From Granulicella sp. (GTDB taxonomy: Bacteria > Acidobacteriota > Terriglobia > Terriglobales > Acidobacteriaceae), in contig DAIDKF010000018.1 of the NCBI GenBank assembly GCA_027450185.1, forward strand, positions 1 to 42,194: a DNA stretch of 42,194 nucleotides, given 5' to 3'. Within the stretch, counting starts at the first letter, position 1; every line of letters begins with the position of its first letter. Below, piece by piece: positions 1-42,194 of the stretch. The notes under the pieces are model-generated. The model saw only the letters and a program-made list of their open reading frames with translations, did no database searches and was not told the origin of the DNA. The position numbers were made by a program, and so were the translations under genes.

Positions 1-251
1 GTAGCAGCATCTATAGCGTCGTCGAACTGGTCTTTGCTGGCGTCGATCAGCTTCTGAGCCTCTTTGCCGAGGCGCTCGGCCTGCTCTTTGAGATATTCGC
101 CAGCATCCTCGAGCGTGTCACCGAGGTCTTCGAGGCCGCGCTTCAGCTTCTTGCGCGTTGCGGTTCCGGTCTGCGGTGCGTAGAGCAGAGCAGCTACACC
201 GCCGATGACGGCACCCACACCCAGAGCAATCCAAAATTCCTTATGACGCAT
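1..251 (-). CDS. YtxH-domain protein, C-terminus cut by window edge
   Basis: Reading leftward from an ATG at 251, the frame gives a short basic start (MRHKEFW), one glycine/alanine-rich hydrophobic segment (about residues 7-26) and then a long charged amphipathic helix rich in Lys, Glu and Asp. This is the usual plan of YtxH-like general-stress membrane proteins: one N-terminal membrane anchor with a GxxxGxxxGxxxAxLxAP-like pattern, followed by a soluble coiled-coil-like tail. GGAGGA at 256-261 lies 4 bases before the ATG and supports the start. The end lies beyond base 1, so the length is unknown (83 codons seen). The family has no defined biochemical activity; the call rests on architecture. 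Confidence 0.75.
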   Translation of the reverse strand, partial: MRHKEFWIALGVGAVIGGVAALLYAPQTGTATRKKLKRGLEDLGDTLEDAGEYLKEQAERLGKEAQKLIDASKDQFDDAIDAA

Positions 252-375
252 AGTGTCCTCCGTTCGTTGGTTCTTAAGATTCGCATGCGACGGTTGAGGT
301 TGCAGTTGAACCCGCAAAAGTGAGCGAGTTGCGCAGTATGCACAGCCTCACTTCTCTATAAAGTACGCTGGCAGA

Positions 376-1095
376 TCAGGCGATTCCGCTCAATTCCAGG
401 GCTCGGAGAAAGATATGCGCGAACATCGGACGATTGAGGCGGCCGGTATTAGTGTTGCGGAGCGATGGGTGGTAGCTGCCAAGGAGAGCGATGCCATTGG
501 GCAGATGGTATTCGGCACCGTGAGAGAAGGTGAAGGCAGAGCGACGTTGGATGGTTTCCAGCCCGAGTAGATGAGCGAGGTAGCCGTCCCATGCGATTTT
601 GCCGAGGCAGACGACGACGCGGACTTTGGGGAGGGCGGCAACCTCTGCCGTCAGGTGAGACGAGCAGTTGCGAATCTCGTCCGGGGTGGGCTTGTCGCCG
701 GGCGGAGCACAGCGGACGACGGAGCCGATCCAGAGTTTGCGAAGCCTGAGCCCATCGTCACGGCTGACGGCAACGGGCTTGCTGGCCAGGCCGAGTTCGT
801 GGAGAACGGGGTACATGAAGTCACCCGAGCCGTCGCCAGTGAAGGGACGGCCGGTGCGGTTGGCTCCGTGGGCCCCTGGGGCGAGGCCGAGAACGAGAAT
901 GCGGGCGTTGGGATCTCCGAAGCCGGGAACGGGTTTGGCCCAGTATTGCTGATCGCGGTACGACTTGCGGGGGTTCTCGCCGATGCCACGGCAGTAGTCG
1001 ACCAGCCGGGGGCAGCGGGTGCAGGCCGCGATACGGTGCTGGAGCTGGTCGAGCAGAGGAGGGATCTCAATTTTGTTCGACCGCTGGTGTCGCAC
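376..1095 (-). CDS. Uracil-DNA glycosylase, family 5 (UDGb-like)
   Basis: Base-excision repair enzyme expected to remove uracil and other deaminated bases from DNA. Counting from the GTG at 1095 (239 aa), four cysteines (C25, C28, C129, C144) match the iron-sulfur ligands of family 4/5 enzymes. Motif 1 reads GLAPGAHGANRTGRPF from about residue 70; the Ala-His-Gly-Ala form without an acidic catalytic residue is typical of family 5 (UDGb), while family 4 has a Glu there. Near the end, HPSLRNTNTGR is the second base-binding motif. I chose the GTG at 1095 because AGGAAGAG stands 6 bases upstream. The frame stays open to a TTG at 1185, which would add 30 residues that look unlike the family. The gene stands alone between YtxH and a divergent epimerase-like gene. 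Confidence 0.88.
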   Translation of the reverse strand: MRHQRSNKIEIPPLLDQLQHRIAACTRCPRLVDYCRGIGENPRKSYRDQQYWAKPVPGFGDPNARILVLGLAPGAHGANRTGRPFTGDGSGDFMYPVLHELGLASKPVAVSRDDGLRLRKLWIGSVVRCAPPGDKPTPDEIRNCSSHLTAEVAALPKVRVVVCLGKIAWDGYLAHLLGLETIQRRSAFTFSHGAEYHLPNGIALLGSYHPSLRNTNTGRLNRPMFAHIFLRALELSGIA

Positions 1096-1351
1096 AGTGG
1101 ACTCTTCCTTGGGACTGCGTAGATATTTTCGTACTGCTGGTCGATGATAACGTTGGTACTGAGTGAATGAGAGGGAGCCATCCAATTGACTCGTCAGGAC
1201 GTCTCTTCACCCTGAAGGCTGGCGAAGGCAACACGCGAAGCTGCTCCTCAGGAGTTTATCGCGCAATGGGACGGGAGCGGCTCATCCGGCCTGTGCGAGA
1301 GTGCAAGTTGGCCTTTGCGGTGAAGAAATCAGGCCTGGAGATGGAACCAAG

Positions 1352-2638
1352 ATGAACGTCGAGGGACGGAAGATGGGGCAACGGAAACCATCACAAGGGG
1401 GTCGACACGTTACCGCTCGCGGCTGGGTGACTCCGAGCCTGGTTGGGCTGCTGAGCATTGCCCTGTTGATTGCAGCGTACGAGCGCGGGCATGGAAACTT
1501 CCACAAGCTGAAGACCAGGGTTGATCCAGGGCCGCCGGTGGAAGTATTGCCGCCGGGGCCCGGTGGACAGGACCCGGTGCGCCTGAGCCGCAGCGCAACC
1601 TCGATTGGCAGAGGAGCAGAGCTGGTCTCGGCGACGTTCCTGCCCGGACGTGGCATGAACGTGTTTCAGCTTACGGCGCTGGTTCCAGGGCACGGAGAGG
1701 TTCCGCTGCTGGTTTCGCCAGTACTGGCAAGTGCGGCGAGCATTCTGAATGGGCAGGACGAGGACGCCAATGGATCGGCCAGCACCAGCCTTGGAGGAGC
1801 GATTCTGTTGCCGTGGGCACAGAGAATCTCGGGAACCTCACGGACGGGCCAGGGAATGCTTCAGGCGAACTGGAATGGCAGGCGGCTGAGCTTTCCGGCG
1901 GAGAACTCGGGAAGCAACATGTCGGTTGAGGGACTGCTGCTGAACCGGGGTGCGGACTCCGTGAAGAGTGATGTTCTGCCCGATGGGCAGTCGGTGACAG
2001 CCGTGTTCCACGCCGGCGACTTTTCCGGGGACTGGCCATCGACTGTGGAGGTAACCGTTGAGGCGCAACTGACGGCGCATGACCTGGACTTGACTGTGGC
2101 GGCAAAGAATACCGGCCAGCAGCCGGCTCCGTTCGGTATTGGCTGGCATCCGTTCCTTGCGATTCCAAGTGGGGACCGGCCCAATGCGCTGTTGAGCATC
2201 CCCTCACAGGACGTGATGGAGGTTGATCGGCAAACGGGCCTGCCAACGGGCAGGACGGTCCATGTGGCCGGCACCAGCAAAGATTTCTTCCGACCTGGTG
2301 GAGCGAAGCTGGGATTGGCTCCGGTCAATGAGACCTACACCAACCTGCAAGCCGGTGTGGGCAGTGGGCCAGTCGCCGAGATCATTGACCCGGAATACAA
2401 CATCCGGCTGAGCGTGATTCCCCTGACTGCGGACATCACGAACCTGCGGGTGATTTCGCCGGCAGATAAGCCTTGGGTGTCGATTGGCCCCAATACCAAC
2501 CTGGACGATCCGTTTGGGCCGGAGTGGAATAATCCGGAGAGCGCAGGGATGATTACGCTGGCTCCGGGGGCGACCATGCGCTGGAAGGTCCGGTTCGAGA
2601 TTTCGCTGCTGGGAGCTTCGGAGACCGCCTTGCAGTAG
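1352..2638 (+). CDS. Membrane-anchored aldose 1-epimerase-like protein
   Basis: About 428 aa. A basic N-terminus is followed by one hydrophobic segment (about residues 25-42, LVGLLSIALLIAAYE), so the protein is probably anchored in the inner membrane with its main domain in the periplasm. The rest is a galactose-mutarotase-like beta-sandwich. It shows a conserved GIGWHPFLAIP segment, corresponding to the histidine strand of aldose 1-epimerases, and a late segment with GPNTNLDDPFGPEWN. Family members interconvert alpha and beta anomers of sugars; the substrate cannot be told. The frame is open upstream to 1301, but the ATG at 1352 (or the ATG at 1373 behind a GGGACGGAAG stretch) is the more likely start. 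It is not in an obvious operon. The N-terminal anchor is unusual, since classic GalM is cytoplasmic. Confidence 0.75.
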   Translation: MNVEGRKMGQRKPSQGGRHVTARGWVTPSLVGLLSIALLIAAYERGHGNFHKLKTRVDPGPPVEVLPPGPGGQDPVRLSRSATSIGRGAELVSATFLPGRGMNVFQLTALVPGHGEVPLLVSPVLASAASILNGQDEDANGSASTSLGGAILLPWAQRISGTSRTGQGMLQANWNGRRLSFPAENSGSNMSVEGLLLNRGADSVKSDVLPDGQSVTAVFHAGDFSGDWPSTVEVTVEAQLTAHDLDLTVAAKNTGQQPAPFGIGWHPFLAIPSGDRPNALLSIPSQDVMEVDRQTGLPTGRTVHVAGTSKDFFRPGGAKLGLAPVNETYTNLQAGVGSGPVAEIIDPEYNIRLSVIPLTADITNLRVISPADKPWVSIGPNTNLDDPFGPEWNNPESAGMITLAPGATMRWKVRFEISLLGASETALQ

Positions 2639-2717
2639 AACGCGGCTGATCGGAGCGCACACGAGGACTGAGGGTGCGGATTGGGAGCGCGTTGCGGGCA
2701 GAATATCCCGCTGGGGT

Positions 2718-2746
2718 TTGACCCTCGCGCTCCACCCTCGTATTCT
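2718..2746 (+). promoter_or_regulatory. Sigma-70-type promoter of tig
   Basis: TTGACC (2718-2723), a 17-base spacer and TATTCT (2741-2746) form a good match to a housekeeping promoter. It lies about 90 bases before the tig start, in the only intergenic space ahead of the tig-clpP pair. Confidence 0.55.
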
Positions 2747-2836
2747 TAGACTTGGCGAACTGCGTGGCTGGTTCGCGGAGCGCAGGCTGCGCTCTTAACA
2801 CCAGACACCCCGCCAAAACCTTCGGAAGGCAACCAT

Positions 2837-4300
2837 TTGACCCCCACAGAGACACCCACAGGCAGTTCCCTCGATATTCAGGATGAGACACTCGTACCGA
2901 GCGCAACCCAAAGCTCGCTGGAGAGTGACGATCACCATGGTCATGATCACGACGGCCATGACCATGAAGGCCACGAACATCATCATCCCCCCGCCCCCAC
3001 GCTGAACCCGGAACTAACACGATCGATCGAAGTTGAAGCGTCGGCTGAGGACGTCGCCAAGGCATTCCAGCAGGTGACCAAGCGCTATACCAAGCTGGCG
3101 CGCATTCCGGGCTTCCGCGCAGGCAAGGTTCCTCCTTCGCTGATCAAGTCGCGGTTTGCCAAGGAGGTCCGGCAGGAGGTTCTGGAGTCGCTGGTGAGCG
3201 AGCGCTTCAGGAAGTCGCTGCAGGAGCAGAAGGTGCAGCCGGTGTCGCAGCCACAGATCAGCGAACTGTTGCTGGCCGAGGGTGCGCCGTTGAAGTTCAA
3301 GGCGACCTTCGAGGTGCTGCCGGAGGTCAACATCGACGGCTATGACGCAATCAAGGTGGAGCGCCCGAAGTCGGCTCTGGAAGAGGGCGAGTTCGAGGCA
3401 GAGCTGGCCAATGTGCTCGACCACCACGCGACGGTCGAGCCGGTGGAAGAAGACCGTGCACTGCTGGATGGAGACTGGGCGGAGATTGGCTTCAAGGGAC
3501 AGATTCAGCAACTGGCGCAGGTAGTTGGTGAGCAAGGCCTTGAGAGCAAGACCGAGGCCCAGCCGCTGACCGGCGAGGACGTGCTGATCGAGATTGGCGG
3601 CAAGAACACGCTACAGGCCTTCAATGAAGCGCTGCGCGGAGCAAAGGTGGGGCAGGAGCTTTCGTTTGAGGCGACCTATCCGGCCGATTTTGGCGACTCT
3701 CGGCTGGCGGGAAAGACGGTCAGCTACGACGTGACGGTGAAGGCTATCAAGAAGAAGACCTTCCCGGAACGCGACGAGGAGTTTGCCAAACAGTTGGGGC
3801 CGTACTCCGACTGGAACGATTTCGAGACCAAGCTGCGCGATCGGCTGCAAAGCCGAAAGAAGGAAGCGCTGGAGTCGCACGCACGCGACAAGATGCTTGA
3901 CGAACTGGTGGCAAAGTATCAGTTCCCTGTCCCGGAGACGTTTGTGCAGCAGCAGATCGATGCGCGGCTGGAGCGTGGCCTGAGAGCGCTGGCGCAGCAG
4001 GGGATGAGCCCGGATGCGATGCGGCAACTGGACTTCGAGCGGCTGCGAGAGGCGCAGCGCGATCAGGCGGTGACCGAGGTGAAGGTATCGCTAATCCTGG
4101 ACAACGTCGCCGAGCGCGAGCACATTCTAGTGACCGACGAGGACATGGAGCGCGAGTTACTAATGCTCTCGATCCAGTCGAGGGAACCGATGGAGGCGCT
4201 GCGCAAGCGGTTGACCGAGGACGGATCCCTGGAACGGATTCGCGAACAGATGCGCCGGGAAAAGACGGGTACGGAGCTTTTCGAGAGGCTGGCAGGTTAA
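2837..4300 (+). CDS. tig: Trigger factor with His-rich N-terminal extension
   Basis: Ribosome-associated chaperone and peptidyl-prolyl isomerase. The start is a TTG at 2837 with CGGAAGG 7 bases upstream. The 487-aa protein is longer than the usual 430-450 aa because about 55 residues precede the ribosome-binding domain. Within them residues 31-50 are almost purely His, Asp, Glu and Gly (10 histidines in 18 residues). The ribosome-docking signature GFRAGKVP is at 92-99. The FKBP-like domain follows in the middle (around residues 210-300, ending in the conserved [10 protein letters not shown]), then the helical chaperone arms. It heads the tig-clpP-clpX-lon block, the classical order in bacteria. 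The His-rich segment resembles metal-binding tails such as that of SlyD, so metal binding is a reasonable inference but not shown. Confidence 0.96.
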
Positions 4301-4367
4301 GATAGCGGTCAAGTCAGCAACGTCTACGTTTCACTCACGCAGGTCTAGAAGCAAAGGAAAGAGGGCT

Positions 4368-4961
4368 ATGGGACTTATACCGATGGTGCTCGAGCAGACG
4401 AGCCGGGGCGAACGCTCCTATGACATTTACAGCCGCCTGCTGCGCGACAACATCATCTTTCTCGGCACGCCAATCGACGACAACGTCGCCAACCTGATCA
4501 TCGCGCAGATGCTGTTTCTCTCCGGTGAAGACCCGGAGAAGGACATCCAGCTCTACATCAACTCCCCAGGCGGATCAATCTCGGCGGGGCTTGCCATCTA
4601 CGACACGATGCAGTACATCAAGAACGATGTGGTTACGTTCTGCATCGGGCAGGCGGCGTCGATGGGAGCATTCCTTTTGATGGCCGGCAAGAAGGGCAAG
4701 CGGTTCACACTGCCCAACTCGCGGATTCTCATCCACCAGCCATCAATGGGAGGGCTCGGGGGACAGGCCACCGACATTGATATTCATGCCCGCGAGATTC
4801 TGCGCATTCGCGAACTCACCAACAAGCTGATGAGCCAAAGCACGGGCCAGCCACTGGATCGCATCGAGCGCGACGTGGAGCGGGACTTCATTATGACCGC
4901 GCCCCAGGCGAAGGAATACGGGATCATCGATGACATCATCGATCGTCCGCGCACCACATAG
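4368..4961 (+). CDS. clpP: ATP-dependent Clp protease proteolytic subunit
   Basis: Serine peptidase that forms the tetradecameric barrel fed by ClpX (or another Clp ATPase). At 197 aa it is of normal length. The triad is Ser98 (in GQAASMGA), His123 (in IHQP) and Asp173 (last Asp of ERDVERD), with the same spacing as in other ClpP proteins. The start ATG follows AAAGGAAAGAGGG. The first residues ([10 protein letters not shown]) match the axial-loop and propeptide region of typical ClpP. It is 67 bases downstream of tig and probably shares its promoter. A terminator follows, so clpX may be transcribed mainly from its own promoter. Confidence 0.98.
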
Positions 4962-4976
4962 GGCAGGCCGCGCGAA

Positions 4977-5023
4977 AGTGACCCCGCCCTTGCAAGAGTT
5001 TGCGGAGGGTGGGGCACTTTTTT
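4977..5023 (+). terminator. Rho-independent terminator after clpP
   Basis: CCCCGCCCT (4982-4990) pairs with AGGGTGGGG (5006-5014), one wobble pair. A lower stem AGTG/CACT follows across a bulged A, then a run of six T at 5018-5023. Confidence 0.8.
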
Positions 5024-5190
5024 CTCTCGCAATCCACTCGCAGATGAGGATGGATCGAGTTGGTACAGGGAATCGAGTTGCACATCCTGCCCTGTCGCCA
5101 GAATCGCTGTGGCTGTGTTTGCAGGTGTAAACTAAACGTTGTTGGTGGCGCTCGTTGCGTACTGCGAGTGCAAAGGAGTTTAACCTGTCT

Positions 5191-6480
5191 ATGAAGACCT
5201 CACGCGGCACGGAAGAGTCCCTCCGTTGTTCGTTTTGCCATAAGTCGCAGGACGCAGTAGCCAAGCTGATCTCCTCGCCATCCGACTACCCTCGCGCGTA
5301 TATCTGCGACGAATGCGTTGCCGTGTGCAACTCTATTCTTGAGGACGACAAGGGCGAGGCGCAGGCGGGTGCAGCACCTGTGCATCTGCCCAAGCCGGCC
5401 GAGGTAAAGGCATTTCTGGATGAGTACGTCATCGGCCAGGACCAGACCAAGAAGAAGCTTGCGGTGGCTGTGTACAACCACTACAAGCGCATTCAGATGA
5501 ATAAAACCCGCGGTAACGATGTAGAGATGCAGAAGTCGAATATTCTGCTGGTAGGACCGACCGGCTCGGGCAAGACGCTGCTGGCGCAGACGCTGGCGAA
5601 GATGCTGGATGTGCCTTTTGCAATTGTCGATGCGACCACGCTGACCGAAGCGGGGTACGTGGGCGAAGATGTTGAAAATATTATTCTGAAGCTGCTACAG
5701 GCCGCCGATGGCGACGTTGCACGCGCGCAGCAGGGCATTATCTACATCGACGAGATTGACAAGATCGGGCGCAAGGACGAAAACCCATCGATCACCCGTG
5801 ACGTCTCCGGCGAGGGAGTGCAGCAGGCACTGCTGAAGCTGCTGGAAGGCACGATCGCCAACGTTCCGCCGCAGGGTGGGCGCAAGCATCCGCACCAGGA
5901 GTTCACGATCGTTGATACGACGAACATCCTGTTTATTTGCGGTGGCGCCTTTGTGGGGCTGGAGAAGGTCATCGGCCGGCGCGTGGGCAAGAAGGCGCTA
6001 GGTTTCAAGGCTATCAGCGAGGCAATCTCGAAGGAAGGTGATGTCGTTACGCCCATCCGGGCGCAGCGCGACTCTGAACTGCTGCGCCAGGCGGAGCCGC
6101 AAGATCTGCTGAAGTATGGTCTGATCCCGGAGTTTGTCGGGAGGCTACCAGTGCTCGGCATTCTCGATGAGTTGGACGAAGCCGCGCTGATCGACATCCT
6201 CACGCGTCCGCGCAATGCAATTCTGAAGCAGTATGCGCGCCTGTTCGACTTTGAGGGCGTGAAGGTTACCTGGACCGACGAAGCTGCCAGCGAGATTGCA
6301 CGCGAGGCGTTGCATCGCAAGGTGGGTGCGCGCGGCCTGCGGATGATTCTGGAAGAGTTAATGCTCGATCTGATGTACCACGTGCCCGGTAACAAGAAGA
6401 TCAAAGAGTTGGTCATTACTGACGAGATGGTGCGCACACGCGAGATCATGGTTCCAATGGTGCTGGAGAAAGCTGGCTGA
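5191..6480 (+). CDS. clpX: ATP-dependent Clp protease ATP-binding subunit ClpX
   Basis: AAA+ unfoldase that recognises tagged substrates and feeds them into ClpP. At 429 aa it is of normal length. Domains in order: an N-terminal zinc-binding domain with CSFC and CDECVAVC, Walker A GPTGSGKT at 122-129, pore loop GYVGED, Walker [12 protein letters not shown], the RKH pore loop (GGRKHPHQ), a ClpP-docking loop reading LGF (usually IGF), and sensor-2 GARGLR. The ATG at 5191 is preferred over the in-frame upstream extension to 5155. AAAGGAG lies 12 bases before it, a rather long spacing. The gap to clpP (about 230 bases) holds the clpP terminator. Confidence 0.98.
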
Positions 6481-6498
6481 TCAGGAACCCGGTTTTGC

Positions 6499-6536
6499 AG
6501 CTAAAAACGGACAGCTCATGGCTGTCCGTTTTAGCT
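6499..6536 (+). terminator. Strong hairpin terminator after clpX, possibly bidirectional
   Basis: AAAACGGACAGC (6504-6515) and GCTGTCCGTTTT (6521-6532) form a perfect 12-bp stem with a 5-base loop, extended by outer AGCT/AGCT. A-rich and T-rich flanks would let it act in both directions. Confidence 0.85.
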
Positions 6537-6658
6537 GATGGTTCAACTCGTTCAATGGCATCAAAACCGGTATACATCCTACACCAGCGAACGCGTACAA
6601 TTCCGTTCAAGCATGGTACGCATCGTTCCTGCACAACGCACGTCTAATGGGGAGGCAC

Positions 6659-9085
6659 ATGAAAAAAGACGAACGCGACATCCTCAACGGCGCTATGCGC
6701 AAACTCCCGATGATGCCCATCCGCGAGATGGTGATCTTTCCTCACATGATGACACCCTTCGTGGTGGGACGCGAGTCGAGCGTTCGAGCACTGGAGGAGG
6801 CCCTCAACGGTGATCGCCGAATTTTCCTGGCGACCCAGCATGACGCTGCGGTCGATGAGCCAACGCGCGACGATATCTACACGGTTGGTGTGATCGGCAA
6901 TATCGTGCAGTCGGTGCGCATGCCGGACGGCAATATCAAGGTGCTGGTGGAGGGCGTGGAGCGCGCCCGAGCCAGCGAGATCAACGACGACGATGGGTTC
7001 TTCGTCGCGACCGTAAAAACATCGAATGTAGAGTTGCAGTCGACTCAAGCAACTGAGCAACTGGTTGCGCGTGTCCATCAGTTGTTCGAGCAGTATGGCA
7101 AGTTGCAGCAGTCGCTGAACCAAGAGGCGACGGCGGCGTTGCGCATGGACGAGCCGGCAAAGCTCGCGGACGTGATCGCAGCGAATCTGCCGCTGGCGAT
7201 CGAGGAGAAGCAGCAACTACTGGAGGTCTTCGATCCTGAGGTGCGGCTCTCGCGCATTGCGGACACGCTCGACATTGCGATTGAGAAGCTGAACATGGAC
7301 CGCACCATTCAGTCGCGCGTGAAGCGGCAGATGGAGCGCGCGCAGAAGGAGTACTACCTTAACGAGAAGATCAAAGCCATTCAGAAGGAACTCGGACGAG
7401 GGGAGAAGAGCGAGTTCGATGAGTTGAAGAAGAAGGTTGAAGAAGCCGGCATGACCAAAGAGGTGCAGGAAAAGGCCATGCAGGAGTTGAAGAAGCTCGA
7501 GGCCATGCCGCCGATGTCGGCCGAGTCGACGGTCTCTAGAAATTATCTGGATTGGTTGCTCGCTGTGCCGTGGAAGAAGCGTTCGAAGGAGATTCGTTCC
7601 ATCGAGACCGCTCAGACAGTGCTGAATGAAGATCACTACGGTCTGGAGAAGATCAAGGACCGCATTCTTGAGTTCCTCGCGGTACGGCAGTTGGTGAAGA
7701 ATCCGAAGGGTTCGATTCTCTGCTTTGTCGGACCACCTGGCGTAGGCAAAACCTCGCTGGGCATGTCGATTGCGAAGGCCACCGGCCGCAAGTTCGTGCG
7801 TATGTCGCTGGGCGGCGTGCGCGACGAGGCCGAGATCCGTGGACATCGCCGGACGTACATCGGCGCATTGCCGGGGCAGATTATTCAGTCGATGAAAAAG
7901 GCCGGGACGAAGAACCCCGTGATCATGCTGGATGAGATCGACAAGATGGCTTCGGACTTCCGCGGCGATCCGGCATCAGCATTGTTGGAGGTGTTGGACC
8001 CAGAACAGAATCATACCTTCCAGGACCATTATCTCGACGTGGAGTACGACCTGTCACAGGTGTTGTTCGTGGCGACGGCGAATGTGCTGCACACGATTCC
8101 CGGCCCACTGCAGGACCGCATGGAGATTCTGCGACTAACGGGCTACACCGAACTCGAGAAGCTGGAGATCGCCAAACAATACCTGGTGAAGAAGCAGGTC
8201 GAAGCTACCGGACTCACGGCCGAGCAGATCAGCTTCAGCGACGATGCGCTGCGCGAGATCATACGGGCGTACACGCGCGAATCTGGCGTCCGGAACCTGG
8301 AACGAGAAATTGGCAACATCTGCCGCAAGGTCGCGCGCAAGGTTGTTGGCAACGACAAACATGTGGAGACAGTGACGGCGGAGTCGCTCAGCGCGCTGCT
8401 GGGCGTGGCAAAGTACCGCGACTCACAGGTGCAGGAGAAGTCGGAGATTGGTCTGGTGACCGGGTTGGCATGGACGGAGATGGGCGGCAGCATTCTCCAA
8501 ACGGAGGTGCAGGTGCTCGACGGCAAAGGCAAGATGACGGCGACGGGACAACTCGGCGACGTGATGCAGGAGTCCGCGCAGGCCGCACTGACGTACATCC
8601 GCTCGCGCTCAAACAGCCTTGGACTGCCGCGTGACTTTTATCGCAACGTCGACATCCATGTGCATGTGCCCGAGGGTGCGATTCCGAAGGACGGGCCGTC
8701 TGCAGGCATTACGCTGGCGACAGCACTGGCCAGCGCGCTGACGAAGATCGAGGTGCGGCGCGACATCGCCATGACAGGCGAGATTACACTGCGCGGAAAG
8801 GTGTTGCCTATCGGCGGACTCAAGGAGAAGCTGCTGGCTGCACATCGCGCAGGGATTCGCGAAGCAATTCTTCCGGCCGAGAATATGAGGGATATTGCCG
8901 ACCTGCCAGACCTGATCAAGAATGAGATGAAGCTGAACTGGGTGGAGCAAATGGATGAGGTGCTGGAGATCGCGCTGGTGAGCAGGCCACTGAAACTGGC
9001 GACTGAGACGGCTGAGGTACTGGTGACGACTGCTCCGATTCCGATTCCCGCGCAAAATCCCGCTGAGAATATCGCGCACCAATAG
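6659..9085 (+). CDS. lon: ATP-dependent Lon protease
   Basis: Cytosolic AAA+ serine protease that removes misfolded and regulatory proteins; 808 aa, normal length. The N-terminal substrate domain starts at [17 protein letters not shown] coiled region comes before the ATPase, which has Walker A GPPGVGKT at 358-365 and Walker [11 protein letters not shown]. The protease domain carries the Ser681-Lys724 dyad (in DGPSAG and GGLKEK), spaced 43 residues apart as in Escherichia coli Lon. GGGGAGG lies just 3 bases before the ATG at 6659. The in-frame ATG at 6647 has no Shine-Dalgarno site, so 6659 is preferred. It follows clpX after a strong terminator and so is likely to have its own promoter. Confidence 0.97.
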
Positions 9086-9112
9086 CTGTTCCTTTTAGTA
9101 GACACAGAATAT

Positions 9113-9141
9113 AAAGCCGGACCGAGTGGGTTCGGCTTTTT
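9113..9141 (+). terminator. Rho-independent terminator after lon
   Basis: AAAGCCGGACC (9113-9123) pairs with GGTTCGGCTTT (9129-9139) as an 11-bp stem with one wobble pair and a 5-base loop; five T at 9137-9141. Confidence 0.85.
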
Positions 9142-9346
9142 GCGTTCGACGGCCTTCCACAACGCTCTTGGCTAAATACTCTCGACCCGATACGGTCAGT
9201 CGGGCATGATGAATCGGCCGAGGCGGGACTTAGACTTGACGCGTATCGCGTATAGCGCAACAGAAGAGTACTGCATGTCCCCTGTCCGAGAATCTGGACA
9301 AGGGGCACACGTTATCTGCGACTGCTCTTTGCTTTGGCAGAAAGCG

Positions 9347-9640
9347 CTATGCGCTGTCGGCGCAGGACCCGCCGGCAATGGAAGGAATGAGCATGATCTC
9401 GTCGCCGTCTTCGAACTGGTGCGCGTCGCCGCCGAGAAAGCGGATGTCTTCGTCGTTGACATAGACGTTGACGAAGCGGCGCAGCTTGCCGTTTTCATCC
9501 TTCACATTTTTGGCGAGCGCAGGGAACTTTACGTCGAACTCTGCGAGCAGGCCGGGGAGATCTCCGGCCTGGGAATCGAACGACTTCTGGCCGTCGGTGT
9601 GGCGGGCCAGTGCGGTGGGGAGAATGACCTTCACGCTCAA
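9347..9640 (-). CDS. MoaD/ThiS-family sulfur carrier with a tail after Gly-Gly
   Basis: A 97-aa ubiquitin-fold protein of the MoaD/ThiS/CysO type. Proteins of this family carry sulfur as a C-terminal Gly-Gly thiocarboxylate. Family signs are the central RFVNVYVNDEDIRFL strand region and the C-terminal IPSIAGG. The diglycine is not terminal: six residues (SCADSA) follow, so a protease would have to expose it. The start is a TTG at 9640 overlapping the TGA of the upstream gene (TTGA), with GGAGG 6 bases before it, so translation is coupled to the threonine-synthase-like gene. No MoaE, ThiG or MoeB neighbour is present, which argues against a molybdopterin or thiamine role. I infer that it supplies sulfur to the neighbouring PLP enzyme, as CysO does for CysM. 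Confidence 0.85.
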   Translation of the reverse strand: MSVKVILPTALARHTDGQKSFDSQAGDLPGLLAEFDVKFPALAKNVKDENGKLRRFVNVYVNDEDIRFLGGDAHQFEDGDEIMLIPSIAGGSCADSA

Positions 9641-10932
9641 CGTGCACCTCCTGCCAGGGTCAGATCTGCGTCTGCGCCGATGAGTTGGCCATCGACTACG
9701 CGGATATACTCGTCGAAGGCGGTGAGTTTTGGCTTGACGGCACGTTCCGCAGCAAAGCAGCCTTCAAGTGCGTCGGTGGTCTTGAGGCCGTTGCCGGTTA
9801 TGCAGACGACAGTCAGATCGTCGCGCCCGATTCGGCCTTGCGAGTAGAGCCTCGCGGTAACGGCGGTGGTGACTCCACCGGCAGTCTCGGTAAAGATGCC
9901 CTCATCCTCCGCAAGTTCCTGGATGCCCGAGACAAGTTCAACGTCGGAGACATCCTCGGCCCAGCCACCAGTCTCCTGAATCATCTTCGCGGCGGCAGGA
10001 CCATCGGCGGGATTGCCAATGGCAAGCGAGCGGGCGATAGTATTGGGCCGTTGCGGCTCGATGTAGTCCAAACCATTCTTCACGGCGTGCGCGATCGGAG
10101 AACATCCCGTTGCCTGCGCTCCGAAGAAGCGGACCTCTTTGGGCTCGACCAGCCCGAGCGCGATGAGGTCCTTGAATGCCTTGCGTATCTTGCGGATGAG
10201 CGAGCCGCCGGCCATAGGGCAAACGATGTTATCGGGTAGCCGCCAACCGAGTTGTTCGGCAATCTCGTAGCCAACCGTCTTCGAGCCCTCGGCGTAGTAG
10301 GGACGGAGGTTCACGTTGACGAAGCCCCAGTTGTACTCGTCAGCAATCAACGTGCAAAGGCGGTTGACGTGGTCGTAGTTACCATCAATGCGCACGAGTC
10401 GCGCACCATAGACTTGAGTGTTGAGAACCTTCGCGGCTTCGAGATCGGCGGGCACCAGAATGCAGGCCTTGAGACCGAGGCGGGCTGCCTGCGCTGCTGT
10501 TGAGTTTGCCAGGTTCCCTGTAGAAGAGCAGCCAACCGTCGTAAATCCGAAGGCCTGCGCGTTAGCCAGCGCCACAGAGACGACGCGATCTTTGAAACTG
10601 AGCGTCGGGAAGCAGACCGCATCGTTCTTCACATAGAGATTGTCCGCTCCAATTCGCTTGCCAAGGTTCTTCGCGCGCACCAACGGCGTAAAACCTACGG
10701 GAAGGTCGGGCTGGAAACCCTCAGGAATGGGCAGAAGTTCTTTGTAGCGCCAGATGCTGGCCGGCCCGGCGGTCACGGATTCGCGAGTAAAGCGCCCGCG
10801 AACGGACTCCAGATCGTATTGGACCTCGAGCGGCGCAAGACAATCCGGACAGGCCGAGAGAGGTCGGTTGCCGTAGCTCTTGCCGCATTCGTTGCAGCAA
10901 AGTTCATATTTCGTACAGGAAGACGCCATCAT
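9637..10932 (-). CDS. thrC: Threonine-synthase-like PLP enzyme (possible homocysteine synthase)
   Basis: A 431-aa fold-type-II PLP enzyme of the threonine synthase family. The N-terminal zinc-ribbon-like part has CNEC and CPDC. The PLP lysine is in LSFKDR, the phosphate-binding loop is CSSTGNLANS, and a glycine-rich PLP-phosphate loop (CPMAGGS) follows. The classical reaction is O-phosphohomoserine to threonine. I start at the ATG at 10932 (ATGATG, CGGAG just upstream); the frame continues upstream but that stretch is the riboswitch leader. Two facts suggest another job. A SAM riboswitch precedes the gene, and it is co-translated with a sulfur carrier. Beta/gamma replacement with carrier-bound sulfur would give homocysteine. 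From this window alone, ordinary threonine synthase remains possible. Confidence 0.85.
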   Translation of the reverse strand: MMASSCTKYELCCNECGKSYGNRPLSACPDCLAPLEVQYDLESVRGRFTRESVTAGPASIWRYKELLPIPEGFQPDLPVGFTPLVRAKNLGKRIGADNLYVKNDAVCFPTLSFKDRVVSVALANAQAFGFTTVGCSSTGNLANSTAAQAARLGLKACILVPADLEAAKVLNTQVYGARLVRIDGNYDHVNRLCTLIADEYNWGFVNVNLRPYYAEGSKTVGYEIAEQLGWRLPDNIVCPMAGGSLIRKIRKAFKDLIALGLVEPKEVRFFGAQATGCSPIAHAVKNGLDYIEPQRPNTIARSLAIGNPADGPAAAKMIQETGGWAEDVSDVELVSGIQELAEDEGIFTETAGGVTTAVTARLYSQGRIGRDDLTVVCITGNGLKTTDALEGCFAAERAVKPKLTAFDEYIRVVDGQLIGADADLTLAGGAR

Positions 10933-10950
10933 TCGACTCCGGTAGTCGAA
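10932..10950 (-). promoter_or_regulatory. Hairpin covering the thrC-like gene's ribosome-binding site
   Basis: On the minus strand TTCGACT and AGTCGAA form a perfect 7-bp stem around a 5-base loop (ACCGG). The stem ends at the A of the start codon. The Shine-Dalgarno CGGAG lies in the loop and the 3' arm, so the folded form should block initiation. It is the plausible expression platform of the upstream riboswitch. Confidence 0.55.
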
Positions 10951-11044
10951 GGGTTCTGGTCCTGAGAGCCGCTCTCTGTTTGTCTGGATGAAGCTAGGGA
11001 GAGTAAGTGAAATACAGCCGCGGATACGGATCTGCTTCCACCGA

Positions 11045-11158
11045 ATCTCATGTGCCCTGCGGCTTGCGCCTATCCAGGAGAGAGTTGACACCGGTACTAT
11101 GTTCTGTCCGGTTGTCGTGGCGTCACAGGGCTCGTCCCTCAACCACTCTTCATGAAAT
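11045..11158 (-). promoter_or_regulatory. SAM riboswitch (S-box, SAM-I clan)
   Basis: The minus-strand RNA folds like an S-box aptamer. P1 pairs AUUUCAUG (11158-11151) with CAUGAGAU (11052-11045), 8 bp. Inside are the S-box landmarks: AAGAG, GUGG/CCAC (P2), GAGGGACGAGCCC with its short GGG/CCC stem, GACAACC, a P3 of ACCGG/CCGGU, the GGUGUCAACUC joining segment, and a P4 (UCCUG/CAGGG) capped by a GCAA tetraloop. No terminator with a U-run follows before the start codon 113 bases downstream, so control is probably translational. S-boxes normally control methionine and SAM genes. I could not score this against the Rfam SAM models, so the exact subclass is open. Confidence 0.85.
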
Positions 11159-11188
11159 CCGACCCGCCTTAGCGAGAGGAATATTTAA

Positions 11189-11217
11189 GATGTATCACTG
11201 AATGCGGGAGTTTGCAA
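11189..11217 (-). promoter_or_regulatory. Possible promoter of the riboswitch/thrC-like/sulfur carrier unit
   Basis: On the minus strand TTGCAA (11217-11212), 17 bases, then TACATC (11194-11189). The predicted start would lie about 25 bases before riboswitch P1, as expected, but the -10 match is weak. Confidence 0.3.
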
Positions 11218-11222
11218 CCTGC

Positions 11223-11260
11223 TTTCTCTGATGATGCCTCTAATAATTTCTCTGATGATG
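11223..11260. repeat. Two 14-bp direct repeats in a divergent control region
   Basis: TTTCTCTGATGATG occurs at 11223-11236 and again at 11247-11260, 24 bases apart start to start. They lie between the divergent riboswitch unit and the ccm operon, a place where a regulator binding two turns apart could act on either side. A TATACT box at 11313-11318, just before ccmA, is a candidate -10 for the plus strand. Confidence 0.5.
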
Positions 11261-11330
11261 GCCATTACCCAACAGAGAGACGCTGATCACAGGCGGCTGC
11301 AGGCCGGGGTTCTATACTCACAGAAAGGCT

Positions 11331-12056
11331 ATGCCAACAAACAATGACTTCCAGGCCGAAGACACTGCGACAGCTCATGCGTCGCCAGCAGTCGAGTTGA
11401 ATCGCGTGTCGCGGCTATACGGTAGCTTCGTCGCCCTGCGTGAGATCTCGGTGACGCTGGCTGCGGGCTCCAGCGTGGTGATGCTGGGCGAAAATGGTGC
11501 GGGAAAATCGACGCTGCTGAAAGTGATTGCCGGCCTCGCGTCGCCAAGCTACGGTACTGTCTCGGTGTTTGGCGAAAACTCCAAGGATCAACGCGGACGC
11601 GTCGCCTACATGAGCCACTCAACGATGCTCTATGACGAGTTGACGGGACTGGAAAACCTGACCTATTTTGGCAGTCTGCATACTGATGGCGCCAGTCGCA
11701 GTGCGCTTCGGCAACGCGCCGCTGAGGCATTGCACGAGGTTGGACTCGAGCCTTCAAACACGCGCCGCGTGGGAGAGTACTCGCAGGGGATGCGGCAACG
11801 CGCGTCGCTGGCCCGCGTGCTACTGTCGGAGCCGGATCTACTGTTGCTCGATGAGCCGTTCTCGAACCTCGACGTTGGCTCGGCGCAGAGCATGATTAAG
11901 CGGCTGCTGGATTATGTAACGCGGCCCTCAAACAGCGGTCTGGCGCGCACCCTGCTGCTCACCACTCACCAGTTTGAACTCGCGCAGCCACTCGCGCAGA
12001 GCACGCTGACACTGTGCGGAGGCCGCCTCGTGTCGCTGATTGAGACGGCGGCGTAA
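11331..12056 (+). CDS. ccmA: Heme exporter ATP-binding protein CcmA
   Basis: ABC ATPase of the CcmAB(CD) heme-handling complex for c-type cytochrome maturation; 241 aa. It shows Walker A GENGAGKST, signature YSQGMRQR, Walker B LLLLDEPFSNLD and the switch histidine in LLTTHQ. AAAGG precedes the ATG. The assignment to CcmA rather than a generic ABC ATPase rests on the neighbours ccmB, ccmC and ccmD in the same operon. The stop TAA shares its last A with the ATG of the next gene. Confidence 0.9.
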   Translation: MPTNNDFQAEDTATAHASPAVELNRVSRLYGSFVALREISVTLAAGSSVVMLGENGAGKSTLLKVIAGLASPSYGTVSVFGENSKDQRGRVAYMSHSTMLYDELTGLENLTYFGSLHTDGASRSALRQRAAEALHEVGLEPSNTRRVGEYSQGMRQRASLARVLLSEPDLLLLDEPFSNLDVGSAQSMIKRLLDYVTRPSNSGLARTLLLTTHQFELAQPLAQSTLTLCGGRLVSLIETAA

Positions 12057-12577
12057 TGAGTTCTATGGCCAAGTTGAGTCACCCCGGCAAGACAAATGCA
12101 GTGCGGCAACTCGACGCCCTTGGAATCATGTACGAGCTGCGATCGTACGTGGTCGACCCAGACGATCTCACCGCGATCACCGTCGCACGCAAGATCAACC
12201 TGCCTGCTGAGCAGGTCTTCAAGACCCTCGTTACGCGTACCCACGAGGGCGAGCATGTGTTTGCGGTGGTGCCCGGAGATGTCGAACTCGATCTGAAGAA
12301 ACTGGCTGCGGTCGCCGACACGCGCAAGGTTGAACTGGCTGCCCTGAAGGACGTCGAACCACTCACGGGCTATGTACGCGGCGGGGTGACGGTGCTCGCA
12401 GCGAAGAAGCTCTTCCCTGCCTTTGCCGACGAAACGATTGAGCTGTTTGATGTTGTCTCGGTCTCAGCCGGGCAGCGCGGACTGCAGATCGTACTTGCGC
12501 CGGCAGATTATCTGCGGGCGACAAACGCCATGCTAGCGGACCTGACAAAATCTCCCGCCCCTGGAGGACATGCATGA
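12056..12577 (+). CDS. ybaK: Cys-tRNA(Pro) deacylase, YbaK/EbsC family
   Basis: A 173-aa trans-editing enzyme that hydrolyses cysteine mischarged on tRNA(Pro) in the cytosol. Family signs are KTLVTR in the N-terminal half, GYVRGGVTVLAAKK (normally GYIRGGCSPIGMKK) and the C-terminal SAGQRGLQIVLAPADYL. It sits inside the ccm operon, overlapping ccmA by 1 base and ccmB by 4 bases (ATGA), so the three are translated together. No mechanistic link to heme export is known to me; the position may reflect only operon building. Confidence 0.88.
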   Translation: MSSMAKLSHPGKTNAVRQLDALGIMYELRSYVVDPDDLTAITVARKINLPAEQVFKTLVTRTHEGEHVFAVVPGDVELDLKKLAAVADTRKVELAALKDVEPLTGYVRGGVTVLAAKKLFPAFADETIELFDVVSVSAGQRGLQIVLAPADYLRATNAMLADLTKSPAPGGHA

Positions 12578-13254
12578 ACTACACACAACAAGTCCTCACC
12601 CATCTACGCAAGGATCTGCGCCTGGAGTGGCGTACCAAGGACTCGATCAACGGAATGCTGTTCTTCGCGTTGCTGGTGGTCGTAGTGCTGGCGATGGCCT
12701 TCGATCCGGCGTCGTACCCGACGATGACGCGGCAGATTAGCGGTGGCCTGCTGTGGGTAGCGCTTCTCTTCGCCGCCATGACCGCGCTGAATCAGTCCTG
12801 GGCGCGCGAGACCAGCAACAACGTGCTCGACGCGCACAGGCTCTCTGCCGCGCCGGCATCTGCATTGTTCGTTGGCAAGGCACTGGCGAACTTTCTCTTC
12901 GTGACGGCAGTCGAGGTGGTGCTCGCTCCCATCTTTACGGTCTTCTACAACCTTCAGCCGCTGGGCCAGACGTGGAAGCTGCTCATTATTTTGCCGCTGG
13001 GCACGTGGGCGCTGGTAGTCAATGGGACCTTCTTCGCCGCGCTCAGCCTGCGCTCGCGCAACCGCGAGACACTGCTGCCACTGGTTCTGCTGCCTATCTC
13101 CATGCCAGCGTTGCTGGCCATGATCCAGGCCACGACGGCGGTGCTGACCGGTGAGTTTGAACCGACATTATGGATCAAAGTACTGGTCGCCTATGTGATT
13201 GTCTTCACAACGGCGTGCGTCCTGTTGTTCCAGACTATTCTTAGTGCGGATTAG
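12574..13254 (+). CDS. ccmB: Heme exporter membrane subunit CcmB
   Basis: A 226-aa integral membrane protein with about six hydrophobic segments, starting with a basic amphipathic stretch (LRKDLRLEWRTKDSINGM) typical of CcmB. It is the membrane partner of CcmA in releasing holo-CcmE. CTGGAGGA lies 5 bases before the ATG, and the start overlaps the ybaK stop (ATGA). Its TAG shares its last base with the GTG of ccmC. Confidence 0.9.
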   Translation: MNYTQQVLTHLRKDLRLEWRTKDSINGMLFFALLVVVVLAMAFDPASYPTMTRQISGGLLWVALLFAAMTALNQSWARETSNNVLDAHRLSAAPASALFVGKALANFLFVTAVEVVLAPIFTVFYNLQPLGQTWKLLIILPLGTWALVVNGTFFAALSLRSRNRETLLPLVLLPISMPALLAMIQATTAVLTGEFEPTLWIKVLVAYVIVFTTACVLLFQTILSAD

Positions 13255-14060
13255 TGATGACCAGACGTTTCGCGCAGTCAAACGAAGAGCTAAAATCATC
13301 GATGGTGACTAACATTCGAAAATCTTCTGGAACGATGCCGAAATGGGCTCAAGCCTGGTTTATCCTGACCCTCCTCGTCATGGCCTACGGCTTTTATGCG
13401 GCGATGGCCGCACCGCGCGAGGCGACGATGGGTAACCTATATCGCGTATTCTTCTATCACCTGCCGCATACGATCCTCAGCTTTGTGTTCCCGTATCTCA
13501 ACTGCGGCGCGTCTTTTCTGTACCTCTTCTGGCGCAATCGTAATGTCGAGCGCGCCGCCGCTGCGGACGCCTTCGCCCTTGCCGCGGCTGAGGTGACGGT
13601 TCTCTACGCCACCATCGGTCTTGCGACAGGAATGCTCTGGGGACGCGCGGCGTGGGGTATCTGGTGGGCCTGGGACGCGCGCATGACCACCTACCTGCTG
13701 CTCTGGCTGCTCTACGTCAGCTACCTGCTGGTGCGGCGGCTCTCCGCGAGCGGCCAGACAGCCGTCGTCTCAGCCGTACTGGCTATCTTCGCCGCCATTG
13801 ACGTTCCCATCTGCTTTATGTCGATCCGCTGGTGGCGCACGCAGCATCCTTCGGCCGTCTTTGGTGGCGGATCGAACTCCGGTATCGACCCCAGCATGGT
13901 CCCCGCAGTGCTGTGGAACATGGTCGCGTGGGCGATGTGGGGAGCCTTCCTTATCGGCATGCGCTATGCCATCGAGCGCCGCCACCAGCGCCAATCCAAC
14001 GCGCATGCACTCGGCTTTCTCGGCGATGAAACCGGCAACAACTTGCAGGAGATTCGATGA
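13254..14060 (+). CDS. ccmC: Cytochrome c biogenesis protein CcmC
   Basis: Inner-membrane protein that presents heme to CcmE. The tryptophan-rich signature WGIWWAWDARMT is present, flanked by the two conserved histidines expected to bind heme (in FFYHLPH and RTQHP). There are six hydrophobic helices in about 268 aa. The start is GTG at 13254 or the adjacent ATG at 13257. The N-terminus carries about 25 extra polar residues before the first membrane segment. The 3' end overlaps ccmD by ATGA. Confidence 0.93.
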   Translation: MMTRRFAQSNEELKSSMVTNIRKSSGTMPKWAQAWFILTLLVMAYGFYAAMAAPREATMGNLYRVFFYHLPHTILSFVFPYLNCGASFLYLFWRNRNVERAAAADAFALAAAEVTVLYATIGLATGMLWGRAAWGIWWAWDARMTTYLLLWLLYVSYLLVRRLSASGQTAVVSAVLAIFAAIDVPICFMSIRWWRTQHPSAVFGGGSNSGIDPSMVPAVLWNMVAWAMWGAFLIGMRYAIERRHQRQSNAHALGFLGDETGNNLQEIR

Positions 14061-14176
14061 TTCCCTTCCACACTCTATCGGAGCGCCATCTCGTCTACGC
14101 CTACTGTGTTGTCTGGGTGTTTCAATTCGGGTATATCGCGTGGCTGGCCGCTCAATGGCGCAAGAGCCGGGGATGA
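14057..14176 (+). CDS. ccmD: CcmD-like small membrane protein
   Basis: A 39-aa protein with a single hydrophobic span (VYAYCVVWVFQFGYIAWLA) and a basic tail (QWRKSRG). Size, topology and place directly after ccmC (ATGA overlap) match CcmD, the small subunit that ties CcmC to CcmAB. Sequence is poorly conserved in this family, so the assignment relies on position and topology. The stop (TGA 14174-14176) overlaps the next start. Confidence 0.75.
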   Translation: MIPFHTLSERHLVYAYCVVWVFQFGYIAWLAAQWRKSRG

Positions 14177-15417
14177 AGCCTGCCCGGCCCATCGTCTCAC
14201 CGTCTTATGCCGCGTTCCCGCGCGTGCTTGTTCTGCTGCTTGCGTTACCCCTTGTACTCAGCGGCTGCGGGCGAAACCGGTTCCCTGTTTATCCGGCGAG
14301 CTATCACGAGTTCGCTTACGTCTCGAACGGCGCGAGCAATACCGTCACGGTGCTCGACCTGGTATATCTGCGCCAGGACCGCGTGATTCAGGTAGGGCGG
14401 CAGCCAACCGGACTGGCAGTCAACCCAGTTCGCAACGAGGTTTATGCGGTCAACACCGGGGGTGACTCAGTCTCCGTGATTGATGCGACCACCAACCGCG
14501 TTTCAGCGACGATCGGGGTACAGCGCACACCGTACTTCATCAGCGTCGCGCCCGATGGCAAACGGGCCTACGTGGCGAACTCCGGGTCGAACACCGTCAG
14601 CATCGTAGATCTCGACAAGCGGCGTCAAATCGGCGTGGTGGCCACCGGCGAGGGGCCGGGCATGGCCAAGGTCGCACCTGACAATCACACGCTGGTGGTC
14701 AGCAATCGCATCGCTGGCAGCCTGTCGGTCTACACCATCACCGGATCGAAAGAGCATCCGCTCGAACTGCGCGAAGCCTATCCGGGCTGCGCGGGAGCTA
14801 CCGATGTTGCCGTGGTCGCAAACTCCGCAGCCGAACTGAGTTCGGGAGCGAAGGCCTTCGTTGCCTGCTCAGCGACACATCAGGTGATGGTGGTGTGGCT
14901 GGCAGCGTCGCCCACGTCCTGGCGCGGTGAACAGGACGCATCTCTACAGCACGACCATCTGCTTTGCTTTCTGGATGTGGGCAATACTCCCACTCACCTA
15001 GCGGTGAAGCCGGATGGCGGCGAAGTCTTCACGACCAATTTCGGGTCGGACAGCATCTCGGAGATATCGACCTGGACCAACGAGGTGCTCGGCACCTACC
15101 CGATTGGATCGAAGCCCGCGAACGCAGTCATCAGCGAGGACAACTCAAGCCTGTGGGTGAGCAACTTCGGGGCGGATTCGGCTGCGATGTACAGCATCGA
15201 CGACGGCCGCGTGGAGGCCAGCGTACACACCGGCATGCATCCCGACAGCCTCGCCTTCTCCGCCGATGAACACTTGCTTTTGATCGCAGACTCCGGCTCC
15301 GCAGATGTCGCGGTCATCCGCATGCAGAGCAAGGACGGCCCCACGCTCTTTACCATGCTGCCGTCCGGCGGCCATGCGAACGACATTGTGGTGACGTCGT
15401 TTCACGCCAAGCTCTAA
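14173..15417 (+). CDS. YVTN beta-propeller lipoprotein
   Basis: 414 aa. A signal peptide with lipobox LSGC (Cys32) predicts a membrane-anchored lipoprotein facing the periplasm. The body is made of about seven YVTN-type blades. Signs are repeated Asn-Xaa-Val-Ser-Val-Ile-Asp and Val-Ala-Pro-Asp-Gly strands (SVIDATTNRVSATI, VAPDGKRAYVANSGSNTVSI, VKPDGGEVFTTNFGSDSI). Such propellers are usually binding scaffolds and no catalytic residues are evident. The ATG at 14173 overlaps ccmD, so it is made with the ccm proteins; an in-frame ATG at 14155 is a weaker choice. A link to cytochrome or heme handling is suggested only by the coupling. It ends 21 bases before a convergent gene. Confidence 0.85.
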   Translation: MKPARPIVSPSYAAFPRVLVLLLALPLVLSGCGRNRFPVYPASYHEFAYVSNGASNTVTVLDLVYLRQDRVIQVGRQPTGLAVNPVRNEVYAVNTGGDSVSVIDATTNRVSATIGVQRTPYFISVAPDGKRAYVANSGSNTVSIVDLDKRRQIGVVATGEGPGMAKVAPDNHTLVVSNRIAGSLSVYTITGSKEHPLELREAYPGCAGATDVAVVANSAAELSSGAKAFVACSATHQVMVVWLAASPTSWRGEQDASLQHDHLLCFLDVGNTPTHLAVKPDGGEVFTTNFGSDSISEISTWTNEVLGTYPIGSKPANAVISEDNSSLWVSNFGADSAAMYSIDDGRVEASVHTGMHPDSLAFSADEHLLLIADSGSADVAVIRMQSKDGPTLFTMLPSGGHANDIVVTSFHAKL

Positions 15418-15438
15418 GCCAGCCATGCAAGGATTGCC

Positions 15439-16479
15439 TCAGCCAGCTATATCTTCGCGCGCGACGTCGTCCTTGTGCGCCTCGCGGAGCGCCTGCCGCG
15501 TGGCCGAAACGTAGGCTCCGGCCAGCAGCAGCAAGCCGCTGAGAAACGCCCATAATATCAGCCCGACAGACACCTCAAACGGTCCATAGACTGAGCGCAG
15601 ATCCAGGTGCGGCAGCGTGAGGATGTAGAGATACTTGGCGATCTCCCACAAAACGCCTATAGTGATGGCCGTCGGCAAAACGGCACGCGCAGGAACCTTC
15701 CGATTGGGCAGCCCCCAGTAGATGAGGAAGAACAGACCGATGCTGGCAAGCCCACCACAGATCCGAAGAAAACTGTCGCCGATGAAGGTGAAAAAAATGT
15801 TGTCGGTGTGGCCAAAGAAGAGGAACGCCAGCAGCGATTGCTGCGCCGTGCTGAGCGCGACCGATGCCATTGCGAGCACGCTCACACCCGCCGCCAGCCC
15901 GAGTGAAACGATCTGGTTATGCAGGTAGTTGCGGTTCTTGCGCACGCCCCACACGCTGTTCAGCGCGACCTCGAGCGGCAGAAAAACACCGGTCGTAGTG
16001 ATCAGCAGCATGACCACCGAGAAGATCCGCGTCTGGGTGTGCGCAGACGCAAGGATGCGCATATTCGTCATCACGAAGTGCTGGTTGCTGGGCAGAAAAT
16101 TTGACATCATCTGAACAACGACGTCAACCATCCGCGTGGAGTGGAAGACTCGCTGCGCGATCGTCAAGAGCAGAACGATGAACGGGAACAGCGATAGTAC
16201 AACCTGCGCGGCCACACTGAAGGCGTAGGTATGGACCTCCGTCTTTGCCATATAGCGGGCCAGCGCCACGATCTGCTGCAGCGTCCCGCTCCTGGCCACC
16301 GGCACCGCCGGCGCTGCCGCTAGCGAGGGCTTGACCTTCTCGGTGCCAGCAATCACCTCTGTCCCGTTGTGAGGCGCATCCACTGCGCGCGCCTCCCGCC
16401 TACTTTCTTTCGCCTCGGCGGTGACTTTTGAATCGTCGGACGGCCCACCTGGAACGATACTGTATTTACCAACTGCCAT
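15439..16479 (-). CDS. YihY/virulence factor BrkB family membrane protein
   Basis: 346 aa with six hydrophobic segments after a polar tail of about 70 residues. Family marks are the start of the first span (TYAFSVAAQVVLSLFPF, normally ALAYYTLLSLFP), the GVFLPLEVALNSVWGVRKNRN segment, the conserved LPNRKVP turn and YGPFEVSVGLILWAFLS. The function of this family is not established; it was once misassigned as ribonuclease BN. The gene lies 21 bases downstream of queG on the same strand. Confidence 0.9.
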   Translation of the reverse strand: MAVGKYSIVPGGPSDDSKVTAEAKESRREARAVDAPHNGTEVIAGTEKVKPSLAAAPAVPVARSGTLQQIVALARYMAKTEVHTYAFSVAAQVVLSLFPFIVLLLTIAQRVFHSTRMVDVVVQMMSNFLPSNQHFVMTNMRILASAHTQTRIFSVVMLLITTTGVFLPLEVALNSVWGVRKNRNYLHNQIVSLGLAAGVSVLAMASVALSTAQQSLLAFLFFGHTDNIFFTFIGDSFLRICGGLASIGLFFLIYWGLPNRKVPARAVLPTAITIGVLWEIAKYLYILTLPHLDLRSVYGPFEVSVGLILWAFLSGLLLLAGAYVSATRQALREAHKDDVAREDIAG

Positions 16480-16500
16480 GCATCAAGTTTACCGGGTTGC

Positions 16501-17655
16501 TCACCGGCAGCCCGCAGGGCCATCGGAAATCGCCGAGGACGACAGGCGCGCCACAGCCCACGCCGCAGCCTCCGCCAGCACGACGTCCTCTCCTGCAGCC
16601 CATGCCTCGAGTTGCGGCAGATAGCCACGTTCACCACTGTTGCCCATCGCGATCGCTACGTTGCGCAGAACGCGCTTGCGCCGTGTGCGTTCCAGCGGTG
16701 AGCCACGAAAGACGCGGTTGAATGCCGGACCATCCATCGCCGCAAGCCAGTCCAGCGCAGGGTTGATCAGTTCGCTGCGTGCCGGCAGCATACTCGACGC
16801 AGCGACCGGAGCGCTTCGGTTCCATGGGCAGACGTCCTGGCAGATATCGCAGCCGAAGACCTGCCGCCCGATCAACGGCCGCAGCCCTTCCGCAATGCTT
16901 CCCTTCTTCTCGATGGTCAGATAGGCGATGCAACGCGTGGCGTCCATTGCGCGCACACCGCCACGTTCTGGCTCGATAAGCGCATCGGTGGGGCAGGCAT
17001 CGATGCAGCGCGTGCAACTGCCGCAACGGTCGGCGGCGGGAACGCTCCAGGCATCGGGCGCAAGTTCCAGCGACGTAACGATGACTCCCAGCAACAGCCA
17101 TGAGCCCTGCTGCTGGTTGAGCACGCAGGTGTTCTTGCCGATCCATCCAATACCAGCACGGGCAGCATAGCCCTTCTCCACCAACGGCCCTGTGTCAACA
17201 TAGCAGCGTGTCGCGCAACCGTCACCGAAGCGTTGCATGACCTCCGCCTCAAGACCGCGCAGCCTGAGCAGAAGTACATCATGGTAGTCGCTGCCTGCGC
17301 TGAGATCTTCACGGCCGCTCCACGCGTAGCGCGCAATCCATCCGGCCTTTGGGTCGGCCGGCTCGATCGACAGCGGCGCATCGGCGTTATAGTTCACCGC
17401 ACAGACGATGACCGAGCGCGCCCACGGCATCGCCCGGTGCAGGTCTCCGCGAAGGTAATCCCCAGCTTCATCGATCCGCTTCAGATAGTCCATTTCGCCG
17501 GCGCGCCCGGCGACGATCCATTGCGCGTAGCGGCGATCGTCCTCGATTGCGGAGGCACTCGCAGGTTCGGCCACGCTGGCTATACCCGAAAGATCAAAGC
17601 CGATCGCACGAGCGCGCTGCTCGATCCACTCCCGATCTGCGCGCGTAACGTGCAT
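16501..17655 (-). CDS. queG: Epoxyqueuosine reductase QueG
   Basis: Cobalamin-dependent iron-sulfur enzyme that makes the last step to queuosine in tRNA; 384 aa. Cluster 1 ligands are C211, C214, C217, C221 (CGSCTRCIDAC) and cluster 2 includes C242, C269, C272 and C276 (FGCDICQDVCPWN). The active-site aspartate is in VDTGP (Asp154). A C-terminal HEAT-like helical region (RTRRKRVLRNVAIAMGNSG) binds tRNA in known structures. A queuosine-precursor transporter gene (yhhQ) lies 1.4 kb away on the other side of recA, so this organism probably salvages a precursor and finishes queuosine itself. Confidence 0.95.
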   Translation of the reverse strand: MHVTRADREWIEQRARAIGFDLSGIASVAEPASASAIEDDRRYAQWIVAGRAGEMDYLKRIDEAGDYLRGDLHRAMPWARSVIVCAVNYNADAPLSIEPADPKAGWIARYAWSGREDLSAGSDYHDVLLLRLRGLEAEVMQRFGDGCATRCYVDTGPLVEKGYAARAGIGWIGKNTCVLNQQQGSWLLLGVIVTSLELAPDAWSVPAADRCGSCTRCIDACPTDALIEPERGGVRAMDATRCIAYLTIEKKGSIAEGLRPLIGRQVFGCDICQDVCPWNRSAPVAASSMLPARSELINPALDWLAAMDGPAFNRVFRGSPLERTRRKRVLRNVAIAMGNSGERGYLPQLEAWAAGEDVVLAEAAAWAVARLSSSAISDGPAGCR

Positions 17656-17765
17656 CCCATTATTGTCGCGCAGTGCAGGCTATGCCCACAAAGCCAGTGC
17701 ACGGCGGCCGCGGGATCTTCGCAGACACTTTACGACCGCAGTCCAAATAAACGATATCGCTGCAA

Positions 17766-18839
17766 CTATCCGCGCTTGCCCTTCACTGCAGCGACAGCCT
17801 GCTCCGGGCCATTCTCAGGAACCTGCGGGATGTCGGCTTCGGTCAGCGCCTTGATGCCCAGCTTCTTGCGCAACTCGGTATCGATGCGCGCAAAGACATC
17901 CTTGTTCTCCTTAAGGAACCCGCGTACATTTTCGCGTCCCTGCCCGATACGCTCGCCCTGGTAGCTGTACCATGCGCCCGACTTGTCCACGATATTATTA
18001 GCCACCGCAAGATCCAGCGTATCGCCTTCGCGCGAGATGCCCTCGCCGTACAGGATGTCAAACTCGGCATCACGGAACGGTGCCGCCACCTTGTTCTTAA
18101 CCACCTTCACCTTGGTGCGCGAGCCAACAACGACGTCGCCTTCCTTCACCGCACCAATTCGGCGAATGTCAATGCGCATCGACGAGTAGAACTTCAGCGC
18201 CTTGCCTCCGGTAGTCGTCTCGGGGTTGCCAAACATCACGCCAATCTTCTCCCGGATCTGGTTGATGAAGATCAGGCAGGTGCGCGACTTCGACACCGTT
18301 CCGGTCAGCTTGCGCAGGGCCTGCGACATCAGCCGCGCCTGCAGCCCCATGTGCGAATCGCCCATCTCGCCATCCAGCTCGGCCTTGGGCACCAGGGCCG
18401 CAACCGAGTCCACCACCAGCACGTCAATCGCACCGGAACGCACCAGCGCCTCCACAATTTCCAGCGCCTGCTCCCCATAATCCGGCTGTGAGATCAGCAG
18501 ATTGTCGATATCGACGCCGAGCTTCCGGGCATATGCCGGATCGAGCGCATGCTCTGCATCGACGAATGCAGCCAAGCCTCCAGCCTTCTGTGACTCAGCG
18601 ATTACCTGCAGCGTAATCGTTGTCTTGCCCGAACTCTCCGGTCCGAAGATCTCGATGACCCGACCACGCGGCACGCCACCCACGCCAAGCGCAGCGTCGA
18701 ACGAGATCGAACCGGTCGAGATTACCGCGATCGGAGCAACTGCTTCCTTCGCACCAAGCCGCATCACCGAACCTTTGCCGAATTGCTTCTCCAGTTGCGA
18801 AAGGGCGGTGTCAATTGCTTTGCTGCGGTCGTCGGCCAC
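17766..18839 (-). CDS. recA: Recombinase A
   Basis: 357 aa; homologous recombination and SOS co-protease. Walker A GPESSGKT at 66-73, Walker [10 protein letters not shown], the L2 loop region [19 protein letters not shown], and [10 protein letters not shown] are all present. The start is GTG (GTGGCCGAC) with GAGGAG 9 bases upstream. A good promoter and a palindrome lie just upstream, which may mean damage-dependent control. The gene seems to be transcribed alone. Confidence 0.98.
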
Positions 18840-18873
18840 GATATTGATCTCCTCGGTGGGTGGTTAGGAATGG

Positions 18874-18894
18874 CTAATCATTAGATTGAACTAA
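18874..18894. promoter_or_regulatory. Palindromic operator candidate at the recA promoter
   Basis: CTAATCATTAG (18874-18884) is a perfect 5-1-5 palindrome. It overlaps a second inverted pair, TTAG-6-CTAA (18881-18894). It lies just downstream of the recA -10 box, where a LexA-like repressor would act. It does not match the gammaproteobacterial or Gram-positive SOS boxes, so LexA control is only a guess. Confidence 0.35.
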
Positions 18895-18900
18895 CAACCG

Positions 18901-18930
18901 ATAGTAGCATCTCCTTGCGTAAAAAAGCAA
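18901..18930 (-). promoter_or_regulatory. recA promoter
   Basis: Minus strand TTGCTT (18930-18925), 18 bases, TACTAT (18906-18901). The predicted transcript would start about 50-60 bases before the GTG start. Confidence 0.5.
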
Positions 18931-19009
18931 AAGAAAGGCGAAAGCTATTGTGGACATCCACGCGGACGCCAAGGAGCCCGCTGTGCTCTCCGTGAGGTAG
19001 GCTTTCCCC

Positions 19010-19696
19010 ATGCGCCGCTTCCGCTACCTCGACGCCCTCACCACCACCTTCGTCGTCATTCTACTTGTGTCCAACCTGGTGGCCCAGAAGGTTGTCCGCA
19101 TCGGCCCCGTGTCCACCTCCGGCGCGATGCTACTCTTCCCCATCACCTACATCTTCGGCGACATCTTCACGGAGATCTACGGGTACGCCGCATCGCGCCG
19201 CGCCATCTGGCTGGGCTTCTTCGGCACAGCGCTGCTCTATACCATCTCGGCGATCGTGATCGCGCTGCCCTCGGACCCGCAGTTTCACAACCAGCAAGCC
19301 TTCATCACGGTCTTCAGCATCCTTCCACGCATCCTCATCGCCAGCCTGGCCGCTTTCTGGGCAGGAGAGTTCGCTAACTCCTACACCATGGCCAAGCTTA
19401 AGTTGATCACCAAGGGGCGCTGGCTCTGGACGCGCACGGTCGGCTCAACGGTAGTCGGTCAGGCAGTGGATACCACGCTCGTTATCGTGATCACCTTCGC
19501 CGGGACCTTCACCGCTGGCAAACTTTTTCAGATGATCTGGCAAGGCTATCTGCTGAAGGTCACCTACGAGGTCCTCGCGACGCCGCTCACCTATCTCGTC
19601 GTCAACTGGCTCAAGCGAGCCGAGCATGTCGACACCTTCGACACGCAAACCAACTTCAACCCCTTTCGGTTCGCTGTTCAGGCAGAGAAGTCTTGA
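19010..19696 (+). CDS. yhhQ: Queuosine precursor transporter YhhQ (DUF165)
   Basis: A 228-aa inner-membrane protein with six hydrophobic segments. Family signs are SNLVAQKVV near the start, LLFPITYIFGDIFTEIYGY and the GSTVVGQAVDTTL helix. YhhQ-type carriers import queuosine precursors (preQ0, preQ1 or queuine). It is divergent from recA; the 170-base gap holds the recA control region. GAGGTAGG about 10 bases before the ATG is the likely ribosome-binding site. It converges on the thyX-like gene, ending 10 bases away. Confidence 0.92.
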   Translation: MRRFRYLDALTTTFVVILLVSNLVAQKVVRIGPVSTSGAMLLFPITYIFGDIFTEIYGYAASRRAIWLGFFGTALLYTISAIVIALPSDPQFHNQQAFITVFSILPRILIASLAAFWAGEFANSYTMAKLKLITKGRWLWTRTVGSTVVGQAVDTTLVIVITFAGTFTAGKLFQMIWQGYLLKVTYEVLATPLTYLVVNWLKRAEHVDTFDTQTNFNPFRFAVQAEKS

Positions 19697-19706
19697 TCCA
19701 AAGGAC

Positions 19707-21284
19707 TCACCTCTTCAGCAGGTCCACGGGCACATTCACATCCTCAATGCGGAACATGCTGGCCAACGCGGGGTGGCGCCGAGCGATGGCCTGATACATC
19801 TCCCATGCGACGCGCCGGTAGCTGAAGTGACCGGCGATAGTCGAGCGCAGCTCCGCGATATACAGCGCCTCAGCGAAGTCCATCTTGAACATGGTGCGGC
19901 AGCGTGTGGCCAGCGGCAAAAGGTACTGCGCACTTTGCGCGGCCTCGGGCTGGCCACTGTCTCGCAGTGCGCGGTAGGCTATGTAGGCGGACTCAATCGC
20001 TGTCTTGTAGGTGACGCCAAGGCCAGCTTCGGCCAGCGAAGGCTGGCCCGGACACACTGGCTCGTCGTAGCCGTGCAGGTCGGAGAACTCCTGGATCAAC
20101 TGCACGCAACGACGGTGACGATGCATGTCGCGGAAGCCGCCAATGTCCATGAGGATGTCGAAGCGGAAGCCGTGGCCGGAGTGGAAGGAGCGCAGCAGTT
20201 CATCGTGCTTTCCACGATGCGCCGTGCCCAGCCTCAACAATTCATTGCGCCGCGTCTCGCTCAACGCTCCCACCGCCCCGCGCAGTTGGCGGTAGGAGTA
20301 GTGGCAGTTTGGATACAGCAGCGACGTCGCCAGCTCGACCTCCAGATGCTCCTCGTCGTCGAGCAAATCGACGATTGGTGCCGGATAGATCTCCACCCCT
20401 TGCATCAACTCCTGCGCGGCCTGCGCCAACTCCTTGCGGCTGGCGATCTGATAGCCGTTCGCCTCGGCGTGTTTCAGCAGCGTAGGGGCCGTACGCACCG
20501 GCGGCATCAGGTCGTTGAGAATCTGCGCCGTCGCCTCGGCGTTCACCACGCCCTCGCCGGCCAACTCCTCCAGCTTGTCGCGCAACACGTTCCAGGCGGG
20601 CTCAACGGCCGCCGTGCGCAGCTTCACGCCCAGTTCGCGGATCTCCGCAAACGGGCTGGAGAGCAGCCGCGAGACCTGCGTCTCAAGCGTGCGGGCGTTC
20701 ACGATCTGGCCCAGTGATGTGTTGGTCGCCAACGGCAGCAGGTACCGCGCTGCGTCGAAGGCACGGGCCTTCAGCGTGCGATCGTAGGCTTCCGGCTTCA
20801 TCTCCTCGGGGCGCGCAATCACGCCTTTGAGCACCTCGAACATTCCTGCACTCAGCTCGTTGTAGGCGGCAAACAGGCCCTCAGCAGCCCGCGTATAGGC
20901 TGTGCGGTGATGCCCCTCCAGATGCGGCGTATGCCAACCAGAGCGGCGGAAGTCCTGATAGCGCGTCGAGCGCTCCTGGCCATCCCAGCGTGTTTCGTCG
21001 ACCAACACCACCGCTGCCAGCAGGCTAAGCCGCTCCACCGCAAATGGAATATGCGCAAGGTCGGCGATCGATCGGTGACCATACTGAAAGTAGAACGTGT
21101 TCAAAAACTGCTCGGCCCGCTGCGAGCTGATCTCGGTCAACGACTCGCGCATGGTCAGCGATGATCGCGAATACTTGGCCATCGCATAGGCGAGAACCTC
21201 GGGTTCGGCGCCGTGAATAGCGTAGACTTCGGTGGGACTCTGCGAGGGCTTCTGTTCGGGCGTGTGCTTCTGGTTATCGGTCAT
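19707..21284 (-). CDS. thyX: Tandem ThyX-like protein (FAD-dependent thymidylate synthase family)
   Basis: 525 aa, about twice the normal ThyX length (220-260). Two related halves can be seen. Both contain YLLPLAT (residues 181-187 and 454-460), preceded by a helix rich in Ala and followed by a segment with conserved Asn or Arg. In the N half, GHRSIADLAHIPF and QERSTRY (to residue 109) correspond to the GHxSxxEH and EQSxRY parts of ThyX, but the RHR triad is lost. In the C half RHR is kept (389-391), but the Ser-Xaa-Arg part is not. ThyX makes dTMP from dUMP with methylene-folate and FAD. The ATG at 21284 is used; a GTG lies 9 bases upstream. Whether it is active is uncertain. Confidence 0.8.
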   Translation of the reverse strand: MTDNQKHTPEQKPSQSPTEVYAIHGAEPEVLAYAMAKYSRSSLTMRESLTEISSQRAEQFLNTFYFQYGHRSIADLAHIPFAVERLSLLAAVVLVDETRWDGQERSTRYQDFRRSGWHTPHLEGHHRTAYTRAAEGLFAAYNELSAGMFEVLKGVIARPEEMKPEAYDRTLKARAFDAARYLLPLATNTSLGQIVNARTLETQVSRLLSSPFAEIRELGVKLRTAAVEPAWNVLRDKLEELAGEGVVNAEATAQILNDLMPPVRTAPTLLKHAEANGYQIASRKELAQAAQELMQGVEIYPAPIVDLLDDEEHLEVELATSLLYPNCHYSYRQLRGAVGALSETRRNELLRLGTAHRGKHDELLRSFHSGHGFRFDILMDIGGFRDMHRHRRCVQLIQEFSDLHGYDEPVCPGQPSLAEAGLGVTYKTAIESAYIAYRALRDSGQPEAAQSAQYLLPLATRCRTMFKMDFAEALYIAELRSTIAGHFSYRRVAWEMYQAIARRHPALASMFRIEDVNVPVDLLKR

Positions 21285-21354
21285 GACTCGCACAAGAATA
21301 TCGCGCTTGCGATCTTTTGGTTTAATGGTGGAAAACTATAGAGCGGAGGTTCAT

Positions 21355-22146
21355 GTGAACGAGCAGAAAACAACGAATAACCCAGGAATACCAGCGGGCG
21401 ATCAGGGACTCAATGGAAGAATCGCGCTGGTCACCGGAGCCAGCCAGGGAATCGGCCGAGCCTGCGCAATTGAACTCGCCAAATCCGGCGCCACCATCGC
21501 CCTTGCGGCGCGGACGGTCGCCAAGCTGGAGGCCGTCGCCGCCGAGATCGCCGCCGCCGGTGGCCACGCCCGCTCCTATGCCCTCGACGTTAGCAGCGAG
21601 GAGTCCATCAAGGCCTGTGCCAAAACAATCCTCGCGGACCTCGGCAAGGTCGAAATCCTGGTCAACAACGCCGGCATCACCAAGGACGGCCTCACCCTGC
21701 GCATGAAGCTCGCCGACTTTGACGACGTCCTTCGCACCAACCTGACCGGGGCCTTTCTGCTCACACAGGCCATCATCTCGTCCATGATGAAGGGCCGCTG
21801 GGGCCGGGTCATCAATATCACCTCAGTGGTGGGCGAGGCAGGCGCGGCTGGCCAGGCCAACTACGCCGCGTCCAAGGCCGGGCTGATCGGCCTCACCAAG
21901 TCGCTGGCACGCGAGTTCGCCAGCCGCGGCATCACCGTCAACGCCGTAGCCCCCGGCTTTATCCAGACGGCCATGACCGAGGAGCTGCCCGAGGCCCATA
22001 AAGCAGCGATTCTCGCTCAGATTCCGCTGGCACGCTACGGCAGCGATGCCGACATTGCCGCCGCCGTAGCCTTTCTGGCCACCGATGCGGCTGGTTATAT
22101 CACCGGCCACACGCTCGACGTCAACGGCGGCATGTACATGGGCTAA
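21355..22146 (+). CDS. fabG: 3-oxoacyl-ACP reductase, short-chain dehydrogenase
   Basis: A 263-aa SDR enzyme. It shows the NADPH-binding TGASQGIG, NNAG, the catalytic Ser (in INITSVVG) and YAASK, plus NAVAPGFIQTAMTEELP. These fit FabG, the reductase of fatty-acid elongation, better than a generic SDR. GTG at 21355 is chosen because GGAGG lies 5 bases upstream; the reading frame is open further left into the divergent gene's territory. No other fab genes are near, so a different acyl or sugar substrate is possible. Confidence 0.87.
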   Translation: MNEQKTTNNPGIPAGDQGLNGRIALVTGASQGIGRACAIELAKSGATIALAARTVAKLEAVAAEIAAAGGHARSYALDVSSEESIKACAKTILADLGKVEILVNNAGITKDGLTLRMKLADFDDVLRTNLTGAFLLTQAIISSMMKGRWGRVINITSVVGEAGAAGQANYAASKAGLIGLTKSLAREFASRGITVNAVAPGFIQTAMTEELPEAHKAAILAQIPLARYGSDADIAAAVAFLATDAAGYITGHTLDVNGGMYMG

Positions 22147-22282
22147 AGATTACTCTCTGGAGCGCCGATAGATACAAAGTAACCACCCGGCACAGCCGGT
22201 TATCATCTGTACCGCCGAATACACGAATCTTAATTGGTACAAGTGCTGCAATATTGTGTACTTAGCCCTTGCCACACTCTCT

Positions 22283-22291
22283 TGGTATAGT
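22283..22291 (+). promoter_or_regulatory. Extended -10 box before the XRE regulator
   Basis: TGGTATAGT fits an extended -10 (TGnTATAAT). The predicted start would be only a few bases before the ATG at 22305, and no Shine-Dalgarno site is visible, so the mRNA may be nearly leaderless. Confidence 0.35.
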
Positions 22292-22304
22292 TACTTTACC
22301 GCTA

Positions 22305-22718
22305 ATGGCAAATATGCAAACAGTAACGCTGGAAGAGCAGTTCGTTGGATCCGAGCCGACTCCAATCAATATTGGAGCCACGATCCGCGACTTCCGCCTG
22401 CAACGCGGCATGTCGCAAGGTGACATTGAGAAGCGCACTGGCCTCCTGCGATGCTACCTCTCACGCGTCGAGAACGGCCACACCGTTCCATCGCTGGAGA
22501 CACTTCAAAAAATCGCAGCTTCGCTGGAGATGCCGCTCAGCCAGTTCTTTGCCGAAGATCCGGTGAAGGAGACTTACGGCGTCACGCTCAACGAAGATGA
22601 GATTCGCTTTCTCACCCAGATTCAGCGCTACTCCGCGAACCTGAACGAGAGTGATCGCAAGCTGTTGCTGGCCATGGTGCGCAAGTTCGCCGCCACCGCA
22701 ACGACATCCATCAGCTAA
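22305..22718 (+). CDS. XRE-family transcriptional regulator
   Basis: 137 aa. An N-terminal Cro/C1-type helix-turn-helix covers about residues 23-80 (IGATIRDFRLQRGMSQGDIE, LSRVENGHTVPSLETLQKIA). The C-terminal part is short and helical (LNESDRKLLLAMVRKFA) with no recognised ligand domain. The ATG at 22305 or the one at 22314 could be used. Targets are unknown. Confidence 0.85.
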   Translation: MANMQTVTLEEQFVGSEPTPINIGATIRDFRLQRGMSQGDIEKRTGLLRCYLSRVENGHTVPSLETLQKIAASLEMPLSQFFAEDPVKETYGVTLNEDEIRFLTQIQRYSANLNESDRKLLLAMVRKFAATATTSIS

Positions 22719-22899
22719 AACTAATCCGCCTCTCCTCCTCCACAAGGCAGCCGGTGGGGCTGTCCAAAGATATTTCCGCAGCCAAATATCGAGAGTTGGC
22801 ATCTAACTAGCTGTTCCTGTACAGTCTGATTGAGCCACGCAGCAGTAACCTCCCTTTATCCTGCAACCTGCATCGAATCTATTTTTCGTCAAATCCTTC

Positions 22900-25341
22900 A
22901 TGCGCAAAGCCTCAGCTCTGGCGATATTTTTATGGCTGTCGGCTCTTTATCTCCCGACGCAGGGGCTCCTTGCGGCGAATATACCTGTTCGCGCCCTTCC
23001 GGGCAGCCACCATCCGTCGTCGACCAGCACCGACGCAGCGCACCCAGAGATGCGGCGACGCCAACACGTGCTTCACTACCTGCCGCCAGTCAAGATTCCC
23101 CGTCTCTCCGGCAATCCCACGCTGCATGACTTTCTCACCCCGCACCTTGGTTCGGCAGCCGCGCGCGAGATGGTACGCGAGAGCAACTTCATCCAACGGT
23201 ATCCGGAGGACGGGCGCCCTGTCTCGCAGCCCACAACGGCCTATATGGGCTATACCCATGATGATTTTTACGTCGCCTTCGTATGTAAGGACGCAACACC
23301 CAATCTGATTCGTGCCCACATGCTGGCCCGCGACACGCTGGATGACGACGACTATGTGGAGGTGATTCTGGACACCTTCCACGACCAGCGCCGCGCCTTT
23401 GTCTTCAAGTCCAACCCCCGAGGCATCCAGGCTGACGCTCTCTACAGTGAACAGAACGGCTCCGACTACTCCTTCGACACCGTCTGGGACACCTGGGGCA
23501 AGCGAACACCGCATGGCTACACCGTTCTCATCCGCATTCCCTTTGCCAGCCTTTACTTCACCCGGGCGGGGCTGAACCGGATGCGCACCTGGGGCCTGCT
23601 CCTACAGCGTGGAATCTCCCATACGAGCGAATCCGCATTCTGGCCCCGGGTGCAGCACGACATCGCAGGCCGCCTGTCGCAGGAGGTCGCCATTCAAGGC
23701 TTTATCAATATCCAGCACGGCAAGAACACGCAACTTGAGCCCTACGCACTAGCGCACACTCTACGCCAGTTGGATACTGTCAACCCGGACGATCCCTACT
23801 TCCAGCACAAGCATCTGCAAGGTTACGAAGGCCTTGACGCCAAGTTCATCCTCCACAACAGTCTAGTGTTGGACACCACCCTCAACCCCGATTTCAGCCA
23901 GGTGGGCATCGATAACCCTGCCGCGCCCAACCAGCGCTTTCCTCCGTATTTCCCTGAGGTCCGTCCCTTCTTTATTGAAAACAGCAGTTATTTCATGACC
24001 CCAATCAGCCTGTATTACACCGACAACATCGTGCTACCCAAGTACGGTCTGCGGCTGACGGGCAAACTCGGCCCTTGGGCGCTGGGCATCCTCGCCGTCA
24101 ACGACCGCAGTCCCGGGCAGGCCGTTCCTCCCGGCAATCCCGAGTACAACACCAACGCAGGCTTCTACATTGGGCGGGTCAACCGTGATATCGGCGACCT
24201 TTCGAACGTCGGTCTCATCTTTGCCGACCGCGAATATCATGGCTCCTTCAATCGGGCTGGAGGGCTGGACTACCGGTTTCGCCTGAAAAACCGCTGGACC
24301 CTCACCGGGCAGGCCATCACCTCGGAGACCAGCAACTTGAGCAACTCCACCTCGGGAGAGCAAAGCTGCGAAACTGGCGCCTTGACCTGCAGCGGGCAGG
24401 TGTACCAAACAGGTGTCAGTTACAACGATCTGCACCGAAACTGGTCCTTCAACTACAACGACACTTCGGCGGGATACCTCACCGATACCGGATTCTTCCG
24501 GCGGCCTGACGTCCGCGAGCCCAACGGTTCCTTTGGCTACGTCTTTCGGCCCACCCACGGATTCATCCTGTCACACGGTCCCAACATCTACAGCGAGCGC
24601 ATCTGGGACCACACCGGCCTTCCACTCGACTTCTACATCAATCCTTCTTACGCCATCAACTTCACCCACCGCACCTCCGTTTCCGCCAGTCTCGACTTCG
24701 GTCAGGACCGCCTGCGCCCCGTGGACTACTCCATCCTTACGCATGATGTCGAGTACCACAGCCACACCGAGAGCCTCAACCTCTACACTTCCCCCACGCC
24801 CTATTTTGCCTTCGGTGCAGGGGCTTACACCGGAACGGTCGTCAACTACTCTCCACCCTCCATCAGCGGCCCGGACCCGGTAAACGTGAGCTCCCCTAAT
24901 GCATCTCTCGAAGTCAAGCCCTTTGGCTTCCTCGACCTGCAAAACAGCTATACGTTCACCCACTTCACCAATCCGGACAATGGAGACCTGGTCTATGACA
25001 ACCACCAGTTGATCTCACGCTGGAACTATCAGGTCACCAAGGCCGTGTCCTTCAATCTGATCGGGCAATATATCTCCACGCTGCCCAACTCCAGCTATAC
25101 GAGTCTGACAAACTCCAAGACCGTCTTCGCCGACGCACTCTTCACCTATCTGCCGCATCCCGGAACCGCCGTTTATTTCGGTTATATCGGGAACTTCGCC
25201 AACATCGACCGGGCGCTCTGCACGCGTGAAGACAGCGGCGTGTGCAATCCCGCCGACCCCATCCTGCCCCCCAGCGGCTCCGCGATGATGAACGACGGCA
25301 AGACAATCTATCTGAAGGTCACCTACCTGTTCAGGTTCTAG
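22900..25341 (+). CDS. DUF5916 / family-9-like carbohydrate-binding outer-membrane protein
   Basis: 813 aa with an N-terminal signal peptide (RKASALAIFLWLSALYLPTQ, cleaved near residue 26). An immunoglobulin-like family-9 carbohydrate-binding-type domain follows (YMGYTHDDFYVAFVCKDATP, DDYVEVILDTFHDQRRAFVF). The large remainder has alternating aromatic beta-strands and ends in a phenylalanine (KVTYLFRF), as outer-membrane barrels do. The segment PDFSQVGIDNPAAPNQRFP and PEVRPFFIENSSYF are hallmarks of DUF5916. Its function is not established. It is monocistronic; the 180 bases upstream contain a small inverted repeat (GATATTT/AAATATC) but no clear promoter. Confidence 0.85.
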   Translation: MRKASALAIFLWLSALYLPTQGLLAANIPVRALPGSHHPSSTSTDAAHPEMRRRQHVLHYLPPVKIPRLSGNPTLHDFLTPHLGSAAAREMVRESNFIQRYPEDGRPVSQPTTAYMGYTHDDFYVAFVCKDATPNLIRAHMLARDTLDDDDYVEVILDTFHDQRRAFVFKSNPRGIQADALYSEQNGSDYSFDTVWDTWGKRTPHGYTVLIRIPFASLYFTRAGLNRMRTWGLLLQRGISHTSESAFWPRVQHDIAGRLSQEVAIQGFINIQHGKNTQLEPYALAHTLRQLDTVNPDDPYFQHKHLQGYEGLDAKFILHNSLVLDTTLNPDFSQVGIDNPAAPNQRFPPYFPEVRPFFIENSSYFMTPISLYYTDNIVLPKYGLRLTGKLGPWALGILAVNDRSPGQAVPPGNPEYNTNAGFYIGRVNRDIGDLSNVGLIFADREYHGSFNRAGGLDYRFRLKNRWTLTGQAITSETSNLSNSTSGEQSCETGALTCSGQVYQTGVSYNDLHRNWSFNYNDTSAGYLTDTGFFRRPDVREPNGSFGYVFRPTHGFILSHGPNIYSERIWDHTGLPLDFYINPSYAINFTHRTSVSASLDFGQDRLRPVDYSILTHDVEYHSHTESLNLYTSPTPYFAFGAGAYTGTVVNYSPPSISGPDPVNVSSPNASLEVKPFGFLDLQNSYTFTHFTNPDNGDLVYDNHQLISRWNYQVTKAVSFNLIGQYISTLPNSSYTSLTNSKTVFADALFTYLPHPGTAVYFGYIGNFANIDRALCTREDSGVCNPADPILPPSGSAMMNDGKTIYLKVTYLFRF

Positions 25342-25400
25342 GCCTCCGGCACAGGTTCTACCTCCGCCGCGTATTGCCCCCTCGACCGCGCCTGAATACA

Positions 25401-26312
25401 TCAGAACTTGGACAGAGCATAGCCAATCAGGCACAGCAGCAGCGTGGCGAATCCGAACGTGACCCGCTGCCGCGCCCGGTAGCTCGACCGCCCCGACGTC
25501 ATGCGCGGAAACAGCGGAAGCCCGAGGGCCAGACCACTCAGAAATCCGCCAACATGCGCCGTATTGTCGATCCGAGGCAGCATGCCAAGGTTCAAATGCA
25601 CTCTCCGCAGTTGGCTGGCCGACGCCATGCCAAGCATCTGCGGTGTCATGCCGATCACCAGGTTGGCCACCGCAAAGAAGATCACCTGCCGCCGCAGGCT
25701 GCGCAACTCCCTCCACGGCAGCGATAGCTTCCGGTTTGACAGCAGCACAATCAGGATTCCCGCAATGCCAAACACTGCGCCCGAGGCTCCCGCGACGAGC
25801 AATACCTGTCCGCTGACGATGCTCCACGCATAGGAGAGCATCATCCCCGCCGTGCCCGTGAGCACATACACCGCCATCAGTCCGCGCTTGCCCAGCAGCG
25901 GTTCGCCGAACAGCCCCAGGTTCCACAGACACCACATGTTCAGAGCGACATGCAGAACCGTCACATGCACAAAGATGCCGGTGACCAGCCTCCACCACTG
26001 TCCCTGGTGGATCATCGGCGACGCGCTTGCACCAAAGCGCAGCAGCGTGTCGACATCGAACGGCGTCGTCAACACACTCGACCATGCGTGCTGACGTATC
26101 AGCTCCGGCACCGGTCCGTAGAAAAACATCACCACGAAGACCGCAAGGTTGATCCCCATCAGCAGATACGTCGCCGGATACCCCCACAGAGGAACGCGCT
26201 GTTCGGTTCTCTGCACGTGTCGGGCCTCAACCGGCACGTCGCCGAGAGCCAACGCCTCCAGCTCGTTGAGCTGCGATGGCATCACGGGTTCAGTTTGGGA
26301 AGGGTTCGTCAC
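25401..26312 (-). CDS. Rhomboid family intramembrane serine protease
   Basis: 303 aa. A cytoplasmic N-terminal tail of about 45 residues is followed by six or seven hydrophobic helices. The catalytic serine is in GASGAVFGIAG and its histidine in NTAHVGGFLSG; a conserved HVTVLHVALNMWCL segment forms the oxyanion side. The spacing is that of bacterial rhomboids. Substrates are unknown. The next gene upstream (26334-26846) ends 21 bases away on the same strand and may be co-transcribed. Confidence 0.93.
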   Translation of the reverse strand: MTNPSQTEPVMPSQLNELEALALGDVPVEARHVQRTEQRVPLWGYPATYLLMGINLAVFVVMFFYGPVPELIRQHAWSSVLTTPFDVDTLLRFGASASPMIHQGQWWRLVTGIFVHVTVLHVALNMWCLWNLGLFGEPLLGKRGLMAVYVLTGTAGMMLSYAWSIVSGQVLLVAGASGAVFGIAGILIVLLSNRKLSLPWRELRSLRRQVIFFAVANLVIGMTPQMLGMASASQLRRVHLNLGMLPRIDNTAHVGGFLSGLALGLPLFPRMTSGRSSYRARQRVTFGFATLLLCLIGYALSKF

Positions 26313-26333
26313 GATGGTGTGCGCCGGTCTATC

Positions 26334-26846
26334 TCAGATAGTCTGCTTGCGAAGCCGCTCGCGTAGTTCCGGGGAGATTCGCTCGTGAAACAGCGCTGCT
26401 ACCATGCTGGGAATCGGGGTCGTAATCGTCACCAGCGTCCACAGCAGCATCGAGATCAATACTCCTGCGATCGCCACAGCCTCCAGGCTGACGGATACGC
26501 TGGTTGGAATGCGCAGTAGCGACGCTGCACCCTGATCATGTAGATTCAGGTGCTGCACATTACTGATGTGGCTCATCGCCTCAACGTGATGCATCACCAG
26601 AGCCGCCAGCAAAAATGCGGCAAACGACAGTGTCGTGATCGCCAACAGCATCACATCCCAGGTGCGATGCACCCGTTGCCGATTCCGGCAGTGCGCGCAG
26701 CTGTAAAGATGAGCCTCGTAGTCCACGCGAAGATCCGGAGAAATCCCGGAAATATCATAACGCCAGCCAGACAAAATGGCCCCAACAACTGGGTCGTTGC
26801 ATGTTTCCTGACCAGCTGTTCGTGTGTGGGATTTATGTGTGGCCAT
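26334..26846 (-). CDS. Putative zinc-finger-like membrane protein
   Basis: 170 aa of no family I can name. Residues about 43-56 (YEAHLYSCAHCRNR) give a His-x3-Cys-x2-Cys cluster like the zinc fingers of anti-sigma factors. Two hydrophobic spans follow (LLAITTLSFAAFLLAALVM and VAIAGVLISMLLWTLVTIT), and the C-terminus is basic. The layout suggests a cytoplasmic metal-binding head on a membrane anchor. No sigma factor gene is next to it, so an anti-sigma role is not supported. It lies just upstream of the rhomboid gene on the same strand, which could reflect a shared pathway. Confidence 0.7.
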   Translation of the reverse strand: MATHKSHTRTAGQETCNDPVVGAILSGWRYDISGISPDLRVDYEAHLYSCAHCRNRQRVHRTWDVMLLAITTLSFAAFLLAALVMHHVEAMSHISNVQHLNLHDQGAASLLRIPTSVSVSLEAVAIAGVLISMLLWTLVTITTPIPSMVAALFHERISPELRERLRKQTI

Positions 26847-26944
26847 GTACTTATTGATGCTTCTCTTAGTCTATTCGATTCTGATCGCAGGTGAAAGGCC
26901 TGTGCGGCCTTCGCACAAACCAGCCTCCGCTGCAGACACCTGCT

Positions 26945-27946
26945 CTACAGGCAGATAGGCTCCAGCGGTACGTCCTGTGCAGCCAGCACCACGCGATTTC
27001 CCAGCAGGCCCATCCGTCCACCAATTGCCTGCTCTGCCGTCAACCGTGCCAACTCTGGCAAATTGTTCTGCTCCGACAGATGGCCCAGCACAATTGTATG
27101 CGCTCCGCCGTCGTAGTCCCGCAGCAGAAACTCCGCCGCCGCCGCGTTCGACAGATGCCCCACCCGGCTCAGTACCCTCTGCTTCACCGACCACGGATAC
27201 GGCCCATCCTTCAGCATCTCCAGGTCGTGGTTGGACTCCAGCAGCAGCACATCCAGGCCCTTCAGCGCCATCTTAACATTCGGTGGAACATAGCCCAGAT
27301 CCGTTGCAATCGCCATGCGAATCGACTCCGACCGCGCATGAAAGACGAACCCGCACGGATCGGCGGCATCATGCGGAATGGTGAAGGGGCTGATGTCGAT
27401 CTCGCCAATCGAAAACCCATGTCCCGCGCGGAAGTACTCCACCGCAGGCAGAAACGCAGGATCGGCCTTGACCTTCGACGAGATAACTTCTTCGACCTCC
27501 GCTACGCTCGAATCCGAATCTGCATCCAACGCTAAACCTACTTGCCCGACATCTCGCGGTTCTGACCCGCTCCCGCCCCACCCCGTCCCCTGCGCAGCAC
27601 CCGCCTCGGCGCGCGCTTCCTTCTCGCGCTGCATCTTCTCCAGCCACTTCGCATAGCTCATCGTGCTGCGCGGCGTCACCATCCGCACCCATGCACGGTG
27701 CGTCGACTCGGTAATGAACACAGGAATCTTCAGCCGCCGCGCCAGCACCGAAAGCCCCGCCACATGGTCCACATGCTCATGCGTAATCAGGATCGCGTCC
27801 AGCGCCTCAGGGTCTTCCCCCACCTGCACCATCCGCTTCATCAGTTCGCGGCACGACATCCCCGCATCAACAAGAATCCGCGTCGAGCCTGCGACAATCA
27901 CCGTCGCATTGCCCTTCGACCCCGATGCCAGCACCGTCATCCGCAC
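26945..27946 (-). CDS. MBL-fold metallohydrolase, YycJ/WalJ-like
   Basis: About 333 aa. It starts with VLASGSKGNATVIVAG, typical of the YycJ group. Metal ligands are THEHVDH, the distal IPHDAADP histidine, the aspartate in ATDLGY, and GHLS near the end. WalJ-type proteins are single-domain metallo-beta-lactamase-fold nucleases or hydrolases linked to DNA or cell-wall stress in other phyla. An insert of about 70 residues (from KWLEKMQREKEARAEA to VISSKVKADPAF) is charged and low in complexity and lengthens the protein beyond the usual 255-270 aa. The start is GTG 27946 or ATG 27940, neither with a good Shine-Dalgarno site. Confidence 0.85.
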   Translation of the reverse strand: MRMTVLASGSKGNATVIVAGSTRILVDAGMSCRELMKRMVQVGEDPEALDAILITHEHVDHVAGLSVLARRLKIPVFITESTHRAWVRMVTPRSTMSYAKWLEKMQREKEARAEAGAAQGTGWGGSGSEPRDVGQVGLALDADSDSSVAEVEEVISSKVKADPAFLPAVEYFRAGHGFSIGEIDISPFTIPHDAADPCGFVFHARSESIRMAIATDLGYVPPNVKMALKGLDVLLLESNHDLEMLKDGPYPWSVKQRVLSRVGHLSNAAAAEFLLRDYDGGAHTIVLGHLSEQNNLPELARLTAEQAIGGRMGLLGNRVVLAAQDVPLEPICL

Positions 27947-28001
27947 TACTTAAAAATACGCTCCCAACCTGTGACTAAAACCTCCTCGGAATCACGGAGA
28001 G

Positions 28002-28070
28002 TTCTCAGTTATCAGCTTTCGACCGCTGCTCTCTGACTCTTGCTGTGAACGGAGCGCTAATAACTGAGAA
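28002..28070. repeat. Inverted repeat between the MBL and MaoC genes
   Basis: TTCTCAGTTATCAGC (28002-28016) and GCTAATAACTGAGAA (28056-28070) are inverted with a single mismatch over 15 bases; the outer 11 are perfect. A 39-base spacer separates them. It fills the gap right after the MaoC stop codon. There is no T-run, so it may be an mRNA 3' stem or a copy of a dispersed intergenic element. Confidence 0.55.
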
Positions 28071-28074
28071 TGTC

Positions 28075-28536
28075 CTAAACCAGTGCCTTTAGCGGCGCAA
28101 TAAAGTTCACCACCGAGCGCATCACCACCTCGTCGCGCTGATTGAAGACCAGCGTACTGGACCGCACCATCCCGTATTCTGGCCGCGAGGTCAGACGCCG
28201 CGCCGACAGAATCTCCGTCTCCGTGCGCAGCGAATCTCCCGGCCGCACCGGTTGCGTAAACTTGATGTCCTCCACGCCCGCACCGATCATTCCCCCCGCA
28301 ATGTGCATGGATTCAACCCGCAGCCGCATCACGATCGCCGCCGTCATCCATCCCGACGCAGCCAGTCCCTTGAAGAAGGATCTCTCCGCAGCCGCTTCAT
28401 CCAGATGAAATGGCTGCGGATCATACTTCGCGGCAAACTCCTTGATCTCCGCGGTTGTCACCTCGTAACTGCGAATCGAGCGGAACTTCATCCCCGCATG
28501 CAAATCCTCAAAGTACAGCTCATCCACCAACGCCAA
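28075..28536 (-). CDS. MaoC-like (R)-enoyl-CoA hydratase
   Basis: A 153-aa hot-dog fold protein. The hydratase motif with catalytic Asp and His is YDPQPFHLDEAAA, followed by FKGLAASGWMTA and the FTQPVRPGDSL strand. Such enzymes hydrate enoyl-CoA to 3-hydroxyacyl-CoA. It lies 32 bases downstream of a 3-hydroxyacyl-CoA dehydrogenase on the same strand. The two could serve short-chain acyl-CoA turnover, though the usual dehydrogenase uses the S isomer and MaoC the R isomer, so they need not act in sequence. Confidence 0.88.
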   Translation of the reverse strand: MALVDELYFEDLHAGMKFRSIRSYEVTTAEIKEFAAKYDPQPFHLDEAAAERSFFKGLAASGWMTAAIVMRLRVESMHIAGGMIGAGVEDIKFTQPVRPGDSLRTETEILSARRLTSRPEYGMVRSSTLVFNQRDEVVMRSVVNFIAPLKALV

Positions 28537-28568
28537 CCTCCAACTTCACATTACCTGCTTCCCATTTT

Positions 28569-29423
28569 CTAGTACGTATAAAACCCGCGGCCCGACTTGC
28601 GTCCCAGCCAACCCGCATCGACCATGCGAACCAGCAGCGGACACGGCCGGTACTTCGGGTCGCCGATGCCGTCCTCCAACACGCGCATGATGTCCAGGCA
28701 AACATCCAGCCCGATGAAGTCGGCCAGCGTGAGCGGGCCCATCGGGTGCGCCATCCCCAGACGAAAGATCTCGTCCACGGCCTCGGCTGTCGCCACGCCC
28801 TCCATCACCGCAAACATCGCCTCATTCAGCAGCGGCATCAGTACGCGGTTGGAGACAAACCCGGCAGCATCGTTCACCTCTACCGGCGTCTTGCCTGCGT
28901 CCAGCGCCAATGCTCGCACCGTTGCAAACGTGGCATCTGAGGTCTGCAAGCCGCGAATCACCTCGACCAGCGCCATCATCGGCACCGGGTTGAAGAAGTG
29001 CATCCCGATCACGCGGTCCGGCCTTCCCGTCCCTGCCGCCAACTTGGTAATCGAGATCGACGACGTATTCGTCGCCAGGATCGCCGCCTCCCCCAGCATC
29101 TCATCGAGGTCGCGAAAGATCCCCTGCTTCACCGCCAGCCGCTCCGTCGCCGCCTCCACCACCAGTGTGCACGAGCTCAAGTCCTGCAGCCTCGACACTG
29201 GTCGAATCCTCGCAAAGATCGCCGGAGCATCTGCCGGATCGATCTTGCCCTTAGCGGCCTCGCGGTCCAGGTTGGTGCGAATCGCCGCCAACCCCCGCTC
29301 CATCGCGCGCTCGCTCACCTCATACAGCGTCACTCCAAACCCTGCCCGCGCAAACACATGCGCAATGCCATTGCCCATAGTCCCCGCGCCAACTACGCCC
29401 AGCCGATGCTCCGATGTACTCAT
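28569..29423 (-). CDS. 3-hydroxyacyl-CoA (3-hydroxybutyryl-CoA) dehydrogenase
   Basis: 284 aa, standard size for the single-function enzyme. The NAD-binding GAGTMGNGIAHVFA is at the start, with VVEAATERL, ATNTSSISIT, the catalytic GMHFFNPVPMMALVEV and FVSNRVLMPLLNEA. It oxidises 3-hydroxyacyl-CoA to the 3-keto form. The ATG at 29423 has GAGGAG 9 bases upstream; the frame is open for 83 more codons, but those do not resemble the family. It is divergent from the methyltransferase gene and likely forms an operon with the MaoC gene. Confidence 0.93.
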   Translation of the reverse strand: MSTSEHRLGVVGAGTMGNGIAHVFARAGFGVTLYEVSERAMERGLAAIRTNLDREAAKGKIDPADAPAIFARIRPVSRLQDLSSCTLVVEAATERLAVKQGIFRDLDEMLGEAAILATNTSSISITKLAAGTGRPDRVIGMHFFNPVPMMALVEVIRGLQTSDATFATVRALALDAGKTPVEVNDAAGFVSNRVLMPLLNEAMFAVMEGVATAEAVDEIFRLGMAHPMGPLTLADFIGLDVCLDIMRVLEDGIGDPKYRPCPLLVRMVDAGWLGRKSGRGFYTY

Positions 29424-29553
29424 TGCGTCGTTCTCCTCATCTTGCCTGCAACAGCTAGTCCGCAGGCCCCGAGCGATCTCCGCCAGCGCCAGATGAGAGC
29501 TATGCAGTCGATCATCAATCGCTATCCATAATAGACTGACCGCGGAGCCTCCT

Positions 29554-30489
29554 TTGCCCAGCATTCCGTCTAGCGCCGAACACCGCACCCCATCCAGCGG
29601 TTCCATCCGCATCCTCCACGGCGAGAATCTATCTGTCCTCCGTTCTCTCCCCGATTGCAGCGTCGAACTCATCTACATTGACCCGCCCTTCAACACCGGC
29701 ATCACGCAGAAGCGCACCCGCATCCGCACCATCCGCGACGCCGACGGCGACCGCACTGGCTTCGGCGGAAACCGCTACCGCACCGAACGCCTGGACGCCA
29801 AACTCGACTCCACGCCCTTCTACGCCGACCGCTTTGACGACTACATCGGCTTCCTCCGCCCACGAATGGTCGAAGCTCATCGCATACTCGCTCCCACTGG
29901 TTCCCTCTTTTTTCACATCGACCCGCGAGAGGTTCACTACTGCAAGGTCATGCTTGACGAGATCTTCGCTCTCAACGGAGGCGCCGGCCGCGCCTGCTTC
30001 CAGAATGAGATCATCTGGGCCTACGACTACGGCGCGCGCCCCACCAAACGCTGGCCCGCCAAGCACGACAACATCCTCTGGTACACCCGCCACCCCACCC
30101 ACTACACCTTCAACCTCGATGCCACCGACCGCATCCCCTACATGGCGCCCGGACTGGTTGGCGCCGAGAAGGCAGCGCGCGGAAAAACGCCCACCGACGT
30201 CTGGTGGCACACCATCGTCTCTCCCACCGGCAAGGAAAAAACCGGCTACCCCACGCAGAAGCCACTCGGGATCATGGAGCGCATCGTCCGCGTCCACAGC
30301 AATCCCGGCGACACCGTGCTCGACTTCTTCGCCGGCTCAGGCACCACCGGCGTCGCCGCCGCACGCAACGGACGCAACGCCATCCTCATCGACCAGAGCC
30401 CCGAAGCCATCGCTTTGATGACCCGACGCCTCGCACAACAAATATCACCTGCGTCGCTACCATGTCACTCCCGGGTACAAGCTCGGTAG
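29554..30489 (+). CDS. Solitary site-specific DNA methyltransferase (beta class)
   Basis: 311 aa. The catalytic motif IV is IDPPFNTG near residue 42 and the SAM-binding motif I is FFAGSGTTG near the C-terminus. That order (IV before I) marks the beta class of N6-adenine or N4-cytosine methyltransferases. The segment between (NEIIWAYDYGARPTKRWPAKHDNILWY) is the usual conserved region. The start is TTG with GGAG 6 bases before it. No restriction endonuclease or specificity gene is next to it, so it looks like an orphan enzyme, which would point to regulatory or housekeeping methylation. The 3' end overlaps the convergent next gene by 33 bases. Confidence 0.9.
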   Translation: MPSIPSSAEHRTPSSGSIRILHGENLSVLRSLPDCSVELIYIDPPFNTGITQKRTRIRTIRDADGDRTGFGGNRYRTERLDAKLDSTPFYADRFDDYIGFLRPRMVEAHRILAPTGSLFFHIDPREVHYCKVMLDEIFALNGGAGRACFQNEIIWAYDYGARPTKRWPAKHDNILWYTRHPTHYTFNLDATDRIPYMAPGLVGAEKAARGKTPTDVWWHTIVSPTGKEKTGYPTQKPLGIMERIVRVHSNPGDTVLDFFAGSGTTGVAAARNGRNAILIDQSPEAIALMTRRLAQQISPASLPCHSRVQAR

Positions 30490-32463
30490 TCGGTCCGTGC
30501 GGTACTGGTTGGTTCCCTTCGTCACAGCCTGCCACACCACCTGCTCCGACCCCGGCGCGCCCGTCAGTTCATAGACCTGCGTGCCTCCGACCGGAGAGCT
30601 GAAGGCAACGTGCCGATTGCCGTTAGGCATCAGCGCCACAACTCCACCAAAGAAGCTGTAGACCGCAGGCGTCGGTTGATAATGCTCCGTCAGGGTCGCC
30701 GTCATATTCGTTTCGTTCACCTGTAGCACCGACATCGTCGAATAACACTGGCTCGTAGGTGCGGTGGATCCGGCTGCAGGACAATTTCCAACCGGAGTTC
30801 CCGGGAGCACACGATCATCCCCGTTGTCCATCACTCCCAGAGTGAAGTTGCCCGTCGTATTGGTCGTGAAGTAGTTCGGCCCGTGCTGCGCATAGAACCA
30901 GTCCTGCGGTTCCGTTCCTCCCTGGAGGGCGAAGTCACCACCATTGCCCAGATGCCACATGATGTGTCCATCACCTGTCCCGTTATTGAAATAAATTTTG
31001 ATGATCCAGTTCTGATGCCGTACCGATAGCAGCAAATTGCCGTCACTGGCTGAGTACAGCAGTGCATTCGAATGGGTATAGTCCGGAAACTGCGCAGGCC
31101 ACGGAACCCGGCTCGGATCGAGATAGGTGAATCCATTCCACACCCAATCAGGCTTGCCACTCTGGTCCACATCCACCAGCACATCGCCCAGCACCTGCGT
31201 CGGCCCACTATAGGTCTTCGTCGGAAGCGGCGGAGGGGGATCGGCCGTAATCGCAGGGCTCACGTTCACCGTCTTCGTACCAGAAAACAGCATGACCATA
31301 TGCCCATTCGGCAGTGGAACGACATCATGGTGCAGCCCGCCCAGTGTGACTCCGCTCAGTTCGCTAGAGAGTGCCGTATTGGCCGTTACCGCTGCAATCA
31401 CACTCGCCGCCGTCACGTCCCGGATTGTGTCCCCCGCCAGATCCACCTCCCTCACCTCATCAAGCGTGGAGGGAAGCACCGTTGTTCCATGCAACGGGAT
31501 CGACGACAGATAAGCGATCTGCACCAGAAAATGCCCGTTCGGCAGAAACTGGATCGGCTGCACAATGTCCTGCGCCGTACCTGGGTTCGCTGCGGCCACC
31601 GTCGCGCCCGACGAATTTTCTGTCTGGGCATAGCTGTAGGTCCAGATCACGTTCCCATTCAGGTCTGTCGCAAACGCCAGTGCTGGTGCCTGCGGTTGCG
31701 CCGTGTCAAACAGCTCAATCCCCGGCTGCGGCGTTCCTCCATTCACGGCTCCCGCTACCACCGACGGCGACGTCACGAACGGCGTGCCGGTCGTAAACGT
31801 GTGGTCGCTGTCCGTAAACGTCGCGCTCAGCGTTTGTCCACTGGGCAGCGTGTCGGTCAGCACCGCCGTCGCCTGCATGTGGTACGTTGTGTTCCCCAGC
31901 ATCCCCGCCACCAGCACCGGCACCGTGTTCGACGTCGTCGTGGTCTGCGCCGACGTTGGGAAACCATACGCCGTACTCTTGCCGAAGTTCACCACCATCG
32001 ACCCCGGGTCCGGCAGATTCAGGGTATAGCTCGCCACCTGCGGATTTGCCGTCGTGCTCACCACGCCCGAGTTCACCAGCGCCAGCACCGCCTGCGCATA
32101 GTTCGTCTGCGCCGAACTGGCCAACTGCGCAGTGATCGTCACATTCTGTGACTGAAAAACCGTCGCCGGTGCGGTGTACAACCCCGTAGAGCTGATGGTT
32201 CCACACGTCGTACTCGTCCCGTTATCGCACGCCAGCACCCATTGCACAGTTCCGCCACCGCCCGCGACCGTCGCCGTGAACTGCTGGGTTCCTCCAATAC
32301 CCAGCGCCGCAAACTGCGGAGAGATGGTCACAGACCCGCTCTGCCCCACGATCGGCGTCGGCTGCGGCTTGAACGGCGTGGGGATAAAACGGTTCGCTCC
32401 GCAGCCCGAAAGCATTGCCAGTCCCAGCAGCAAACCAGAAACCACCAATACACGCTCTCTCAT
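30457..32463 (-). CDS. Arylsulfotransferase (ASST)-like lipoprotein
   Basis: 668 aa. Signal peptide with lipobox LSGC (Cys21). An Ig-like domain follows (SVTISPQFAALGIGGTQQFT, TGLYTAPA), then a region with fibronectin-like strands and a large beta-propeller. The propeller carries histidines typical of ASST: HHDVVPLPNGH, HSNALLYS, RHQNWI and QHGPNYF. PAPS-independent ASSTs move sulfate between phenols in the periplasm. Here the His-rich motifs suggest an intact enzyme, but substrates are unknown. The ATG at 32463 has GGGGAG 5 bases upstream. The extra Ig-like domain and lipid anchor set it apart from enterobacterial AssT. Confidence 0.82.
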   Translation of the reverse strand: MRERVLVVSGLLLGLAMLSGCGANRFIPTPFKPQPTPIVGQSGSVTISPQFAALGIGGTQQFTATVAGGGGTVQWVLACDNGTSTTCGTISSTGLYTAPATVFQSQNVTITAQLASSAQTNYAQAVLALVNSGVVSTTANPQVASYTLNLPDPGSMVVNFGKSTAYGFPTSAQTTTTSNTVPVLVAGMLGNTTYHMQATAVLTDTLPSGQTLSATFTDSDHTFTTGTPFVTSPSVVAGAVNGGTPQPGIELFDTAQPQAPALAFATDLNGNVIWTYSYAQTENSSGATVAAANPGTAQDIVQPIQFLPNGHFLVQIAYLSSIPLHGTTVLPSTLDEVREVDLAGDTIRDVTAASVIAAVTANTALSSELSGVTLGGLHHDVVPLPNGHMVMLFSGTKTVNVSPAITADPPPPLPTKTYSGPTQVLGDVLVDVDQSGKPDWVWNGFTYLDPSRVPWPAQFPDYTHSNALLYSASDGNLLLSVRHQNWIIKIYFNNGTGDGHIMWHLGNGGDFALQGGTEPQDWFYAQHGPNYFTTNTTGNFTLGVMDNGDDRVLPGTPVGNCPAAGSTAPTSQCYSTMSVLQVNETNMTATLTEHYQPTPAVYSFFGGVVALMPNGNRHVAFSSPVGGTQVYELTGAPGSEQVVWQAVTKGTNQYRTDRLPSLYPGVTW

Positions 32464-32734
32464 CTTGACTCCCCGTCCTGACTCAGCACTGCGCATCCCT
32501 TCCATCTCTCCCAAACCCGTCACCACAACACCATACCCAATTCTTGTCATGCGATTGCTTTGACGGCGACCAACCCCCAATCGCTTCACTCTCATCGAAC
32601 AATCTTCCTTCGCCGCTCCTGCTTCAGAGTCCTCGTCCGTCCAGACTATAGCCATAGGATGCACAAATGCGCCGGTTTGAAGGAGACAAAGCCAAGGTCA
32701 CCACATGTAACGGGGGCATCGTCAACATCTGAAG

Positions 32735-32763
32735 TTGGCATCTTAATCCGAAGAAGCTTTATC
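32735..32763 (+). promoter_or_regulatory. Promoter candidate for the PPK2 gene, in a 336-base gap
   Basis: TTGGCA (32735-32740), 17 bases, TTTATC (32758-32763), about 37 bases before the PPK2 start. The rest of the gap 32464-32799, which must also hold the promoter of the divergent sulfotransferase gene, shows no other gene or clear structure. Confidence 0.45.
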
Positions 32764-32799
32764 CTTGCAAATTAAATTGAGAGATAACTCTTGGAAACT

Positions 32800-33669
32800 A
32801 TGAAAATCGACTCAGAGAAATTCCGCGTGCGCCCCGACGGCGCCATCAAGCTCAACGAGCTGCCTACCAGAATCGCCCCTTTTTACGATTCCAAGAAGAA
32901 CTACAGTGCCATCCTACAGCAGCATGTCTCCCAGTTGAGCGACCTCCAACAATTGCTCTACAGCTCCAACCACTACGCTCTCCTGCTCATCTTTCAGGGC
33001 ATGGACGCTGCCGGAAAGGACGGAGCCATTCGCCATGTCATGTCCGGTATCAACCCACAGGGCTGCGACGTCAGCAGCTTCAAACAGCCATCTGCCAACG
33101 AACTCGAACACGACTTCCTCTGGCGCGCCACCCGTCGCCTCCCAGAGCGCGGGCGGATCGGCATCTTCAACCGTTCCTACTACGAAGAGGTGCTCGTCAC
33201 CCGCGTCCATCCCGAACTTCTCGATAACGAGGGGCTGGCCAGGGAACTCCGCTACGACAAGAATCTCTGGCACCAGCGCTACCGTTCCATCATCGATCTC
33301 GAGCGCCACCTGCACGATAACGGAACCCGCACCATCAAGATCTTCCTCCACCTCTCTTACGAAGAGCAGCGCAAGCGCTTCATCGAGCGCATCGACGAAC
33401 CGGACAAAAACTGGAAGTTCAGCCTCTCCGACATTCACGAGCGAAAGTATTGGAAGAAATACATCGCTGCGTTTGAAAATTGCCTGAACACTACCAGCGC
33501 CACGCACGCACCGTGGTTTGCCGTTCCGGCCGACGACAAGGAGAACGCACGCCTCATCGTCTCCACCATCGTCCTCGACACGCTCAAGAGCCTAAAGATG
33601 TCCTATCCCAAGACCACCGCCAAACGCCGTGCTGAGCTACAGGCCATCCGCAAGCAACTGAAAAAGTAG
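32800..33669 (+). CDS. Polyphosphate kinase 2 family protein (PPK2)
   Basis: 289 aa, single-domain PPK2. Walker [10 protein letters not shown], lid and Walker B region [17 protein letters not shown], and the two arginine-rich helices ([12 protein letters not shown]) are present. These enzymes move phosphate between polyphosphate and nucleotides. Polyphosphate-dependent AMP or NDP phosphorylation is most likely; the subclass cannot be set by eye. The ATG at 32800 gives the usual [10 protein letters not shown] start; a TTG 9 bases upstream is in frame. It ends 72 bases before a convergent aminotransferase. Confidence 0.92.
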
Positions 33670-33741
33670 CGTGCCGGACCACTTTGCGCATCTCCGGCGT
33701 CGCGCAGCTTGCACTACGCGACGCCGAACTCACAGGCACGC

Positions 33742-35109
33742 CTAATCAGCCAGTTCATCGGCAAGATGCAGCCACCTGTCCAGCGTCGCAATGCCTCGCT
33801 CGATCTCTTCTTTCTCCACGATCAGCGGCGGCGCCACCACAAAATGGCTCACCCACGCCTGAAAGATCACGCCATCGGCCAGTGTCTTTGCCGCAATCTG
33901 GTCCACCAGCAGAGGCTTGCCCGACACCTTATCCAAGTACGTATTAAACGGCTCTTTCGTTATTTGATTCTTCACCAGATCGACCGCCCAGAACAGTCCC
34001 TTCCCGCGCACATCACCAACGCTCTTGTGCTTCGCCTTCAGCTCCTGCAACAGACCCTCGACGAACGGTCCCAACTCCCGCGCACGATCCACTAGTTTCA
34101 ACCGTTTCATCTCGTGGATCGTTGCCACCGCCGGCCCCAGCGTCAGCGGATGCGCCTCATACGTATGTCCATGAGCAAAATAATGATCCTGGAAAAAGTC
34201 GCCAATCTTCTCGCTGGTCGCGCACAACCCCAGCGGAACATACGCCGACGTGATGCCCTTCGCAGTCGTCAGAATGTCCGGCGTCACGCCCCACATATTC
34301 ATGACAAACCACTCGCCCGCGCGGCCCCATCCGGTCATCACCTCATCGGCAATCAACAGCACACCCGTCTCGTCACACACCTTCCGCAGCTTCGGCATGT
34401 ACTCGTCGGGCGGCACAATCACGCCGTTGGTGCCCACGATCGGCTCCACCAGTACAGCTGCCACGTCGCTCTCATTGCGGATCATGTGCTCCAGATAATC
34501 CACACACGCAATGCCACACTGCGGATACGTCTGTTTGATCGGGCACTTGTAGCAATGCGCCTCTGGCCCAAAGATGATCCCAGGTCCCTTGCCGCGCGGC
34601 TCCATCGCCCAACGCCGCGGATCGCCCGTCGCAGCTATGCTTCCCGACGTTGACCCGTGGTAACTCCGGTAGCGCGCAATGATCTTCGTCTTGCCCGTGT
34701 ACATCCGCGCGATCTTGAATGCGGCCTCATTCGCATCCGTTCCAGACGTTGTAAAGAAGAACTTGTTCAGCCCCTTCGGTAGCACCTCCAACAGCAGTTT
34801 GCTCAGTTCCGCGCGCGAGGTCGTCGCGTATCCCGGCATCACATACGCCAGTTCCTGCGCCTGCTGTTTGATCGCATCCACCACCGCCTGGTTCTTATGC
34901 CCCAGGTTCACGCACATCAACTGCGACGAAAAATCGAGATACTTCTTTCCCTTCGCATCGGTAATGTAACAACCCTCCGCATCGACAATATGCATCGGCG
35001 TCCAACCCTTCTGGAATCGCCACGTTCCATAGTTTGTCTCCCGTGTTATCTGCACCACCTCTTCCGAGGTCATCGCCGCATTCGTCTCCAGTACATCGTT
35101 AGGACTCAT
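33742..35109 (-). CDS. Class III aminotransferase, probably beta-alanine:pyruvate type
   Basis: 455 aa. The PLP lysine is Lys284 (in TTAKGITS) and the PLP-binding aspartate Asp255 (in ADEVMTG). A four-cysteine insert (C186, C189, C198, C202) is of a kind seen in related omega-aminotransferases. The last gene of the pyrimidine degradation operon, it would turn the beta-alanine (or beta-aminoisobutyrate) released by the ureido-hydrolase into malonate semialdehyde. This assignment rests on context; taurine or other omega-amino acids are alternatives. Its ATG overlaps the stop of the transporter relic upstream (see 35099-35389), which is the trace of an older, tighter operon. Confidence 0.88.
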   Translation of the reverse strand: MSPNDVLETNAAMTSEEVVQITRETNYGTWRFQKGWTPMHIVDAEGCYITDAKGKKYLDFSSQLMCVNLGHKNQAVVDAIKQQAQELAYVMPGYATTSRAELSKLLLEVLPKGLNKFFFTTSGTDANEAAFKIARMYTGKTKIIARYRSYHGSTSGSIAATGDPRRWAMEPRGKGPGIIFGPEAHCYKCPIKQTYPQCGIACVDYLEHMIRNESDVAAVLVEPIVGTNGVIVPPDEYMPKLRKVCDETGVLLIADEVMTGWGRAGEWFVMNMWGVTPDILTTAKGITSAYVPLGLCATSEKIGDFFQDHYFAHGHTYEAHPLTLGPAVATIHEMKRLKLVDRARELGPFVEGLLQELKAKHKSVGDVRGKGLFWAVDLVKNQITKEPFNTYLDKVSGKPLLVDQIAAKTLADGVIFQAWVSHFVVAPPLIVEKEEIERGIATLDRWLHLADELAD

Positions 35110-35389
35110 GATCCAATCCTTTCGCTTCCGCCAGCTTCTCCCGCCGGCTACACATCATCAAGTAATAGATTGCTCCCAAAGGAAGAAACCCACAAACCAC
35201 ACATCGTCACAAAGTAAGAGCACCGATTGCACGCACTTCCCCACCAGGCCGCAAGTAGGATCGTCGCCACCGTCTGTTTCCGATTCATGCCGCCGGCACC
35301 AAGTCGTCGTTATAGAGTCGCGCATCCGGCGTGTGTTCACCGGCAATCTGATCCTTGTCGATCGCGATGTTCGTCACCAGTGGAATCAA
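35099..35389 (-). pseudogene. Relic of an NCS1-type nucleobase transporter
   Basis: Exactly 291 bases between the flanking operon genes. It starts like a real gene: a TTG at 35389 overlaps the hydA stop (TTGA), with GGAGG 6 bases upstream. The first 34 codons include TPDARLYNDDLVP, which matches the N-terminus of NCS1 permeases (typically RLYNEDLAP). The frame then meets a TGA. Further on come SYLRPGGEVRAIGALTL, DDVWFVGFFL (shifted frame) and GAIYYLMM. These match the end of the same family, where a GG-x-N-x-RA-x-x-AL stretch is followed by YDYAWFVGF and YYxLM. The closing EKLAEAKGLDHES ends in TAA across the aminotransferase ATG. About 370 central residues are missing. I read it as an internally deleted, frameshifted pseudogene. 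Confidence 0.68.
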
Positions 35390-36813
35390 GCAAAACCTCC
35401 GGCATTCGCCTCTCGCTTCACAAATCGTCCCCGACCTGTCGCTCCCAGAAACTTGCCCGGCTGCGCGACGTTGTCCACCACCAGCTCGCCGCGCGAGTAT
35501 ACCTTCGCCGCATTCCCCACCACCTTCCATCCTTCAAACATCGAATAGTCCGTGGCCATGCGTTGCGTCGCCGCTGAGATTGTGTACTCAGCCTTCGTAT
35601 CCCACAACAAAATATCCGCGTCCAGCCCCTCGGCAATCCGTCCCTTCTGCTTCTCCATGCCAAAGATCTTCGCCGGATTCGTCGCACTCAACGCCACAAA
35701 CCTCTCCGGTGAAATCCGTCCCGCATTCACGCCGAAGTGCCACAGAATCTGCAGCCGGTTCTCTACCCCCGGTCCTCCATTTGGAATCTTGCGAAAGTCT
35801 CCGCGCCCCAACTCCTTCTGATCGGCAAAGCGAAACGGACAATGATCCGTCGACACCACTGCCAGCGCCCCATCCGCAAGCGCATCCCACAACGGCGCCT
35901 GGTTCCACCTCTCCCGCAGAGGTGGCGTAAACACATACTTCGCCTCGTCCCAACTCTTACCCGGCATCTGGTCCTCGATCGACAGCACCAGATACTGCGT
36001 GCACGTCTCCGCCAACGCCTTCGCTCCACGCGACTGCATGAACTTCAACGCCGCCAGCGAATCCTCATTCGATAGGTGCACGATATACACGGCCGCGCCC
36101 GCCATATCCGCCAGTGCAATCGCCCGATGCGTGGCCTCAGCCTCCGCCTTTGGACTCCTGCTCAGCGCATGATAGTGCGGCGCAGTCTTGCCCTCCGCAA
36201 TCATCTGCGCAACCACCACATCAATCGCGCTTCCATTCTCCGCATGCACGCAGCACAGCGCATTCAACGCCGCAGCCTTCTGCATCACCTTGAACATCAG
36301 CCCGTCGTCGATCATCAGCACGCCCGGATACGCCATGAACAACTTGAAGCTTGAGATCCCCTCCGCGACCATCTCCTCCATCTCGCGCAGTCCTCGTTGC
36401 TCGCCTTCAGCCTCATCTCCCAGCCCCAGGTCAGTCACCGCCATGTGCAGTGAATAATCCACGCAAGCCTTCCCCTTCGATTTCGCCCGCCACACATCGA
36501 ACGCCTCACGCATCGTGTGCCCTTGCGACTGCAACGCAAAATCAATCAGCATCGTCGTGCCACCCGCCGCCGCCGCCTGTGTACCCGTGGTGTAGTCATC
36601 CGCCGAGGTCGTCCCTCCAAACGGCATGTCCAGATGCGTATGCACATCAATCCCCCCAGGCATCACCAGCAGTCCTGACGCATCTACCACCTCATGTCCG
36701 TCCTCACCAATCCCCACGTCCACGCACGCAATCGTCTCGCCCTCGATCAACACATCGAGCGACTTTGACTCCGTCGCACTTACCACCGTTCCGTTCTTAA
36801 TAAGAATTCCCAT
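35386..36813 (-). CDS. hydA: Dihydropyrimidinase (D-hydantoinase family)
   Basis: Cyclic-ureide hydrolase that opens dihydrouracil or dihydrothymine to the N-carbamoyl beta-amino acid; 475 aa. The binuclear zinc site is visible: His58 and His60 (DVHTHLD), the carbamylated Lys157 (SSFKLFMAYPG), His190 (VHAENGS) and a later STDHCPF. The ATG at 36813 has GGGGAG 8 bases upstream. Only 4 bases separate it from the preA stop, so the two are co-translated. It is the second step of reductive pyrimidine breakdown, and its place after preTA makes this more likely than a hydantoin-specific role. Confidence 0.94.
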   Translation of the reverse strand: MGILIKNGTVVSATESKSLDVLIEGETIACVDVGIGEDGHEVVDASGLLVMPGGIDVHTHLDMPFGGTTSADDYTTGTQAAAAGGTTMLIDFALQSQGHTMREAFDVWRAKSKGKACVDYSLHMAVTDLGLGDEAEGEQRGLREMEEMVAEGISSFKLFMAYPGVLMIDDGLMFKVMQKAAALNALCCVHAENGSAIDVVVAQMIAEGKTAPHYHALSRSPKAEAEATHRAIALADMAGAAVYIVHLSNEDSLAALKFMQSRGAKALAETCTQYLVLSIEDQMPGKSWDEAKYVFTPPLRERWNQAPLWDALADGALAVVSTDHCPFRFADQKELGRGDFRKIPNGGPGVENRLQILWHFGVNAGRISPERFVALSATNPAKIFGMEKQKGRIAEGLDADILLWDTKAEYTISAATQRMATDYSMFEGWKVVGNAAKVYSRGELVVDNVAQPGKFLGATGRGRFVKREANAGGFA

Positions 36814-36817
36814 AGCC

Positions 36818-38233
36818 CTATCTCCCCGCGCACTTCCCTGCACTATCAACCTCTGTCCCATCGTTGGCAGCCACGCGCTCTGCCCATGTCTCAGGGACCA
36901 ACCCCGTATCCACGCGTTGCATCGTAATACACTCCGGCACCGGGCAAACCAGCGAGCACAAATTACACCCCACGCAATGCTCTTCGTCTACTCGAGGAAT
37001 CCGTTCCAGCGGCGTCACATACGGCCCCTGCACTCCACCTCCATTGAGATCCAGCTTCGCAATCGGTGTTGTACTGATGCGCCGGCTGCTCTCCTCAGCC
37101 ACCATCGCGGGCGTGCGCATCGTATCCGGAGCAGCCAGCGCGCGGTCCAGATGGATGCATTGGTGCGCTCCATCCCAGCACGCCGTATAGCAAAGCTCGC
37201 ATCCAATACATTTCGACTCATCAATATGCGCGACCACCTTGAAGTTCAAATTCAAGTGCTTCCAATCGCACATCCTGAGCAGTGACAATCCGCGGAAATC
37301 GCTGAGTGACTCATACCCTTTACGCCGCATCCACGCCAGCAACCCATCGCCCATGTCTTCCACGATGCGATATCCATAGTGCATCACCGCCGTACACACC
37401 TGTACCGTGCCTGCACCCAGCAGTATGTACTCCGCAGCATCCTGCCAACTCCCGATACCGCCAATCCCCGACATCGGCAGCACTGCCTGCGGGTCGCTCA
37501 TCACCTGCTGCACCATATTCAACGCAATCGGCTTCACCGCCGGTCCGCAGTATCCTCCGTGCGAACTCTTTCCATCCACGTTCGGCCGCGGTTCCAGCGT
37601 ATCCAGGTCAATGCCTGTGATCGAATTAATCGTGTTGATCGCACTCAGCGCATCCGCACCCGCATGCTTTGCCGCTCGTGCTGGCAACCGGATGTCGCTG
37701 ATGTTCGGCGTCAGCTTCACAATCACCGGTGTTCGCGCCGTCTCCTTCACCCATCCTACAATCTGCTCGCAGTACTCCGGCACCTGCCCCACGGCCGATC
37801 CCATCCCGCGCTCGCTCATCCCATGTGGACACCCAAAGTTCAGCTCCAACCCATCTGCGCCCGCGCCCTCGGCGCGCTGCACCATCTCATGCCACGCCTC
37901 GCGCTTACTCTCCACCATCAAGCTCGCAATCACCACATGCTTCGGATACCTGCGCTTCACCTCTGTCATCTCGCGCAGGTTTACCTCCGACGGCCGGTCG
38001 CTGATCAGTTCAATGTTGTTCAATCCCATCATCTTCTGACCATTCCAGTCGATCGACGAATAGCGCGAGCTCACGTTGGTCACCTGCGTGCCAATCGTCT
38101 TCCACACTGCGCCGCCCCACCCTGCATCGAACGCGCGCATGATCTGCTCTCCGCAGTTGGTCGGTGGCCCACTCGCCAGCCAGAACGGATTCAGGCATTT
38201 GATTCCCGCAAACCTAGTCTCAAGCGTTGACAT
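36818..38233 (-). CDS. preA: Dihydropyrimidine dehydrogenase catalytic subunit PreA
   Basis: 471 aa. The N-terminal part is a dihydroorotate-dehydrogenase-like FMN barrel (NPFWLASGPPTN, LNFGCPHGMSERGMG, VKLTPN, PMSGIGGIGSWQDA). Two [4Fe-4S] clusters follow at C342/345/348/352 and C420/423/426/430. With PreT it reduces uracil and thymine using NADH. GGGAGG lies 5 bases before the ATG. The first 14 bases overlap the end of preT. In the loop corresponding to mammalian DPD, the position I align with the catalytic Cys reads Val148 (GMGSAVGQ). Confidence 0.95.
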   Translation of the reverse strand: MSTLETRFAGIKCLNPFWLASGPPTNCGEQIMRAFDAGWGGAVWKTIGTQVTNVSSRYSSIDWNGQKMMGLNNIELISDRPSEVNLREMTEVKRRYPKHVVIASLMVESKREAWHEMVQRAEGAGADGLELNFGCPHGMSERGMGSAVGQVPEYCEQIVGWVKETARTPVIVKLTPNISDIRLPARAAKHAGADALSAINTINSITGIDLDTLEPRPNVDGKSSHGGYCGPAVKPIALNMVQQVMSDPQAVLPMSGIGGIGSWQDAAEYILLGAGTVQVCTAVMHYGYRIVEDMGDGLLAWMRRKGYESLSDFRGLSLLRMCDWKHLNLNFKVVAHIDESKCIGCELCYTACWDGAHQCIHLDRALAAPDTMRTPAMVAEESSRRISTTPIAKLDLNGGGVQGPYVTPLERIPRVDEEHCVGCNLCSLVCPVPECITMQRVDTGLVPETWAERVAANDGTEVDSAGKCAGR

Positions 38234-39620
38234 CGTAGCCTCCCGCGATCTCCAGCGAATTCGCTCGTTGCCCTGCCAGCCACGCTGCAATCCCAATCCC
38301 CGCGCGCTTTCCATCCGCAACCGCGTCCACCACCTCACGCCCGCCATTGACGCAATCTCCGCCCGCAAAGTACTTCGGGTTCGACGTCTGCCCGGTGTCG
38401 CGATCAATCACGATCCGCCCCCGCTCCAGCCTCACCTTGGCCCCATCCCTGACCGGCGTCCTGTCTAAAAACTCCGTGTGCGTCGCCTGACCAATCGCCA
38501 GCACAATCAAATCCGTCGCCAGCACGAAGTTCTCGCCTGGCCTGGTCACCAACGAACCATCATCGGTCGTCTCCAGGTGCGCCAACTCCAACCCCTGCAC
38601 CTGCTTCGTTCCCACCACTCCTACTGGCATCACGTGCCACAAAAACTTCACGCCGACCTCGCGCGCATGCTCATACTCAAACGCAAACGCCGACATTTGC
38701 TCGGACCCTCGCCGATACACCATATGTACCTCATTCGCACCCAGCCGCACTGCCGCATTCGCAGCATCGATGGCCGTATTCCCTGCGCCGATTACAGCCA
38801 CTCTCGCCGGCGCACGATGAATCGTTCCACTCTTGTATCCCGCGATAAACTCAAGTGCATTCGTAACACCCTCCAACTCCTCACCCACCACGCCCAATTT
38901 ATGGATCCCCCCCAGTCCCATGCCGAGAAACACCGCATCGTAACTCGCATCCAACTCCGCGAGCTTCGCCGCATCCACCACCGTCTCGAAGTGAAACTCC
39001 ACGCCCAACTGCGCCAGCAGATCGATCTCCCTCAGGCTCTCCGCGAGCGGCAGTTTGTACTCTGCAATCCCATACGTATTCAACCCGCCCGGCAGCGGCC
39101 GCGCATCGAAGATTGCAGCTCGCACCCCACGCCTTCTCAACTCCGCCGCACACGCCAGCGACGCCGGCCCTCCCCCTATCAATGCCACGCGTCTGCCCGT
39201 ATCCGCGCCGGGTGAAAACGGCAGCGGTGCACCACTCGCGTGCAGCGCATCCGTCGCAAACCGCTGCAGCCTGCCAATCTCGATCGGCTGCTTGTTATAC
39301 CGGTGCATCACGCACGCGCCCTCGCACAACACCTGCACGGGGCACGCCCGCGCGCAACTCGCTCCCAGAATATTCGCATCCAGAATCGTCCGCGCCGAAC
39401 CCTCCAGGTTCCCACTAGCAATCTTTTTGATGAACTTCGGCACATCGATATGCGTAGGACAGGCTGCCGCGCAAGGCGCATCGAAGCAGTACAAACAGCG
39501 GAGCGCCTCGATCACCGCCGCAGTCTTTTCCAGCGGTGGATGCAACTCCGCAAATCGCGCCGCGACCTCAACGCTTCCTTGCGCCCTCGAAAAAAAATTC
39601 GTCGACTCACTCATAGACAT
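38220..39620 (-). CDS. preT: Dihydropyrimidine dehydrogenase electron-transfer subunit PreT
   Basis: 466 aa, of the GltD-like FAD/NAD oxidoreductase type. N-terminal iron-sulfur cysteines at C42, C45, C50, C54 and C89, C93, C99, C103. FAD-binding GGGPASLACAAEL, NAD-binding IGAGNTAIDAANAAVRLGA and the closing FAGGDCVNGGREVVDAVADG are present. It passes electrons from NAD(P)H to PreA. I start at the ATG at 39620, where AAGGAG stands 8 bases upstream; the frame is open to 39683. It lies 121 bases downstream of the ureido-hydrolase, in which another promoter could lie. Confidence 0.95.
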   Translation of the reverse strand: MSMSESTNFFSRAQGSVEVAARFAELHPPLEKTAAVIEALRCLYCFDAPCAAACPTHIDVPKFIKKIASGNLEGSARTILDANILGASCARACPVQVLCEGACVMHRYNKQPIEIGRLQRFATDALHASGAPLPFSPGADTGRRVALIGGGPASLACAAELRRRGVRAAIFDARPLPGGLNTYGIAEYKLPLAESLREIDLLAQLGVEFHFETVVDAAKLAELDASYDAVFLGMGLGGIHKLGVVGEELEGVTNALEFIAGYKSGTIHRAPARVAVIGAGNTAIDAANAAVRLGANEVHMVYRRGSEQMSAFAFEYEHAREVGVKFLWHVMPVGVVGTKQVQGLELAHLETTDDGSLVTRPGENFVLATDLIVLAIGQATHTEFLDRTPVRDGAKVRLERGRIVIDRDTGQTSNPKYFAGGDCVNGGREVVDAVADGKRAGIGIAAWLAGQRANSLEIAGGYDVNA

Positions 39621-39741
39621 GAGCACATCTCCTTCGTTTATCTTGGCCAGCGAGATGAAGGTTTGATTATGCACCATCCACACTACATGTAGGAGCCCTC
39701 TGTCATCAGTGATTAACTCCTCGGTCTCGACGCATCCACCC

Positions 39742-40980
39742 TCAACGCTGGCGGATCCACTGCATCGTCTTCTCGCTCAATCTCCCAAACGCCTCCACCG
39801 CCTGCTCCAGGTGCTCACGCTTTGTGTCCTCCTCCGCATTGTGGCTTAGTCCCTTCAGCGACTGCACAAACATCATCACCGTCGGAACCCCCAACCGCGC
39901 AACCTCTGCGGCATCATGAAGCGGCCCACTCGGCAGCCGCTCCATGCTCCCAACCGTCTCCACGATCGCCTCTTCACACAGCGCAATCAACTCCGGCGAA
40001 AACGGAATCGGCTCAATCGACCAGATCTTCGCCCACTCCACCGTGCATCCTTCTTCCTGCGCAAACCTCTCGCTCGCAGCCTTCGCCTCGCGCAGCATCT
40101 CTGCCAGCACCACCGCATCGAGGTCCCGCATATCCAGCGTCGTCTCGCACCGCCCCACCACCGCCGTCACAATGCCTGGAAACGTCTTCACGCTCCCCAT
40201 CGTCGCCACGGCCTGCGGATGCCTCCGCGCAATCGGCCGAATCTCCAGCGCCAGCTTCGCCGCCGCGGCCAGTGCATCGCGCCGCGCCTCCATCGGCGTC
40301 GATCCCGAATGTGCCTCCTGCCCTCGAAACGTGATCTCCCACCGCTCCACACCCTTGGTCCCCTGCACCACGGCCAGTGGCTTCCCCAGCCGCTCCAGAA
40401 TCGGCCCCTGCTCAATATGCAGCTCTAAATACGCAGCCAGATCTTTCTGCTCAGCCGTCGCCTCACCTGCGCGCTCCACATCCACACCACACGCAGCCAG
40501 CGCAGTCTCCAGCGTCACCCCATCACGATCCGTCCTCCCCCGATCCGCCTCAATCGTCGCCTTCCCTGCAAACGCCGCCGACCCAAACAAACTCCGTCCA
40601 AACCTCGCGCCCTCTTCATCGGCCCAGTCCACCAGCTTCACCGTCACCGGCGGCCGCCCCGCATACCTCTCCGAAAAATCCGTCAGCACCTCCAGCCCCG
40701 CCAGCACGCCCAGGCATCCATCCAGCCACCCCCCATTCGGCACCGAGTCCAGGTGGCTACCCACCACCAGCGCCCGCTCACTCTCCCCCTCAAGCGTCAC
40801 CCAATGGTTCCCCGCCGCGTCGTAATGGTCCTCCACCGGCAACGCCTTCAGCTTCTCTGCAAACCACTCCCTAGCCTTCAACCACATGGGCGTCCAGGCC
40901 ACCCTTTGCGCCCCATCTTCATCCGCAGTCGACGTCCGCAACTCCTCAAGGTTCCCCAGCACTCGCGCCGCATTCACCAT
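39742..40980 (-). CDS. M20 ureido-hydrolase: N-carbamoyl-beta-alanine amidohydrolase type
   Basis: 412 aa, of the Zn-dependent M20/ArgE-like hydantoinase-carbamoylase family. Metal and active-site motifs in order: GSHLDSVPNGGWLDG, DEEGARFGRSLFGS, LELHIEQGP, GQEAHSGSTPM, SGPLHDAAEVA and LKGLSHNAEED. The family covers allantoate amidohydrolase, N-carbamoyl-L-amino-acid hydrolase and beta-ureidopropionase. Here the operon (preT, preA, hydA, aminotransferase) argues for the last: N-carbamoyl-beta-alanine to beta-alanine, CO2 and ammonia. GAGGTGAGGG comes directly before the ATG. It is the first gene of the unit, so the promoter should be in 40981-41092. Confidence 0.9.
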   Translation of the reverse strand: MVNAARVLGNLEELRTSTADEDGAQRVAWTPMWLKAREWFAEKLKALPVEDHYDAAGNHWVTLEGESERALVVGSHLDSVPNGGWLDGCLGVLAGLEVLTDFSERYAGRPPVTVKLVDWADEEGARFGRSLFGSAAFAGKATIEADRGRTDRDGVTLETALAACGVDVERAGEATAEQKDLAAYLELHIEQGPILERLGKPLAVVQGTKGVERWEITFRGQEAHSGSTPMEARRDALAAAAKLALEIRPIARRHPQAVATMGSVKTFPGIVTAVVGRCETTLDMRDLDAVVLAEMLREAKAASERFAQEEGCTVEWAKIWSIEPIPFSPELIALCEEAIVETVGSMERLPSGPLHDAAEVARLGVPTVMMFVQSLKGLSHNAEEDTKREHLEQAVEAFGRLSEKTMQWIRQR

Positions 40981-41028
40981 CCCTCACCTCACGACCCAAC
41001 CTATCACCAACCGCACCCACAAGAAACA

Positions 41029-41054
41029 AGGGCTACCCCCTGCGAGGCAGCCCT
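41029..41054 (-). terminator. Terminator-like hairpin after the DinB-fold gene
   Basis: On the minus strand AGGGCTGCC pairs with GGTAGCCCT (9 bp, one wobble), followed by TGTTTCTTG. A second small palindrome, CAGACTATTGTCTG, sits at 41077-41090 directly after the stop codon. Both lie in the presumed promoter region of the pyrimidine operon, so the second could also be an operator. Confidence 0.5.
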
Positions 41055-41092
41055 GCCGTTTTACCTGTCTACTGTCCAGACTATTGTCTGCC

Positions 41093-41695
41093 CTACTTGC
41101 TTCCCGGCGGCACCATGCCATTCATCCGCAGGTACTCCACCAACTGTCCGTAGTGGTCGAAGCCATGCGCCACGGCAAACGCCGCCAGCGTCGCCCGAGT
41201 ATGCATCCCGTCTGCGCCCTTGATCGGCTCAAATGCATTCGCCGCAGTAATCGTCGCAATCGCCTTGTGCCCAAACGCAAACGAAGACGCCAGCACTGCA
41301 ACGGCCTCATCCTTGCTCGTCATGGTCGCAATCTTCTTCATGTCCACATCCGGCTTCAATCCGCTAAGCGTGGAATAGAAGTAGTAGTTGGCCTCGGCCA
41401 CATGCGCCACCTGCTCTCCGAAGGCACGCACGGTATCGAACTTCACTCCCTGTCCCGGCACAAAGATCGCCGCACTCGGAGCGAAGCTGTATTTATCCGC
41501 GGGCATCTCCTTCACCACGCCCATGGCCTCATGCTCATACAGGCTCAGCATGTCATCCAGCGCCCTGGCGGGTGACATCGCGCCCTCGGCTTTGGCCGCC
41601 ATATCCATCTTCATCTGCGCGTCCGCCGTCATCGACCCGGCTCCCAGCATGCACGCGCCCAGCGCTATCATCACAACCATCCTTCGCAAACGCAT
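41093..41695 (-). CDS. Secreted DinB-fold protein
   Basis: 200 aa. A signal peptide (RLRRMVVMIALGACMLGAGS, cleavage near ADAQ) sends it out of the cytoplasm. The mature part is a four-helix DinB-like domain. Candidate metal histidines are in VRAFGEQVAHVAEANYYF and in AVAHGFDHYGQLVEYLRMNG, the standard pattern of this superfamily (H...HxxxH). DinB proteins bind a divalent metal and several are thiol-dependent transferases; the role of exported members is unknown. It is divergent from the ECF sigma gene. Confidence 0.82.
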   Translation of the reverse strand: MRLRRMVVMIALGACMLGAGSMTADAQMKMDMAAKAEGAMSPARALDDMLSLYEHEAMGVVKEMPADKYSFAPSAAIFVPGQGVKFDTVRAFGEQVAHVAEANYYFYSTLSGLKPDVDMKKIATMTSKDEAVAVLASSFAFGHKAIATITAANAFEPIKGADGMHTRATLAAFAVAHGFDHYGQLVEYLRMNGMVPPGSK

Positions 41696-41819
41696 CGTTT
41701 CACCTCGATATCAAAGTTCCGACCAGAAGCACCCCTAGCCTAGCAGTAACGCGCAACCCCGCACAAAATATTCCCGAGCGAAATTCACACTCGCCCGTCT
41801 GTCACAGTAGAGGACACAC

Positions 41820-42194
41820 ATGGCGTTGAGCAGCCAATGGGAAGGAGAATGGAACGTGGCACTTGTCTCCGCAGAGTGCACCCCATCGGAGACGGATCTC
41901 ACCGCGCTTGTACCGGCCTACTCCGCACTTCTCTACCGCGTCGCCCACTCCATCCTCCGCAACCCCGCCGAGGCCGAAGACGTCGTCCAGGACGTCTTCC
42001 TCCGCCTGCTCCAACACCAGCGCAAACTCCCCGCCGTCCGCGACCTCCGCGTCTGGCTCGTCCGCATCGCCTGGAATCTCGCCCTCGACCGCCACCGCCG
42101 CATTCGCCCCAATCAGCTCGACCAGCCCTTCGCCGATTCCCTGCTCTCCACCACCACACCCGCCGACCAGTCACTCGCCGACGTCCGCCACATC
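41820..42194 (+). CDS. ECF RNA polymerase sigma factor, C-terminus beyond window
   Basis: 125 codons are seen. Region 2 is clear (LYRVAHSILRNPAEAEDVVQDVFLRL followed by RVWLVRIAWNLALDRHRR). Region 2.4 to the linker then follows, and region 4 lies outside. The ATG at 41820 follows AGAGGA. An in-frame GTG at 41856 with AAGGAG 8 bases upstream is a serious alternative and would remove 12 residues that are not conserved in the family. No anti-sigma factor can be seen on this side. Confidence 0.9.
   Translation, partial: MALSSQWEGEWNVALVSAECTPSETDLTALVPAYSALLYRVAHSILRNPAEAEDVVQDVFLRLLQHQRKLPAVRDLRVWLVRIAWNLALDRHRRIRPNQLDQPFADSLLSTTTPADQSLADVRHI

Follow-up and report, generated by a model that had tools for sequence, protein, structure and literature searches.

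A SAM riboswitch-linked threonine synthase relative and its sulfur carrier as a probable route to homocysteine from O-phosphohomoserine in Terriglobia

Introduction

Cysteine is made from a protein thiocarboxylate by the CysM-CysO-Mec+ system of Mycobacterium tuberculosis. A comparable route to methionine was reportedly described by Krishnamoorthy and Begley in 2011 for Wolinella succinogenes, in which HcyS, HcyF and HcyD are said to work together with MetY. Threonine synthases of plants are activated by SAM and carry a long N-terminal regulatory extension, and the archaeal cysteate synthase (TIGR03844), which has been described as derived from threonine synthase, uses a sulfur nucleophile together with a phosphorylated amino acid.

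Here we describe a locus in a Granulicella sp. window (the whole stretch of DNA analysed, 42,194 nucleotides) in which a SAM-I riboswitch precedes a PLP enzyme of the threonine synthase family, ThrC1, and a sulfur carrier. It resembles CysM-CysO-Mec+ in its fold-type-II PLP enzyme, its predicted phosphorylated amino-acid substrate, its CysO-like GG carrier and its JAMM protease. However, ThrC1 comes from the threonine synthase family, its operons point to O-phosphohomoserine (OPH) and homocysteine, most of its carriers are tailed (65 of 82 rows) and its predicted control is by SAM riboswitch. The Wolinella pathway is alike in having a carrier with a C-terminal extension, an E1, a JAMM-type protease and a homocysteine product, predicted in our case, but it employs a MetY-type (PF01053) enzyme acting on the O-acetylhomoserine that MetX makes, where the ThrC1 genomes have a threonine-synthase-family enzyme, and MetX was not found above 340 bits in 94 of 99 ThrC1 genomes, with the window assembly among the five exceptions. 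Canonical class II threonine synthases (Thermus thermophilus 1uim, Bacillus subtilis 6cgq and the additional copy that these genomes carry) share the fold and residues K61, K116, N154 and T317 with ThrC1, which differs in five residues, in a remodelled 187-191 loop, in forming its own clade and in its predicted regulation by SAM. Cysteate synthase offers a precedent for a threonine synthase relative with a sulfur nucleophile, although the window ThrC1 scores only 40.8 bits on TIGR03844 against a cut-off of 324.9. The aptamers before ThrC1 have the conserved cores of SAM-I (RF00162) and SAM-II (RF00521, RF01726), but their target is thrC1-carrier, and the SAM-II-like form falls under the Rfam cut-off.

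Results

Organisation of the window locus

All features of the locus lie on the minus strand. The SAM-I (S-box) aptamer at 11045-11158 was matched over its full length by RF00162 in an Rfam search (model positions 1-108, 66.4 bits against a gathering score of 44.4, E 1.9e-13). This was the sole Rfam match above gathering score in the window, and the only RF00162 match in the whole, incomplete assembly. Downstream lies thrC1 (430 amino acids; ATG at 10929, stop at 9637). An open reading frame opening at 11142 reads through the aptamer, and the real start is likely the ATG at 10929. The carrier gene (97 amino acids) begins with a TTG at 9640 and ends at 9347, its start overlapping the thrC1 stop as TTGA, and its ribosome-binding site AGGAGG (9647-9652) sits inside the end of thrC1, six bases 5' of the TTG. 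The preliminary description had read the locus as an S-box before a PLP enzyme of the threonine synthase family, whose gene overlaps a MoaD/ThiS/CysO-type carrier; these searches bear out both parts, including the identity of the carrier (Pfam ThiS, CysO-like). Conservation of the aptamer-ThrC1 order across genomes excludes a chance arrangement.

The leader between aptamer and start codon (10930-11044), which would hold the expression platform, was assessed by folding and by comparison with relatives. A hairpin at 10950-10932 contains the GGAG ribosome-binding site (10940-10937), which sits seven bases 5' of the thrC1 ATG. Among 34 leaders from the window and its close relatives, 21 have at least three of the four ribosome-site bases paired; the window leader itself has only two of four paired in that fold. 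The fold of the 135-nt window leader is no better than that of shuffled sequences (z 0.19), so a mechanism based on this hairpin is tentative for the window, and scanning the minus strand of the leader gave no terminator-like site.

ThrC1 and canonical threonine synthases

The window ThrC1 passes TIGR00260 (272.2 bits against a curated cut-off of 167.1) and matches Pfam PALP, and its N-terminal segment carries four invariant cysteines. Positions 88, 155, 157, 160 and 164 read LNRYS in all 115 ThrC1 rows (106 distinct), whereas all 19 canonical rows, like three solved enzymes used for comparison, have TSNRQ there; the changes are T88L, S155N, N157R, R160Y and Q164S. K61 is the PLP lysine in both groups. 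In the tree, the 22 ThrC1 rows form a single clade with support of 100/100. A long-branch warning from the tree program concerned the T2 rows and has no bearing on this clade; T2 was our first second-copy set and, L003 apart, holds other threonine-synthase-like paralogues, the canonical rows having been collected separately. The predicted fold of ThrC1 matches threonine synthases best, and its best solved matches are threonine synthases too. Due to an rmsd of about 12 Å to threonine synthases, the domain arrangement of the model is not suited to close reading.

Of the 99 genomes with ThrC1, 94 hold another threonine synthase; none was found in the other five (G002, G048, G081, G114 and G144). 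The second thrC that the preliminary description proposed looking for is present in the window's genome (C4:46864-48129), and it keeps the active-site residues that are altered in ThrC1. Within short flanks, a thrB-like gene adjoins the canonical threonine synthase at 5 of 19 loci. ThrC1 is probably not the threonine synthase of the genome.

The sulfur carrier and the operon partners

Among solved structures, the window carrier lies closest to 3dwg chain C (E 2e-20). That entry is named '9.5 kDa culture filtrate antigen cfp10A', and we take it to be M. tuberculosis CysO. The carrier is of CysO type, a ThiS/MoaD-family sequence with a GG and a predicted capacity for thiocarboxylate formation. 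Its C-terminus reads PSIAGG followed by a six-residue tail, SCADSA, which would need to be removed. Across relatives, 80 of the 82 rows retain the GG, L084 and L085 being the two without it; 15 rows end at GG and 65 continue past it, the tails ranging from none to more than 20 residues. In one set of 58 loci, 56 have the carrier next to ThrC1, and among the matches listed it is adjacent in 61 of 99 genomes. Several families have no carrier beside ThrC1, and dependence on the carrier is consequently less well supported than the role in methionine synthesis.

Related ThrC1 operons also hold homoserine kinase, aspartate-semialdehyde dehydrogenase (Asd), a ThiF-type E1 and cysteine desulfurase, with the E1 genes beside ThrC1 in family f8 and in Nitrospirales and Chloroflexi loci. 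A thrB-like gene adjoins thrC1, without a carrier, in 7 of 12 loci of family f4 and in three f6 loci (L047, L192 and L193). Elsewhere the carrier has its own SAM-I aptamer (G051, G114 and G138), and in G051 and G138 it forms a separate SAM-I-carrier-aspartokinase unit. In G088, G144 and G098, SAM-I aptamers also stand ahead of cysteine-desulfurase-family genes that are followed by CysK-like genes, and in G022 one precedes a desulfurase-family gene.

A JAMM protease gene is found in 147 of 151 genomes; being near-universal, it discriminates little. In the window's genome it lies on a different contig from thrC1 (G000:C19:32383-32715). In all 80 typed loci, a second carrier follows within 500 nt of the JAMM gene, and this JAMM-linked carrier is a likelier candidate for a cysteine system than that of ThrC1.

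Riboswitches upstream of ThrC1

We surveyed 151 genomes of the class and found a ThrC1 orthologue in 99. The preliminary description had asked whether the riboswitch-thrC-carrier arrangement is conserved across Acidobacteriota, and within the class we see that it is: in 65 of the 99, a SAM-I aptamer lies on the same strand just upstream of ThrC1, at a distance of 88-269 nt from the region of the orthologue that was matched. A further 27 have a SAM-II-like aptamer scoring under the Rfam cut-off; of the remaining seven genomes, one has neither aptamer, and in six the match is partial or truncated at a contig end. A SAM-II-like switch precedes ThrC1 in 25 of 31 genomes lacking a SAM-I match, and cmscan placed an aptamer upstream of ThrC1 in all 11 loci scanned from the set of 58. 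Terminator-like hairpins were detected in 35 of 112 ThrC1 leaders (105 distinct) by a custom scan run without a shuffle control, and in several families they stand between aptamer and gene.

RF00521 scores 21.4 to 34.6 bits in the leaders of relatives, short of its gathering score of 36, with matches in 6/6 and 16/18 sources (missing from L159 and L171). Over 26 distinct sequences of the SAM-II-like motif, 99.4% of cells are paired in the P1 stem and 97.3% in the P2 pseudoknot. Covariation is modest, with 15 of 500 shuffles as high, and just a single pair shows changes on both sides, a level that 71 of 500 shuffles also reach. Some SAM-II-like leaders also score 27.6-35.4 on the threonine-operon leader RF00506 (cut-off 55), which we take as a chance match because it fits the terminator stem on either strand. 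Two unrelated SAM sensors precede one gene in different families, and one of them is scored below cut-off by the current Rfam model.

ThrC1 and the genes of other methionine routes

As none of the 151 genomes reached the TIGR01392 cut-off of 500 bits, we took matches above 340 bits as MetX, which gave 37 genomes, and added a fragment in G125; none of 14 control genomes reached 500 bits either. On this count, 5 genomes have ThrC1 with MetX/MetA, 94 ThrC1 only, 35 MetX/MetA only and 17 neither. The coexisting gene is MetX in all five cases, and MetA occurs with ThrC1 in none. The genomes are not independent of each other, hence a count by genus is also given: 5 with both, 38 with ThrC1 only, 20 with MetX/MetA only and 9 with neither. 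Within family f4 alone the anticorrelation with MetX is not significant (p 0.37). Excluded from the MetX count were shorter matches below 125 bits and 13 genomes with near-full-length matches of 137-163 bits, 12 of which have ThrC1; for the three of these 13 that were sampled (G056, G068 and G066), the top-scoring model is PRK07581, a family of hypothetical proteins. If all 13 are counted as MetX, the figures become 17, 82, 34 and 18, and the anticorrelation remains (Fisher, 6e-9).

A PF01053 gene occurs in 96 of the 99 ThrC1 genomes. Its product could be a transsulfuration enzyme using OPH, which would count against our reading of ThrC1. In G023, G038 and G059, ThrC1 is present and neither MetX/MetA, by these thresholds, nor a PF01053 enzyme was found. 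G028 and G104 have SAM-I, thrC1, a PF01053 gene and metX in that order on one strand. The search for other homocysteine synthase genes put forward in the preliminary description gave a divided answer: MetX and MetA are nearly absent alongside ThrC1, but the window's 54%-complete assembly carries a genuine MetY-MetX pair on contig C1, which may not belong to the organism. That description had held that its reading would fall with a separate homocysteine synthase set and no other threonine synthase; the window assembly has the former, as this pair, and also has a second threonine synthase.

Discussion

Taken together, a second threonine synthase, conserved clusters and the near absence of MetX/MetA favour the reading first proposed from the window sequence, with the caveat of the MetY-MetX pair in its assembly. 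In our judgement ThrC1 and its carrier quite probably act as a SAM-repressed homocysteine synthase that uses OPH and the carrier thiocarboxylate. We infer a scheme, from substrates and product to chemistry, protease step and switch direction, in which homoserine kinase would produce OPH, while the JAMM protease would trim tailed carriers to GG, the ThiF-type E1 would adenylate the trimmed carrier, and sulfur from cysteine desulfurase would convert its end to a thiocarboxylate. On its PLP, ThrC1 would release the phosphate of OPH by elimination, a step shared with threonine synthase. The two would then diverge: in ThrC1 the thiocarboxylate would add at the gamma carbon, while threonine synthase adds water at the beta carbon. 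The JAMM protease may cut the resulting carrier-homocysteine adduct to supply homocysteine to methionine synthase, and plentiful SAM would cause the riboswitch to turn the operon off.

The likeliest rival to this scheme concerns the sulfur donor. ThrC1 might be an OPH-using homocysteine synthase that takes free sulfide, or that takes cysteine to form cystathionine, with the carrier serving some other sulfur transfer under the same control. The f4 and f6 loci, where a thrB-like gene takes its place beside thrC1 without a carrier, fit such a donor, but the carrier's presence in nearly all loci of the 58-locus set, the carriers behind a SAM-I of their own and the E1 genes adjoining ThrC1 speak against it, and we regard the alternative as unlikely. 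Much less credible is an ordinary threonine synthase, repressed or activated through SAM so as to balance threonine against methionine. The TIGR00260 match and the best solved matches are what such an enzyme would give; the changed signature residues, the anticorrelation with MetX and the E1 and desulfurase genes among the neighbours are not. ThrC1 is also without the long N-terminal regulatory extension of the plant type, and a SAM-activated switch is less likely because of the terminator-like hairpins found after the aptamers in several families. As the main reading, a SAM-controlled threonine synthase was set aside because of the separate threonine synthase in 94 of 99 ThrC1 genomes.

A different product is also conceivable. 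ThrC1 could make cysteine or another thiol amino acid, either from O-phosphoserine in the manner of CysM-CysO or by placing sulfur on the beta carbon to give 3-methylcysteine. The CysO-like carrier and the SAM-I aptamers before cysteine-desulfurase-family genes lend this some colour, but the partners thrB, asd and aspartokinase belong to homoserine metabolism, ThrC1 alternates with MetX, and the JAMM-linked second carrier is the likelier cysteine system; we hold this reading to be highly improbable.

We found no report of a ThrC1-carrier system in searches of an open-access literature collection. In short, the comparisons make it likely that an apparently undescribed enzyme of the threonine synthase family, joining OPH to a protein thiocarboxylate, makes methionine in much of the class, where two unrelated SAM riboswitch classes would control it and MetX-MetY would replace it in several lineages. 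If this is true, it would fill a gap in the methionine synthesis of a large group of soil bacteria, and many proteins now labelled 'threonine synthases' would need a new annotation. It would also provide a matched pair of enzymes, one placing water at the beta carbon and the other sulfur at the gamma carbon, with which to study reaction choice on PLP, and threonine and methionine would part at O-phosphohomoserine through sister enzymes that differ at few active-site residues.

The thrC1 locus and its conservation

The S-box aptamer claimed in the preliminary description is confirmed as a full-length SAM-I riboswitch (11158-11045, minus strand; 66.4 bits), which is the sole RNA family above its Rfam cut-off in the window. 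It lies ahead of thrC1, whose most likely start is the ATG at 10929 (minus strand); a longer open reading frame reads through the aptamer. The product, ThrC1, passes the threonine synthase model TIGR00260 in a profile search. The sulfur carrier gene described behind it was also recovered: its TTG start at 9640 (minus strand), with a well-formed ribosome site ahead of it, overlaps the thrC1 stop, and it encodes a ThiS-family protein whose closest solved relative is 3dwg chain C, which we take to be M. tuberculosis CysO. The flanking genes tested include those for Lon, ClpX, trigger factor and cytochrome c maturation, among others; no ThiF-type E1, desulfurase, kinase or JAMM protease gene was seen in the window's own neighbourhood of thrC1. 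The assembly (G000) comprises 2.17 Mb and is 54.4% complete. At 11331-14060 lie genes for an ABC-transporter ATPase and CcmB, separated by one for an aminoacyl-tRNA editing domain (PF04073), and then a cytochrome c assembly gene.

Across 151 genomes of the class, RF00162 (SAM-I) is present in 78. ThrC1, defined by a 55% identity threshold against the enzyme of the window (a few matches being fragments), occurs in at least 99 genomes and at least 100 copies among the matches listed. SAM-I lies 88-269 nt ahead of the matched part of ThrC1, on the same strand, in 65 of the 99, and at least 61 of the 99 have a carrier no more than 1.5 kb behind ThrC1 among the matches listed, which bears out the conservation raised in the preliminary description. 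The carrier adjoins thrC1 in 56 of 58 fetched loci, the exceptions being L112, where the contig is cut off, and L108 from Chloroflexi. SAM-I precedes thrC1 in all 11 of these loci scanned for RNA, including Granulicella mallensis, G. rosea, G. paludicola, Edaphobacter aggregans, Bryocella elongata and Silvibacterium bohemicum. Relatives at 50-53% identity occur in one Chloroflexi and one Nitrospirales genome, whose loci gave no SAM match above the Rfam cut-off. One ThrC1 locus (L110, 79% identity) comes from a record titled Rhodanobacteraceae, probably misnamed or a mixed metagenome bin, and locus L118 has, roughly 4 kb away from a ThrC1 gene, an opposite-strand lysine riboswitch (9052-9276).

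A second sensor and the direction of control

SAM-I was not found by Rfam in 31 of the 99 ThrC1 genomes. Leaders of this kind carry a strongly conserved motif and then terminator-like hairpins. The SAM-II model RF00521 matches the motif below its cut-off (21.4-34.6 vs 36 bits) in 6/6 and 16/18 sources, and RF01726 matches at two of the sites. A motif pattern gave 17 matches in 1.24 Mb of loci chosen around such genes, all 17 in ThrC1 leaders. The motif is present in 25 of the 31 genomes (8 by pattern in the loci, plus 17 of 20 further leaders); G022 and G098 also have it before ThrC1, with their SAM-I instead before a desulfurase-family gene. Neither sensor was found ahead of ThrC1 in G143. 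Contig ends truncate the loci of G007 and G059, the ThrC1 matches of G053, G072 and G140 are partial, and G114 combines a partial match with SAM-I matches on other contigs. In total, 65 genomes have SAM-I, 27 the SAM-II-like motif and 1 neither, and 6 are partial, contig-cut or other-contig cases. Pairing is kept at 99.4% in the P1 stem and 97.3% in the P2 pseudoknot, with modest covariation. Counting against a SAM-II-like reading, the threonine-operon leader model RF00506 also matches some of these leaders below its cut-off, at the terminator stem and on either strand. The motif is tandem in five loci (L127, L128, L131, L156 and L158); examples of the aptamer, some tandem and with terminator-like hairpins behind, are L127:6538-6732, L128:8420-8593, L131:4418-4603 and L119:7639-7710.

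Terminator-like hairpins precede 35 of 112 ThrC1 starts (105 distinct leaders; our own scan, without shuffle control), in both SAM-I and SAM-II-like leaders. The window's leader has no such hairpin on the thrC1 strand; its ribosome site sits inside a hairpin with look-alikes in relatives, the fold itself being non-significant. We therefore infer that SAM represses the thrC1 operon.

ThrC1 is distinct from the canonical threonine synthase

In a maximum-likelihood tree, 22 ThrC1 sequences form one clade (support 100/100) apart from 23 canonical ones. ThrC1 shares K61, K116, N154 (115/115 sequences) and T317 (114/115) with the canonical enzyme (T. thermophilus numbering). In contrast, T88, S155, N157, R160 and Q164, found in 19/19 canonical sequences, are replaced by L, N, R, Y and S in all 115 (106 distinct), and the 187-191 loop is also changed. 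In threonine synthase, positions such as 88, 155 and 160 are presumably close to the phosphate of the substrate. Threonine synthases are the first structure matches of the ThrC1 AlphaFold model (mean pLDDT 80).

The second thrC raised in the preliminary description exists in the window's genome, at C4:46864-48129, encoding a canonical enzyme with 46% identity to that of T. thermophilus over aligned columns. Counting copies with at least 43% identity to it, some partial, and E. coli-type copies by PF14821, a separate threonine synthase occurs in 94 of the 99 ThrC1 genomes (80 canonical, 14 others E. coli-type) and was not found in G002, G048, G081, G114 and G144. A thrB-like gene adjoins canonical thrC in 5 of 19 loci, fetched with short flanks. 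A third threonine-synthase-like family (L139, L140, L145, L152 and others) has S/T-A-G-N-A in place of STGNT at the active site; it may be what serves as threonine synthase in G030, G110, G130 and similar genomes, which gave no match to canonical or E. coli-type ThrC.

ThrC1 and the known methionine routes

TIGR01392 matches scoring over 340 bits were counted as MetX, as was one fragment in G125, and MetA was identified by PF04204; the TIGR01392 cut-off of 500 bits was reached by no genome, controls included. With ThrC1 taken from the matches listed, 5 of 151 genomes have both ThrC1 and MetX/MetA (G000, G017, G025, G028 and G104), 94 have ThrC1 alone, 35 MetX/MetA alone and 17 neither (Fisher 3e-16, uncorrected for relatedness). 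By genus, the counts are 5, 38, 20 and 9 (p 7e-7). The swap is visible within family f1 on its own (1, 22, 5, 1; 3e-4) and not within f4 (2, 23, 1, 3).

A PF01053 (MetY/cystathionine gamma-synthase-like) enzyme is present in 96 of the 99 ThrC1 genomes and was not found in G023, G038 and G059. Five genomes in which none of ThrC1, MetX and MetA was found (G014, G044, G086, G118 and G134; L037-L041) have SAM-I ahead of a PF01053 gene, with another reading frame between the two in G134. One such protein tested has cystathionine gamma-synthase as its best model (503.7 vs cut-off 513), and these enzymes possibly use O-phosphohomoserine (OPH), as in plants. Because SAM-I takes this position where ThrC1, MetX and MetA were not found, the SAM sensor tends to mark the homocysteine step, a place that ThrC1 occupies elsewhere. 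There are exceptions: SAM-I (60-66 bits) precedes genes without evident methionine link in G089, G109, G113 (L043, L044:1627-3364, L045) and G130 (L042), namely an AAA_5 gene in G109 and, in G089 and G130, tested reading frames without Pfam match.

Partner genes and the proposed reaction

Family tests were made on single representatives, and the remaining loci were labelled by BLAST to these. The tests gave 255.8 for ThrB (cut-off 168), 423.7 for the desulfurase (377), 456.5 for Asd (301) and 334.5 for aspartokinase (209); the ThiF protein fell under the listed cut-offs, yet clearly belongs to the MoeB/ThiF family. A homoserine-kinase-like gene lies behind thrC1 in 9 of 12 f4 loci (L177, L178, L179, L181, L182, L187, L188, L194 and L195), in two of them with the carrier in between; L180 and L183 have none there, and in L189 the carrier is at the contig end. 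The order thrC1-carrier-thrB occurs in L125. In family f6, thrC1-thrB is found in L047, L192 and L193, and in the g16 and g59 loci inspected a carrier follows thrC1 with no thrB recognised. In f8 loci, a ThiF-type E1 gene lies behind thrC1 together with a cysteine desulfurase gene, an Asd gene or both; L123, L186 and L191 also have a carrier. A separate SAM-I precedes carrier and aspartokinase genes in G051 and G138; in G088, SufS, ThiF-family and CysK genes lie behind a SAM-I. SAM-I was also seen before cysteine-desulfurase-family genes at L050:2353-6117, L051:371-2919, L175:857-2250 and L176:966-4451, followed by a ThiF-family gene (L050), CysK-like genes (L050, L051, L176) and a hexapeptide-transferase gene (L176).

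The carrier's GG is kept in 80 of 82 sequences, of which 15 stop there and 65 have a tail; most carriers would therefore depend on proteolytic trimming. A JAMM gene was found in 147 of 151 genomes, and in 80/80 typed loci, chosen from same-contig matches, a second carrier lies behind the JAMM gene.

The partners would supply OPH on one side and the carrier thiocarboxylate on the other, leaving ThrC1 as the remaining enzyme. Such chemistry is plausible, since a vinylglycine-type intermediate is common to threonine synthase and to gamma-replacing enzymes. Given the partners, the SAM sensors and the rarity of MetX alongside ThrC1, homocysteine synthase is the best-supported explanation of ThrC1. 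Against it counts the genuine MetY-MetX pair of the window's own assembly, an outcome partly adverse to the preliminary description (C1:16285-18716, equal to L054:8286-10717; MetY 729.7 bits on PRK08248, cut-off 726; MetX 366 bits on PRK00175, cut-off 331), as does the row of SAM-I, thrC1, PF01053 gene and metX in G028 and G104. The pair in G000 may have been acquired locally or sit on a misplaced contig, because the best DNA matches of its metY part are in other genera (78% in G103, 75% in G009) and a near-complete genome of the same genus, G083, gave no MetX. Matches to the stretch in G083 are scattered, and the longest is only 69% identical.

A role for ThrC1 in methionine synthesis is nearly certain, and the enzyme probably converts OPH and the carrier thiocarboxylate to homocysteine, although the sulfur donor is identified with less confidence than the methionine role. 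Protein thiocarboxylates are already known as sulfur donors for making cysteine and homocysteine, but our search of the open-access literature found no report of a threonine-synthase-family enzyme acting on OPH in this way, and so we judge the system novel as a variant. What we propose as new is that an enzyme of this family would act on OPH within protein-thiocarboxylate amino-acid synthesis, itself a known principle.
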